Shown here piece by piece: positions 1 to 64,000 of a DNA stretch of 64,000 bases. Source of the DNA: Blepharisma japonicum (Eukaryota > Ciliophora > Heterotrichea > Heterotrichida > Blepharismidae); assembly GCA_949751835.1 (NCBI GenBank), contig CATKHK010000003.1, positions 1-64,000 on the forward strand. Direction: 5' to 3'. A model generated the notes under the pieces. The model saw only the letters and a list, made by a program, of their open reading frames with translations. It ran no database searches and had not been told where the DNA came from. Made by a program: the position numbers and the translations under genes. Position 1 is the stretch's first letter; every line of letters begins with the position of its first letter.

Positions 1-1030
1 AATAATATAAATATAACTTGATGAATTCAACGAATATTTCACTGTTAAAGGCTGTTCAGATTCATAAATAACGACTATTAGAAACGTGTACTAAACCCAA
101 ATTCTATGGAAAACAGGAAATTACAGTTTTTTCTGTCACGAGTCAAATTTATTTGGCTAGTTAAATTGATTTTCACGAGCCAAAATGCTCTTATGCTAAT
201 AAGACAGTAATATCCAATCCTATAGTCTGTATATATAAAAAATAAATTTTTTTGCTATCATGTTAGTTTCTCATATTTTCCATTTATATAAGTTATGAAA
301 TTGTGATTTTTAAATGCCAAACGTCTTATAGTTTATTAAAAAAAAAGCTTTTCACGCTATTAAATATAAATAACTATATCAAAACAATACTTTGCAAACA
401 GTGATTATTTTCTTTCTATTTATAAAGGTTCAAAATATGTTTACCCTCTGCTACAAATTTTAATATAAAAATTTTATTTAGATTCGACTCATTAAAGAAA
501 ATAAATTGTTAAAATTAAGACTTCTTTGATAAGTGTAAGTTGAAGAAATATAAATTTAAAGAATTGGAGAATCTAAAACTTGAGCTGAGTGAAAAGTCAG
601 ATAAACTAATATTTTATTTATGGTATATAAATAACCTTAATTTAGTATATACTAATGATAAATAAATTGCCATTATTATTTTTATCAAATTATTGATTCA
701 ATTTACTAGTTAGAATAGCTTAAAGCCTATAGAAAAAATTACGATAAACAGTTTATTAAATATGACACTAAAAAAAGCCATCAATACATATTAATGCTGA
801 ATATATTTTATTTAAAATAATATCACAAAAGTCTTTTTATGATTAAAAATGGTAAAATAATGGTGAGATAATAAAATAAATATGCAAATCAAGTCTTAGG
901 CTTCACAAAGTAAAACTTGGATAATTTTATATTTTAAAATAAAAATTAATTTAAATTAGCTTTAGTAGACCAATAGAATATTAAATATTTACATTAATAA
1001 AGCCGGCTTCATAATAATAATAATAAATAT
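1..1030. other. AT-rich gene-free stretch
   Basis: No intact reading frame is present with UGA read as Trp. A short coding-like stretch lies near 530-665 on the plus strand (Lys/Glu/Leu-rich, coiled-coil-like) and ends at TAA. It may be a decayed gene end. Nothing else is recognised. Confidence 0.5.
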
Positions 1031-2794
1031 ATGGAGTTGAATCAATGTTTCAAGCTAGGATGCAAGCACGAGGCTGAATATTCATGTCAATGCATCTCTC
1101 CTGGAATTCTATCCTGTCTAAAGCACATCGGGGAGCATATGAAGTTACCTGGTAAGGCTCATGCATTTGAGGAAATTATTGTAGAGCCATGCAAAGGAAC
1201 AAAAGAAGCGATGCTGGAGTTTCTTACAAGAGAAGAATCAAAAAATAACAAGCTGAAGGGAAGAATCCTGTCATCCTTTAGCCAGCGTTTGCTTGAATCA
1301 AAGAACGATATTGAAGAGCTTTTAAAAAGTGTAGATTCAGCCTCAGCTGAAATAGGCAACTATTTTACAAAAATTTTTCAAGCTCAAAAGTTATCAAAAT
1401 CAGAGCAGGACCCAGTTTTAGGACTATTGAGTTTACAGCCTGGAGAAGCTATTGAAAAATTAAAAAAGATTATCCCAGCCAATCAAGAATGGCAAAACAG
1501 TGCAAAGTTATTTTGTGGATTCCGGGAAAAAATAGAGACAATGATCGAATTATTCATTAAAGACAAATTTGAGAAACATCTTGATAGCAGACTCAATATA
1601 ATAGAAAAATCTCTTGAAGACCACAATAAAAGTATCAATTCAAGCAATGAGGTGCATAAAAAAGACTTTGATTTAATGAATGATGAGCTAGCAAACATCA
1701 AAGATACTATTTCTAATCTAATAAATGAGAATAAAAAAAGCTGTAAAAATCTAGAATGCTTAAAAGAAGAAATAAACTCAAAAATGGAAAATGAGATGGA
1801 TCAAATTCATTCTCAAATAATCAATGTAAATCAAGATCTCGAAAAAACAAATGAGTTTATAAACTCTCAAAATCTACTTCAAGAATTAAGATACAAGAGA
1901 TTAGAAATTTTAAATACACCAAATGGCCCAGAATTAGAAAAAGGATTTATGGAAAATTGCTCAATCTACCAAAGCCATGCCTGCATTAACGACCCACTTA
2001 TTCAGCAAGCATATCAAGATTATAACCTTGCTTACAGTCAAAAAATATCACTTTATAGTATTAAACAAATTAATGACAGAGCTATTTTGTTTATTTATGA
2101 TACAGAAAGAGAAAGTAGAGAAGTTAGAGGGTTAGAGACTCTTGAATCATTAGACCACCAAACATGTATAGCTCAACTGCCTGGCGGCAATTTATTTTGT
2201 TTTGGTAGTGGTATAGTTTATAGCATTTGCTTGATAATTGACGAGAATTATAGAATTCAACATCTACCATCTGGAACTCCATGCGGATTTTCATCATCTA
2301 TCTATTTCAATAATAGTGTTTATTGCTTTGGAGGATACAAAAATGGATTGGCTTTATCTCTATCAGAGAGATTTGATTTGAATGAAAAGCAATGAATTAA
2401 GTTAAAGCCACTGCCGAAAGCTGATTTTTGCTGCACAAATATAATATTTAATGGAAATATTTTGATTTCTGGATGCAATAATAAACATCTTTTGCGATAT
2501 TCAATTGTTAGCGACACTTTCGTGACAATTCCTTATGATTTTGCTATTAAGAAAAATAAAATTCTAATAAATTCAGAGAGATTATATTTAATTGAATGTA
2601 AAGGATCAGTTTATGAAAGTGAAGTTTCAAATGACTCTGTCTGGAGAAGGATTGGAGATTCAATAATAGGCGATAGGCTTGATCAAGTATATCTCATATA
2701 CAACAAAGGAGCAATAAACATTGCATGTTGTAACTATAATGGCATTAAATACTTCAAGTTTAATTTGAAAGAAAAGACATTAGAGCTAGTTTAA
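1031..2794 (+). CDS. B-box-like zinc finger, coiled-coil and kelch-type propeller protein (587 aa)
   Basis: The reading frame crosses one UGA (2393-2395, read as Trp) and ends at TAA. Residues 6-45 carry a Cys/His array of the form C-x4-C-x7-C-x-C-x7-C-x2-H-x3-H-x8-H, which resembles a B-box. Residues about 60-300 are helical and charged (coiled coil). Residues about 330-587 carry kelch-type blades with FCFG, YCFGG and a following Trp; that Trp is the UGA-encoded residue and sits at the expected blade position. The architecture resembles TRIM-like adaptors without a RING. The same architecture recurs at 8895-10712, where a U-box replaces the B-box, and the N-terminal half recurs at 11125-12186. 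A ubiquitin-pathway or scaffolding role is inferred only. The start is the first ATG after AT-rich leader sequence. Confidence 0.8.
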
Positions 2795-3144
2795 AATAAG
2801 TGGCCTAATGCATAGTTCTCTTTTAATACCATTTGGCTATTAATTTTAAAAATGAGATCATTGATCAATATAATTTATATAGCCATACACTTATTTAGCC
2901 AAAGCTAGAGCTGCAAATGTCCATAGAATATTATTAATAGACCTGCTGTTTGAAATTAACAATTATCTCCCGCTCAATTACTCAACTGAAATCATCTTGT
3001 TAATTCCAATAATTTTTGACGATATATTTTAGGCTTTGTTGAATGTTCATTGGACTCATAAGCATTGATTTTGAAATGTAAATTTACGAAAAATAATCAC
3101 TTGTATTGTAAATATAATTTTATTAATTAAATAATTACATAAAT
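2795..3144. other. AT-rich spacer
   Basis: No gene was seen between the B-box/kelch gene and the Dicer-like remnant. Confidence 0.5.
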
Positions 3145-3960
3145 CTAAAATGAGAAGCTATTTTCAAAATGAAATTTTAGAATTTTCCTAATCTTCACTT
3201 TTGAGTGATTTTTGGTTGCAGATTCCCAATCTGTAGCATTTTCCTCTGATAGTGTCTTTGATATAAAAATTTTTAGCAGGGGTTCTTCTCTCTGTGGTAT
3301 GAGGATGCTATGCAGCTAATTACCCTATAAGCGCTTCTACAAAATCTGCAAGCATTCCTTCAGAAATCAAGTGTTCAACTTGTGACGACTCATGACCTAT
3401 ATATTTCCCTTCATGAAAAAGAGGTCTGAACTTTCCCATCGTCAAGGCTTCACATTCAAGCATCGGCCAAGCTCATTTTTTCTCGCAATTTTGGATAAAA
3501 AATTATTATTGATTTTCTTGGTCCTCTTTTCTGTCAAAGCATCTTCTTTAAGGTTTATGTGCTTGATATAGAGATAAAGGGAAGAAATTACCTTGAGTAC
3601 TGTGTCACCTATACATTCTAAAGTATCATAATTATTGAGTAAGTCCAATGATGGTGAACTCATGGCGTCTCTTAAGGTTAAAAAGCCTCCTTTGTAGTTG
3701 AATGCTTCACAAAATTCAATGATGTAGGTATAGGATTCTAATTTTATGAGGGTTTCTAAAAGAAATGGACCTTGGTCCCATTAGTCTGGATTTAGGAAAG
3801 AAATCTCTAGCTGACCGCCTGATAAAACTGGTGTCCCCTTGGTTAAATTGTTTTCTTTTGCCTATGTGTTTCTGGAGTGTAACGAGCTGTCCTTGCTTGT
3901 TTAGCGATGAACATCAAATCACTATGCTGGGAATTTTCAAAATGGGCAATTTTTAAACTC
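3145..3960 (-). pseudogene. Dicer-like RNase III domain remnant
   Basis: On the minus strand, about 3770 down to 3440 encodes a segment typical of a Dicer RNase III domain. It has an LIKLESY helix and a LRDAMSSPSL element, then the signature YDTLECIGDTVLK with its acidic catalytic residues, then LTEKRTKKINNNFLSKIARKNELGRCL. Further on, after a change of frame, the second catalytic block LADFVEALIG follows. A 16-nt GT...AG candidate intron then joins this block to about 55 more codons ending in TAG at 3145-3147. Upstream, 3960-3780 is open in yet another frame and may be the linker or PAZ side. At least two frame changes near 3395 and 3790 are not explained by 15- or 16-nt introns. I therefore call it a decayed fragment, although a functional gene with unusual introns cannot be excluded. 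The second RNase III domain and the helicase are absent. Confidence 0.6.
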
Positions 3961-4169
3961 CTTAACTGACTCTATATTAAAATTCTCATCAAAAATCACA
4001 TCTGTATCTCAATTGCACTAGAATTCAAATAATATGCCAATTCTGGCAAATATTAATGATTTATCAAACCCTCTTTAAATTTTTAAAATTAGACACTTTT
4101 CACGCCAACCGAGATGATTGAAACAATCCTTTTAAAGTGATTTGAACCAGATTATGCATAAATTAATGA

Positions 4170-7100
4170 TTATATGAAGACACAATTTTCTAAGCTTCCT
4201 TTGTCTTTTATCGTGTCACAAGTCTCGCTTTTTAATGATGGATTTTGACAATTTTGATAGCTTAAGGATCCAATATCAACAATATTTGAATACCTTTGTC
4301 TATTATTCTTCTTTTTTGCATATGAGAGCCAGTAGTTTTCAATTATTTTCATTATTGCACCAACACTACTCATTATTCCAAAAACTGAGCCAAGAAGTGT
4401 GCTAATAAAGATATCAAACGACTGAATATTGTCACTTGTAGTATATAAGCCATTGGAGCTCACAGTAAGAACAATATCTAAATAAGAATTGCTTGCCAGT
4501 CCAATTCTAAATTTAAATTACTCTAAGGTACGAAATTGCGAGCCTTTTACTGAACTTGATTCAAGAGTTGAATGATAACCTGTGTAAGTCTCATCATTTT
4601 GAAATTTTCTGTAATACTAAATAAGCTATACTGAAGGAATCATAGTGTAATATGCTATTGAGGGCTTTGATCCCAAAAAAATGCGATTGCTATCGGGCAA
4701 AATATATGTTGAGTAACTACTACTTTGACTTGGAATGGATGATGTAGACGTTACATTAGTTAAAAATCCAGAAGTATATCCTATATAATTATTCATTTCA
4801 TAAGAAATTTTTGCTTGGCCATTTATTGTACAGCGCCTGCATGAGAGTTCTGTAAAGCATCCGCCATTATAAAATCTGCAGTTGAGGCTGTTTCAAACTC
4901 CCTCGATATTTGAAATAGAGTAAGATATATCTGATGAGCAGGATTCATTAGCAATGCAAATTCCCCCATAATTGATAAATATTGCGACTATGGTTAAATT
5001 TGATACAAACTAAGTATTGATTACCCTTGATACTTCATTTTCAAGAACCACTAAAGGAACTAAGCTTTTGATCTCAACAATATTATTGATAGTGTAGCCT
5101 ACAATTCCAGTGCAAATAATAATGACAGCCAGTACCATAAAAATAATAGAAAAAATGCCACCTACAGATGATTGCCTCAGATACATAATTTGGTTGACAA
5201 AGTGGTTATGGCTTGATTGGTATAAATCAATAGACATCAAAAATTTCTTTTTTTGGTTCAGTACAAGCAAAACAGCAATTAGAGCAAGTCCAATAGCCCC
5301 AATAGTCAATTGCATAATGAGAGTGTATTTTCGATATTCATCATTATTTCCTTGAAATATAGATGGCTGATCTGAATAATCTTGATAAGAATTTTCCTGA
5401 ACAGAGTAATTGCTGCTTCCAGGTATACATGTAGCTCCTCCTGGACAATCAAGGCATTTAGCAGCTCCTGGCTTACTACTATATGAATTTTCCTCGCATG
5501 GATAGCACATACCACCTGTACTTGCTCCATAGTTTGGGTTGTACTTACCAGCGTCACATTTTTGGCAGGTTGCTGAGTCATAGACACTCGAATATGTTCC
5601 TGGAGGACAGATTTCACATGAAGAGGTTCTCATTGACCCTGGACTGCACTTTCAATAGCATGCTGATATATCTTCACAGTCAGATAGCAAATCTATCTTA
5701 AAAAACCGATTTGTAGGCACCTCATGTCTGAAAATTTTACCTAGAGTGGAAGCTCCTCCATGAATATAAATATAATTTTGAAAGTAGGAGTAAGCAGCTG
5801 CGAAGATAAAATTTGGTAAATTTCCGATCTGTATGTGGTCAGCTGATGATGTATTGAAATAAAAGATTTCTGATTTTGGCACAAAGCTGTTTGACTCGCC
5901 TCCTGCAACAATAATCCTGCTCTTCAATTTAAAAGCAAAGGTTCCTTTTCTGCTTCATGACAAATCAGCTCGATCATCATAATATTTCTTTCATGTGCTG
6001 TTTGTAATGTTAATGCTATAAAATTCATTCAGCGGTGATTCAGAATCTCCTTCTCCGTACATTATATAAACGATGTCATTAGATGTCGTTGAAATTCGGC
6101 AAGAAGCATATGCAAGAGGCCCTGGGCCGCCTGAATTTTGAGAGTCTATAAGTGTATAAGTATTTGTGACCAAGTCGTAAGTCCAAAATTCATCTGAGAG
6201 GCCAGAATTTGTCACTCCTCCAAATATCATTAACGAAGTCTCATGCAAAATGATACAAGCCCCTTTTCTTGGAGATGGAGAGTTTTCAATGGCTGGGAAA
6301 GAGCTCCAAGAATTAGTTGTTGCATCAAAAATGAAGCCGTCGTTTAGATAGCCGTCTGCGTTTTGTCCTCCTCATACAGCCATAGTATCAGCATATGAAG
6401 ACGACCCATGCCCATATCTCGCAGAAGGAATAGCTCCTTTTGCCTGAATTATCTTTCAGCTCTCAAGATTGGTATCATAGGCCCATAAATCGTTCAAAAA
6501 TGCGCTGTTATCAGTTTTGCCTCCAAATAAAAGCAAATATTTTCCAACATTTTGCATGGAATGGTACATTCTTGGACTTGGTGAGATATCATTCGGGAAA
6601 AAATTGTAAGCTATAGGTAATTTTGTCAAATTAAAAACGAGCAGGCAATTCAGAGTTTTTGAATTAGAAATACCTCCAAACGAATAGAGTTGCAAGTTGT
6701 AAAGAGTGAGACCGTAATTATAAATATTTGAATAGTCTTGGGAAGAGCTTGAAGAAATTGGTATTTTGACTCAACTATAGTCCGTGCTAGTTAAATTGAC
6801 CATATATCAGCTCTCGCTCACATTGTTCAATTTGCTTGACCAGCCAGTTAGTAAGAAGGCGGCCTTATCAAATAAAATGCTTCCTTGAAGCATTCTTGGA
6901 GTGTAAATTTGGACTGAGGTGATATTAATCCATGTCAAGCTGATAAGATCATATTTATAAAATGTTTGCACATAAGGGTCCCCATCATAAGTAGCTTCTC
7001 CAGCTGCCAAAAACAAAAATCCTTCATAATAAAATAATGAGGCTCCCAATGCTTTTTGAGGAATGTCACCCTGCTTTGGAAGATGAGTTCAGGCTCAAGT

Positions 7101-7656
7101 GGAAGTGTTAAGTCTGCAATAAAGGTTACGTGAAAAGCTCGTTATCGGATTCAATAGAAGTTAATCCTCCGAAAATAGTAAAAAAGAGCACGCCGCCACT
7201 AATATAAGAAGTGTAAGCAAATCTGGACCTTGGATAGGGAATATCACCAGACATGGTGATTTTATCCCACATGCAACTTTCCATTTTAAAACTTCACAAG
7301 TCATTCAAGAGTCCTGATTCTGTCATCCCACCGAATATATAAAGGATATTTGCAGTTTGGTCAGCAAATGAGCCGCCGTTATACCGGGGAGCTTAATAAA
7401 TAATACCAGGATAAATATCATCCGCTACTGCGAGTCGTTTCCACAGGCTTGTTGCCACATTAAAAACCCAGAGATCATTATATTCGTTACCAAGCTGGTA
7501 ATAGCCTCCAAACACACTGATCAAGCTTAAGCTGGGAAAAGAATTCATCAAAGGGTAAATTCTTGGAACAGGAGGAGGATTAGTAGAAGGAATTCTTTCA
7601 ATTGATAGAGAAGCTAAAGTTTTGATAAATAGAAAGCTTAAAACAGATAGCCTCAT
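4170..7656 (-). CDS. Kelch-repeat, GCC2/GCC3-type Cys-rich membrane protein (about 1136 aa, five introns)
   Basis: Five tiny introns (7392-7406, 7114-7129, 5010-5024, 4617-4631, 4507-4521) and several UGA-Trp codons join the frame into 3411 coding bases, an exact multiple of three. The N-terminus (MRLSVLSFLFIKTLASLS) is a signal peptide. About a dozen kelch-type blades follow (SVFGGYY, YIFGGMT, TIFGGLT, YSFGGIS, LLFGGKT, AVWGGQN, MIFGGVT, IHGGAS). Then comes a Cys-rich section with CPPGTYSS, CDAGKYNP and CPGGATCIPG repeats like the GCC2/GCC3 ephrin-receptor-like motif. Transmembrane segments follow (one at LTIGAIGLALIAVLLVL, another at IIFMVLAVIIICTGIVG), then a second extracellular Cys-containing region and a last hydrophobic segment before a basic tail. 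It is probably a cell-surface receptor-like or adhesion protein. The type is common in ciliates and the ligand is unknown. Confidence 0.85.
4507..4521 (-). other. 15-nt intron
   Basis: The intron reads GTAATTTAAATTTAG. Removing it joins the frame to the last membrane segment and to the UAA at 4170. Confidence 0.8.
4617..4631 (-). other. 15-nt intron
   Basis: The intron reads GTATAGCTTATTTAG. It holds two in-frame UAGs, and removing it keeps the frame open. Confidence 0.8.
5010..5024 (-). other. 15-nt intron
   Basis: The intron reads GTAATCAATACTTAG, in phase 0, and ends in an in-frame UAG. The downstream frame stays open for 126 codons. Confidence 0.85.
7114..7129 (-). other. 16-nt intron
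   Basis: The intron reads GTAACCTTTATTGCAG, the only 16-nt member among the well-supported introns. Removing it restores the frame needed by all downstream blades. Position 10 is A. Confidence 0.85.
7392..7406 (-). other. 15-nt intron
   Basis: The intron reads GTATTATTTATTAAG. Removing it restores a kelch blade (…DIYP|APRYNGG…). It contains an in-frame UAA, and position 10 is A. Confidence 0.9.
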
Positions 7657-8339
7657 TTTATAATATTTATTAAAGCCACTGATTTGATTGTAATAAATAA
7701 TTTAATCATAAATTTATTAATATAATAGAAAGATAAATCTAATTATTGGTTATTGTTCCTTATGATTAGAGAAATTTATTTTTCATTATTTTGAAGTTAG
7801 GTTATTTATCCTGTCAAACTATTTTGCTCAGAAATTCTGATTCTGATCTGAATTTTAAAGTTTCTGATTTAAGTAAGATAAAAATTTAATTTTCTGGTCT
7901 TCGTTAATTATTTTGTCATCATCAACTATCACCTCAATCTTCTTATATTTTATATTTTAAGATTTCTTGAATCGACTTCATTTCGACTAGTATTTCTCCA
8001 TAGATAACTTAAGAACTCTAATATTTCGTCATCTGTATCAGCATTTTTAGTATAAACTATCAAAATCACTATCATTCGATTCTTCAAGGGAAATACTTTC
8101 TTCTTCATAAATAGTTAATAAAAGTCAGAAAAAATTATCAGATGCATCTCCATCTTCTTCAATTAAAAGCAAACGATTTGATTCTGTATCTTCAGAATCT
8201 TCCATTAAAATATTTATAAAATCAGAAAGCATAAGAATCTAAATTTAATAGTAACATAATTATGATTTATCCAACTCTGCCCAGCTAGCTCTAAAATCGC
8301 TGAGAAATAAAGATAATCTCCTTTACGCTAATAAATAAA
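7657..8339. other. AT-rich spacer with one small acidic reading frame
   Basis: A minus-strand frame at 8232-8047 encodes 61 residues rich in Asp/Glu/Ser, with one UGA, and ends in TAA. Coding-like sequence continues for about 35 codons in another frame further down (to about 7950). The whole may be a decayed acidic protein gene. I do not recognise it. Confidence 0.3.
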
Positions 8340-8830
8340 ATGGAAGCAAAGATGTGTTTAGAGCTAAACTGTGAATGCGAGGCTGAATATATATGCAAAT
8401 GCACCACTCCTAAGACATACTTATACAAAATTCACTTCATGAATCACTCTGATACATCTGGAAGAATTCATAAATTTACCCATATTTTCTCAGATCCTAT
8501 TACGGGAACAAAAGAAGCTGTCCTTATGTTTCTTGTTGAAGAAAGGTCAAAGCAAATAAATTAAAGCAAAAAATGTTGAATTCATTTAGTCAAAGTCTTT
8601 GGAACTCTGAAAGTAGCTTTGAGGACCTTATGAAAGGGTTAGATTCTGATTCAGTTGAATTAGACAATATTTTTGAAAAAATTGCTCAAGTTAACAAGAT
8701 ATCAAAACTCGAGAAAGACCCAATTTTAAAGCTATAAGAATCTCTTTAGAAATTTACATATAAAGTTGCCTCAAAGCACATTAGATGTGAAAATCCTTGC
8801 TGATTGGCTATAGCAGTACTATGAATTATT
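8340..8830 (+). pseudogene. Broken N-terminal half of a B-box/coiled-coil paralog
   Basis: The first 70 codons align with the start of the gene at 1031: MEAKMCLELNC is followed by CEAEYICKC, and GTKEAVLMFL matches GTKEAMLEFL. A frame change near 8557 then moves the homologous sequence into another frame (MLNSFSQSLW, then KDPILKL matching QDPVLGL). UAA and UAG stops interrupt it at about 8737 and 8752. The CxxH of the B-box has become YKIH, so a zinc ligand is lost. It sits just upstream of the U-box gene, as if the old N-terminus had been displaced. Confidence 0.75.
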
Positions 8831-8894
8831 AGAAATTAAAAGCGATATAACTTATCTTTTTGATATCTTTTCTCTTATCTACATTATTTTTGAT

Positions 8895-10712
8895 ATGGTT
8901 GAAACTTTCGTTGACGTCCCCGATGACTATTGCTGCCCGATAACTGGAGATCTCATGGAAGATCCAGTTGTAGCGCCAGATGGGCACAGCTATGAGCGTG
9001 CATCAATCACAGCTTGATTCCAAAAAAACAAAACTAGTCCTCTTACCGGCGCTGTTTTAAAAAACACCATCCTAATTGATAATCACAGACTAAAAACAAT
9101 AATCACCTCCTTTAAAGAGCGTTTGCCCGAAATTCAGCGTGAGTCTCAAATAAAACGAGATTTATTAGAAGCTATAAATATCAGAGAAGCATTCTTTCAA
9201 GATCATCTCCAAAAAGAAAAAGAGCAGATAGGGAATATTACGACAATGTATGAGAACGAAAAAGAAAAAAATTTACTACTTGAAAATAAGCTCACAGCCT
9301 GCAAAAAATTCCTTCAGGTAAAAACTGACCAAATGAAAGCCCTTCAAGAAAATTTGGACAATTTTAAAGGCATAAGTGAAGCAAAAAATGATGAACATAA
9401 AAGGCTTCATGAAGATCTAGCTCATGCCTTGGCTGAAAATGATGGGTTTAAAAGAGCGACAAAAGGGAGATTTGAAATTATTTTTGAAAAACTTGTGGAA
9501 ATACAAAAAAATATTAAGCAGTTAGAAAGGGCTATAAATACAAATAAGATAAGCGCTAATAGGTATCTATCAGAACTCAATAATTCTATCGCAAAGCTAA
9601 TAAGCGAGACTGAGAAGAATAAAAGAGATCTTGAAGATAGAAATGAAGTATTAGCAATCAAAAGAGAAAATGAATGAAATCTGCTCAACATTGAGAGCAG
9701 TAGTGATGACCCTGGTGACAAAATTTTAAACCTTTATGAGCCGATCATAATCCAAGCACCTGATCAGCCAAATATTGAAAACAAATCATTAGCCCCTCAA
9801 GAGCTTAAAAATAAAAAATATGCAATTTTAAGCCGGGTAAACGACCCATTATCAGAAGAAGATTTCAGAAAAACTTGCTCGCTATATGATAATGACTTTA
9901 AAGAAAATTTGGCAAACCCACAGCTTAGCCAAGCTTATCAAGATTATATAGTTGCTTATCATCAAAACACATCACTTTATTTTACCAGAAATGTTGGAAA
10001 TAGAACTCATTTAATTGTATATGACACTGAAAGCGAAAGAGAAGAAGTAAAACTCCTGGAGACTCCAGAACCAATAAATAGTGGCGCATGTATAGCTCAG
10101 CTTCCTAATAGTGAATTATTCTGCTTTGGAAACTCAAATCCACCTTCAGGAATGTCATTAATAATTGATAGAAATTATGAAGTTAGAACACTTACATCTG
10201 GAAAGCCTTGCTACTATTCGTCGGCTGTATATTTCAATAGAAATGTGTATTGTTTTGGAGGATTAAATAATAGTATTTTTAATTTATCAGAAAAATTCGA
10301 TTTAGATGTAAACCAATGAGTGAAATTAAGCTCAATGCCGCAGGCAGATGCCTTGTGCAGCTGCATAGTTTTTGAAGAGAATATTTTGATTTCTGGATAT
10401 AAAAATAGGCATCTTCTGAAGTATTCAATTGAGAAAAACAGCTTTGAAAGAATTTCTTATGAATTTTTGGCAGAAAAAAGAAAAATATTGATAAATGCAG
10501 AGAAATTGTATTTGATTGAGTGCGGTTATCAGGGATTTATATATGAAAGTAACGATGAGACTAGCTGGAGACAAATAGCTAGATCAAAAATTAGCTATGA
10601 TAGTCCCGCTCAAGTTTATTGCACATATAATAAAGGAGCAATATATTTCGGAAATGATTATAATGGAAGATATAAGTTTAATTTAGATCAAAAGATTGTG
10701 ATTAAACTCTAA
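8895..10712 (+). CDS. U-box, coiled-coil and kelch-type propeller protein, probable E3 ubiquitin ligase (605 aa)
   Basis: Residues 10-75 form a U-box: CCPITGDLMEDPVVAPDGHSYER, written here in two parts as CCPITGDLMEDP and VVAPDGHSYER, followed by ITAW and SPLTG. The conserved Trp41 is encoded by UGA (9015-9017). Residues about 75-260 are a coiled coil with UGA-Trp at 9675-9677. Residues about 340-605 are a kelch-type propeller closely similar to that of the gene at 1031 (QAYQDY, ACIAQLP, YCFGG, ILISGY, KFNL). U-boxes recruit E2 enzymes without zinc, so an E3 role with the propeller as substrate receptor is the family expectation. The ATG at 8895 was chosen because it immediately precedes the U-box. 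The upstream B-box relic at 8340-8830 suggests replacement of the domain. Confidence 0.85.
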
Positions 10713-11124
10713 TGATGCAAGTAGCTGGCTAGTTTTAGGGCAATAAATTTCAATAAAACCCAATTTTCTGTAAGAAAACTGAATTTTTTAAATTGGAGAA
10801 AATATGCTAAAATTATCTTATCCCAAATAGATTATGGATAATATATTATTTAATCATCTCCTCGTATTTAAAGTGACTAGGCTTAAGTTTATCTTAGATT
10901 TATGTTCACATCTAATTTCACGTAATATATTCCATCCTTAATCTTATTTAGATAGATAAAATGATTTTATAGCCTATACTAATTTTTGCACCGATCCACG
11001 TAATATAATTCCATCCTTAACCTTATTTAGATAGATAAAATGATTTTATAGCCTATTGTAATTTTTGCACCGATCCTTTATTAAAAATTATAGCAATTTT
11101 TTTATTAAGTCTAAATCAATCATC
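10713..11124. other. Spacer containing a tandem duplication
   Basis: No gene was seen. The stretch holds the 78/79-bp tandem repeat listed separately. Confidence 0.6.
10919..11075. repeat. Tandem repeat, two copies of 78-79 bp
   Basis: Copy 1 is 10919-10996 and copy 2 is 10997-11075. They differ at only a few positions. Each begins with CACGTAATATA and ends with TTTTTGCACCGATC, and contains the near-palindrome ATAAAATGATTTTAT. Two copies directly abut. Confidence 0.9.
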
Positions 11125-12186
11125 TTAAAGATCAGAAAACTGAGATACGTTTAAATCATGCTGCTCAAATCTTCCATCCCTTCCAGAAGCATGTAAACTA
11201 CAACTTCAGAAAATTTTTTCATTAGTTCGCTGAATAAGATTACCCAATTGTTTTACGTGAAAATAATAAGCACCAAGCTTCTGACTCTCGCAGTTTGCGT
11301 TTATGCAGTGAATTGATTCCATAAATTTTAATGTTCTTTCTGTTTTAATTACTTCCATTATTTCTTCTTTAATTTTGTTTTTAAACCTAGCAGATTGAAA
11401 ATGCTCAAACTTATCTAAAGCATCATCGCTTCTTTTTATAATATCTTGCATCATATACTCATAGTTTTTAAGGTCACTAATGCATTTACTAGTGTATATG
11501 ATAGATTTTTCATGAATAGCAATCTTTTCTTCTAAAGCTTTGCAATAGTCATTGAGCCCCATAATTTGCCGATTAAAAGTCTCTAAAACATCCCCAAATA
11601 ATTTTTGATCAATTTGCTTTATTTTTTCTTCAGCTAATTGCAGGCATTTTTTTTCAAATCTTTTTAACTCAGATTCAATCATTTTTTTGACTATTCCTTC
11701 ATATCTTTCATCATATTTATATATATCGTCAAGCGATAGTTGTGTATTTCCAAGCAGCTGTCTGCAAGCATCGACTCCTTCTTCAGGTTTTAAAGTTAAA
11801 GCTGCTAAAAATGGATTTGTTTCACTTGAATTAATTTCTTTTGCATTTAAAATACTATTAATGGCATTTTTTATATACCCCAATTTGAATTCTACTTCAT
11901 TAAGGCATCTCTCGAGATTTTTTTCCGTTTTTGCTGCATTTGCTCAATGCTGCCTTAAAATATCAACTCTGAGCTTATCCATGTCTGATTTTTCTTTGTT
12001 TAAAAAATAAATTATCCTTATTTTTGTTTCTTGAAATTGATTATCATATACTCTTTGGCAAACATGAGTATTTCCTTGCTGTCTTGTATGAGCTTCTCAA
12101 TGGGCGCTACATGTATAAGTTCCTGTCTCAGTACACTTACAGTAATATTGGGCTTTTCAGCTGCAGCCTTGAAAGAAGCATCTCAT
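11125..12186 (-). CDS. B-box-like zinc finger and coiled-coil protein without propeller (353 aa)
   Basis: The frame crosses UGA-Trp codons (in the zinc finger, in QHWANA, and near the end) and stops at TAA. The N-terminus has the same Cys/His spacing as the gene at 1031 (C-x4-C-x7-C-x-C-x7-C-x2-H-x3-H-x7-H). Long charged helices follow, and the central SSETNPFLAALTLKPEEGV matches the equivalent EQDPVLGLLSLQPGEAI segment of the 1031 gene. It lacks the kelch propeller; the C-terminus instead has a short Cys/His-bearing tail. It is a shorter member of the same local family, and its function is unknown. Confidence 0.75.
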
Positions 12187-12274
12187 TGAGAATTATTTAT
12201 TATGTTCTCTACATTTCTAATATTTAGCTGAATTAAGTTTAAAATATAGCAAAAACCTCTATAATAATTAAGTT

Positions 12275-13462
12275 TTAAGCAATCAAACTTATTAATAACG
12301 CTACTGCTAGTGTAATTTCTCTTGCGGCTTCATCTTTTCCATACGCTTTTTTAGCTACTACATAATCATATTCAAACACATTCAGAACGCAATCCTCAGC
12401 CCCTTGAATTTCAGTATATCTTTCAAGTGCCAACCCATAATAAATCGTTGTAGCTGCTTCGCTGGATGTCCAGTAGTCATTAACGCAATTGATGTTATTT
12501 GGCCACAATCTTCTTTCAGTATTGCATGAAGACACATATTTATCATTCACCCACTTATAATTTTGTTGGATTAGTCTTTTATAAGGTGTATCTCCTAATA
12601 ATGGTGCACAGTAGGCGTCTCCATGAGGACTGTAGGAGCATGAGCAGGTTGAAATTGCGTATAATCCTGTATGAGAGTCAACATTTGAGACACAAGCTTC
12701 TGACTCAGTTGAATAGCATTTCCAAGGAAGGGAATGGTTCGATTTAAGCTCGTCTGTGCATAAATATGTAGCTGTCGCTCCTGTTCCTGATTTTGCACAA
12801 TATCCAGACGAGCACAAATTGGTGTAGTTTCCAACACATGACCCTTCCTGGACTTGTGACCCTGGAGTCAAGGATAAGTATTTAACGCATTTATTGTTTG
12901 TTGTAGTTGTGGTAGATATAATATCACAACCTGCATTATAAGCGCAGTCGTAATCATTTGCACAGTTAGTACCACCTACTTCTATTAATGCAGTGCACAC
13001 CGAAGTACCTGCAACTTTTTGGCAAGAGCTGCCAGGTACACATTGAGCGCTTGTTGTGCAGGCCGCACCAAGTGCTGTTCCTACACATATTCCGTTTGTA
13101 CAGCCGGTAGAGTAAAGGCAATCGGAGGCTTGGCTGCACTTTTCACCAGGGTAGGCATTCAATTTAGAAGCTGGAGTAGTTTCGCAAGTGTAGTTTGCCC
13201 CAGTTTTAGCCCCAGCAGTGCATGTCTGAGACTCCAGGCAAGGTTGGATGTAATAAATATCGTAATTCTTGTCATACCAGTTGCAGACATTAGATGAAAA
13301 AATCTGGCTGGACTTTTTGCATCTGTACATAGAACAGCCTGCAGCGTTTGAGCCTAGTTTTGGATCGACTTCTAATGTGTAGTCTTCTTTTTCTGCGTAT
13401 TCAGCTGCTATGACAGCAAATAAGGACAGCAGAAGCACGAGACTTGTGGCTTTGGAAACCAT
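12275..13462 (-). CDS. Cys-rich secreted or GPI-anchored surface protein (395 aa)
   Basis: The first 20 residues (MVSKATSLVLLLSLFAVIAA) are a signal peptide. The mature protein has about 40 Cys, often in CxxxSxC or SGYC-type spacings (CSQASDC, CTTSAQC, CANDYDC, CSSGYC), and NxT/S sites. The last 15 residues are hydrophobic (ITLAVALLISLIA) with no basic tail, which is typical of a GPI-anchor signal. No enzyme motif was seen. It resembles the Cys-rich surface or extracellular proteins that are abundant in ciliates. There is no intron and no UGA, so this frame reads the same in the standard code. Confidence 0.75.
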   Translation of the reverse strand: MVSKATSLVLLLSLFAVIAAEYAEKEDYTLEVDPKLGSNAAGCSMYRCKKSSQIFSSNVCNWYDKNYDIYYIQPCLESQTCTAGAKTGANYTCETTPASKLNAYPGEKCSQASDCLYSTGCTNGICVGTALGAACTTSAQCVPGSSCQKVAGTSVCTALIEVGGTNCANDYDCAYNAGCDIISTTTTTNNKCVKYLSLTPGSQVQEGSCVGNYTNLCSSGYCAKSGTGATATYLCTDELKSNHSLPWKCYSTESEACVSNVDSHTGLYAISTCSCSYSPHGDAYCAPLLGDTPYKRLIQQNYKWVNDKYVSSCNTERRLWPNNINCVNDYWTSSEAATTIYYGLALERYTEIQGAEDCVLNVFEYDYVVAKKAYGKDEAAREITLAVALLISLIA

Positions 13463-13629
13463 TTTTTATTTCTCAACAGCTAAACTACGAAAATAAAGTA
13501 ATTAATTAGTTATTTTTATTTATATTTGCTTTATTATTTACTTAATACTCTATTTTTTACCTACTTTAACTTATTGAAATTCCTTAAATAACGTTTATTT
13601 ATTACACAGCTAATAATTATAAATTTCTT

Positions 13630-15225
13630 TTAGACTTCTCTGCTGTTTGCGTTTATCTTTTGTCTAGTGGAAAATAATAAATCTGCAATGGATGCTGGGT
13701 ATTTTCTTTCTTCCCAAAATCAGTCAGTCACCCTTATGTTCCTTATTTTTGACATCGAAAGTGAAGTGAAAACGTCATTCATGCTCTCTAAAGCGTCATT
13801 TGCACTTGCGGCTCCATATAAATTTACAATATCATGCCAGGAGTATATTTTATTAAGTTCTATTTCCAGAGTTCTCAATACCCGATTTTCCCTGAGGCTT
13901 CTGGCCAAATACTCTAAATCTTTTCAGTCAATTTCGTTTCCATTTAATGAAAGAGTCAATAAACTTTGGTTTTCTGCCAGCCCTTCTGCTATTGCCTTGA
14001 TTTCTTCTTTTCCAAGCCTGAAATTTTCAATTTTCAGTGACCTCAGCATTTTATTTTCCTGTAGCAGCTTTTTCAGCTCAGTTTTAAGTTCCTCGCTTTT
14101 AAAGTGTCTGGTGCCTGGCTCACAGTCAAGTTTACTTTTATGGACTGTCAAAATCAAGTTAAATAAACTTCTACTGGCAGTAACCCCTCTTATAATATAA
14201 ATCATATTCTTGCATTGTATATCAATATTCTGCGAATTTGTCCCTAAATGCAGCATATCTTTAATTTCTAAATATTTTAAGCTTTGGTTTCTTTCTAGCA
14301 TTTCTTTCAGCATTATATAGCCTCCTTCATAAAATGTTGATTCCCTCATTCTTAAAATTTCAACTGAAGAGTTTGCTTTTAGCCCTGCAAAAATGACCAT
14401 TGCGCTCATAGTATTGAAACCACATCTGGTCTCAATTTCTTTTATATGAGTATTCGCTATGAACATTTGTGTGAAAAATGGCAGAGAATCTCTGTCCATA
14501 TCAATATTATCTAAAACCAGCCTAATTACAGTACGATTCTGCGATAAGCCAAGAATAAGTCCTGGGGTATAATTTTCTAAGTACCCAGAAAGAACATAAG
14601 TCTCAATCGAGGTATTCTGTGAGAATAAATAGGAATTCGATGGAGTTACTACCTGCGAGGGTGCATAAGAGCTTAAAACTCCTGAAGTGTTTTCTTCATT
14701 ATCAGCTGTTACAGATCTCTGCTCAAAATTTATGCCCAGAACCTTAATAGTAGAGTTCTGGACTAGAGCCCATTCAAGCTGAGAAAGTTGGGCAAAGCTT
14801 AAAGTTTTGAGATTAAGCTCCCTAATAAACCTGTTTCCTTCAAGTCCTGAGCAGAGTTTTTCGAATGCACTATCAGATATATCAAACTTTATTGATAATG
14901 CATCGACTCTTGCGTTTCTTCAATACACAATTCACTTTGACTTGCTGAAAAAATCAAGCCCAGTGCCATAAATAGTGACGCTTTGGAGTTTTTCTAAAGC
15001 TTGGGATATTGCTTTGCTTAATTGGTCGCTTTTGACGCCTGGAAGGTATAGTTTGAAAACCGCTGACTTCAATCTCTTATTTTTTGAAGCCAAAAGGCAT
15101 GCCTTTATAACGAATTTGAGGTTTCCATTGTAAAGCGTTGAGTCTATGACATAATTTTCTTTTGACAGTTCAATGTCTTTGAGATATATTTTAACAGGTC
15201 CTGGAGTGCTCGTTATGACTCCCAT
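13630..15225 (-). CDS. Leucine-rich repeat protein, RNase-inhibitor type (531 aa)
   Basis: The frame has several UGA-Trp codons (for example 14932-14934 and 13720-13722) and ends with TAA. From about residue 90 it shows degenerate LRRs of the ribonuclease-inhibitor type, such as RFIRELNLKTLSFAQL, SVEILRMRES, SLKYLEIKDM, MLRSLKIENFRLGKEEI, SLLTLSLNGNEIDWKDL and VLRTLEIELNKI. The 70-residue middle part (Ser/Thr/Asn-rich) is a linker. No catalytic domain is visible, so a protein-interaction role is inferred. The N-terminus MGVITSTPGP may be myristoylated. Confidence 0.75.
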
Positions 15226-15251
15226 TAAATTTAATTAAAATAAATACTAAA

Positions 15252-15974
15252 TTATAATAGACCTTCATACTCATATATTTCGCAATTTTCAAGCCACTTA
15301 AAGCTTCCTTTGTCTCTGCTCATGGTAAAAAATTTCATAAAATTGGAATGTCCGACTAAGGCAACGTTCCCTTCTTCTAAGTATTTTTTTCAAATTTCTT
15401 TAGTGTCTTGAGCTCTTCTATATGCATTTTCGTCACTTTCGATTCAATTTGGCTGCAGATTTCTCATAGTATTCAGCAACTCGACTGGGACATTTTGAAT
15501 TGGAAAACTTTTCAGTCGTTCAGTGAATTCATTTTGCACTATGTTAAGTAAATAATAGTCATTGCTAATTAAGCTCCAATCAAAATTTAAGTAATCTTGA
15601 TAGGGAAGTCCTTGATAAGAAGATACATCGGCGCCGTGATGGAGATTTTCAGTCAAAGATGGGTGGACAATAATCCTAGGCCTATCTGGATGATTTTCAA
15701 ATAAAATTTTGGCTGTCTTAAGGGCTCTGCGGAGTGGTGAAACAAGCACTGTTTTTATGTGAAGAGCCCGAGCTGAAGCAATAACTTGGGTAGCTTGATT
15801 TTCCCCATGGGGAGAAAGTTCAGTATCGATAGATTCTGGAGAAAACTCTAATGAAGGTAGATCAGCGATTTTTCCTAGTCGGGAGTAGTCCTCGACAAGC
15901 TGGTTTACTCGGCTTTGGGCGTGCCTAATAAGGAAAATGCGCTTTCTTTCCATATTCCTATAATAAATTTGCAC
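15252..15974 (-). CDS. Histidine phosphatase superfamily protein (240 aa)
   Basis: The first catalytic block is LIRHAQSRVN (the RHG motif with Ala) and the second is VALVGHSN near the C-terminus. An Arg in SPLRRALKTA and the ELSPHGENQA block are also conserved for this phosphoglycerate mutase-like fold. UGA-Trp codons (15444-15446 among them) must be read through to reach the second His. The substrate cannot be assigned. The start could also be the inner ATG seven codons later (MERKR). It diverges from the MORN gene with only about 40 bp between starts. Confidence 0.8.
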
Positions 15975-16014
15975 TGTCAGAACTTGTGAAGATATGGCGT
16001 TACATTAAATCAAA

Positions 16015-18087
16015 ATGGAAGATTCTTCACAAGCATCTCCTCTTTCACAAACATCAAATATATCACCTGGAAAATTTCCTTTATTTTCCCACAAGGTATT
16101 TAGCCCTACCCAAAAAAAACATAAAAAACGATTTTTCCAACACCGTCTCACAAAATTGGATACGATGTTTATTGATCATTTACCGATTATTCCCAAGTCT
16201 TCACATTTTCGACGAGAAAGTGAAAATTTAGGACTTTCAAGGCTGAAAAATAAGCAAACCCCTGATTTAAAGAATACATCTTTTACAGATGAATTGAAGA
16301 TTGCACTAAAGCACATATCAGTCTCTCCAACTAAAGAAAGGAAACATGAAAGGAAATTAACATACCCCAAAATTCAGATGAGATTTAGAAGTATTGAAGA
16401 TACTGAGATCTCTAATTTCATTCAAGCTATGTTTTCAAATGAACCAACACCTTTTAGAAAATCTGAATTAACGGTGGAGCCAGAATCAATTGATATTCGT
16501 GCCGCAGAAAAACTGCTTCAAGAAGCCAATAAAATCGTGAAGAATGGAATCAAGAAAAAACAAATCTCACAAGAAATCGGTGGAGCAATAGAAGAGTTCT
16601 GAAAAAGCAATATAAGCAGAAATGAGTTTGTGAGATGGGATTTATTTGAAGAAAGCTTGATTTGTTTTCTTGAAACTTATATGGTTTGCGATATGGCTAC
16701 ATTAAGAAAAGTCAACTGAAAAAAACTATTACAAAAAATATATGGAAATTTAGGCAAAAAATCAGATGATTTCTCACTTTGGCCAAAATCAATTACTATA
16801 GAAAATCCTGCTGTTTATGAAGAAAAACTCGTGTGGCTTTCAGATTGGATTAATTATATACAGGCTGGAGAATTACTGGAAGCTGCAAAATCGTCACTTG
16901 AAGATACGCCTACGTATATTTCTAATATTAGAAAAGGCGAAACTTATAAGTTCGCTTGTGGGAGCATATATAAAGGGGAGTGAAGAGAAGGCAAGCGTGA
17001 AGGCTCAGGAAACTTCATTTTTGCATCAGGCGAAAATTACCAAGGAAATTTCGCAAGAGGGTTGAGAGAAGACTATGGCACTTTTAAAGGCCACAGGTAT
17101 CTATATAAAGGGGAATTCAAAAAAGATAGGTTTCATGGTTATGGGAAAATAAAATTCCCAGATGATTCCACTTTTGAAGGATTGTGAAATAAAGGAGAGA
17201 TGAAAAATGGGACATATAAATGGAACTCTGGGTGGGTTTATAAAGGAGAGTGGCTAAATAATAAATTCGATGGGAACGGAAAATTGATTTTTCCTGATGG
17301 AAGCAAGCATAAAGGAACGTGAAAGGGTGGGAAATTGTGCGGAGAAGGGAAAATCACTAATAATGAAGGACTGATCATTAAGGGAGTGTTTAATGAAGGA
17401 CAAATACAAGGAGAAGGGATGCTTGAATGTAGAGATTATAAGTATAATGGAGAAATCAAAGACTCATTGCCTCATGGAAGTGGACAAATTGAATATATAA
17501 ATGGAAATGAATACTCTGGTCAGTTTTTTGAAGGAAAAATGCATGGAAAAGGATGTTTGAGAGGGAATAATGGAGATGTATACACAGGGACGTTTAATAT
17601 GAATATTAAGCATGGGTATGGAAAAATTGAATTTGCTGATGGAGGAATTTATGAAGGAGAAATTTCAGAAGGGGAGTTTAATGGAAAAGGAGTTTTTTGC
17701 TATCCAGAAGGTCATCAATATAAGAAATATGAAGGTATTTTTGAAGATGGAGTATTTCATAAAGAAGGAATTTTGGAATACAGAGATGGGTCTATATATA
17801 AAGGTGAATGAGATAATGGAGCAAAAACTGGAAAAGGAACTCTCAAAACATTAGAGTTTATATATGAAGGAGGATTTTATGATGGAAAATTCAATGGATT
17901 TGGGGAATATAGAGATGGAAAAGCTTTTTGCTTAGGAAATTGGATCTATGGAGTTCCTGATGGAAGAGCAGAAGCAAAAGACTGGGATGGAAATTTATAT
18001 GTTGGAATTTTCAGTAGAGGAGAGCCAGCCAATAGGCATAAACTTGATCCTGCTTTTCTTAAAAAAATATGTTATCATTCAAAATAA
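16015..18087 (+). CDS. MORN-repeat protein (690 aa)
   Basis: Residues about 1-310 are a basic, Ser/Pro-rich and helical N-terminal part. From about residue 315 there are some 14 MORN repeats of the form YxGEWxxGxxxGxGxxxxxxG, for example YKGEWREGKREGSGNF, YSGQFFEGKMHGKG and YEGEISEGEFNGKG. Many of the repeat Trp residues are encoded by UGA (GEW, GTW, GLW), and these supply the expected consensus residue. MORN proteins commonly bind membranes or cytoskeleton, and a cortical or basal-body role is plausible. No kinase or methyltransferase domain is attached. Confidence 0.88.
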
Positions 18088-20041
18088 TACTGAAAGTAAG
18101 TGTGTTGGTATAAGCTGTTAGAGAATAGAGTGATCGTTTCAACTCAAGCATTACTTATGACCTAATTTAATGGCAATTTTAACTTAAAGCCAATTTTAGC
18201 TTATTGGTCAAACTTAGCCAAATAGAAGGTCTTCACCTTCAGATAAACTTATAAGATCCATTAACGTGTTTGAATGATCTTCGCTCTCTTTAAAGTTTCT
18301 AAAAAATCCGACGTTTCTTTCCATGAATTTACGCTATCGGGCCCAATTTCTAGAGTAACATCCTTCTCTTAAGAATAAGAAATAAATCATATTTGGTTTC
18401 ATAATTCCATACAATATCTCTAAAAAAAGAGCTTGGGCTAGGAGGTGTAGAAACTGATTTTTTTGAGCAGACTCTTTCGGAGACCTAGAATCTCTTCTAT
18501 AAGTTGTGAATACTAATTTTCTAGATCTCTTTCAAGGGCACCCATCATTCATAAGTTTCAAGTTTAAGAAGCTCTCTCAGAAATCTTTATAATGATGATC
18601 AAAGGAACAGTGCCTTAACTTTTTTTCAATATGCACTGAATTGATATAAAACTGCAATATAGATAAATGCATCCGTCTTTAATAATACTTTTCGATTGCT
18701 TCTTTAATTTTTGAATATTGAGATCATCATTCCAAAGGGGGAGTGTGTTAAGCTTCATTGTGATGGTGAAGATTTTATTTTATGCTTAAAGAACTTTTAA
18801 AAACTGGATGTTATCCTCAAATAAAAATTCAGCACTTTTTTTCTTTACGGAGAATATTCTGTTTCAGCATCGGTCTTCACCCTCTTTGCATAAACTCAAA
18901 GCATAAAAATGATGGCGCTCTATTGATCTCTAGTCTTCTGAAGGCTGAATTATCTATAAAAATAAACTTGCATGCATTATTCCTTGAACCGTTTATTTAT
19001 ATAACTTCCATTTTCAATTTTATAGATTCATGTTTCATTACGGGCTTGCTTTATAAATTATTCAGCAAACCCAAAATAAATTAGCTATAGGCTCTATGAT
19101 GTACACTAACCAAAACATACTCTGCATGGATAGGTATTTTGGAACAACATATATTAACACAATGATGTTTCTTTAAATTTCAATATTTGAAGGACAATTA
19201 TTAAACTCTTTAAAAGGCAATAACCTCTCCATTGCGTGCAAGTATGCTCTAAACCAATGAAGGCTACTCAGACAATTTTTTTTTGGTTTTAAACAAAAAA
19301 TAGGTAAGCCCATAATGGGAACTTGTCAAGTAATAACCTAATACTTTTCAGAAAATCATAAAAAAAAATTATATTAAAATTTTTCTAAGGAAAAATCTTA
19401 AGAAATCATCATACCAATTTAGTCCCAATTAAAAAGTATATCTATTGGTGAATTATATTGAGAATGCAAAGTAAAAAATCGGTTTCTGCTAACTCAGAAT
19501 TATAAAAACACACATAAATAGCCTAAATTCTTTTGCAATGCCGCTCTAAATATTTGAATAGTTAAGGAATCACAAAATAAAATCAGCAACTTCTATATTT
19601 ACAGCAATTAAAGAAACCCTAAAAATTCAACAGCTTTTCAATTTTCGTATTATAGTAAGTTAGCTTCATCTAATTGAATTTGATGTATACTCAGAATGAT
19701 TAGCTATCTAAGGTAAAAAGCATTGAATTGCAAATGTCAGAACAGAATCAATTATTTCTGATTATGGAGCTATTTAATAAGCAACAGAAGTACAAAGTTT
19801 GCAAGTTGCTTATGAAAACATGAGGATAGCCGCACAAATGCACTATTTCTACTTCTAAACTGGTTCCTTTTCTCTTTGATAAGTATCATAAATTTATTAG
19901 ATTCATTGGAAATCCTTTAGAACATAATCAAATTAAACCTGGTAATGATTAATTAATTATTCCTAACAATTTTCTGAGATTTAATTTCACAATATCCATC
20001 TATTATCTTATAATTAAATATCTTCCAATGCGAAGAAGCAC
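18088..20041. other. 2-kb gene-free stretch with decayed coding fragments
   Basis: No intact gene was found. Coding-like minus-strand segments occur at about 19060-18840 (about 60 open codons after a UAA), 18760-18620 (begins MKLNTLPLWND) and 18480-18180, each ended by stops or frame changes. Near 19760-19860 a plus-strand fragment reads like coding (QVAYENMRIAAQMHYF). The pattern suggests one or more old pseudogenes. No family is recognised. Confidence 0.5.
18180..19060 (-). pseudogene. Decayed coding remnant, family not recognised
   Basis: Open blocks of 40-60 codons lie on the minus strand in changing frames, separated by UAA/UAG. They contain Trp from UGA, as in genuine genes of this genome. 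No intact start-to-stop frame exists, and I cannot name a homologue. Confidence 0.35.
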
Positions 20042-20776
20042 TTAAATTAACAGGTATGTCAGAAGAATTGAATCCAAATTAACCTTGAAATTGCCCTCCT
20101 TTCCTCTTATGATAGAACCTTCCTTTATCATACCTCTAAAAAATTTAATAAGTTCATCTACATTATTTCTGGTGGTAGAAGACTCACTATCCTGAGTTGA
20201 CTGCTCTTCAATAAAATTTGGCAGAACACGAATTTCCCCCTCTGCATTTATTATAATATCCTGAAGAGGAATGCCAGCATTTTCAAGACACCAATTTTCA
20301 ATTTCAGCATCTTGAATTTTACAAGAAGGAGGATATCTATGGAGATGCTCAAAAAGCGAAACTGAACCTTTGCCTGGATTTTGGGTAACTTCTTCAAAGG
20401 TGTATTTAAAAGGCATGGAAATAAGCACTGGTTTTTCGAGAACACCAGATAAACCACACCTTCTTCTACTACACTCTTCCTTACCCCATTTTCTGATTAT
20501 CTCGTCTTTTTCTGTACGGGGTGGTATTTCTGAGTTGTTATTGCTATCAGAGTATGAAAATCTCATTGTTTGACTATCCAGTTCAACAAATGTAGCATTT
20601 TTCTGCAAATGGCGTAGATTGTAGTTTGCATTATCAATAGTGTAGACTCTTTGCCAATCGCCTTCAGGCGTTGGGATATCAAACTGCATTGGGGATCCTC
20701 AAATTTGTGGGTTTCGAATTCTATCAATATCATCAAGATTCAGCTGTGATGGGGTTGCTACACTTTCATTTTGCAT
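20042..20776 (-). CDS. Uncharacterised protein (244 aa)
   Basis: The frame begins with MQNESVATPSQLNLDDI, crosses one UGA-Trp (PQIWGSP) and ends in TAA. No signal peptide, membrane segment or known motif was recognised. The central part has a basic Cys pair (EECSRRRCGL), and the C-terminal half mixes acidic loops and hydrophobic strands. It is isolated, with AT-rich spacers on both sides. The composition is normal for this genome and the reading frame is long, so it is likely real. Confidence 0.6.
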
Positions 20777-21209
20777 AGTTAGTTATTAAATATAAGATTT
20801 TTTATGATTCAGCTCCAATTATGAGCGTCAATCTTTTACTCTTGCAATTCTATATTTAAATATGGTTAATAAATCTAAATTTTTGAATCATTTCTATAAA
20901 TTTTTCAAAATTGACAATTCAAAGATTAATTAGCAAATCTATTTAGCAACATAATTATTTAATGTATTTGATTTTAAACTCTCATAAAAATTTCAGCATG
21001 ACCAAGAAACTCGATAAACTCTAAAGAAATTTTTAATCAGTTAAAATTGCTTGCTATCTTTTACGATTTTATTATTATTGCAACGGAGTATTCTTAAGGG
21101 ATAAGTATAGCATTATAATATCTTAAAAATAAAAGAAATATAATACAAATAGACAGGTTTAAAATTATCGTCTTATTATTGCTATGATTATTAAAGGAAT
21201 GACTATGAT
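20777..21209. other. AT-rich spacer
   Basis: Nothing was recognised. Confidence 0.6.
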
Positions 21210-23195
21210 TTAAATAGTTATTAGAGGAGCATAAGGTACTGTTGATTCTCCTTCATCTATTGCATATTTAACGCTTCTAAGCTTCTTGGCTCTTCTGCTC
21301 AAGAAGAATTTAATTGCAACTGCTGCTAATATTCCTACAATTCCAAACTGAATGGCAAGCATTCCCCAATTAGCCTGTCTGGTCTTGGAAGATACTACTG
21401 GCTTGGTAGTATAGATCATCTCAATATTGTCAGCTTGAACGGCAGCTGCTTGTTCTGGCTTATAAGAATCTCCAGATGACTGCCACTTTTCAGGGTCTTG
21501 TCCATAGTTTCCTTCCTTGGCGTCCTCTGGACCAGCATAACCATATTTCCAATCTTCAGCGTTATCAGAGCTCCATTCGCTGCCTTGTGGGGATTGGCTT
21601 TCAGTCCATTCTTTTCCTGGATTATCTTTTTGGTATTCAGCTCCTTGGTCAGCTTGATAGTCTCCTCCTGGCCCTTTTGGTTTTTCTTCTCCTTCTTCAG
21701 GCTTCTTGCCTTGCCAGCCCCACTGCCAGTTCTCTCCTTGGTAGCCTCCTTTCCAGTCTCCTTTATAAGGGTTGTATTTTTCATAGTCTTTATTTTGAGA
21801 GCCTTGTCCTTGGGAGGAATCAGTTTGGTTGTATTCTCCTTGCCAGTCGTTTTCTTCATTTTGTTTGCTTTCGGCTTCAGTGTCGTGGAATGGGTGCTCT
21901 GGATGTTCTCCTTTATCTTCGCCCTCTTCTTCTTCTCCTGCTGATTCGGTTTGGTTTTTGGCTTCTTGATCATGATAAGGATGTGAAGGGTGTTCTTGCT
22001 GTCCTTGTTCTTCTTGCTCTTCTTCCTCACCCTCTTCTTCTGCTGATTCATCTTGGTTCTGATTCTTGACTTCTTGGTCGTGATAAGGATGTGAAGGGTG
22101 TTCTTGCTGTCCTTGTTCTTCTTGCTCTTCTTCTTGTTGATCTTGTTGATCTTGCTGATTTTGTTTGTCTTGCTGATCTTGCTGTTCTTGTTCTTGCTCT
22201 TCAGATGTTTCTTCTTCAGTTGGCTCAGTGGCTTCTTCAGTTGGTTCGGTGGTTTCTTCAGTTGGCTCAGTGGTTTCTTCAGTTGGCTCTGTGGCTTCTT
22301 CAGTTGGTTCAGTGGTTTCTTCAGTTGGCTCAGTTGTTTCTTCAGTGGTTTCTTCAGTTGGCTCAGTGGTTTCTTCAGTTGGCTCAGTGATTTCTTCAGT
22401 TGGCTCAGCGGCTTCTTCTGTTGTTTCACTTTCAATGGCTTCCTCCTCTGTTGTTGATTCTTCAGTCACATCTCCAGTGCTTTCTTCCGGTAGAGGATCT
22501 ACAACAGCTTCTCCAGCTTCTTCGCTGCTTTCCTCAGTTATTTCTTCTGTTACTTCACTTGTTGCTGCCTCTTCAGTGGCTTCACTTGTAATCTCTTCTG
22601 GCTGAGGGTCTGCTGCTTCTTCAGTAGCTTCTTCTACAGCTTGCTCCTCAGTGGCAGCTTCCTCGGTGGTAGCCTCTTCACTTGTAGCCTCTTCAATGGT
22701 GGTTTCTTCACTGGTAGCTTCCTCAGTGGTAGCTTCCTCAGTGGTAGCTTCCTCAGTTGCAGCTTCTTGATTATCAGTCGAAACATTGGATTCTTCCGAA
22801 ACTCCTTCTTCTGCAACAGATTCCTCACTGGTAGCTGCTTCTTCTACAGTGGCTTCTACTGAAGTTTCCTCTGGGACTGCTTCTTCAGTGACTTGGACCT
22901 CTTCCACAGTTTCCTCAGCTGGGCTTTCAAGTGTAAGATCTTCAGCAATTAAATTGACTGGCTCAGCGGCTGTCTCGGTTTTGTCACCTCCTGGCACTCC
23001 AACTTCTTTGTCGTGGAATGGATGATCTGGATGTGCCTGTCCATTATCTGATCCTTTGTCAGAGCCAGAATTATTTCCATAATCTGTCCCTTCTGGCTTA
23101 TATCCCTTGTAATCTTCAGGAATTCCATAGCCAGGGTTGCTTTGCGCTACTGCAAAGACTAGCAAGATAGTAAAAACTAATACCTTGGAAGCCAT
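21210..23195 (-). CDS. Acidic repetitive type I membrane protein with His-rich modules (661 aa)
   Basis: A signal peptide (MASKVLVFTILLVFAVAQ) is followed by a very acidic ectodomain. Residues about 95-330 are Thr/Glu repeats, first EEATTEEAT-like and then TEPTEET units. Four copies of the module HPxHP[FY]HDxE occur, one near residue 55 and three between about 365 and 445, with E/Q-rich spacers. A Gly/Trp/Tyr-rich part follows. One transmembrane helix (IQFGIVGILAAVAIKFFL) precedes a basic stop-transfer (SRRAKKLR) and a short cytosolic tail. It is probably a surface or secretory-granule membrane protein; the His/Asp modules could bind metal. The repeats make many spurious long antisense frames. 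Confidence 0.8.
   Translation of the reverse strand: MASKVLVFTILLVFAVAQSNPGYGIPEDYKGYKPEGTDYGNNSGSDKGSDNGQAHPDHPFHDKEVGVPGGDKTETAAEPVNLIAEDLTLESPAEETVEEVQVTEEAVPEETSVEATVEEAATSEESVAEEGVSEESNVSTDNQEAATEEATTEEATTEEATSEETTIEEATSEEATTEEAATEEQAVEEATEEAADPQPEEITSEATEEAATSEVTEEITEESSEEAGEAVVDPLPEESTGDVTEESTTEEEAIESETTEEAAEPTEEITEPTEETTEPTEETTEETTEPTEETTEPTEEATEPTEETTEPTEETTEPTEEATEPTEEETSEEQEQEQQDQQDKQNQQDQQDQQEEEQEEQGQQEHPSHPYHDQEVKNQNQDESAEEEGEEEEQEEQGQQEHPSHPYHDQEAKNQTESAGEEEEGEDKGEHPEHPFHDTEAESKQNEENDWQGEYNQTDSSQGQGSQNKDYEKYNPYKGDWKGGYQGENWQWGWQGKKPEEGEEKPKGPGGDYQADQGAEYQKDNPGKEWTESQSPQGSEWSSDNAEDWKYGYAGPEDAKEGNYGQDPEKWQSSGDSYKPEQAAAVQADNIEMIYTTKPVVSSKTRQANWGMLAIQFGIVGILAAVAIKFFLSRRAKKLRSVKYAIDEGESTVPYAPLITI
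21880..22420 (-). repeat. Internal coding repeats (TEPTEE units and HPxHPYHDxE modules)
   Basis: On the plus strand this reads as iterated TTCTTCAGTTGG-type 12-15 nt units (about 22205-22405). Two near-identical segments coding the His module follow around 21965-21996 and 22074-22104, with a variant at 21882-21910. Replication-slippage origin is likely. Confidence 0.8.
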
Positions 23196-23434
23196 TAATT
23201 ACTATTATAAAACGTATATGCAATTCTGCGGAAATGTTTACAATGAAGTTATTATCTTTTTAAAATCTATTAAATTTGGTTTAAAGGCACTATAATTCTT
23301 TTTTATTTAACTATAAATTCTAGCTGCAAAGAAAACAATCTATACCAATAAAATTTATTTAATGTAATTATATTTTATTGCTAACTTATTTTAGTTTGAC
23401 ATAGATAAATTAAATTATTTCTAAATTCAGCACT

Positions 23435-24265
23435 TTAAGAATCAAGCTCATTTTGCACATAAGCTATTGCATCTTCTACTATATCTGGACTTAAATGAGA
23501 ATTTGCTTCTCTAGTCCTCAAAAATAGCTCCTCCAGGTCTTTATCAGTATAAATCCTATTATTTGTGATCACTTCCAATAGCTGCTTTTTGAGTTCGAGC
23601 TGAGGATTATTACTCCTCTCATGTATTGACGGAGTCATTGAAACCTCTTCTTCCCTGCTGTTTTCCGCAGATTTCGGCCTGGTTGTCCTTCTTCTCCCAG
23701 TCTGCTTTGCCATATAGCTATAAATATCACTAGTTTTAGGTGGTCTAAGCACTTTTGATATAAATTTATCATTAAGTGTAGGGTGATCCGCCTCATCTAC
23801 ACTTCTAAAGAACATAACAGGATTTGCAATAGGATCATATTTATTTTTTTTCCTTTCTTGAAGCTAAATAACGAATACAGATCCTATATCATTGATGCGT
23901 CTTTGCATATGCTTGATATTATTCATATGGTCTGACTTTATTGACTGTTTCTTTCTTTGCCGATATTCACTTAACTTCGTTGACATACTGAAAGTTCCAG
24001 GCTTGGTCGTGTCAATTGACGACCTTTTGACGTTAGCCACCCTTCTGAAGCCTTCTCTAACCTCAGCTAAATCAGGCTCATTTTTAGATTTAGGTTGAAT
24101 CCCTGAAACTGAATGTTTAGAAGTATTGTTTACATGAGGATGTGGCTGATCTCTAGTATTAATAACTGGCTTTATATTTAAGAGGCATGCATAATGGTTA
24201 TTCATAAGGTCAACTATCACTTTTCTGCCACCCAGGTTGCGCATGTCTGGGGTAAACTTCTTCAT
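23435..24265 (-). CDS. Uncharacterised basic protein (271 aa, one intron)
   Basis: Two frames join across a 15-nt intron at 23864-23878. Exon 1 is rich in Lys, Arg, His and Asn. Exon 2 contains a basic stretch (KQTGRRRTTRPKS) and ends with a helical part (KDLEELFLRTREANSHLSPDIVEDAIAYVQNELD). No named domain was recognised. Its start codon is only 24 bp from the divergently transcribed SEC23 start. An inner Met (MRNLGG, seven codons on) is an alternative start. Confidence 0.7.
23864..23878 (-). other. 15-nt intron
   Basis: The intron reads GTATTCGTTATTTAG, in phase 0, and ends in an in-frame UAG. Position 10 is A. Confidence 0.85.
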
Positions 24266-24289
24266 TTTGCAAATAATTTACTTTTAATA
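24266..24289. promoter_or_regulatory. 24-bp bidirectional intergenic region
   Basis: This is the entire sequence between the divergent start codons of the basic protein gene and SEC23. Any promoter for either gene must lie here or overlap the other coding region. Confidence 0.5.
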
Positions 24290-26491
24290 ATGGGAGATGA
24301 CTTTTATGCGCTTGAGGAAAAGGACGGAATTCGATGCACCTGGAAGAACTGGCCTAACAGCAAAACTATAGCGACAAGAAATGTGATTCCTATAGTGGTT
24401 CTTTACACTCCACGAAAAAGCATTGAAGGACTTACCTTAGTAGAATACGAGCCCGTCTTCTGTGGTAAATGCAGATGTGCACTGAACCCTTTCACCTCTG
24501 TAGATTATATCTCCAAGGCATGGCTCTGCTCTATCTGCTTAAACAGGAATATTTTCCCTCAAGTGTATAAAAACTACATATCAGAGACAAATCTCCCGTC
24601 TGAGTTAATACCTCAGTGCTCCACAATGGAGTATATCTTGCCTCACCAGGTTTCAAGCCCTCCTATTTTTATGCTGGTTGTCGATACGTGCTGTTCTAAG
24701 CCTGAGCTAGACTCTTTGAAGCTATCTTTGTTACAAGTTTTGAATGTCTTGCCTTCAGATGTACTTGTAGGGCTGATTAGTATAGGGAAAAATGCACTTG
24801 TTTACAATTTAGGATGGATAGAAGGGGTGAGGTGTTTTTCTTTTAAAGGCGACAAAAGGTATAATACCCAGGAGGTTAAGGATAAGCTTGGAATATTGAA
24901 TGCGAGAGGGCCGATTCCTGATGAAAAAAGAATTGCAGTGCCACTTGGGGAGTGTGAATTTGCAATAACCACAGCTATTCAAGAGCTGAAAAGGGATCCT
25001 TGGCATGTAGCTGCTGGAACACGTGCTTTAAGATGTACAGGAACTGCGCTGAGTCTTGCTATAAATGCCTTAGAAATTTTGCACCCAAACCAAGGGTCAA
25101 GAATTCTAGTATTTTCAGGAGGTGCCTGTACAGCAGGGCCAGGCACAATCGTCTCTCCTGACCTTGACGAGCCAATTAGAACATATTTTGATATAAAAAA
25201 TGATACCGCAAAATATATAAAGACTGCTAAACAGTTTTATGATGAATTAGCAATTCAAGCTGGTAACAATGGACATGTAATTGACATATTTTCATGTTCT
25301 ATTGACCAAATTGGGCTTATGGAAATGAAAGCTTTAAGCGAAAAAACAGGCGGGTATATAGTATTTTCTGACTCATTTGAGACAGATGTCTTCAAAAAAT
25401 CGCTACAAAATATGTTTAACAAAGAAGAAACAGGAGCTTTAAAAATGGGGTTTAATGCTAACATTCAAGTATTTTGCTCTCCAGATCTTAAGCTTTCTGC
25501 TGTTTTAGGACCTGGAAGCTCACTTTCTAAAAGACCTACAGAAAATAATAGTGACCCTAATAAAAGGACATATTTAGCCAGCATAGATTCTAACACAACT
25601 TTAGCTTATTATTGGGATTTGGCTGGAAATGAGCTTGAAAGAGGTAGGAAACACGAAGTTATTCAGTTCCAAACAAATTATCAGCACTCCAGTGGAAGAT
25701 TAAGAATGAGGGTAACCACAGTAAAATTTCCAGTCGCAGACCCACATGTCATGAGCCAATTCATATCGGGATTTGACCAAGAAACTTCAGCAGTCGCTGT
25801 AGCACGGTGGGCAGTCCACAAATCCGAGGTAGAGCCAACTAAAGAAGTAATAGCCTGGATTGATAGAACACTAGTAAGGCTTATCAAAACATTCGCGGTC
25901 TACCAAGCAAACGCAATCCACACTTTCCAACTCTGCAGAGAATTCTCACTATTTCCTCAGTTTATGTTTTACCTGCGCCGATCACAGCTTTTACAAACTT
26001 TTAACGTGTCCCCAGACGAAAGCGCGTACTATCAGACCATTCTGCAACGAGAAAATATCATTAACTCCCTCTTAATGATCCAGCCAGCTTTATTAAGCTA
26101 CTCTTTTGACTCTCCACAAGCCCAGCCAGTGTTGCTTGATATAGCATCCCTCAAAAGTAACGTGATTTTGCTTTTGGATACTTTTTTTACAGTCTTAATA
26201 TGGCATGGAGAGACCATTGCAAGCTGGAAAAAACAAGGCTACCAAGAAAAAGAAGAATATGAGAACTTCAAGACTCTATTAGAGCTACCTGTTGAAGATG
26301 CCTTGTCTATTGTGCAGGATCGACTTCCTGTGCCTAGGTTTATAGAGACAGAGCATGGCAAAGGCCATGAAAGAGTTCTAAAAGCCAAAGTCAACCCTTC
26401 GGGAGGAGTGGAAAGCGGCAATTACTTTTCAGAAGCTGTATCCTTAAAAGTGTTCACGGACAGTTTGGTTCAATATGTAATAAAGCCTTAA
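24290..26491 (+). CDS. SEC23: COPII coat GTPase-activating subunit Sec23 (733 aa)
   Basis: The sequence begins with a typical Sec23 N-terminus (RCTWKNWPNSK, VVLYTPRK). The zinc finger follows at about residues 56-85 (YEPVFCGKCRCALNPF, then WLCSIC), then the trunk (FMLVVDTC, VGLISIGK), the beta-barrel, the helical domain and the gelsolin-like C-terminus. The length is close to the family norm. Sec23 forms the inner COPII coat with Sec24 and stimulates Sar1 GTP hydrolysis at ER exit sites. The frame is open further upstream, but the ATG at 24290 matches the conserved start and avoids overlap with the divergent neighbour. There are no introns and no UGA codon. Confidence 0.95.
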   Translation: MGDDFYALEEKDGIRCTWKNWPNSKTIATRNVIPIVVLYTPRKSIEGLTLVEYEPVFCGKCRCALNPFTSVDYISKAWLCSICLNRNIFPQVYKNYISETNLPSELIPQCSTMEYILPHQVSSPPIFMLVVDTCCSKPELDSLKLSLLQVLNVLPSDVLVGLISIGKNALVYNLGWIEGVRCFSFKGDKRYNTQEVKDKLGILNARGPIPDEKRIAVPLGECEFAITTAIQELKRDPWHVAAGTRALRCTGTALSLAINALEILHPNQGSRILVFSGGACTAGPGTIVSPDLDEPIRTYFDIKNDTAKYIKTAKQFYDELAIQAGNNGHVIDIFSCSIDQIGLMEMKALSEKTGGYIVFSDSFETDVFKKSLQNMFNKEETGALKMGFNANIQVFCSPDLKLSAVLGPGSSLSKRPTENNSDPNKRTYLASIDSNTTLAYYWDLAGNELERGRKHEVIQFQTNYQHSSGRLRMRVTTVKFPVADPHVMSQFISGFDQETSAVAVARWAVHKSEVEPTKEVIAWIDRTLVRLIKTFAVYQANAIHTFQLCREFSLFPQFMFYLRRSQLLQTFNVSPDESAYYQTILQRENIINSLLMIQPALLSYSFDSPQAQPVLLDIASLKSNVILLLDTFFTVLIWHGETIASWKKQGYQEKEEYENFKTLLELPVEDALSIVQDRLPVPRFIETEHGKGHERVLKAKVNPSGGVESGNYFSEAVSLKVFTDSLVQYVIKP

Positions 26492-26518
26492 GCCACACAA
26501 TTAATTTAATAATTTGTT

Positions 26519-27733
26519 ATGGAAAAAGTCGAGTATTCCTTAGAGAAAGCAATACTCCATAACAAGTTTGGCTCATTCTGCCTTAAAGCAGGAAGGGTTG
26601 AAAAGGCTGTAAAGCACTTTAACGACGCCATAAACATATGCCCTCCTGATGTTCCTTTTAGCAATGTTCATGTTAATCTTGCTAATGCTTACCTTGAAGA
26701 AAAGAAGACTGAAGAAGCTAAAATCCAGTTTCAGCTTGCAATAGAGACATCGCCTTATAACCAACCTGACTTCCAAGGGCTTGAAATAAACCCATCCCTG
26801 CATTCTTTAGAAGCTTTAAGTGAGTCCTATGCAAATCTGGCTGTGCTTTATATGAATAAAGATGAGCTGGATACTGCTCATAATTTGCTATTGAGGTCAA
26901 TACAGCTGAAAAGTGACAGTGAGGCCAATGTAAATTTGGGCCATCTTTTGAGACAATTGAATAGGAAAGAAGAAGCAATTGATTATGCCTGGAGTCAAGC
27001 AGAAGCGCACGCAAGGAAAGATGGTGCAGAGTTTATTAGGCCTACCCCATTAGATCCCAAACATTTTGAACTGCCTCCAAGAAACCCTGAGGATACAGTG
27101 CACGTGGTATGTGTAAAATGGGGTAGCAAATATGATGCTGCCTACGTAAACAAACTATATCATGGCGTAAAGCAGCACGTCTCAGAAATTCCTTATGATT
27201 TCTGCTGCTTTACAGAAAATCCTGAAGGTCTTGAAGAAGGTATCAGAGTTGTCCCACTTGCTGAAAATTGGTCTGGCTGGTGGGGAAAAGCAACTTTATT
27301 CAGTGAGCATGGGCTTGAAGGAAGGCTTGTTTATATTGACCTTGATACTGTCATCACAGGCAGCTTAAATGATCTCCTCTCCTATAATGGAGTTTTTGCA
27401 GTAATGGGGACTTCAGATATCGCCTGTGAAAAAGAAAAAAACAGCTATAATACCAGTATTATTGCATGGCACAGTTCTTTTGGCAAAGAAATATACACAA
27501 CACTTAGGCAGAATTACAAATATATGCTGAAATTTATATGCAGATTTGACCATTGGACTGAAATGATGGTAAAAGATGCGGATTTAGTCCAAGAGGTCTT
27601 CCCTGGGCAATTTTTGGATTATTTGACTTACTGCAAAGAAGCAGTCCCTGAAGGCTGCAGGATGGTATGCTTCCCAAGAGACCCGAAGCCGCACGATTAT
27701 AAGTCAGAATGGATTAGAGAACTATGGAATTAG
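26519..27733 (+). CDS. TPR-glycosyltransferase fusion (404 aa)
   Basis: Residues about 10-160 are TPR-like helix pairs (KFGSFCLKAGRVEKAVKHF, NLANAYLEEKKTEEAK, YANLAVLYMNKDELDTA, NLGHLLRQLNRKEEA). Residues about 190-404 form a nucleotide-sugar transferase-like domain with VHVVCVKWGSKYDAAYVN, FCCFTENPEGL, WWGKATLF and the DxD metal/sugar-nucleotide motif in VYIDLDTVITG. There is no signal peptide, so it may be cytosolic or nuclear, as with other TPR-linked transferases. The donor and acceptor are unknown. It lies 27 bp after the SEC23 stop, and its own stop is 6 bp from the converging SET-domain gene. Confidence 0.8.
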   Translation: MEKVEYSLEKAILHNKFGSFCLKAGRVEKAVKHFNDAINICPPDVPFSNVHVNLANAYLEEKKTEEAKIQFQLAIETSPYNQPDFQGLEINPSLHSLEALSESYANLAVLYMNKDELDTAHNLLLRSIQLKSDSEANVNLGHLLRQLNRKEEAIDYAWSQAEAHARKDGAEFIRPTPLDPKHFELPPRNPEDTVHVVCVKWGSKYDAAYVNKLYHGVKQHVSEIPYDFCCFTENPEGLEEGIRVVPLAENWSGWWGKATLFSEHGLEGRLVYIDLDTVITGSLNDLLSYNGVFAVMGTSDIACEKEKNSYNTSIIAWHSSFGKEIYTTLRQNYKYMLKFICRFDHWTEMMVKDADLVQEVFPGQFLDYLTYCKEAVPEGCRMVCFPRDPKPHDYKSEWIRELWN

Positions 27734-27739
27734 GTTAAT

Positions 27740-29356
27740 TTAAGTAGATTCTTGTAGTTTATCAGTGTACTCTTTAAGGCCTTTTCTATGATACGCAAAA
27801 TCTATATATTTATTACTGCTTTCGTTTTCAAGCTCTGGGATTATTTTTAATGCATCAGTCAAGTTTTCACCGTTAATTAACCTTTCTATGATTTTTAGAG
27901 CTATATTTATATGTAAAATTTGCCCATTTAAGCACTCTTTGACACCAATTCTGTATAATAATGCAAAATAGCGCCTCGAAACGTTTGTATTAGAAAGCTC
28001 AGCTTTATCTGCTTCTAGAGTCGTCGGGAATTCTTCATATTTTTGTGATATTAGATTTTTCATTTTAGTAAGAGTTTCAAGCTCAAGCTGAAAATTTGAA
28101 GGGGAAAAGAAGGATTTTGGCTGATGGAATTGATAATTTCAGGCCAATCCTCTTAAAATTCCTAAAAAGTCTGTGTTTAAATACTGCTTTTTGAATTTAA
28201 ATGCAATTTCCATATTTTCATTATAATGCTGTGTAAGCTTTTCTAGTTGCTTTGGAGATAGAATTTCTTTTAAGAAAAACTTAACTCTGGCGTAATTATA
28301 ATAATTTTCTGCCAACGCAAACCCATAATTTGTAAGTAGCATTCTATTTGAGTATCTGCCATAGGGAATGTAAACTTGGTCACCTGCCTCATATCCTTTG
28401 TCTTTAGCAGTCACCATCCTAAACCTTTTCTCCTCACTTTCCTGCAAATTAACCACCTCGCTTACTCTTTCTGCAACTTTTAGCTTATTTATAAACAACC
28501 TTGCGTCCAATTTTTTAGCTTCTACTGCAATTTGTTTAGAAATAATCTCTATATCTTCCCCTTCATAAGCCCCAAAATTAATCCTATGCAATTTTTGGCT
28601 GCTTAAAAGTATAGACACAGGGGATTCATAGATTTCTTCGTCGTCGTCTTCTTCGTCGCTATCTTTTCCATCTGGATGATAGTCAGGAGCAGCATCAGTT
28701 TCTGAGCCATAATAATAGCACGTTTTGCAGTTATTGTGGTTCATTAAGTCAGCTATAGGGATCAATGCAGGAAAAGGGATAACTCTTCCAAAAGATCTGG
28801 TCACAATTACTCGTCAAGCCCACAAAATCTTTTCCATAGAAGCGTTTTCTGCATTAAAAATGTTTGGGAACTCTAGTAAGGCATTTTGGAAAATTTTATT
28901 GCATTCTCTGTCTTTATCGGCTCTTATTTTTATGTCAAATGCTAAAGCAGGGTCTTGCAGCTCTGCTAAGTCTTCTACACTTCAATCAAGCATGTTGTCA
29001 GGGTCTAAAGGGAGTGATTTAAAATAAGGAGATCAGTAAGAAATTTCCCCTTTGTTAAGTTCTCATAGGATATAAGCGATCATTTTATAGTCCTCATGTT
29101 CTTTTGAAGTGGACGAAAACAGCTCTTGATGGCTATTATAAAGCTCTTGCAGCTCAGGCGGGCTAGTCACTTTTGTTGATAATAAAGCAGCATTAGGTAC
29201 TGTCAACAAAGTTTCTCTTGGTAAAATCGGTTCAGTTGCTTGAACACCTACATATCCAGGTGGGAACACAGCTGGGATCAGCAGCTTTGGGTTCACATAG
29301 ATCCCAGCTTCTCTTCCTCAGTCAAGTAGTACTTGGGTATGCTCCAGACTTGACAT
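27740..29356 (-). CDS. SET-domain protein methyltransferase, SETD3/Rubisco-LSMT-like (538 aa)
   Basis: Four or more UGA-Trp codons join the frame. One (28814-28816) encodes the Trp of the WAWRxVxTRxF block that precedes the catalytic motif in this family. The SET core shows PFPALIPIADLMNHNN, and after an acidic insertion GDQVYIPYGRYSNRMLLTNYGFALAEN (given in parts: GDQVYIPYGR, SNRMLLTNYGF). The C-terminal 200 residues fit the helical LSMT substrate-binding domain. It is expected to transfer methyl from S-adenosylmethionine to Lys or His of a protein, for example actin His in SETD3; the substrate here is not known. The DEEDDDEEIYES insertion inside SET is unusual. Confidence 0.85.
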
Positions 29357-29387
29357 ATCCTTAATTATTATTCGATTGAAAAGCAAT

Positions 29388-30086
29388 TTAACTAAGTTTA
29401 AGGATAGCATCAACAGTGTCTCCGTTAGCTTCTCTAAGAGCCTTGATAGCCTTATTCTTGCTAACATTGCAGTGGTTCATGATGGTTGTGATATCATCAG
29501 GCTTGAGGCCGGTCTCGTCTAAGTCTCCTTCTTCTTCTCCAGCTACGTCTTCTTTAATAGGCTCAACTGGGACTTCTTCTTTCTTAGGCTGTTCAGCAGC
29601 AAAATCTTTAGCTGCAGCAGCTGCTTGCATTTGGTTTAAGTCTTCAAATCTGGCAACTCCAAAGACGACATAGATGTCAGCATTAGGGCTTTTCATGACT
29701 TCAGGGTTCTCTACAATGAAGAGCATGTTCTTGGCTCTTTTCATGGTTACTCTGTTAATGCCTGAGACTGGCTTAAGACCGAGCTTTTGCATGGCTTTTC
29801 TGCATTTCTTTTCACCTCTGCTTTGTTTGCTGCCGGCTCCTTCTTCACCTTCTTCGTCACTCTTGTGACCTTCTCCGTGGGTGTGTGGGTGGTCGTGGTC
29901 GTGAGAGTGGCCTTCGTGGGAGTGTCCTTCGTGGGAGTGTCCTTCGTGAGAGTGACCCTCGTGGGAGTGGCCCTCGTGAGAGTGCTCGTGCTTTTCTTCA
30001 GTGTGAGAGGTCTCTTCGGCTGGCTTTTCTTCTGTGACCTGTGTTTCTTGCTTCTGCTCTTCAGGGACGTCTTCTACTTTTGGCAT
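29388..30086 (-). CDS. NACA: Nascent polypeptide-associated complex alpha subunit with His-rich N-terminus (232 aa)
   Basis: Residues 86-150 are the NAC domain (SRGEKKCRKAMQKLGLKPV, INRVTMKRAKNMLFIVENP, YVVFGVARFEDLN). The C-terminus is a UBA domain (DDITTIMNHCNVSKNKAIKAL). NAC-alpha pairs with NAC-beta at the ribosome exit tunnel. Residues 33-74 hold 18 His, with five consecutive SHEGH units and then SHDHDHPHTH. This extension is not part of ordinary NAC-alpha and resembles metal-binding His tails. The start MPKVEDVPEE fits the family better than the open frame upstream of it. Confidence 0.92.
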   Translation of the reverse strand: MPKVEDVPEEQKQETQVTEEKPAEETSHTEEKHEHSHEGHSHEGHSHEGHSHEGHSHEGHSHDHDHPHTHGEGHKSDEEGEEGAGSKQSRGEKKCRKAMQKLGLKPVSGINRVTMKRAKNMLFIVENPEVMKSPNADIYVVFGVARFEDLNQMQAAAAAKDFAAEQPKKEEVPVEPIKEDVAGEEEGDLDETGLKPDDITTIMNHCNVSKNKAIKALREANGDTVDAILKLS

Positions 30087-30365
30087 TATTAACCACAAAT
30101 AAAATGGTAAAACTAAACTTTGATGTGTATCTTTCCAGAGTTTTTAGAAAATAGGAGAGATTTCGTAAGAATAGCAATAAATAATAATTAAAAACAGTCT
30201 AAGTAATCTATTTATTTATACTATATTGAATAAGACTTTATATTGATATTTTAAATGTGAAAAAGATTTTTAATCTTCACCTTTAATGTCTATGCCAATT
30301 ATTAGTAAGATTTTACTTTAATCAGGATTAATCTTCCTATTATTTGCAATTTTCTTGCTAATAAA
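30087..30365. other. AT-rich spacer
   Basis: Nothing was recognised. It contains the promoter region of the NAC-alpha gene. Confidence 0.6.
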
Positions 30366-30968
30366 TTAAAATTTCGAGACACATCTTCTTGAAGGATAGT
30401 ATTGGTTTGGGCCAGGAGTATCTGGGTTAATTACAAAATTAAAGCGTTTTCCTCCAGACGGCATCACAGCTTTTGGAGATTTGCTTTTAAGCAAAGAGTC
30501 ATCCACTCTATAAGCTGCAGGACCTGGTGTTGGATTTTTTACTTCATAATTCAATCTTTTTGCTCTGCCAAAACTACCTTTAGGTGTTTGTGAAAATTCT
30601 GAAAAACTAGCAATTTCTTGCTCAGTTCTTAAAAATAAGCTCCCAGACGACTTTTTCAATGTTGAAGCACTTGAAGATTCTAGCAACTTAGGCTTCGCTA
30701 TTTTTTTCGCACTACTATCAGAAGATTCCGAAGTTGTCACTCTATGATGGTTTTTTGAGTTTTCCAATGCCTCATTCTCTTTCCATATCTCATTCATAAT
30801 TTTCTCAAAACAATATTTCATCCCATCCTTAACCGAAAACTCTGAATCTTTTTCTCTATTATAAATAGCTACCATCACTTTTCTAAGCTCTCTCTCATAG
30901 CCTTCCTCCTGAAAATGCTTTATCACCTCCACTCGTCCAGTTACTCTTTTAAATTTCTTGTCTTCCAT
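30366..30968 (-). CDS. STPGR/SHIPPO-type repeat protein (200 aa)
   Basis: Two Pro-Gly-Pro repeats typical of sperm-tail PG-rich proteins are near the C-terminus (NPTPGPAAYRVDDS and NPDTPGPNQYYPS). They are preceded by a Ser/Lys-rich linker and an N-terminal charged helical part. Proteins with such repeats bind axonemal or cortical microtubules, often as inner-lumen proteins. A ciliary role is therefore likely but inferred. Its start codon is 17 bp from the stop of the CDPK gene on the same strand. Confidence 0.75.
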   Translation of the reverse strand: MEDKKFKRVTGRVEVIKHFQEEGYERELRKVMVAIYNREKDSEFSVKDGMKYCFEKIMNEIWKENEALENSKNHHRVTTSESSDSSAKKIAKPKLLESSSASTLKKSSGSLFLRTEQEIASFSEFSQTPKGSFGRAKRLNYEVKNPTPGPAAYRVDDSLLKSKSPKAVMPSGGKRFNFVINPDTPGPNQYYPSRRCVSKF

Positions 30969-30985
30969 GTTATTAATTAATAATT

Positions 30986-32533
30986 TTATTTAAAGTTGTG
31001 TAGCAGTGCTTCTTTGAATTCGAAAAAATCAATAAAGCCGTTATGGTTCGAGTCTGCTTCCTCAAAAATTTGTTTCCATACGAACTCTTCTACTTGCTGA
31101 TCACCTTTTAAAAACTGCTTGACTTCTTCTATAGAGATGAGACCGTTTTTGTCGACATCATATGCGTTAAAAGCTGCCCTTATTCTTTCTTCTGAAAGAA
31201 CAGAATCCCAGTCTAGAGTTGCTGTTAAGAAGTCTAGATATCCTATATAACCGTTTTGGTCAGCATCACAATTCTCAAAAATACTTTCTATATTTACATC
31301 ATATTCGAAAAATTTCTCCTGGAAAGCTCTTTCCAGTTCTGTTTGGCTAATTTTGCCATTTCCGTTTCTGTCAAGAGCGACAAAAACCTTTTGGAGCAGC
31401 TCTGTTTCTTCATTGGTGACAAGCTGGGAAACTATAAACGATAAGGTGGCTTGTTGTAGATTTCGTTTTCCCTTGAAGTTTTTTAGCCTTTCTAAAACAT
31501 CATTAGATATAATGAAACTGTAATTTATTTCTTCTCGCGTCCTTTCACATATTCAGCTGCTGTGCAAAACCTCTTTGGCTGTTGGACGCTGCTCTGGATC
31601 CTTTGTTAGCATTTTTCCTATCAATTCTTTGGCTTCTAAGGATATTTCGTTCCAGCTAGGATTGTCGAACTTATATTTACCTTTAGAAACTGTGATAAGC
31701 AAAGAATTTTCATCTTTAGCTCTGAATGGCCTTTCTCCTGATAGCATAAAATAAAGGATAACCCCAGCGCTTCAAATGTCACATTTGCTGTCATAATCCC
31801 CTTCAATGATTTCTGGAGCTATATAATTAGCTGTTCCTATCATCGTTTTCATTTTTTTATCAAAGTTTGTTCTACAACTTGTTCCAAAATCAATTAGTTT
31901 CAGCGGGGAGTCTTCTTTTCTATCTAAAAACAACATATTTTCTGGCTTTAAATCCCGGTGCACTATGTTCTTCTTATGACAATAATATAAAGCAGACATT
32001 ATCTGGTACATGTATTTGGCTGCTTCTACTTCGGTAAGATGGGCATTTCTCCTTATTCTTTCATTAAGATCTCCACCTGTGCACAATTCTGTGACTATAT
32101 ATAAAGAGAAGTTATCTTCAATAACATCATAGATTTTCAAAATATTAGGATGATCAAAGTACCTTAAAGCTTCTGCTTCTTGCAAAAGCGTTTCTCTATC
32201 GCTTTCTTTGAACCCACGCTTAGAAATCAACTTGGCAGCTCTGAGAGAATTGGTTTCTTTGTGGATTGCTTGGTAAACAGATCCATAAGCACCGTTACCG
32301 ATGAAGTCTTTGATGTCATAGAAATCGCGAATGTCCCCTTGTGTAGTGTGGATAAAGATACTGCGCTGGATTTTTAGTGAAGGGTTGGAAACTAGAGTTG
32401 CGTGGGATTCTAAGGGATCTCGAGATGATTTGTCTTTGCTAGGAACTGATGGAGTGTCTAGTATATCTGTAAGAGGGATAAGAGGAAAATCAGTGTCTTT
32501 GCTAAGGAATGTGCCGATGTTGCAGCAACCCAT
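30986..32533 (-). CDS. Calcium-dependent protein kinase, four EF-hands (515 aa)
   Basis: MGCC at the start fits N-myristoylation plus palmitoylation. The kinase domain, about residues 70-330, has GNGAYGSV, the Lys in RAAKLI, HRDLKPEN, LIDFG and GTANYIAPE. The conserved Trp of CDIW (31772-31774) and a second one before the junction helix are encoded by UGA. A junction region leads to four EF-hands with DRNGNGKISQTE, DADQNGYIGYLD, DVDKNGLISIEE and DSNHNGFIDFFE loops. This is the classic plant and alveolate CDPK layout, activated directly by Ca2+. There are no introns. Confidence 0.93.
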
Positions 32534-33655
32534 TCTTAAAATTTAAAGTATATTCAGTAATAACTTTTAAGCCATCTTAAGTGATGCTCAAAAGATGAGA
32601 AGAGATATGCAAATTAAAGAAATAATATATTATATATTAAGATTAATAATCTAATCTTAATTAGATTTCAAAATTGCAGATAAATTTTATTTGACTTTAT
32701 ATAAACGGGCTCTCAGTAAGGGTATCTAGGTGATTTCTCTATTTATAAAATAGCTGTTAGAAGATATTTAAATATTTGAAAACATTATGCTGCAATTAAG
32801 AAATATAAGATTTCAGCATCTTTTAATACTCTTGAAAAGGACATTAATTGAGTACAGTAAACTTCTGATATCTAAGAGAAAATAATTGAATTCATCTAAG
32901 TTTAATTATTCGGCAATCTTCATTTTCATGGTGAATAAATTATTATTTAAATGTAATTTATGCACTTTACTTACTTTCCATTAGGCTCTAAATGAGCAAC
33001 AATACTTGCTATCTTACCTTACAATTAAGCTTAGGTTTAATTGCTAGTTTAATTTTCCTCAAGCTTATTTTTGATTTAATACCAACACTGCAACATTTAT
33101 CTACTTATATGCCAATATCTGAAAGATTCCTTTTAATTCTCACTATTAATGGATCCATGCCATTCGTTGCTAATTGTAAAAAAGGCAAGAGAAACTAAAA
33201 AAGAGATATGGTGTTAAAAATAAAGATCTGACTGAAGACGGTTCTGCTGAGCATATTAATTTTTCTTATTTATGACTTGCTTATTCAGCTATATAAATGA
33301 ACTGTAAACTGCATTTTTAATTTAATATGTGTTTCTTTAAAATCATAAGTTTAAGAGACTGAGCAATAATATTGGAAAACATCTGTCGTAAAAGAAATAA
33401 ACAGTGTTTAGGAAAATGCTAAAAGAAGTACGCCTACCAACATAAAATATAGATTATACTCTGAGATTGCTAAAGCTCAATATTCACATAATTTCTTCCA
33501 AAGAGGATATTCTATCTAAGCTAAAATTATTGAAAGATTTTTAATTGTAAAAGGATGTTTAAAAATAAGGTATAAATTCACTTAAACATTAATTGTACTA
33601 TTATATAGATAGAAATGGGTTTTATGAAAAGCATTTGAATATAATAACGACATAT
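32534..33655. other. AT-rich stretch with decayed small frames
   Basis: A 68-codon hydrophobic frame at 32992-33198 (plus strand) and a coding-like block around 32765-32890 interrupted by UAA codons are visible. Neither forms a complete gene. Nothing is recognised. Confidence 0.4.
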
Positions 33656-34081
33656 ATGGCCGAATTCTATATAAAGCTTACCTTTAGAATTATCCATATT
33701 ACGGCTGGGTGCCTCATTATTGGAAGTCATTTAACTGATAATATTTTTGGAAAGCGAGACGAAGGATATGGATATTTCTTCCCAATCACTGGATCTCTAC
33801 TTTTCATTGCTGGAGTCATCAACTTAATTCTTCTAAAGCCAAGCACGACAATGGGAAATGAAAGAAAGCCATGGCTGTATGCAATTTATGCAAAGATAGT
33901 GATATGGTTTTTTTGCCTGCCAATTATAGACTTGCTATGCAGCTGAATAGGTTTCGAGTTCCCCAGACAGCCTTTTACCCTATTTCTTATGATAGCTGTG
34001 ATCCTTGTAAGCTCATATGCTAAACAAATAAGAGACTCAATAATCCTAAACAGGCTTAAGAAAGAGTGGCTAAACCCTTAA
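33656..34081 (+). CDS. Small four-pass membrane protein, uncharacterised (141 aa)
   Basis: Four hydrophobic helices are separated by short loops: IIHITAGCLIIGSH, YFFPITGSLLFIAGVINLILL, AIYAKIVIWFFCLPIIDLLC and FTLFLMIAVILVSSYA. One UGA-Trp lies at 33944-33946. His residues within the first helix and the compact four-helix layout resemble small haem or redox membrane proteins, but no signature was identified. The frame is open for 21 codons upstream; the Met at 33656 (MAEFYIKLT) is preferred because the upstream part is poorly protein-like. Confidence 0.6.
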
Positions 34082-34278
34082 AAAGTATTAAAATAAAAAA
34101 AATCATTATGCTTATTTCTACTCATTTTTAAAAGACCATATTAGAGTTTCTAGTCAAAAATCAAATAATATTTCTTCAAAATTTTCCTCAATAAATGCTT
34201 TTTATTCGATTTTCCTAAAAGAAACAAAGCCAAATTTGTATTTATTCAAATTTTTTATTATCATTGCTTGTAATCAAT

Positions 34279-36267
34279 ATGTCTACTCGTGAGAAAAAAC
34301 CCGAATCCAGTGCAATCCAAGACTTCTTGAGAAGAGTCTTTTTGAACTATTCAGTCTCTGGCACTCGCTATAGCATGAACTACCTACGTCTCCCAAAATA
34401 CATACAGCTCTGCGAAGACGCTCACCTTCTAGGGCAAGACCTGAAATCTCGTGATATCGAAGTCTTATTCCATTCTCTCAACAAAAGGAATCCAAATATG
34501 ACTTTTAAAGCCTTTTTGGAGACTTTTACAAAGCTTTCTGAGCTGAAGTTCCCAGAACTCTTCAGAAGGAACCCTGGAGAAGCCTTTTCCAAACTAATCA
34601 TGACCCATTTTCTACCTCTCGCTGAAGAGTTGCAAGCCAAACGAGAGTTGGTGACTGACGAAGCTCTGGAAGTCTCTGAAGACTGCAAAATGATCCTCCA
34701 CAACGTCAACAAAGGCTTAAAGCAACTCTATTTAGACACTTTTAGCTGGGAAACTGAAAACGAAACATATGACAACATAATGAACAAGTCACAAAACGCC
34801 TTAGAAATACTACTAAGAGAGCTTGATATTTACCCAGCACTCATCAGCAAAGCTAAAATCTATTCCTTTTGGCGAGACATCGTGATAATGCAAGACGCGA
34901 CATTTCAGCCAGCAGTAGAGCTTCTTCCTCCAGGCACCCAAGATATCGGTAAAGTCCTTACCCTCAGTAAGTTTATATTGATCATCTACCTCTGTTCTAT
35001 TTTTGGGTACCAAGAATCCCAAGTCTCCCCTAACTCAAATTCCGAAAAACTGCTAATTCTGTTAGAAAGAATGGAGCTTACCAGAAACAGTGCCATCGCC
35101 TCTAAAAACTCACTATTGCCTTCTACTGATGTAATGCAAATTATTATGCAAAAAGAACAAGCTGAAATCCAGCCTTCCCAGCTAGAAAACCAGTCAATAG
35201 ATGAAAACCTTGACTATGGCTTAGACCAAGAAGGGGAAGAAATTGTTGAAAAATATGCTTATAGGATCCAGAGGATTTTCCAGGTTTACTGTGCATATGG
35301 AGACGCCCTTAATACATCTTCAATGAAGTCTTCAAACTTGTTAAAGCTGCTAAAAGACTGTGGATTATTAAGCGAAACCCAAGTCTCTGAAAGCTTTGAT
35401 ATATCAGTTTGCAGGAAAGGCAAGGAGGTGCCTATTATTACTGCAGTCGAAATTGATTTGATTTTTTCTAAGCTTACAGGAATTAATAAAGTAAATAAAA
35501 ACCAAAAACTAGCCAGGAAAATTGATTTTCAGCAGTTTTTGAAAGCATTGGAAATTATTGCAAGAAAAGTGTACCCAACACAGCCAATTCAAGAAGCGTA
35601 CCGCTTGTTGCTGGAAGAGTATATTTTGAAGCTGGAAGAAGATTTAAATGAAAGCAGAATTGTGTGCTCAGAAAACATTAAAGAGGCGCTAGAGAGCTTG
35701 AAAAATGATGATATTATTGAAGCTCTTAGCATTGTGCATAGGTCGATTTTATATTTTTATAGATATTATACTGACAATCAAAATCTTATGAGCTATAACA
35801 ATTTCATTGCTTTTTGTAGAGATTTTGAATTATTCCCTGATTTGGTCTCCAAAACTAAACTTGTTAGGTTTTTCTACACCTTGGCTGGAATGGCAAATGA
35901 AAATGAGCCAGGAGTCTCCTTAGACGCAAGCCTATCCCGCTCGTCAATTCAAGAGAAACTCAGCAAGTCTTCAACTGAGACCATTGACGAGCATTTATTT
36001 GTGGAAGCTTTAGCCTTGATTTCTGCTGAAGTAAAATACGAAGACCCGAACTTAAGCCCTGTTGAAAAAATTTGCTTTTTAATGGAAAGGATGAGCCAAA
36101 GCACTGGTCCAGTAAAGATTTTAAGAGAGCAAGGGCATAACAGAAGCTCTCATGGAGAAATTCACGATTTATTGGCATTACTAAAGGTGAGATATCCTCA
36201 GATTCTTGATCATACTCAGAAGAAAGAGTTGAACTTCGAAGATTTGGCCTCTTTAATTTCAATCTAA
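34279..36267 (+). CDS. Protein with repeated p25-alpha/TPPP-like domains (662 aa)
   Basis: Three regions show the EF-hand-like p25-alpha pattern of a helix, a loop with VxxLF or DLIF, and FxxFLxxL. The first is about residues 35-105 (SRDIEVLFHSLNK, MTFKAFLETFTKLSEL). The second is about 335-440 (LLKLLKDCGLLS, AVEIDLIFSKLTG, KIDFQQFLKALEIIARKVYP). The third is about 490-610 (YNNFIAFCRDFELFPD, IDEHLFVEALALISAEV). p25-alpha/TPPP proteins bundle tubulin and occur across ciliated eukaryotes. A ciliary or cytoskeletal role is inferred. The ATG at 34279 (MSTREKK) is chosen over an upstream non-ATG extension. Confidence 0.65.
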   Translation: MSTREKKPESSAIQDFLRRVFLNYSVSGTRYSMNYLRLPKYIQLCEDAHLLGQDLKSRDIEVLFHSLNKRNPNMTFKAFLETFTKLSELKFPELFRRNPGEAFSKLIMTHFLPLAEELQAKRELVTDEALEVSEDCKMILHNVNKGLKQLYLDTFSWETENETYDNIMNKSQNALEILLRELDIYPALISKAKIYSFWRDIVIMQDATFQPAVELLPPGTQDIGKVLTLSKFILIIYLCSIFGYQESQVSPNSNSEKLLILLERMELTRNSAIASKNSLLPSTDVMQIIMQKEQAEIQPSQLENQSIDENLDYGLDQEGEEIVEKYAYRIQRIFQVYCAYGDALNTSSMKSSNLLKLLKDCGLLSETQVSESFDISVCRKGKEVPIITAVEIDLIFSKLTGINKVNKNQKLARKIDFQQFLKALEIIARKVYPTQPIQEAYRLLLEEYILKLEEDLNESRIVCSENIKEALESLKNDDIIEALSIVHRSILYFYRYYTDNQNLMSYNNFIAFCRDFELFPDLVSKTKLVRFFYTLAGMANENEPGVSLDASLSRSSIQEKLSKSSTETIDEHLFVEALALISAEVKYEDPNLSPVEKICFLMERMSQSTGPVKILREQGHNRSSHGEIHDLLALLKVRYPQILDHTQKKELNFEDLASLISI

Positions 36268-36299
36268 CTAAGAATTAGAATAATTTAATTAACTTACAA

Positions 36300-37373
36300 T
36301 TAAAGCTCGGTTGAGTTCATGAAGCACTTGTTTCGGTCTAAAATATGTTGAAGAGGATTTATTCGTATTGGAAGAGAGTCTTTAGGAGCCCTTAACGTTT
36401 TAAAGCCACTATAAGTAGTTTTCGAGCTTTTAAATGTTTTAGGCAATGATGACTGTTTATTAGTTATCGGATATTTTTCATTAACTTTCTTATATGATCT
36501 GTTTTGGGTATAATGGAAACTAAGTGTAAGGCTCCTTACAGGTCTGCTTTTTTTCGGAAATTTCCTATTAAGTTCAGCTAGAAAACTCCTTAAAGTGTCT
36601 GTTAGTATAAAATTGCAAATATTTTTTACAATGCAATATCTATAAGTGCATACCAATTTCCCTCCTGAAGTTTGACTTAGGGTCAAAAGAACTGAAGCTT
36701 CACAGCATTTGCTGATAGGCACGTTTTCTCCCATTATAAGCCCATTGAATATTTGGTCATACGGATTATAATAGCAGTATAAATTTTCTACAGAAAAGGA
36801 GCAATCTGTAAAAATCGTCAATAAAAATTCGTAAACGAGCTTAATAAAGCTTTCTTCTATCAGCTTAATGCCAAGTTTATCTTTAGAAACCAAAATTTCT
36901 GCAGGGATTTTGGCTTTTCCAGTAATGAAAATATTTGTGTAGTCACGTGGCTCAGGAGGGCTGGAATTTGGGATGTCTTCAATTTCTGGAGAATTAGCAG
37001 CACTTGTGTGTTCTTCAATCACTGGGCTGCCCGTTAAAGGGTCTCGAATTGATTTACTGCGTAGCTCTGAAGCATCTTCTCTTTTGAACCGAGAGGCTAG
37101 CTTAAACTCTCCACCAATAATCTTGGAGTTTGCTTTGAGTTTATCTTTGACAGCATTTTTGTTGAAGTTCGGGTCAAGAATAAAAGTTTCTTCTTCTTCC
37201 TCGTCATTTTCTAGGGTCCTATAAAAAGAATGAGCACTTAAATCTGGAACTTCTTTGCTCGGCCTTTTGATCACGACATGCTTATAAATTGTCATTCTCG
37301 GCTTGACTTTGACATTTATGCCTTGAGTTTTTCTTATAACTGAATCATTAATGTAATAATCCTCCTTCTCCAT
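36300..37373 (-). CDS. Uncharacterised protein (357 aa)
   Basis: The frame is intact without UGA or introns. The N-terminal 150 residues are polar and acidic, with an EEEEETF run and Ser/Pro-rich parts. Residues about 155-290 look globular with several Cys (LYCYYNPYDQIFNGL, ISKCCEASVLLTLSQTSGG, YRYCIVKNICNFILTDTLR). The C-terminal tail is basic. No family is recognised. It converges on the p25-alpha gene, with 32 bp between stops. Confidence 0.6.
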   Translation of the reverse strand: MEKEDYYINDSVIRKTQGINVKVKPRMTIYKHVVIKRPSKEVPDLSAHSFYRTLENDEEEEETFILDPNFNKNAVKDKLKANSKIIGGEFKLASRFKREDASELRSKSIRDPLTGSPVIEEHTSAANSPEIEDIPNSSPPEPRDYTNIFITGKAKIPAEILVSKDKLGIKLIEESFIKLVYEFLLTIFTDCSFSVENLYCYYNPYDQIFNGLIMGENVPISKCCEASVLLTLSQTSGGKLVCTYRYCIVKNICNFILTDTLRSFLAELNRKFPKKSRPVRSLTLSFHYTQNRSYKKVNEKYPITNKQSSLPKTFKSSKTTYSGFKTLRAPKDSLPIRINPLQHILDRNKCFMNSTEL

Positions 37374-37409
37374 TTTACTTCTTTAAATATTAATTTGTAT
37401 AAAAACGGC

Positions 37410-38216
37410 CTATCCTATTGCCCTCGATTTTAAAAATTTTCTCTGGGTTTCTCTCAGCCTCAGTAAGACTTCACTTTTATTTTCTATCTGCTTCATGATA
37501 TTTTCCATTCTTTGCCTCCACTCAGCATCATATTGATAAGAATTATTCTTCAAGCTTCTATATTCTGCTTTTAAATTTTCCAATTCTTCTTCAATCCTAT
37601 CAGCTTCTCCATCAATTTCAGGAATTTCTAGTGAGACTTGAGGTTTTTGGATTTTTATTGGAGACTCTTCTTCGTCTTTTCTACGAGAAAAATCAGTTTC
37701 TCTTCTGGAGTAGTTAAAAGAGGTATTGCCTGACAGATTGTTGATTTTTTCATTGATTTTTATATCATAATCACTTTCAAGTGATCTTTTTTCTTTTTCA
37801 AGCTGCTGAACACGTCTTGAAATCAGCTCATTTTCATCTTCTTTTGAACTGATTTGCCGCTTTAGATTTCTGATTTCAGATTGCAAGAGACTAATAGTCC
37901 CATCTTTTTCTGCATTATTTTTGGCTTCCATCCGGAGATTTTTTACGTCTTCTTCTAGCTTCCGATTGCTGCTTTCTAATAAAAGCACTTTATCGCTCAT
38001 CAAGTTTAGCTGGGCTATCAAATCTTGTTCTCTCCCATGGAAAAGCTGGCTTAGCCTGTCCATTTCTTGTTCTCATGCAGATTTTTCATCATTATATTTC
38101 GTTTGGCATTGGAAAAATTTGTTTTGAAGCTGTTGGTTTTGGTCTCTAAGCTCTTTTAGCTGGGTTTGCATGACTTTGAGTGCTGCGGACGCAGCAGATG
38201 TAACTTCAAAACTCAT
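37410..38216 (-). CDS. Coiled-coil protein (268 aa)
   Basis: The ATG at 38216 gives MSFEVTSAASAALKV and leads through one UGA-Trp (KSAWEQEMDRL) to a TAG at 37410. Heptad-rich segments cover residues about 15-150 (LKELRDQNQQLQNKF, LLESSNRKLEEDVKNLR, EIRNLKRQISSKEDE) and 185-250 (IEEELENLKAEYRSL). It looks like a structural coiled coil of cilium, basal body or cortex. No specific family can be assigned. Confidence 0.7.
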
Positions 38217-38371
38217 GTCTTGGTTTTAAAAAATTCCATTTAAATGAAGATTCATATAAAATTCTTGTCATTGAGTGACCTTGATAATATTATTATCACA
38301 ATTTTTATTAATTATAGAATATTTTGATATAAGCTTGATAAGCTCCCTTTCAGTTGGTCAGTAACATAATT

Positions 38372-39268
38372 ATGGTAACCCTAGGAAGCAGAGCTGAAAT
38401 AAAGAAAGAAACGAATTTGTATAACCTAAATTCAAGAAAATTCGATTCCGAAATAAACAGCAGCATGAAAGACATACTTAACAAGATGAAAGGAGCTAAT
38501 GAGAAACTAGGAGAAGAAAAAAATTCAAAAGAAATCTATAGTTCAGAGCAAAGAGCAATTATCAGGCACTATAATAGAGAAAATAAAATAAAATTCAAGC
38601 ATCCACTATTGATAGGATGTAGATATAATGGTCAGTTAGAAAGGACAAAAAGCTTTGGAACGAAAAACGAAAATTCCAATATTTATTTAAACCAAATTAA
38701 TAAAACGCCGAATCCAGCATCAAAGAGCTATATTCTCGATGAGAGCACATCACCTAAGCAATTTTCTTATTTAGATACTGAGCTTTTTTCAAGCAAAAAT
38801 CTTCAGCCAAGAATTAATATGGAGAATGATTTGCAAAATGTAAAACGATCATTAAAAACTCCTATAAGGAACTCAAAAACCTCCCTAAATGATCCAACTG
38901 CTGAAGATTTAAAAATATTTTATCTAAGAAAATCACCCTTGAAATCAATGCCGAGTGACCTATCCTACAAGTTTCCTCTGTCAAGAGAATTATCACTTAA
39001 AAATACAAAAATTATTAGGAGAGATAAAAACCCTCTCAAAAATTCGTCAACTCCTCTGGCCCATGATAGATCTATTTCCCAATACTCAAATCCAAGATAC
39101 AATTCACCATTTAAAGAACCACTGGACTCAAAACTCCCCAAATGCGGGTCACCAGTTGTACTAAGATCTTTTGACAAAATTATTAATTACTCAGCAGAAA
39201 ATAAACGATTTATAAAACCAAAGAAAATCATCAGAAGTTTTAACTACCAGAAAACCAATATTTTTTAA
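38372..39268 (+). CDS. Uncharacterised basic low-complexity protein (298 aa)
   Basis: The frame is open without UGA. The protein is rich in Lys, Ser, Asn and Pro with short repeated basic motifs (KSLKTPIRNSKTSL, LRKSPLKSMP, KPKKIIRSF). It has no membrane segment or catalytic motif and is probably largely disordered. The ATG at 38372 (MVTLGSR) is taken as the start; six further codons are open upstream without ATG. Confidence 0.5.
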   Translation: MVTLGSRAEIKKETNLYNLNSRKFDSEINSSMKDILNKMKGANEKLGEEKNSKEIYSSEQRAIIRHYNRENKIKFKHPLLIGCRYNGQLERTKSFGTKNENSNIYLNQINKTPNPASKSYILDESTSPKQFSYLDTELFSSKNLQPRINMENDLQNVKRSLKTPIRNSKTSLNDPTAEDLKIFYLRKSPLKSMPSDLSYKFPLSRELSLKNTKIIRRDKNPLKNSSTPLAHDRSISQYSNPRYNSPFKEPLDSKLPKCGSPVVLRSFDKIINYSAENKRFIKPKKIIRSFNYQKTNIF

Positions 39269-39442
39269 ATTAATTGTAAGAAATATGATAATATGGATCT
39301 TAAATTGACTTCACATTATATCAATTTCACTCAAAATTGCGCTAATTGATATGCAATTTTTTGTTAATTTCCCTATTCCTGTCATTAATAACGCTATTTT
39401 ATTTAATTTATCTTCTTCTTATATTCATTCTGTTATGATCTT

Positions 39443-42124
39443 ATGATCTATAGAAAAAAAAATCCCATTAAATCATCGAGAAAATTCAAAACCTTACCTT
39501 ATCTGACAATATTTAATATGGAGGTTCAAAAAAAGCCTTATAATAAACCAAAACACAAATACCGGGCCAAAAATCCTTCTAAACCCACTCAAGAAGAAGA
39601 AAAGCACCCCAAAGACATCGAGTTTTCCAACCCTAGGCCCAATAAAGCTTCAAAAAACAAGCAAAGCAGATGGCAAGTTAACCAGGGATCTGAACAATGT
39701 TCAGAACTTGTCAACAAGCTAAAAAATAGAGAACTCGAATGCATTATTTGCATAAACCCAATAGGCTGGAGAGCTAAAATTTGGACTTGTGAAGTCTGCA
39801 GAATTCCAGAGCATCTCAGCTGCATCAAAAAGTGGCGAGACAGTGCAGGGCTCACCTGAAATTGCCCTGCATGCAATTTTTCATACTCAGACGAGCCAAA
39901 GTACAAGTGTTTTTGTGGGAAAGTTGAAGACCCGCTGCCTCAGCCTATGATTCCTCCACACTCTTGTGGGGAAATTTGTGGCCGTAAGCGAGGCGAGGAC
40001 TGTCCTCATCTATGTCCACAGCAATGCCACCCTGGGGCTTGTCCTCCTTGTACATCGATGGCACCTATTCAGAACTGTCCTTGTGGAAAAACAATGTATC
40101 AGACTTTGTGTAAGGACAAGGCAAATATCCAGACCTGTGAAAATATCTGTGACAAAATTTTAGCTTGTAGATCACATAGGTGTCAAGAAAAATGCCATGC
40201 TGGAGAATGTAAAAAATGTGGAGTGAAGAATCTTAGAAGATGCCCATGTGATAAAGAAGAAATTCTAGTCGATTGCGGGGTAAAAGAAATATCATGTGGG
40301 AATAAATGTGAAAAAATGCTGAGCTGTGGAAATCATAAATGCCAAAAAATTTGTCATGAAGAATACTGTGGAGATTGTGAATTTTTGCCAAGCAAAGTGA
40401 GCACTTGCCCTTGTGGTAAAAATTCACTTGATTTATTGCTAATTGAGCCGAGAAGCTCTTGCTTAGACCCAATCCCATCTTGCTATATGCCCTGCAACAA
40501 GACACTTCCCTGTGGCCACAGCTGTAAAGTATCATGCCACATCGGAAAATGCCCTCCTTGCACTCTAAAACAAGAAGTTCCTTGTCGTTGTGGGCTTTCT
40601 CAAGGATTTCTGACCTGCTCTGAGCTGACTTCCGGTAAAACTTTACTCTGCAACAAGCCTTGCAACACCAAAAAATCATGTAAAAAGCACCGATGTCAAG
40701 AAATCTGCTGCTCTGTCAGCGGAGAAAAGCATCACCCATTCCACCAATGCACAGAAATTTGCAGAAAAGTGCTTAACTGTGGTATTCACAGCTGCTTACT
40801 ACACTGCCATTTAGGAAACTGCGAGCCTTGTAGTGTTTTATATAAAGAGCGCAAATTCTGTGCCTGTGGAAAAACATACAAAGACCCACCCCTCCGATGT
40901 GGAACCAGCGACCTCATAGTCCCTTGCACAGAAAAGTGCAGCAAACCTTTGCCATGTGGCCACAACTGTCAAAGCATCTGCCACCCTGGCGAATGCCCTC
41001 CTTGTTTTGCCTTAATAGAAAAGCCTTGCAAATGTGGGAAAATGTACCGACCAGTCCAATGCAACGTAAAAACAATCTCATGCGGTAAGCCATGCATGAA
41101 CCCTAAAAAGTGCGGCCATCTCTGCACCCTAAAATGCCATAGTGGAGAATGTGAATTAGAACCCTGCACTTCTATTTGTGGTAAGAAGAAACCTAGCTGT
41201 GACCATACATGCATCCTAGTCTGTCACGAAGGTCCTTGCCCAATCAGCCAATGTGAAGTTGGCGTCAAAGTCTACTGCAGCTGCAAAATGCAGTTTGAGA
41301 TCAGAAAATGTTACGAAAACAAAGAAAAAGAATGCACAGCTGAATGCGAAAGCCTTCAAAGAGCTAAAAATATCCAAGAAGCTTTAGGTTCTGGACACGC
41401 AGAAGATGAGACTTATTCAGAAAGCTTGGTTGGATATGGGAAAGCCAACCCAGACTTCTTGTCCAAGCTTGAAAAAAAATTAGACGAAATTTTGACCAAA
41501 AAAACTAAGGTAAATTTCTTGCCACAAATGAAAGCAGAACACAGAGCTTTTTGCCACGAGCTTATAGCTGACCATTACAACCTTGAGACTCTTTCGCTTG
41601 ACCAGGAGCCTTATAGGTCTGTTCTTGTATATATGACGGAAAATGCTAAAAAGCCGAAACCTTTGCTATCACATTTTATTAATTTAGTCAAGCAAGGTAT
41701 TGTAAAGGAGCCAGATAAGGCTGAGTATATGGCTTCTTTGCTATTTTACCAGCTTTCTGCAGCGGTTGTGACTGATGATCTGTTAGATATACTGCAAAAA
41801 TACCAAAAAGAGTTTATTATTGAGTGGGTTAACGACCATTCTGCGTATGCCCACTTTTATAGCTATAACCAGTGCAATGAAGCATATAAGATGCTTCAAA
41901 GAATTCCAGGGCAGTACTCAGTGGTCAAGATGATTAATCATACGAAGACTGAAGGAACTGAAGGGTTCAAGAAAAAGTTTAGGAACACCAAGAAAAAAGC
42001 TATGGAGTTTACTGATGAGCTGCCAGATAAGCCACAAGAAAGTTCAGTCCCTATAATTCCTACTGAAAATTCAAATGAGCAGCCTAGCCAATCCACCAAT
42101 CCTGAAGCCATCTCCTCTCAGTAA
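39443..42124 (+). CDS. NFXL1: NFX1-type zinc finger protein with RING-like domain and R3H (up to 893 aa)
   Basis: A RING/PHD-like Cys-rich domain (ELECIICINPIGW, WTCEVCRIPEHLSCI, UGA-Trp at 39857-39859, then NCPACNF) opens the core. At least eight NF-X1 fingers follow, with CGHxC and CHPGxCPPC spacing, for example CPQQCHPGACPPC, LPCGHSCKVSCHIGKCPPC and LPCGHNCQSICHPGECPPC. The C-terminal part has an R3H-like segment (AEHRAFCHELIADHYNLET) and a low-complexity tail. NFX1/NFXL1 proteins act in the nucleus as nucleic-acid-binding regulators or E3 ligases. The start could be 39443 or the inner Met at 39518 (MEVQKK). Confidence 0.9.
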
Positions 42125-42210
42125 GAAAGAATCCTCAGCTTCTTCCTTAAAACTCCAAGTTTAATTAACCTTTAAACTTAGTTTTAAAAAGTCAATTAGG
42201 TATACATTAA

Positions 42211-44487
42211 CTATAAAATTCTGCCATTCATATTATTCTCCACATACTTTCTCTGCACTAAATATTTCTTACTATCAGAAATGTCCACAAAAATGTCAGG
42301 CAAACTTTGTACCACGGTCGGGTCATATATTTGGTCAGTGCTGTTTTCGTTTTCTGACTCCATTTTTTCTTTGTATTGGACTGGCCCGAATTGTGTAGAA
42401 GTGACGCCTCGGGCTATTAAAACTTCTTCCATTTTTTCTTTGTTTATAGCTCTAGGGATCATTACGTCTGCATTTTTTATCCAGTTGTGCTGGATTGCGG
42501 TGGATGCTGATAATCTTTCTGAAGGGTTTTTATTGAGCACTTTTCGGATAAAGTCGCTTGCATAGGGTGTAAAGTGCCGCCAATGTTGGTCATCATAATT
42601 TAGGCCACCTTTAAGGGTAAGCTCAATTAAGACTTGCTTTTCTTTATGGTCAAAAGGAAGTCGGCCATGAAGAAGTAGATAGGCGATAACTCCTACGCTT
42701 CAAATGTCAACTTTATTGTTATAGCCACCTTGCTGCTGGGATAGGATTTCAGGAGCTGCATATCCTAAAGTCCCACATGGTAGACTTTGCAGATCTCCTG
42801 GCCCTGCTAATTTTGACAGTCCAAAATCTGCAAGTTTTATTCTAGGGATATCTGAGTCATCAGCTAGCAAAATATTTTCTGGTTTAATATCTCGGTGGAT
42901 AATTCCAACATCGTGCAAATAGCTGACTACTTCTAAAAGCTGCCTTATTATTTGGCTTGCTGCATACTCAGAAAACAGCTTTTTCTGGACAATTCTTTGA
43001 AAAAGTTCTCCACCAGTGACCAATTCCATTACAATTAGCATGTGTTTTTTGGTATCAAACACTTCTTTAAGGTTAATTACTCCTGGATGATCTAAAAGTC
43101 TCATAATGGCTATTTCGCTCCTTAACATATCTTTTTCTTGGTTATTCAACTTGGTTTTATTGACTATTTTTACAGCCCACCTTTTCCCAGTGCTATGCTC
43201 AGTACATATATTTACCTCAGAGAATTTCCCATTCCCTATCCTCTCCCCTAGCTCATAGTATTCTTTAAATTTCCTTGTCTTAGCGGCTTCTTCTAGTTTT
43301 CTTACCCATTCGTCTCTTTCTTTTCTTGAATCGCACCACAAGTTTACCTCTTTATAAGAGTTATTTTGGTGTGATAAAGTAATACCAAATTTGTTTGTTA
43401 AGAAAAAATCACCAATAATGTCTACATAGCAGCCTTCCATAAAGACAACCCCAGCCGGCATTTTGTCGTCAGCACAGTCGTTTATCATTAATAGACTTTT
43501 CTTTAAAGTTGCGAATTTTTTTTCTAAAGTGTCAGAGCCTTTGGCTTTTTTATAGACAATTCCTGACATCTCAGAAGTCCCTTGGGCTTGCATGGCAAGC
43601 ATTTTTATATCTTCATCAAAAGAAAGTGATGAAGAAGGGCCCATCATCGTCCTGTGATTTTTACTGCCACGTTTTACAGTAGAAGGAAACCTATCATCAC
43701 AGCGGATTCCGAATCACACGTCTTCTTTAAAAGCTGACGAAAAAGTTTCAAAAATTATCGGCTTCCTAGCAAGAAATTGTTTAAAATCTTCAAAATTCAA
43801 CGCATTTTTATCTCCGAACTGCTCCAAAATAGTTTTCGCTATCCCATGAACTCTTGCAGAATAAGTTTCCGGCTCAAGGCTACAAGAAGTGCTGTTTTGC
43901 CTAAAAGAAGAAAGTTTCCTAGTAGTCGACCGGTTTGAAGTTTTCCTTATATTTATATATAAATCTTCAGTTTTCGCCACAGTTTCCTTGTTTTCTGGAG
44001 CAGGAAGCGAGGTGACGGTTTCTTTAAAAGAATTGTGTATCTAATTTAAATTTACCATTGTAACAAGCTCGGATTTGTCGATTATTCCATCTTCATTTAA
44101 ATCGTATAGGTTGAAAATTATTTTGTATTTTTCCTCAAGACTTCCTTTACTGAAAGCAGCCAGTCCTAATAAAAACCCGTCAAAATCAATTAATCCATTT
44201 CCTGAAGTATCAAACATTCGAAATAGCCTTTCACCTAAAAGTCCCTAAATAGCGCATACTGGGAGCGGGAAAAACTGGAGAAAAGTGCTTTTGTCGATAC
44301 AGTCTGTTGTGTCAGTTCTTCGTGAGAGGTCATAAAAAAGTTCTCTTAAAACATTTAATTCATCTTTAGTAACTGGATAATAATTACATTTTGTGAGAAC
44401 ATGCTTGATTTTGGCAGATAATCTTACTGGATTTAAAGTTGAGCTTTGAGGCCGAACCATCTTAGCTTTTGATGAACAATGTCCCAT
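42211..44487 (-). CDS. EF-hand, PH and CAMK-type kinase protein, CDPK7-like (748 aa, two introns)
   Basis: Two 15-nt introns (44245-44259, 44041-44055) and UGA-Trp codons join the frame to 2247 coding bases. MGHCSSK at the start fits acylation. Residues about 80-140 hold calcineurin-B-like EF-hands (DTSGNGLIDFDGFL, DLNEDGIIDKSEL), with a degenerate third EF-hand near 200. A PH domain follows at about 255-380 (GIVYKKAKGSDTLEKKFATL, ending DEWVRKLEEAAK). The kinase domain, about 390-660, has GNGKFSEV, WAVKIVNK, HRDIKPENILL, ADFGLSK, CGTLGYAAPE and the UGA-encoded Trp of KVDIW at 42700-42702. This order (EF-hands, PH, kinase) is that of apicomplexan CDPK7. Membrane phosphoinositide and Ca2+ input are expected by family. 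Confidence 0.88.
44041..44055 (-). other. 15-nt intron
   Basis: The intron reads GTAAATTTAAATTAG. Removing it joins ELVTM to IHNSFKETV after the second EF-hand. Confidence 0.85.
44245..44259 (-). other. 15-nt intron
   Basis: The intron reads GTATGCGCTATTTAG. Removing it joins FFPLP to GLLGERLF just before the first EF-hand. Position 10 is A. Confidence 0.88.
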
Positions 44488-45270
44488 TTATATCTAATTG
44501 TAAATCAAGAGTATTTATTAAATCATTGGTGAGATTTGATGAGATTTAATTAGTATAATAGTGATTAAAGAGAAATAGATAAATTAAGATGAGCAGAAAA
44601 TTGATATTTGTATATTATTAGGTGAAGAAATTTTCTGGAAAATAATTTTTAGAAAAAAACTCTATTCTTTGTCTTATGTTTTAATACGAATTTTACCAAA
44701 TGTTAAAAGATGAATTTAGTCAGCATTAAATACTCTTGAAATATTTTTCAGCATTTGAAAGAATATTTAGTGCAATTATTGCTTATTCCTATTTTTCAAT
44801 CAAAGAATCACTAAGGGTTTTTGGGATATATGTTAATAAGAAATTCCAAGTGAAATTTATAATGATTCATTTTTAGTAATTTTAATTCATGATAATATTT
44901 GTTTATTAAATAAGATGAGCTAGCTATTACTATTATTTGAATTTTTTATGTTTTTTATAGTTGAAATTTTATTAAGAACTTGAAAAAATAGGAATTGCAA
45001 TTACTTTTATGCATAATCGCTTTTATTTTTGTATATTTAGTCATTTGTAGTGTGCTATCCTTTAATAAAATGTCTTGTTTATATTATAAATATTTTTAAT
45101 ACTTATGTTCAAATTCCATAAGTAGCTTTATCTTTCACTCTTATTTTTGAATCTATATCAGTTTTCTGAGTTTAATATTTAAAAATTATTATCTTTTATA
45201 ATAATTTCACTTGCTATACTATATCTCCATTTTAATTATCACTTATTAAACATTTGCATTAATTTACAAA
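44488..45270. other. AT-rich spacer between divergent kinase genes
   Basis: No gene was seen. It separates the EF-hand/PH/kinase gene (minus) from the AGC kinase gene (plus). Confidence 0.6.
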
Positions 45271-46374
45271 ATGGGTTGCCCATGCTTCAAATCTGAAGAA
45301 TCTTCTGAACAAGTCTCCTTAATCCAAAAAGAATCCCCTTCAATCACCAGGGAATCAACCAGTGTTTCTGACGTAAAACTTTCCCCAGACGACTTCCAAA
45401 TTATCAAGATGCTCGGAAAAGGATCATTTGGGAAAGTCATATTAGTCCTTAAAAAAGGAACAGACAAGTATTATGCAATGAAAGTTTTAAAGAAAAGTGT
45501 TATAAAAGAAAAAGACCAAATTTCCCATACTTTAAATGAGAGAATGATCTTGGAGGATGTAAAGTGCCCTTTTATAGTGCCATTACGATTTTCGTTTCAA
45601 ACTGACGAAAAATTGTACATGGTCATGGAATACATGAGCGGAGGAGAGCTATTCTTCCACCTGAAAAAATCTGGTAGGTTCACTGAAGCCCGTGCGCGCT
45701 TTTATGTAGCTGAAATAATTTTAGCATTAGAATGTTTGCATAGCAAAGGAATTGTATATCGAGATCTTAAGCCGGAAAATGTGCTTCTTGATTTAGATGG
45801 GCATATAAAACTCACTGATTTTGGACTCAGCAAAATGGGCTTATCGCTCGAAAACCCCAGGACTTATACATGCTGTGGGACTCCTGAATATTTGGCACCT
45901 GAAATAATCAAAAATGAAGGGCATGGACAAGCAGTAGATTTTTGGAGTTTGGGTGTTTTATTATATGAAATGATATCAGGAACAGCTCCTTTCTGGGCGA
46001 AAACAAGAGACGAAATGTATCATAATGTGCTGCATACAGAAGTTGATATGAAATTATATTTTTCTAAGGCAGCCAAAGATCTGTTATCACAACTGTTACA
46101 AGTTGACGTAATTTTTATTTAGCCTAATAAAAGGTTGGCAAATTTCAAGGAAATTAAAGAGCATGCATTTTTTAAAGGTGTTGACTGGGATGCCTATATG
46201 AGAAAAAGTGTAAATGCACCTTTTAAGCCGAGAATAGCAAATTCTGTCGATTTAAGAAATTTTGATGCTCAGTTCACAAGTGAACCTGCAGCTGATTCGC
46301 TTGAAACTAAAGGTGCCATTGAAGTGCATGAATTTCCAGGGTTTACATATACAGATCCTAATTATTTAGCATAG
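45271..46374 (+). CDS. AGC-family protein kinase, PKB/SGK-like (362 aa, one intron)
   Basis: MGCPCFK suggests N-terminal acylation. The kinase domain has GKGSFGKV, the Lys in YAMKVLKK, YRDLKPEN, TDFGLSK, a T-loop TYTCCGTPEYLAPE and AVDFW. A 15-nt intron at 46108-46122 joins LLQVD to PNKRLANFKEIKEH. The C-terminal AGC extension includes a turn-motif region and the hydrophobic motif FPGFTYT. There is no PH domain, in contrast to animal Akt. It is likely activated by a PDK1-like kinase at the T-loop. Confidence 0.92.
46108..46122 (+). other. 15-nt intron
   Basis: The intron reads GTAATTTTTATTTAG, in phase 0. Removing it restores the conserved DPNKRL motif of kinase subdomain XI. Confidence 0.95.
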
Positions 46375-46596
46375 CAAAAGTGTTGAAATGCTAATAAATT
46401 AATAACCTTCACTATGCTTTTCTCCTCTTATAAATATCAGCCAAAAGAAAAAGATCATCGGCCAATTATTAGTCCTTATAAATAGCCATTTAATTTTCAT
46501 ATCATTTTTTGTTGCAGATAAAACCTCAATGACTTATTGTTCTTAACTCCTTTTGAGCTTCCCAATGCCATTAAAGTGGTTGTAAATTCATTAGAA

Positions 46597-47637
46597 ATGG
46601 GTGGAGTATTCTGCACGATCGAATGTTTCTTAGGCATGCTTGGGTGCTCATTGTGCTGTTTTGCTTATAATGGGAGGATCCAAAAAGCCAAAGCCTTTAT
46701 TGTATTCTTTTGGCTGATTTTATCATACATTATTTACAACTTATCCAGCTCAGAAATAATGCTTGAATCTGCTTATATTAGGCCAACTGAAAATATCGAC
46801 GATTACGGCTATTTTTTAATAGATTTATATGTTTATACATTATGCCTGATCATTTTTCTTTACTTTTTATGAGTGATAGTGAGTACAACAATTATTATGA
46901 AACTTGAATATCTGATGCTGATTACCCAAGCTTGGTTTATAATAATAGCGAACATAAGTGCTCCTTATTATGAAGCATGGGTTGCCGTGTTTGTGGTTTT
47001 TTCTCCAATAATCCTCTTAGCAATTTTAGTTTTTCTTGACATTTCAACTATGAATCGTCTTTTATTTAGACGCACTGGGTTTTTATTTTACATGGCTTAT
47101 TTGACAGCTATTTTTTGGTTTGCATTTAGCTCTTTAAATTTGCTTTACCATTTAATTTTTAACACTTGGAGAATTCTGAATAACTTTGTAAGCCCACTCT
47201 ACTATTTATCCAGAGAAGGAGTTCCCTTCATCTGTATGATCTATTTCGGGAAATCCATGAAATTTTTAATCACTTTTTTAAACTCAGGGTCCTACTTTGT
47301 CATAAAGAGGCCAACAAATAAGGAGGAGTTCCAAAAATATGTATATAGAGAATTTGTAGGGCTGACTCTGCTTGCTCTTTTGTGCTTTTCAATGTGGGTT
47401 TTATACATTTTGATTATAAATATATTTGGTGAAGGATCATGAGTGATTAGAGAAGGGTATTATTTTATAGCCGCTGTAGCTTTATCCTTTCCACTTCAGT
47501 TCCCTAGAGATCAGCCTCTTCCAAGTCCAAGAGAGTGTGTCATTTTCAATACAATCGCATTTTACTTACAAATTTGTTTGTCACGAATTATATATGATTG
47601 ACTTGGCCATTTGCTATTTAATACATATTTCTTTTAA
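46597..47637 (+). CDS. Multi-pass membrane protein, tandem family member 1 (346 aa)
   Basis: About nine to ten hydrophobic helices span the protein, with UGA-Trp codons at about 46870 and 47440 on the way to TAA. The conserved start MGGVFCTIECFLGML is shared with the member at 48661, which fixes the Met at 46597 even though the frame is open 20 codons upstream. Shared blocks are KAFIxFFxLxLSxxIxxLSSSE, a YxYFxIxLYxxTL segment and a central CHLIFNTWxxLN-type motif. No transporter, GPCR or enzyme signature was recognised. It is the longest of three adjacent paralogs. Confidence 0.7.
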
Positions 47638-48660
47638 TCTTAAGTAAGCTTAATTTTATAATGGTTTTAGAGCATAGAAGAGTCTGACCAACAATTCAGA
47701 AATGCGGCTCTCTAATGAAAATGAGAAGATAAAAACCATCCAGTTATAGTAAATAGAGTCATATGCTGAGGAGTATGAAAAGCAATATCTTTGAATTTTC
47801 TATTGTTCTCACTAAGCTAAACAAAACAAGTATATTTCTGAGTAAAAGATTGATATGTGTTTGCAAATTCGCTGACATTGAAACAAGATATGTTGTAGTT
47901 TAATAATATAGTGTATTGAAAATAAGCTACTATTCTGAAAATCAAGTATTCTAAAGAAAAAGTTTATATTCCCTTCAATTAGCAAATTTCAAGATTATTA
48001 TATAACTTAAAGCAACAAATTTATTTTTATTTTAGTTGAACAAATTTTTTATAATTTCAAATAAATCAAAGAATATGCATTTAAAGATATTGAGTTATCT
48101 ATATGAAAATTTGGTAGTAAATCTTTTTTTGTGATTTTTTTCTGGACAAACTTTCAATCGGCATAATTTGGTAGAAACTTTTCAAGCTACATAGTTGCTT
48201 TTTAAAAATTTTTTTTGGTAATATGCATATTTCAATTATTATGTCAAGGAAATTTCTGCAAGTGGGAAAAGAGGTGAGACGGGAAATTCACCCTCTTTAA
48301 GCTGAGAGTAAAGTATTTAAAATCTTTTAAGATATTTTTGATGCGTTACTATTGATTAGTCTTATTAAGCCTGAATGTTTCATATTGTGCACGAATTTCC
48401 ACATTTAGCATATATATTCCAAATATTTAACGTCTAAATTATAGCTTCATCGTTATTTCTTGTCTTTTATCTTATTTATACTGAATTTGCCTATTCTAAT
48501 CCATTCTTTATTTACAAAATTAGTTTATCTTTGCTGTAAAACATTACAATAAGCACGATTTAGCAATTATAGTCATTAGCAAATAATTTGAATATAATTT
48601 TAACTGATAAAAACTTGATTTTAAAATTTTTAAAGTTTGCTTGCCATTACATTTATTAAA
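47638..48660. other. 1-kb AT-rich spacer
   Basis: No intact gene was found. A Glu/Lys-rich coding-like block near 47700-47790 on the plus strand is cut by UAG/UAA. It may be a relic of another gene. Confidence 0.5.
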
Positions 48661-49293
48661 ATGGGTGGAGTAATATTCTTAACTATTGAGATCTTTTTCA
48701 TCATGGCTTTATGCTCAGTGTGCATACTTGGTCTTTTTGGGAAACTCAAAATAGCTAATGCTTTTATTCTATTTTTTTCGCTGGCTTTATCATTCCTTAT
48801 ATTCTATTTATCTAGTTCAGAATGAATTTTTTTAGAAAATCTCAACGGATACAGTTATACTTGCATATATTTATATGCCACTACATTATGGCTTATTATC
48901 TTTTTATATACTTTGGCTGGGATGGCAAGTAAAAGCACTATGAAACATCTTAAAAATATTATCTTGACACTTCAGATTTGGTTTATATTGATAGCAAATA
49001 TAGCGGCTTATCACTGTGAAGCATGAATTGCGTTTCCCATGGTCCTTTCTCCATTCATCCTTTTGATAGCTATTATTATACTTAATGATTACATCCCTAA
49101 TGCCTTTTTTAAGAAGGACGATTGAAAATATTCACAATGGATAATGCGATATACCTATAATATCTGGCCAATCTTTACCTTTGCTAGTTTGGTTTTGCAT
49201 TTATGTTTTTTGCCTTTTACTTCTTTGTTGGTGTTAGATAGCATTAGTGCAGGATTCTATTTTATCGTTTTAGTTTATTTTAGGAATGATTAA
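48661..49293 (+). CDS. Multi-pass membrane protein, tandem family member 2, truncated (210 aa)
   Basis: The start MGGVIFLTIEIFF and the internal pattern (ANAFILFFSLALSFLIFYLSSSE) align with member 1. UGA-Trp codons occur at 48823-48825 and later. The frame stops at TAA 49291-49293, well short of member 1. Just downstream, 49330-49430 still shows coding-like sequence (VILIIFGVYKNLFENSHQSPW, then LARSLLWFGLYY) resembling the lost C-terminal helices. It is therefore probably a 3'-truncated copy; whether it is expressed is unknown. Confidence 0.6.
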
Positions 49294-49572
49294 ATGATTT
49301 AACTATTTAATACATTTGCCTCAATTTAAGTCATTCTAATTATATTTGGTGTTTACAAGAATTTATTTGAAAATTCCCATCAATCTCCATGACTAGCCCG
49401 ATCCTTACTTTGGTTCGGCCTATATTACTAGCACTATGATAAATTAAACAAAGAAAAATCTATAATATGCTACTTAAAATAGTTTCTAATTTTTATAACC
49501 TTCTTTGCTGATAAAATTTTTCTTATGTCTTTTTAAGTTTGTTGTGATTCTAACTGGTTAACTTTATTATAA

Positions 49573-50235
49573 ATGGATGGAAAATTCTATGCACTCGAGA
49601 CCTTTTTTGTCCTACTGGGATGCTATTTAGTTTCAACTCGGTCAATAGAACGAGGAAAGGCTTTTATTCTACTCTTTTTATTGATTTTAGCAAACTTCTT
49701 TTGGTACTTAGCTAATTCAGAGTTAATACTCGAAATCGCTTATGTTACACCTGAAAGTCCCAGCAATTACGCTTATTATTATATAAATTTATACATCCAT
49801 ACGCTATGGCTGATGCTTGTCTTCCTTGTTTTGCAAGGGATTTCAAACTTAAACAATTTTGGAGACTTTTGAATTTTGATACTTTGGGCGTATGCATGGT
49901 TTATGTTGATAGGGGTTATAGCTGCTTCTTATTGCATAGCATGATATGCCCAATTAGTATTACTTTCTCCAGGAATTCTTATGAGATTTCCAGTGATTAA
50001 TAATTATATCACTTATATTTTTTATAAAGACGGCAACGATGTCAATGATGTTGGTATGGTTTTAGGTATAATGTTGTGCTATCTTTGACCTTTAGTGACT
50101 TTCTTGCATCTATTTTGCCATCTAATTTTTAACACTTGGTGAGCCCTAAATTGCTCTATTGGACTCGTAATTTGCTTTTTTAGCTTGAATTATTTGGCAA
50201 ATTGAATCGAAAAGAAATCCTTCATCGATAACTAA
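49573..50235 (+). CDS. Multi-pass membrane protein, tandem family member 3 (220 aa)
   Basis: MDGKFYALETFFVLLGC aligns with the starts of members 1 and 2. KAFILLFLLILANFFWYLANSE and YAYYYINLYIHTLW match the family blocks, and CHLIFNTWWALN matches YHLIFNTWRILN of member 1. At least five UGA-Trp codons (for example 49870-49872) are needed to keep it open. It ends at TAA 50233-50235, about 125 residues shorter than member 1, so it lacks the C-terminal helices. Confidence 0.65.
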
Positions 50236-50378
50236 GCTTATAAAATGAATTAAGAAGTAAAAAAATAATCGCTTTGATCACGATAATGATTATTTTAGAG
50301 AATCAGCAGAATAGCTGAATAGATAATAAGAAATTTAAAATAAATTTACTTTAATTTTATGTCAGTTCTAATAATATA

Positions 50379-50717
50379 ATGGTGCTTCTAAGACTTGTTC
50401 GGCGCTTTGCAAACGTTATGCATGTCCCTAAAATCCCCAAAGACATTTATGGAACCCCAGTAGACCCTAGTCTGCCTCATCAATCTAGCAAACTTACCCA
50501 TCTTTCAAATGGTGAAGAGTGGGTACATAAAATTCCTCCAATCATAGTTGATGATGATGTAGTTCGTTGTGGAGGTGTCAAGACTGTAGGCTTAGGACAT
50601 CCTGTGGTGTACATCAAGTTAGACAAGAGAAAACAGGGTGAAGTTGAAAGATGCAAGTGGTGTGGGTTACGCTATCAAAAGAACCCAGCTCTTATCCACC
50701 ATCATCATGAACATTAA
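50379..50717 (+). CDS. NDUFS6: NADH dehydrogenase (complex I) 13-kDa-A-type subunit, zinc-binding (112 aa)
   Basis: The C-terminal CHCC zinc motif is clear: DDDVVRCGG, a His in LGHPVVYIKLDKR, then ERCKWCGLRYQK. This is the hallmark of the NDUFS6 family. The first 15 residues (MVLLRLVRRFANVMH) are basic and hydrophobic, as in a mitochondrial targeting sequence. The protein binds Zn at the complex I peripheral arm and is needed late in assembly. The short His-rich end (HHHHEH) is also typical of the family. Confidence 0.9.
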   Translation: MVLLRLVRRFANVMHVPKIPKDIYGTPVDPSLPHQSSKLTHLSNGEEWVHKIPPIIVDDDVVRCGGVKTVGLGHPVVYIKLDKRKQGEVERCKWCGLRYQKNPALIHHHHEH

Positions 50718-50764
50718 GCTTAGTTTATGAATTCTAATATAAATTCTTTAATAGTAAAGGTTTT

Positions 50765-51490
50765 ATGAGCAATTATAAGGTGAGCCAGCTAGATGCTTAT
50801 TTTTTAGACAAAATTTATCACCAGTTCATTAAGGAGCAGTTTTTAAAACCTTTTACATATTCAGGATGGATCAAGATAGCGATTGAAATAGGGATCATGA
50901 CATTTTATCAATATTTTACACTATGAAAAGGAACAAATACTCCAGGAAACAGGCTTTATAACGTAAAATATCAATTTTCGGGATCTTTTGCCCTTAAAAT
51001 GATACATTACTTATTAGAATGTTTAAATATCCTGATCGGAATTATTAAGGAAAAGTCACCAGCAATCTACAGGCTATGAAGTCTTGGAGTAGGCGCGAAT
51101 TGAGTAGCTTTTCTTATTTTTGGCAAATATCGCACAATAATGGAAAGGTTTGGAAAAATCTCGCTTGTATTTACTAATTAGGATCTTGTAAACCCAGAAG
51201 CTCGAAGAAATGTCAATTATTCCTATACAAACAGAATTTTGATTTTCCAAATAATTACGGAGACAATGAGGGCTGTTCTCCCTATGTTAAAAATCGACCA
51301 AATTTTGAGATTCTTTTTCGATGAAATCAGCCTTTCATAGTAACTTTCATGTAGTGAAGGTGATCAATCCTGCGTAATTTGTGGAGAAGAAGATGTAGTG
51401 ACTCCACATCATCTAGGCAGCTGCCAGCATCTAGCTTGCTATGTATGCATTAGTAAAAGTAAACAAAAAACCTGTCCACGTTGCCAGTAA
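50765..51490 (+). CDS. PEX2: Peroxisomal RING E3 ligase PEX2 (231 aa, two introns)
   Basis: Two 15-nt introns (51167-51181 and 51340-51354) and UGA-Trp codons join the frame to 696 coding bases. The N-terminal block VSQLDAYFLDKIYHQFIKEQF and the later GNRLYNVKY match the conserved Pex2/Pex12 N-terminal region and its NxKY element. The C-terminus is a C3HC4-type RING: CVICGEED, PHHLGSCQHLACYVCI and TCPRC. PEX2 works with PEX10 and PEX12 to ubiquitinate the import receptor PEX5. The protein is shorter than the vertebrate one. It starts 48 bp after the NDUFS6 stop. Confidence 0.85.
51167..51181 (+). other. 15-nt intron
   Basis: The intron reads GTATTTACTAATTAG. It contains an in-frame UAG, and position 10 is A. 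Confidence 0.85.
51340..51354 (+). other. 15-nt intron
   Basis: The intron reads GTAACTTTCATGTAG. Removing it joins the helical part to the RING (SLSY|EGDQSCVICGE). Confidence 0.88.
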
Positions 51491-51599
51491 CTGCATAATT
51501 TAAATATTCATTTCATTTTGATTTCTCGAACTCAAAAAACAATGATAAGTAATGAGTCATTAAAAATTTATTGGGTATAAGCTAAATTTAAAATCTAAC

Positions 51600-52202
51600 C
51601 TAAAGTTTAGGAGCTTGATGGCTTTCACTGACATACTGCATTGTGAGGAGTTGATTTCTAGCAAATTCTCCTTTTCTGACAACTGTACAAGTTTCAGGAT
51701 CTTTTTCACACACTCCTCTCATCTTCATGCATAAATGGACACTTCGAATGACGACTAAAACTCCTTTAGGGCTAACGGATTTCTCAATAGCTTCTGCTAT
51801 TTGCTCTGTGAGCCTCTCTTGGACTTGTAGTCTACGAGCATAGATGTCAGAAATCCTTTTAAGTTTGCTTAATCCCAAGATTTTTTTGTCAGGAATGTAA
51901 CTAAATATAGCTTACGTTATAGAGCAAGTGCCAATAAATGGAAGTAGATGATGCTCGCATAGAGAACAAATTTCTAAGCCTTTTACATGGACCACACCAT
52001 CTCCTTCATATGGGAAAATTCCTTCACCGATTTTCTCTTCAGGAGTTGTATGGTACCCTTGAGTTAGCTCTAAAAGGGCTTTCGCTGCCCTTTTAGGGGT
52101 TGATTCAACACCTTCATTTGTCAAAGGGAGCTTTGACAAAATAGCTGAATAAGCTTTCTCAATTACTTTTAAATCTTGCTCTCTTTGATTTTGGTTTTTC
52201 AT
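51600..52202 (-). CDS. GCH1: GTP cyclohydrolase I (195 aa, one intron)
   Basis: The zinc and catalytic signatures are present: [11 protein letters not shown] in exon 1 and [10 protein letters not shown] in exon 2. After removal of a 15-nt intron at 51901-51915 the conserved [16 protein letters not shown] is restored. The enzyme converts GTP to dihydroneopterin triphosphate, the first step of folate and tetrahydrobiopterin synthesis. The short N-terminus ([10 protein letters not shown]) lacks a targeting sequence. The length is close to that of the bacterial and minimal eukaryotic enzymes. Confidence 0.94.
51901..51915 (-). other. 15-nt intron
   Basis: The intron reads GTAAGCTATATTTAG. Removing it joins CSIT to YIPDKK, as the family requires. 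Confidence 0.95.
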
Positions 52203-52965
52203 CTTATTTTAATAGCCGTTAAAAATTCCAGTCCTCAGGTGAACAGTTAAATCTAAATTACAAAAGAAAAGGGAATAAATTATTATATTTTCAAGTTATC
52301 AAAAAATATTACGTCGTTGATGGAAATTCTTGGCAAATTGGTGAAATGGCATTTTGTCTGTGATTGGGCAATTGAAAAATATTTTTGTACTATCATCAAA
52401 TTAGATTAAAAAAGATCTAGAACATATCTATAATTTTAAAGAAAAGGTACATTTATTATAGCACTCATCACCCCAATCAAAAACCACATAATATAATTTT
52501 CTGTTTATAGGTAATTTGATATATAAAAATATGAATTCTCTATCTTTTTGGAATATTTTATTTACTCAAAACCAATTTCTTTTTATATTAATTAACTTAT
52601 ATATACTGCAATTCTAAATAAACTATAATTAGACTCTAAATCAGATTATCAAAGAAATGCTAATTTTAAACAAGCCTAATAAAAATGAAAAGCCAATAAA
52701 ATGTACATAGAATATATCAACTTTAAAATAAAATTCCGCTAATTATAGATAGGATTAATTAGATCAAGAAATAAGCAAGTGATCTATTTGAGGAAAAGTT
52801 TAAAAACATTTATACCTGTTCAACCTTATTATTAGCTGGCGAAATTGTCTTTTAAAAAGAAAAGATCATAAGAAAGCAAGTTACATTGAGATAGATTTAT
52901 TCAATTGCACATTTTCCTTATTTAATTAAGAAAATTATTATATGCCTGCCTTTCCTGTATCTTCC
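52203..52965. other. AT-rich spacer
   Basis: No gene was seen. Confidence 0.6.
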
Positions 52966-53742
52966 TTAAAATGTCCTACATACGCATGAAGCTCTATCAG
53001 TGTTAACATCATTCGTCAAATACTTGAAAAATTCTGCTTCCAACTGATCTAATTTTGTTCTTAATTCCAAATTTTCTTCGTTTTTCTGAGCTATTTCTTT
53101 TTCGTTAACAATTATTTTAGTTGATACTATTTTAATTTGCTCTTGTAACTCTTCAATTTGTTTAAGGACATTTTCAATCATAAAGCTTTGCTTCCAATGA
53201 TTGGGTGTGTAGCTTTCATCGACTCTCAAGCACGACCTTCTTTCTAAGCTCTGATGATTACTGTGACTAATATCAATAGCCTCAAACATGTTTTTCCTTA
53301 TAGAATCCAGCTCTGAATTCAGTACAGAAATTCTGGCAGAATCTCTTGCACTTGAGGATAGAACGTGCTCTAAGGCTTCTCTAAAGCTTGACAGTTTTTC
53401 ATTAAATTCCCCATGCAGTTTTTTATTTATTTTTCTGATTGAGCTAGCTTTGTGTGGCTGCTCGTCTATTTCAGAATCTTCTGAGGCACTAAAAAATGAG
53501 TCGAATTGATGTGAATTTTCTTCGTGAAATGTGTTTTCGGTGTTGAAAAAGGAGGAATCAGATGGCTTTGTGTCTAGCACGTCTGATACCTCGATCTCTA
53601 TTCGTTGGTTTGCGATGTTTGAGAATTTTTTGGTTTTTGGCTCGATTGTGGAAATGGAACTGTTCAGCTGAGGATTTTGAAAGAAGTGCTCAGAGGGTTT
53701 TGAATTATCTTTTTTGCTGCCTTTATTACTGATATTTTTCAT
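52966..53742 (-). CDS. Coiled-coil protein (258 aa)
   Basis: The frame is intact without UGA. Residues 1-115 are polar and Ser/Asn-rich. Residues about 120-240 are helical, with a strong heptad section (VLKQIEELQEQIKIVSTK, NEENLELRTKLDQLEAEF). The end has a Cys cluster (ASCVCRTF). No family was recognised. It is isolated between two AT-rich spacers. Confidence 0.6.
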   Translation of the reverse strand: MKNISNKGSKKDNSKPSEHFFQNPQLNSSISTIEPKTKKFSNIANQRIEIEVSDVLDTKPSDSSFFNTENTFHEENSHQFDSFFSASEDSEIDEQPHKASSIRKINKKLHGEFNEKLSSFREALEHVLSSSARDSARISVLNSELDSIRKNMFEAIDISHSNHQSLERRSCLRVDESYTPNHWKQSFMIENVLKQIEELQEQIKIVSTKIIVNEKEIAQKNEENLELRTKLDQLEAEFFKYLTNDVNTDRASCVCRTF

Positions 53743-54464
53743 ATATATTTATTATAGTGGTTTTTAATATGGAATGTCTTTTATGAAAATGTTATGTTAA
53801 CAAACAAATAATAATACGCATGGTGATATTATCAAAAATTTTTAGAAATATATATATGTATACTGAATAAAACTTCGAGTTTCTATTATTAAAATATCAT
53901 AATATCAATATTTGTAATTTATCAGAATTATGGAGTTTTTTATTTCTTTCTGTTTTTTATTTTGTAAGCAAAATCTTAATTATGGTGCATTAAATTTACA
54001 AAGTCTTTAAGAGAGAAGCTTAAAATCTAATTAAGCATAAATTGAAATTGGTGAACTCTCAAATTTTATTAGTTAAGCAAAATAGAAAAATAATTAAAAA
54101 GCATAAAAGAATTAATTTGATAATAAATTATTCGCAAAAACAAAATGATTTTTAGAATTTGTTAAATTATTATTTCCTAAAATATTCGATTGAGAAATAC
54201 AATTTGTTACAAATTTATTTAGCTGTGCAGCCATTACAAGAATTGGACTATAGTGCTTTATAGCCAAGGCAAATTTTATCAAAAGCCTCTTTATGAAAAA
54301 ACAAAAGTTTTTGCTTAATACTTGAAATAATTAGTGATAATACATCAGAGAAGTATAGTAAAGCATTATTTTTAAATGCATCGATGAATCTTCCTAATTT
54401 AATTTGCTCCAATTCATTATTTTAAGGGTCTACCAATGGCGCATAATTTAATATAACTGATAAT
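53743..54464. other. AT-rich spacer
   Basis: No gene was seen. It is the shared upstream region of two divergent genes. Confidence 0.6.
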
Positions 54465-56075
54465 ATGAAATCAATTCTAAATGTCCCAAGGGGCAGGCTG
54501 CGAAAAGATTTTTCTTTATCCCGAATTGAAGGCTCTTTACCATCCTTAAACTCCAGCTTTTCCTCCAACAAGTACACAGAGCATGAAGCGGTTGATCATA
54601 TAAAATTCTTATCAAAAAGAATCCAGGATCTAGAGTCGATAATTTCTTCGAAAAATCAAGAAATTCATAAGTTAGAAATGATGAATAAACAGCTTGTAAG
54701 CAGCTTAAACAAAAGAGATGAAATAATAGCTTCAGCATTATTCGAAAACCGTAAGCTTAAAGAAACAATCCAATGATGCCAAAGGATAATGAATCAGTCA
54801 CAAAAACCACAAGAAGCGCTACATTCAAATTCAACAAGCCAAAGCTTGGACCCGCGAGCCGATCTACAAAGCATAGGAAGAAAACAAAATAGACTTCTCC
54901 CTACTTATAAAAGAGCAGATACTATGAAGCCTGAAGAAGAAAATAATATTCGAAAATTTATGGAAGCTTGGAATGATGATCATGCTTTATTTGTGGAAAA
55001 ATTTTTTAATTTAGAGGTGTCAGCACAGAGAGATGTCCTGGGATATTTATTGAGGAAAAAAGACGAATTTGGGAAGCTTGTTAATCTTTCTTTAAAGCTT
55101 AAGCGGCTTTTTAAAGCTTTTAGGAAGTTTTGCAATGCAGAGCTATTAGATGATTTAATTGAATTTTTCATATCAGAAACCAAAGAAATTTTAGATTGTG
55201 ATAAAGCAACTGTATATGTGGTTGATGAGCTGAATAGAGAATTATGGACAAGATCATCTAAAGGAGATGGCATGAAAAGAATAAGAATTCCTATAGACCG
55301 AGGTATTGCTGGATATTGTGCGATGACTGGAGCAAGTGTTAATGTAATAGACGCTTATAAAGACTCAAGATTTGACAATAGTCTTGACATTGAAGACAAT
55401 TATAAAACCAAATCAGTCCTTGCACTGACTATTAGAGATAATGTAGGAAATATTATCGGGATTATGCAAGCTATAAATAAGAATGATGGAATTTTTACTC
55501 CAGATGATGATGCTTTATTTGAGCTGATTTCTGCACATTATTCTATTGTTCTGCAGAGGGTTATAAAAAATGAGACGCTGGTGTTGACTTTGGCAAGGTT
55601 GAAAGTGTCACTTGAAGCTTGTGTCGGAATATGCAAAGCAGAAAATATTATAGATTTTAATGCGTGCTTACAAATTGAAGCGAAAAACATCATGAATACA
55701 GATATTGCATATTTTTACCACATAGAAGAAGGAAATCTATGTAAAGCAATTAATGGGAAAATCGAAAAATTTTCAATCATGATGGGCTTAGCTGGCAAAT
55801 GTGTAAGAGAAAAAACTTTATTAAACGTCAATGATGCTTATAATCATCCAAACTATAATGGAAGAGTTGATATCGAAACAACGTTACCTGTGCTTTGCAT
55901 CCCTATGAAAAATGAAAATGGAGATGTCCTAGCAGTCATAGAAATGCTGAACAGCAAAACTGTAAAAGTTCAAGCTTCAATGAGCGAATCAAAGCTGAAC
56001 CAAGCTGACAGCGAAATTTTTGAGTATTTTCAGAAAATTGTATGTATTTATTTAAAAAGATTTCTCAATAATTAA
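54465..56075 (+). CDS. Tandem GAF-domain protein (536 aa)
   Basis: One UGA-Trp (54774-54776) joins a coiled-coil N-terminus (residues 40-105, HIKFLSKRIQDLESII) to the rest. The first GAF domain (about 225-370) has ATVYVVDELNRELWTRSS, RGIAGYCAMTGASVNV, DNVGNIIGIMQAINKNDGIFTPDDD and a variant of the NKFDE motif (NKNDG). A second GAF domain (about 380-530) has MGLAGKCVREKTLLNVNDAYNHPNY and VLAVIEMLNSK. The layout resembles the regulatory half of cyclic-nucleotide phosphodiesterases, but no catalytic domain follows. A cyclic-nucleotide sensor or adaptor is inferred. Confidence 0.85.
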
Positions 56076-56168
56076 TGATATTATAGATTACACAATCAGA
56101 AAATTTATTGAATTGATTATTACAAGTTAAAAAATGGTTAAATAATTTGGCATTGTTAATTAATCTGA

Positions 56169-56582
56169 TTACTTTTTATCTTCTGCGTATAAAAATGGAA
56201 TATTTATTTTTGATTCAGAAGATAATTCTCTTTCTAGTGAAATATCTTCATCTTCTATTACTTCTTTTTCCTTATTTATTTCTTCTGCTCCTTCATCTAT
56301 TAATTCAGAATGCTTTGTTTTTCTAGGTCCTGAAGCCATTGAAGTTCTGACTGGTTTACCTTTAAAAATTTTTCCTTGCCATTTTTGGCTGTAAAATTCT
56401 GCTTCCTCTTCTGTTTGGAATTTAACAAGGCAATAAGTCTTAGCCAGCTCAAATTCACAAGAGGAAGGGAAAAATCTTTTCAGCTCTTTTACAGTGGTGG
56501 ATAAAGGAAGGTCGTCAATTATCATCATAGCCCCTTCATAGGGCATTTTTGTCGCAAATGATCTTATCAGCTTATTTATCAT
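56169..56582 (-). CDS. RRM-type RNA-binding protein, possibly mitochondrial (137 aa)
   Basis: Residues about 18-85 fit an RRM: the RNP2-like strand MMIIDDLPLSTTVKELKRFF, the RNP1-like strand AKTYCLVKFQTEEEAEFY, and the final strand FKGKPVRTSMA. The aromatic positions are partly replaced. The first 13 residues (MINKLIRSFATKM) are basic and amphipathic and could target mitochondria. The C-terminal third is acidic (EEINKEKEVIEDEDI). The start is 30 bp from a divergent gene. Confidence 0.65.
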   Translation of the reverse strand: MINKLIRSFATKMPYEGAMMIIDDLPLSTTVKELKRFFPSSCEFELAKTYCLVKFQTEEEAEFYSQKWQGKIFKGKPVRTSMASGPRKTKHSELIDEGAEEINKEKEVIEDEDISLERELSSESKINIPFLYAEDKK

Positions 56583-56612
56583 TTAATTAAAATTTATATT
56601 CCATTTACAAAA

Positions 56613-57191
56613 ATGACAACTAAGGATGCAGAAGTGGAGACAGAAGAAAAAGTTCCAATAGTTATATTCAGGACGAAATCAGATTTTAAATATAAAGAAA
56701 ATGATAATATTACATATCAAGTTCCTATTTCTGTACACATATCTTCTGTAAATTTAGAAAATAACACTTTTTCGGCCAGAACTCAAATTCGTAATTCAGC
56801 AGTTTTTCTTGAAGGAAAACAACTACGAAGCTTCCAATGATCAGTTAATTCAAGCCCAGCTAGATCTTCAGCATTACAGACAAAACGGTCATCAAGACTA
56901 ATGAGTGCTAAAAGTGCGAGCACTTCTCAGATCACTAGGTCAGTTGTGAATTTAAATGATAGAATTTTTGGAGATCAGCCTATAAAAAGGACTGTTGAAG
57001 CTTTCCAGTTCCCTGTACATATAGGGAATGGCCTTAGAAAAAGAGATGGAGAATTCAAAAAAAGTGTAAATAGAAATGCTATCAGAAACAGACAATTAGG
57101 ATATTTAAGAAAAAGCCTGACAAGGGTAGGGACTGCAGAAGCTAGGAAAAGGCTTGTGATTAAACTTTATAATAACCCTGCAAATGTATAG
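56613..57191 (+). CDS. Uncharacterised basic protein (192 aa)
   Basis: One UGA-Trp (56838-56840) joins two parts. The N-terminal 75 residues are beta-rich (VPIVIFRTKSDFKYKENDNITYQVPISVHI). The C-terminal part is Ser/Arg/Lys-rich (RSSRLMSAKSASTSQITRS, NRNAIRNRQLGYLRKSLTRV). No family was recognised. It diverges from the RRM gene across 30 bp. Confidence 0.55.
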
Positions 57192-58394
57192 AAAGGATTG
57201 GTATAGATATTATAGTAAAATCGAATGAATGTAAAAATAAAATTATTTTATTGAATTTACCTTTGCAAAGGATGATTTTATAATAAATAATTTTTTCTTA
57301 TTAATAAATTAATAAATCTTATTGCTAATTATTGTTGTTTAAAAATGTCCTGAGATGATTTAAAAAATAATCTTAATAATTAACTATATTTTAAAAGGGC
57401 TAAATAATGTTTTACAAATTATTTATTTTAATTTTAATTCTATTATTCTTTGCATTATCATATAGCATTTTAAAGTGTTTCCAGTTAATGCATTATATCT
57501 TTATACTTAAAAATTTTATATATCAGCTAATTATTATGAGTAATATTAATTCAAATATTTTTGATTTTACTTAATTTAGATATGATAGACATTTTTCAGA
57601 TTTTAATGAGATTTATAGATAATTACTTGGAATTTATGCAAAAAGTGCAAGCATGAACTTTGACAGTTTAACGAATGCTAATGAACTTTTATTTCCATTT
57701 ATTGCATATGACATGCCTGGTAGAAGTCTACCATTTTATCTAATTACAAATTAATGCTAGGAAGATGCAAAAAAGTTATTGTTTTGGGATATAATATTAC
57801 TTTTCCACAAAGATATGGTAGAAAGTAATGAGATAACAAATTTTGGGAATTTCTATTGAATTTTTAATTTCCTATTAATAAGATTCAAATTATGCTTTGT
57901 TGTGAAATAGCATTAGGTAATCGAGAAATCTGCACTCAATAAGAAATTCACTTAATTCAAAATATTTTTGCAGACAGTCACTAATTTTTTGGAAATATAA
58001 AATAAAAGGGCTTCAAAGTAGCAATATCGTTTCAGAAATGATAAACTTTTTTTATTCAAACCTTAAATACATTCTTCTTAATTAATAAAGGCTAATTTTC
58101 TAGACTAAGATTATAGCTAATGAAAAAATTATTTTTGTCACCTTAGCCCCATTTTTATCAGGAAATGGAATATTAAAATTCTACAATTTTTTTAAATAGA
58201 TTAATTCATTTTACTTTAGACTTATAATTATCAATATTAATTATATAAATATTTCCTATCAGCTTCAATCATGCTTTATTAGTGAAAATCCCAAAAAATT
58301 AGATAATTGAGTGAAATTTTCAATTATAAAAAAGTAATTAAAAATGTAAAAAATTAACTAAAATATAATTCATTTAATAAATATTATTTGCAAT
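57192..58394. other. 1.2-kb AT-rich stretch, last part duplicated downstream
   Basis: A coding-like block at about 57640-57750 on the plus strand (MNFDSLTNANELLFPFIAYDMPG) is bounded by UAA/UAG, so it is at best a decayed gene. From about 58146 the sequence matches the region before 61958, forming the upstream part of the tandem duplication. Confidence 0.5.
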
Positions 58395-61241
58395 ATGTCA
58401 CTATTAGATCCATATGAGGCTTTAAAGATTTTTTTCCTCAAAAACCGTGAAGTATTCAGAAGTTGGCACAATACTATGCTTCAAAAATATCTGGCTTATG
58501 TAAAAATCCCAAAGTTTAGTAAAGAAAAATACTTAGAGGAAAATATTAGATCGATGATTGACAATAATGACGATTGCAGCATTTTAGAATTTTTTAGATT
58601 AATAACCTGCTTAGCATATGGCAAGGCAGCGAAGCTAGAATTTTTACATTTGGAGGAACTTATAAACTCAAAATTCCAACTTTCAATTTTGTCTCTGCTC
58701 GTAAAATCTCCAATCGAAGATCTCGAAGACAGATTTAAGTATCAAGTTTTTGAGCTTTTACAGTTAAACGAGCTTTATAAATGAATGATAAGTCCTGATG
58801 CTGACGCTAGTGAAAGCTTAAAAAGCAAAGAAAACATCGTTAGCTTTGTAGCTTATTTCTCTTTTATTAGAAAATTTTTATCAGAGAGTTTGAAATCCAT
58901 CAAAATGTTAGGTTCATGAAATTTTATTAAAACAGCAGAATTTCTGATGAACTTTACAAAAGACAGCTTTGAGTGTTTAGATGAGTTTTTTTCATTCTGT
59001 TGTGAGGTTTCAATGTTCTGTAAGATAGAGTACAATTTTCTGGAAGAGCAAGTTTTGAATTGTTTTATTGACAACATTTGCTCATGACACACGCTTGAGA
59101 ATGTTTTAAATTTAGTCAATCATATCAAATTTGAAGAAAGCACTATACAAAAATTATGCCAGATAATTCATGACTCTTTTAATTGAGAGAGAACGGCAGT
59201 TTTAAAATATTTTTTATCTGGAAAAGAAGTCCTTACAGAATCCTATCGTTGTTTAATATCAAATTATTATGCCAATATAAATGATCGAGTAAGCATTGTC
59301 ATGGTCAATAGAATTTTTGAAGCATTACAGATCTATACTACAGATATTGATAAAAGATCAGCAAATATCATTTTTGAAGATATAAGGCTGGATGAATTCA
59401 TAAAAACAAAAGGAGTTTTGGATTGCTTTATAAGGCCCATTGAAGATATAATTAATACACAGCTAACAAGGCCGGATTGTTGATATGACCTTTTGGATGC
59501 TTATTTCGAAAAACTTCCGGATCTAGAAGACAAGAGTTTGGAGCGAGCTAAAAGTCATATACCAATGCTAACTTTATACTTATATTTAGATCCATGCAAT
59601 AGACAACAAGAATCAAAAAAAGAGCAAATAACTAACTATTTAGCGTCATTTATCTCTCAGTTTGAGAGTCAAAAAAAATTATATTTTGATGATATTTTAA
59701 ATTTTTTTAAAGCCACTTTTGCATTTATGCCTGAAATTCAAAACCACTTTCATAATTTTTTAGAGAATAATCTTCTGCCTAATTGAAGGCAGAAAAAGAA
59801 ATCTATTAAGGAAAAATATTCATCAGTGCCTTCTAGTTTATATAATGCAGATCAAGAAAATGAGAAAATATTAATAAGAGTTGTTATTTCACTGGCTAAG
59901 CGTATTCTGGCGTTTAAAATTAATTCCGAAGCTCAATTTAATTATCTTGCTGTCACAGAGTTTGAGGATTTTATAAACTCATATATTTCTATCATAAGGG
60001 AAAAAAATATTAAAAGCTTGTTTCTATTTTATAGAGATATCCGTAAATACCTCGAAGCTTTTAATTTCAATAAAATTGCTTATGAGGAAAGCAAAAATAG
60101 AATAATAATAGCTAATTATTTTATATGTTTAATCAAAAACTCTTTGACTAAAGTTTTTAAGGAATATGCAAATAGATTGAAAAAGAAGCAGCAAGAGCTA
60201 GAAGAAAGTAAAAATCAAATACCTCTAGATTTCATTGAATCTGAAAAAGAAACTTTAGGCAAAACAAAAGATTGTGATACTTTGGGAAAAATTTCTGCTG
60301 AAGAAAGTAAATTTCAAGAATGCAGTGATGAGGAGAACTTGAACTGAATGATAGAAAGTGATTTAGATGGGGACAAACAAATTGTTGGAGATTCATTTTG
60401 AAATGAATTTTGAGAAATAAAAGAAATTCAAGCAAACTATATAGAAGAGTTTCGGAACTCATTCCTTCACAAAATGGTTTTTAGCAATGATGATAAAAAC
60501 TTTGTCTCAAGGCAATATCTAGCATCTCATCTTACAAGACTTTTCAATGGAACTTTAGACAAATTAAATACAAGCTTTTTAACTGAAGGCGAACAAAGAG
60601 CCATTAAATTGCTATTTAATCCCCCAAAAAGATTGAATAATGAACAAACTGATGAACTTAAAAGAATTTTATTTTCTATGTCTGTTCAAGGAGGTTTTTT
60701 GAGAGAGAATATTTGGAATGAAAATAATAATTTAATTGAAAGAACATATTTTGCAGATCTTCCAGATTATATTAGTGGAATGACAGTCTTTGGTGGAACA
60801 ATTTTACTACATCAAAACTTGTCACAGTTTAATGATTTCAAGTCTTGCTTCAGAAAAATAATCTTTATTCATGAAGCAGCTCACGCATTGAGAAAATATA
60901 ACGAGGGATTTTATAATCCAGAAAAGAAAGCTCTAAAATCAAGAAAAACACCACTTCGTAGTGGAATGCCTGGAAGCATAGAATTTATCTCTGATCTTAG
61001 AGAACACGACAAAAATGAATGTGGAAAATTAATAGAGAATGCAATTTTTGGTACCTTTTTTACCAAAATAAATAAATCGCAAATCGATTATATAAATGAT
61101 TTGGTAAATTGGAATCAGACTATAGATTATTTTAAATTCGATATCGCAAAAAAAGGCAAAAAGGCATCAAAAACTTATGAATTAGCTCGAGGAAGTCATT
61201 TCATTTCAAATTCAAGAAATGATAGCTGTGAGCATTATTAA
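58395..61241 (+). CDS. Unrecognised large protein with C-terminal HEXXH zincin-like domain (948 aa)
   Basis: At least nine UGA-Trp codons join the frame to a TAA at 61239-61241; with the standard code it would look like seven fragments. Residues 1-600 are alpha-helical, Leu/Phe/Lys/Glu-rich and without known repeats. Residues about 605-660 are very charged (KKKQQELEESK, EESKFQECSDEE). Residues about 690-948 form a separate domain with IFIHEAAHALRK (HEAAH at residues 826-830) and, 45 residues later, ECGKLIENAIFG, whose E875 or E881 could be the third zinc ligand. This fits a gluzincin-like metallopeptidase, but the family is not identified. There is no signal peptide, so it is probably cytosolic. 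A close tandem copy follows. Confidence 0.75.
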
Positions 61242-61957
61242 ATAGCTAATTGCGCCTTTAATAGAAATTATTAAAAAATTAAAACTCAATAGAAATAAAT
61301 GGAGAATTCATTTTAATAATAAAGGAATAATACTTTACTTTGAGGATTCAGTCTTTTGCATGCTATTTAAGTTGTAGAAAATATTTGATAAGCAAGAAAT
61401 CATGCTCAATAATAATCCTTAATTTATTAAATATAAAGTATCTATTTTCAGTGTTCTAACTGAGATGAGCCATTTTCATTAAAGGCTTAAATGCTAAATT
61501 TTTGGACAATCTGTCTTAAATTTTACAAAATTTTATTTTTTTGACAAATTTAGGCAATCTTGGTTGGACTGCCCCCTATAGGAGTCTAATAGGGGGTGGG
61601 AGCTAAATTGTTAATTAAAAATTAGATTTGTTTGCTTTTGTTCCCATTTTATCAGTAAATGAAACAATTAAAATTCTTCAAATTTTTAGTTGATCAATCC
61701 ATTATTTATCAATATAAATTATATGATAAACCAAGATATCTCCTTAGCTCTATAATGCTTTATGTGTGAAAAAGCCATAAAGACACTTATTAGCGTTTTG
61801 TGATGAAAATTTCACTGTTCCCTGATAAAATAACAAAATTTCAGAGGAATGACTAAAAAATTTAGATAATTGAGTGATATTTTCATTTATAAAAAAGTAA
61901 TTAAAAATGTAAAAAATTAACTAAAATATAATTAATTTAATAAATATTATTTGCAAT
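61242..61957. other. Spacer between the tandem copies
   Basis: No gene was found. From about 61642 it matches the upstream region of the first copy. It contains a GC-rich hairpin at 61572-61596. Confidence 0.6.
61572..61596. other. GC-rich perfect inverted repeat
   Basis: CCCCCTAT (61572-61579) pairs with ATAGGGGG (61589-61596) around a 9-nt loop, within strongly AT-rich DNA. It lies about 330 bp after the stop of the first copy, so it is not an obvious terminator of that gene. Confidence 0.6.
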
Positions 61958-64000
61958 ATGTCACTATTAGATCCATATGAGGCGGTGAAGATTTTTTTCC
62001 TCAAAAACTGTGAAAAAATCAGAAGTTTGCACATTAATGCGCCTGAAAATAGTCTGGCTTATGTAAAAATCCCCAAGTTTAGCCCAGAAATATACTTAGA
62101 GGAAAATATTAGATCGATGATTGACAGTAATGACGATCGCAGCATTTTAGAATTTTTTAGAGTAATAACCTGCTTAGCATATGGCGGGGCAATGGAGCTA
62201 GAATTTTTGCATTTGGACGAACTTATAAAGTCAAAATTCGAGCTTTCAATTTTGTCTCTGCTCGTAAAATCTCCAATCGAAGATCTCGAAGACAGATTTA
62301 AGTTTCGAGTTTTTGAGCTTTTACAGGAAAACGAGCTTTATAAATGAATGATAAGTCCTAATGCTGACGTTAGTGAAAGCTTAAAAAGCAAAGAAAACAT
62401 CGTTAGCTTTGTAGCTTATTTCTCTTTTATTGGAAAATTTTCATCGGAGAGTTTGAACTCGATCAAAACGTTAGATTCATGAAATTTTATTAAAACAGCA
62501 GAATTTCTGATGAACTTTGCAAAAGACAGCTTTGAGTGTTTAGATGAGTTTTTTTCATTCTGTTGTGAGGTTTCAATGCTCTGTAAGATAGAGTACAATT
62601 TTCTGGAAGAGCATATTTTGAATTGTCTGATTGACAATATTTGCTCATGGCACACGCTTGAGAATGTTTTAAATTTAGCCAATCATATCAAATTTGAAGA
62701 AAGCACTATACAAAAATTATGCCAGATAATTCATGAATCTTTTAATTGAGAGAAAGATGCAGTTTTAAAATTTTTTTTATCTGGAAAAGAAGTCCTTACA
62801 GAATCCTATCGTTGTATAATATCAAATTATTATGCCAATAGAAATGATCGAGTAAGCATTGTCATGGTCAATAGAATTTTTGAAGCATTACAAATCTATA
62901 CTACAGATATTGATAAAAGATCAGCAAATATCATTTTTGAAGATATAAGGCTGGATGAATTCATAAAAACAAAAGGAGTTTTGGATTCCTTTATAAGGCC
63001 CATTGAAGATATAATTAATACACAGCTAACAAGGCCGGATTGTTGATATGACCTTTTAGATGCTTATTTCGAAAAACTTCCAGATCTAGAAGACAAGAGT
63101 TTGGAGCGAGCTAAAAGTCATATACCAATGCTAACTTTATACTTATGCTTAGATCCAAGCAACAGACAGCAAGAATCAAAAAAAGTGCAAATAACTAACT
63201 ATTTAGCGTCATTTATTTCTCAGTTTGAGAATCAAAAAGGTTGGAAAAATGATGATATTTTAAATTTTTTCAAAGTCACTTTTGCATTTATGCCTGAAAT
63301 TCAAAACCACTTTCATAACTTTTTAGAGAATAATCTTCTGCCTAATTGAATGCAAAAAAAGAAATCTCTTAAGGAAAAATATTCATCAGTCCCTTCTAAT
63401 TTATACGATGAAAGTCGAGAAGATGAGAAAATATTAATAAGAGTTGCTATTTTACTGGCTAAGCGTATTCTGGCGTTTAAAATTAATTCCGAAGCTCAAT
63501 TTAATTATCTTGCTGTCACAGAGTTTGAGGATTTTATAAACTCATATATTTCTATCATAAGGGAAAAAGATATTAAAAGCTTGTTTTCATTTTATAGAGA
63601 TATCGGTAAATACCTCGAAGCTTTTAATTTCAATAAAATTGCTTATGAGGATAGCAAAAATAGAATAACAATCGCTCAATTTTTTATAGGTTTAATCAAA
63701 AACTCTTTGACTGAAGTTTTTAAAGAATATGCAAATAGATTGAAAAAGAAGCAGCAAGAGCTAGAAGAAAGTAAAAATAAAATACCTCTAGATTTCATTG
63801 AATCTGAAAAAGAAACTTTAGGCAAAGCAAAAGATTATGATACCATGGTAAAAATTTCTGCTGAAGAAAGTAAATTTCAAGAATGCAGTGATGAGGAGAA
63901 TTTGAACTGAATGATAGAAAGTGGTTTAGATGGGTACAAACAAATTATTGGAGATTCATTTTGAAATGAATTTTGAGCAAGCAAGGACGTTCAAGCAAAC
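61958..64000 (+). CDS. Second copy of the zincin-like large protein, cut by the window end (681 codons seen)
   Basis: It starts MSLLDPYEAVKIFFLKN like the first copy and stays open through the same UGA-Trp positions to base 64000. Identity to the first copy is very high over much of the length (for example 62840-63050 shows only a few changes). It is low in a short N-terminal stretch (residues about 17-34) and around residues 425-440. No premature UAA or UAG is present. The part coding for HEXXH would lie beyond the window, so presence of the catalytic domain cannot be checked here. Confidence 0.75.

Follow-up and report, generated by a model that had tools for sequence, protein, structure and literature searches.

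In the gluzincins, which make up clan MA(E), a Glu residue downstream of the HEXXH motif serves as the third zinc ligand. The protein family represented in the window (the whole stretch of 64,000 nucleotides analysed here) resembles the gluzincins in having HEXXH, a conserved Glu 45 residues past the second His, and a conserved strand-like segment ahead of the HEXXH helix, but it differs in the context of this Glu, E-x-G-x(3)-E-x(2)-[IL]-F, and in its poor scores against the Pfam and NCBIfam zincin models. DUF3810 (PF12725), itself zincin-like, matches one of the 20 aligned family members at E 0.004, whereas nine other family proteins gave no match to it at E 0.5; beyond this one weak match in a single member, no zincin model recognised the family in the Pfam and NCBIfam alignment scans. 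PHROG 87 ('metallo-protease') was weakly matched by three of the ten HEXXH members (best E 0.011), but no phage record matched the domain in the window. The CLCA proteins are membrane or secreted proteins, and the present family gave no sequence match to anything of the CLCA type in the Pfam scans. According to PMC3650047, the CLCA metalloproteases are a HEXXH family whose catalytic site has been substituted in some members, and to that extent they are comparable to the present family, some members of which are without an intact HEXXH.

The first copy in the window is open when nine TGA codons are read as Trp (translation table 4), and the standard code splits it into ten pieces of 3–275 aa, as was held in a preliminary description of this DNA made from the sequence itself (Table 1). 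The HEAAH motif and the downstream ECGKLIE element which that description placed in the 948-aa protein are both present, at residues 826–830 and 875–881, respectively. It had also assigned about 600 residues to helices, and here the helical moment gives slight support for residues 161–948, where it lies 1.4–3.3 SD above shuffles in five segments, but not for residues 1–160, where it does not exceed that of shuffles.

Table 1. Features of the tandem array within the window (positions counted from its first base).
Feature	Position	Strand	Remarks
Copy 1, 948-aa protein with long N-terminal region and zincin-like C-terminal domain	58395..61241	+	Open under table 4; two more copies of identical length, no indels
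Copy 2, first 681 codons inside the window	61958..64000	+	Continues outside the window to C3:64804, with HEAAH and EGGKIIE
Upstream stretch of copy 1, duplicated along with the gene	58293..58394	+	From alignment; limits approximate
Matching upstream stretch of copy 2	61855..61957	+	From alignment; limits approximate
Downstream stretch of copy 1, common to copies 2 and 3	61242..61490	+	From alignment; end approximate
GMTVFGGTILL, before the HEXXH helix	60777..60809	+	Probably an edge strand in the active-site cleft
HEAAH, residues 826–830	60870..60884	+	His826 and His830 probable zinc ligands; Glu827 putatively catalytic
ECGKLIENAIFG, residues 875–886	61017..61052	+	Glu875 probable third zinc ligand

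While the duplication at this locus is real, the tandem pair of the preliminary description is an array (C3) of three intact copies and a remnant, within a larger family. The copies start at 58395, 61958 and 65409, and are of equal length without indels, with copies 2 and 3 showing 84–85% identity to copy 1. The second copy, described as open to the end of the window, proved to be complete when followed beyond it (61958–64801 plus stop; 85% identical to copy 1), and downstream of it lies copy 3 at 65409–68252; all three copies retain HEAAH and the downstream Glu. As the copies differ from each other by 133–215 of 2847 bases, assembly duplication is an unlikely source of the array. The proposal that the gene was duplicated together with its upstream region is borne out by the close alignment of the roughly 100 bases that lead up to copies 1 and 2. 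Some 250 bases downstream of these two copies also align closely, one short tandem unit precedes both (58325–58368 and 61888–61931), and copies 2 and 3 have a longer upstream stretch in common than copies 1 and 2. The window begins at base 1 of the contig, and contained no match to a telomere-repeat pattern of Blepharisma.

At least 25 family loci are present in the genome, in two architectures which have the C-terminal domain in common. Several loci hold decayed pieces, and one copy, C95, has only the scaffold. The C43 copies carry an E/K-rich insert. The preliminary description had proposed HEXXH in orthologues as a check, and among the paralogues, on which such a check was made, the motif is intact in 14 of the 24 aligned copies, with both deep subfamilies represented, and absent from the other ten. 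With 0.024 HEXXH motifs expected by chance in a protein of the composition of copy 1, and with all 14 intact motifs in a single alignment column, a chance motif is ruled out. The Glu of HEXXH and the first Gly of the GMTVFGG segment are kept in all 24 copies, and the downstream Glu (Glu875) in 21 of the 22 copies having that segment. When ten HEXXH copies from both architectures were aligned separately (alignment A4), HEXXH and Glu875 were both invariant, and so were G795, T797, G800 and I803. Because of this invariance Glu875 is likely to be the third zinc ligand, in agreement with what had been suggested for the downstream element, of which Glu881 is replaced by Lys in family copy C1. The HEXXH state has to change seven times on a tree from which the HEXXH columns were left out, and the motif has probably been lost several times in the family. 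Seven of eight members tested had no 19-residue hydrophobic stretch with a mean above 1.6; the exception was C10 (19-residue mean 1.93), which counts against the proteins being soluble.

Codon-model fits, from which omega was taken, gave values of 0.99–1.08 for the C3 pairs (Nei-Gojobori estimates for recent pairs were 0.53–1.33), and the excess over 1 was not significant in the C3, C4 and C31 pairs, while in C43 omega exceeded 1 in two of six pairs (p < 0.05, uncorrected). Values this close to 1 are as compatible with relaxed constraint as with diversification. Yet the recent duplicates with omega near 1 contain no stops at all, against the 4–9 predicted under neutrality (5.9–9.0 for the C3 copies): full copies without stops were three of three in C3, five of five in C4 and two of two in C31, with a neutral expectation of 4.6–9.0, in stretches which were initially taken as open frames. 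A decaying pseudogene array is disfavoured for C3, C4, C31 and the four C43 copies compared, in frames picked as open. Five older pairs are under purifying selection, and for C10/C41 omega was 0.02, at a saturated distance where its size means little.

From these features we infer a fold, zinc binding, cleavage of peptides, a location and a role, and on balance we favour a multigene family whose proteins are soluble, probably cytosolic, and carry a gluzincin-like C-terminal domain, with pseudoenzymes among them. Their likeliest use would be the cleavage of fast-changing targets, possibly in biological conflict. Zinc would be held by His826, His830 and Glu875 and water activated by Glu827, in a substrate cleft lined by the GMTVFGG segment, with the long N-terminal region perhaps serving as a recognition or regulatory scaffold. 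New copies would come about via tandem duplication and diverge quickly while the frame stays open, and loss of zinc ligands in several lineages would have given rise to pseudoenzymes. The cleaved targets may be foreign proteins or self/non-self proteins, and copies that have lost the ligands may be decoys or regulators. The speed at which copies arise, disappear and diverge is compatible with a role in defence or self/non-self recognition. It is rather doubtful whether this extends to a ciliate system of intracellular immunity or self/non-self recognition, made up of fast-diversifying cytosolic metalloprotease effectors, each with its own recognition scaffold, and with pseudoproteases and the scaffold-only C95 as decoys or inhibitors.

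A different reading, which we regard as possible though not probable, is that these zincin-like proteases do ordinary work inside the cell, in turnover or processing, and that the tandem copies are redundant and drift towards loss under relaxed constraint, with no conflict involved. This would account for the omega values of the recent pairs, which are close to 1 and not significantly above it in C3, C4 or C31, and also for the decayed pieces and the loss of ligands, but it sits poorly with the lack of stops in the same three arrays against a neutral expectation of 4.6–9.0 (albeit in frames chosen as open), and with the two of six C43 pairs with omega above 1 (uncorrected p < 0.05). Absence of HEXXH from ten of 24 copies, some of them open, still-duplicating genes (C4:108k, 112k and 117k; C43:14k and 16k), might instead mean that a zincin-derived domain now acts mainly in binding or as a scaffold, with HEXXH a relic in many copies; this appears unlikely, as HEXXH and Glu875 are jointly invariant in ten copies of both architectures, and all three C3 copies have kept HEXXH although 173 of 948 positions vary. 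The many scattered loci and tandem arrays could also point to genes of mobile or viral elements multiplied in the genome, but there was no relative in the viral contigs covered by four scans or in phage and plasmid records, no transposase match among the 20 other window ORFs scanned, and the array repeats the gene plus its flanks, as in unequal exchange, which makes such an origin very improbable.

A gene that has in-frame TGA codons and is represented by no library model is easy to miss or split. If confirmed, the preferred reading of a partly enzymatic, gluzincin-like family would add an undescribed zincin-like family, with repeated conversion of enzyme to pseudoenzyme in live tandem arrays of a single genome. 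It would also supply a concrete candidate for how a heterotrich-like ciliate defends itself intracellularly or recognises self. The 948-aa protein had been thought to belong to no named family, and scans of Pfam, NCBIfam, PADLOC and the PDB (by sequence) likewise gave no convincing relative, and none turned up in phage or plasmid records or in contigs of viruses and prokaryotes. A description of the family was not found in the literature searched, in which most subscription papers were missing. In the genome-contig scans 53 and 596 stretches matched the peptide pattern, none of which was confirmed by tblastn. For two proteins of the window and nine of the family, every listed Pfam match was below the curated cut-off. 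In the alignment of 20 members, weak Pfam matches were each confined to one, two or three of them, the best among the listed 25 of 41 families being BUD22 (E 1.9e-4) and DDHD (E 4e-4), in one member each; our guess is that the low complexity of the C43 insert lies behind some of these.

When ORFs were read under table 4 (TGA as tryptophan, TAA and TAG as stops), the 948-residue protein with HEAAH and ECGKLIE of the preliminary description was recovered in full, and the HEXXH sought in the second copy beyond the window was found there as HEAAH. The proposed tandem pair with a duplicated upstream region stood as to the duplication, which takes in ~100 bases upstream and ~250 downstream, but not as to the number, since a third copy and a remnant are also present. 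All three copies measure 2847 bases with the stop and differ at 133-215 bases per pair without indels, and each carries HEAAH at 826-830 and E[CG]GK[LI]IE from 875 (copy 1 numbering throughout). Copies 2 and 3 are preferable to copy 1 for experiments because copy 1 departs from both at conserved positions, with KKALK in place of KKTPK, whose Thr-Pro is nearly invariant, and Cys876 in place of Gly. The spacer that follows copy 1 holds, at about 61500-61605, ~100 bases with a GC-rich inverted repeat (CCCCCTATAGGAGTCTAATAGGGGG), a stretch that the spacer following copy 2 lacks.

Tandem genes of contig C3 and family loci in the B. japonicum genome (C numbers are contigs; 47k and the like give approximate kb)
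Feature	Position	Description
Copy 1	C3 58395-61241 with stop (coding to 61238)	948-aa ORF, nine TGA codons, table 4
Copy 2	C3 61958-64801	open to window end, complete outside it; protein 85% identical to copy 1
Copy 3	C3 65409-68252	outside window; protein 84% identical to copy 1
C-terminus remnant of further copy (C3:68.5k below)	C3 68512-68679	
Long-form loci	C3 (three), C4 (five), C31 (two), C127 (two), C8, C1, C95	C4 loci in tandem
Short-form loci	C10, C41, C51, C43 (five), C39, C3:495k	uninterrupted ones 385-506 aa
Decayed pieces	C15, C21, C41:47k, C43:20k, C33, C3:68.5k; possibly C97	

Protein searches of the organism's own genome, in which locus counts are lower bounds, gave a family with two architectures, a long form at at least 15 loci and a short form at at least 10. 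Frame changes interrupt the C1 and C39 copies, C43:19k is a split copy, the C3:495k ORF stops shortly after HETPH, and the N-terminal part of the C8 copy sits in a different frame. The C95 locus is a 795-aa ORF (L010 1507-3891), a paralogue of the long N-terminal region that ends just where the zincin domain (the C-terminal domain with HEXXH and Glu875) would begin, and is followed by an ORF which we take from its repeats to be RCC1-like. In profile comparisons of five subfamily sets, nine of the ten pairs of zincin domains were matched at 69-99.9% probability, and C31 versus C43 at 21.7%. Short N-termini were related to each other (98.4%), as were C3-, C4- and C1-type long N-termini (92-95%); C4 versus C31 reached 79%, C3 versus C31 just 12% and C31 versus C1 0.3%, while short versus long N-termini showed no relation in eight pairs (at most 0.6%). 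In the C43 short-form copies (L031-L036), a strand-like segment is separated from HEXXH by an E/K-rich insert whose length varies.

The earlier remark that the protein resembles no familiar family was upheld, as no Pfam match reached the cut-off for either of two window proteins or any of nine family proteins, and alignment scans gave only weak matches, in at most 3/20 members with Pfam, at most 4/15 with NCBIfam (best E 0.016) and one of 20 for each PADLOC match; PDB sequence searches reached E 0.065 at best. The only metallopeptidase hints were PHROG 87, matched by three of ten members (best E 0.011), and DUF3810, matched by one (E 0.004). Searches of viral and prokaryotic contigs, phages and plasmids turned up no relatives, the contig scans resting on automatically chosen peptides and being blind to distant relatives. 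Judged by sequence comparison, the family appears to be new in the sense of being absent from the profile, PDB, viral, prokaryotic, phage and plasmid collections compared, and literature searches returned no description of it. A similar E-x-G-x(3)-E-x(2)-lFG motif is presumably present in uncharacterised eukaryotic proteins, which we treat as a lead only.

On the favoured reading, a putative gluzincin-like site would comprise H826, H830 and E875, with E827 as base, in a soluble protein whose long N-terminal part serves as scaffold; the N-terminal region has modest helical periodicity. Mean hydropathy over 19 residues stays at or below 1.6 throughout in 7/8 members tested (C10 reaches 1.93), from which we infer that the proteins are soluble and probably cytosolic. 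Ten separately aligned HEXXH copies (numbering converted) share G795, T797, G800, I803, H826, E827, H830, E875, G877, F885, N905, W906 and F913, and Glu875 is a better ligand candidate than Glu881, which is Lys in C1. In the 24-copy alignment (25 loci minus C95, which lacks the domain, with decayed pieces removed before counting), the HEXXH Glu and the first Gly of G-x-T are present in every copy, and Glu occupies the 875 column in 21/22 (Asn in C127b; segment missing in C39 and C3:495k). HEXXH, whose presence in orthologues the preliminary description had set as a check, is partly kept among these paralogues: 14 copies from both deep subfamilies have it intact, including C1, C43:19k and C3:495k, each interrupted elsewhere, and ten lack it, with one or both His replaced and Glu unchanged. 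A zincin-like site is quite probable, and we lean towards predicting that the HEXXH copies are active proteases; the suggested conflict role, in intracellular defence or self/non-self recognition, seems rather doubtful.

In a tree from which the HEXXH columns were excluded, and which has some long branches, well-supported branches force all seven changes of HEXXH state, a count blind to gain versus loss; the motif's occurrence in both deep groups favours loss over gain. Pairwise omega from a self-written MG94-F3x4 fit was 0.99-1.08 for C3 (three pairs), 0.63-0.93 for C4 (ten), 0.93 for C31 (one) and 0.88-1.67 for C43 (six), and differed from 1 in 4/20 pairs (p < 0.05, uncorrected; two C43 above, two C4 below). 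Five older pairs, at least one of them saturated, gave 0.02-0.31, so the fit recovers purifying selection where expected. Neutral simulation gave an expectation of 5.9-9.0 stops for the C3 pairs and of 4.4-8.8 for the remaining 17, versus none in any of the 20 recent pairs, for which frames were chosen as open and the split fifth C43 copy was omitted; all full copies found on C3, C4 and C31 are open. Without stops and with omega near 1, recent copies thus hold their frames yet take replacements freely, and these data fit relaxed constraint and diversification alike. That the ligand-less copies C4:108k, 112k and 117k and C43:14k and 16k are open and still duplicating suggests that such forms are useful or tolerated.

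The window, the first 64 kb of C3 in a genome of 45.2 Mb and 224 contigs, is A+T-rich (GC 27-42% in 2-kb steps), and a telomere-repeat pattern for Blepharisma had no match where the contig begins. Code, composition and genome size are similar to those of the Blepharisma stoltei macronuclear genome (41 Mbp, 66% A+T, UGA as Trp; PMC9942806), which we take to indicate a Blepharisma-like heterotrich. TGA supplies 9/12 Trp codons in copy 1 versus 41/123 across 22 further ORFs of the window. Two head-to-tail copies of a 79-base unit occupy 10919-11076 (95% matches), a U-box and kelch repeats are combined in one ORF (8895-10709), and kelch repeats also occur in the ORFs at 1031-2791 and 5013-6893.
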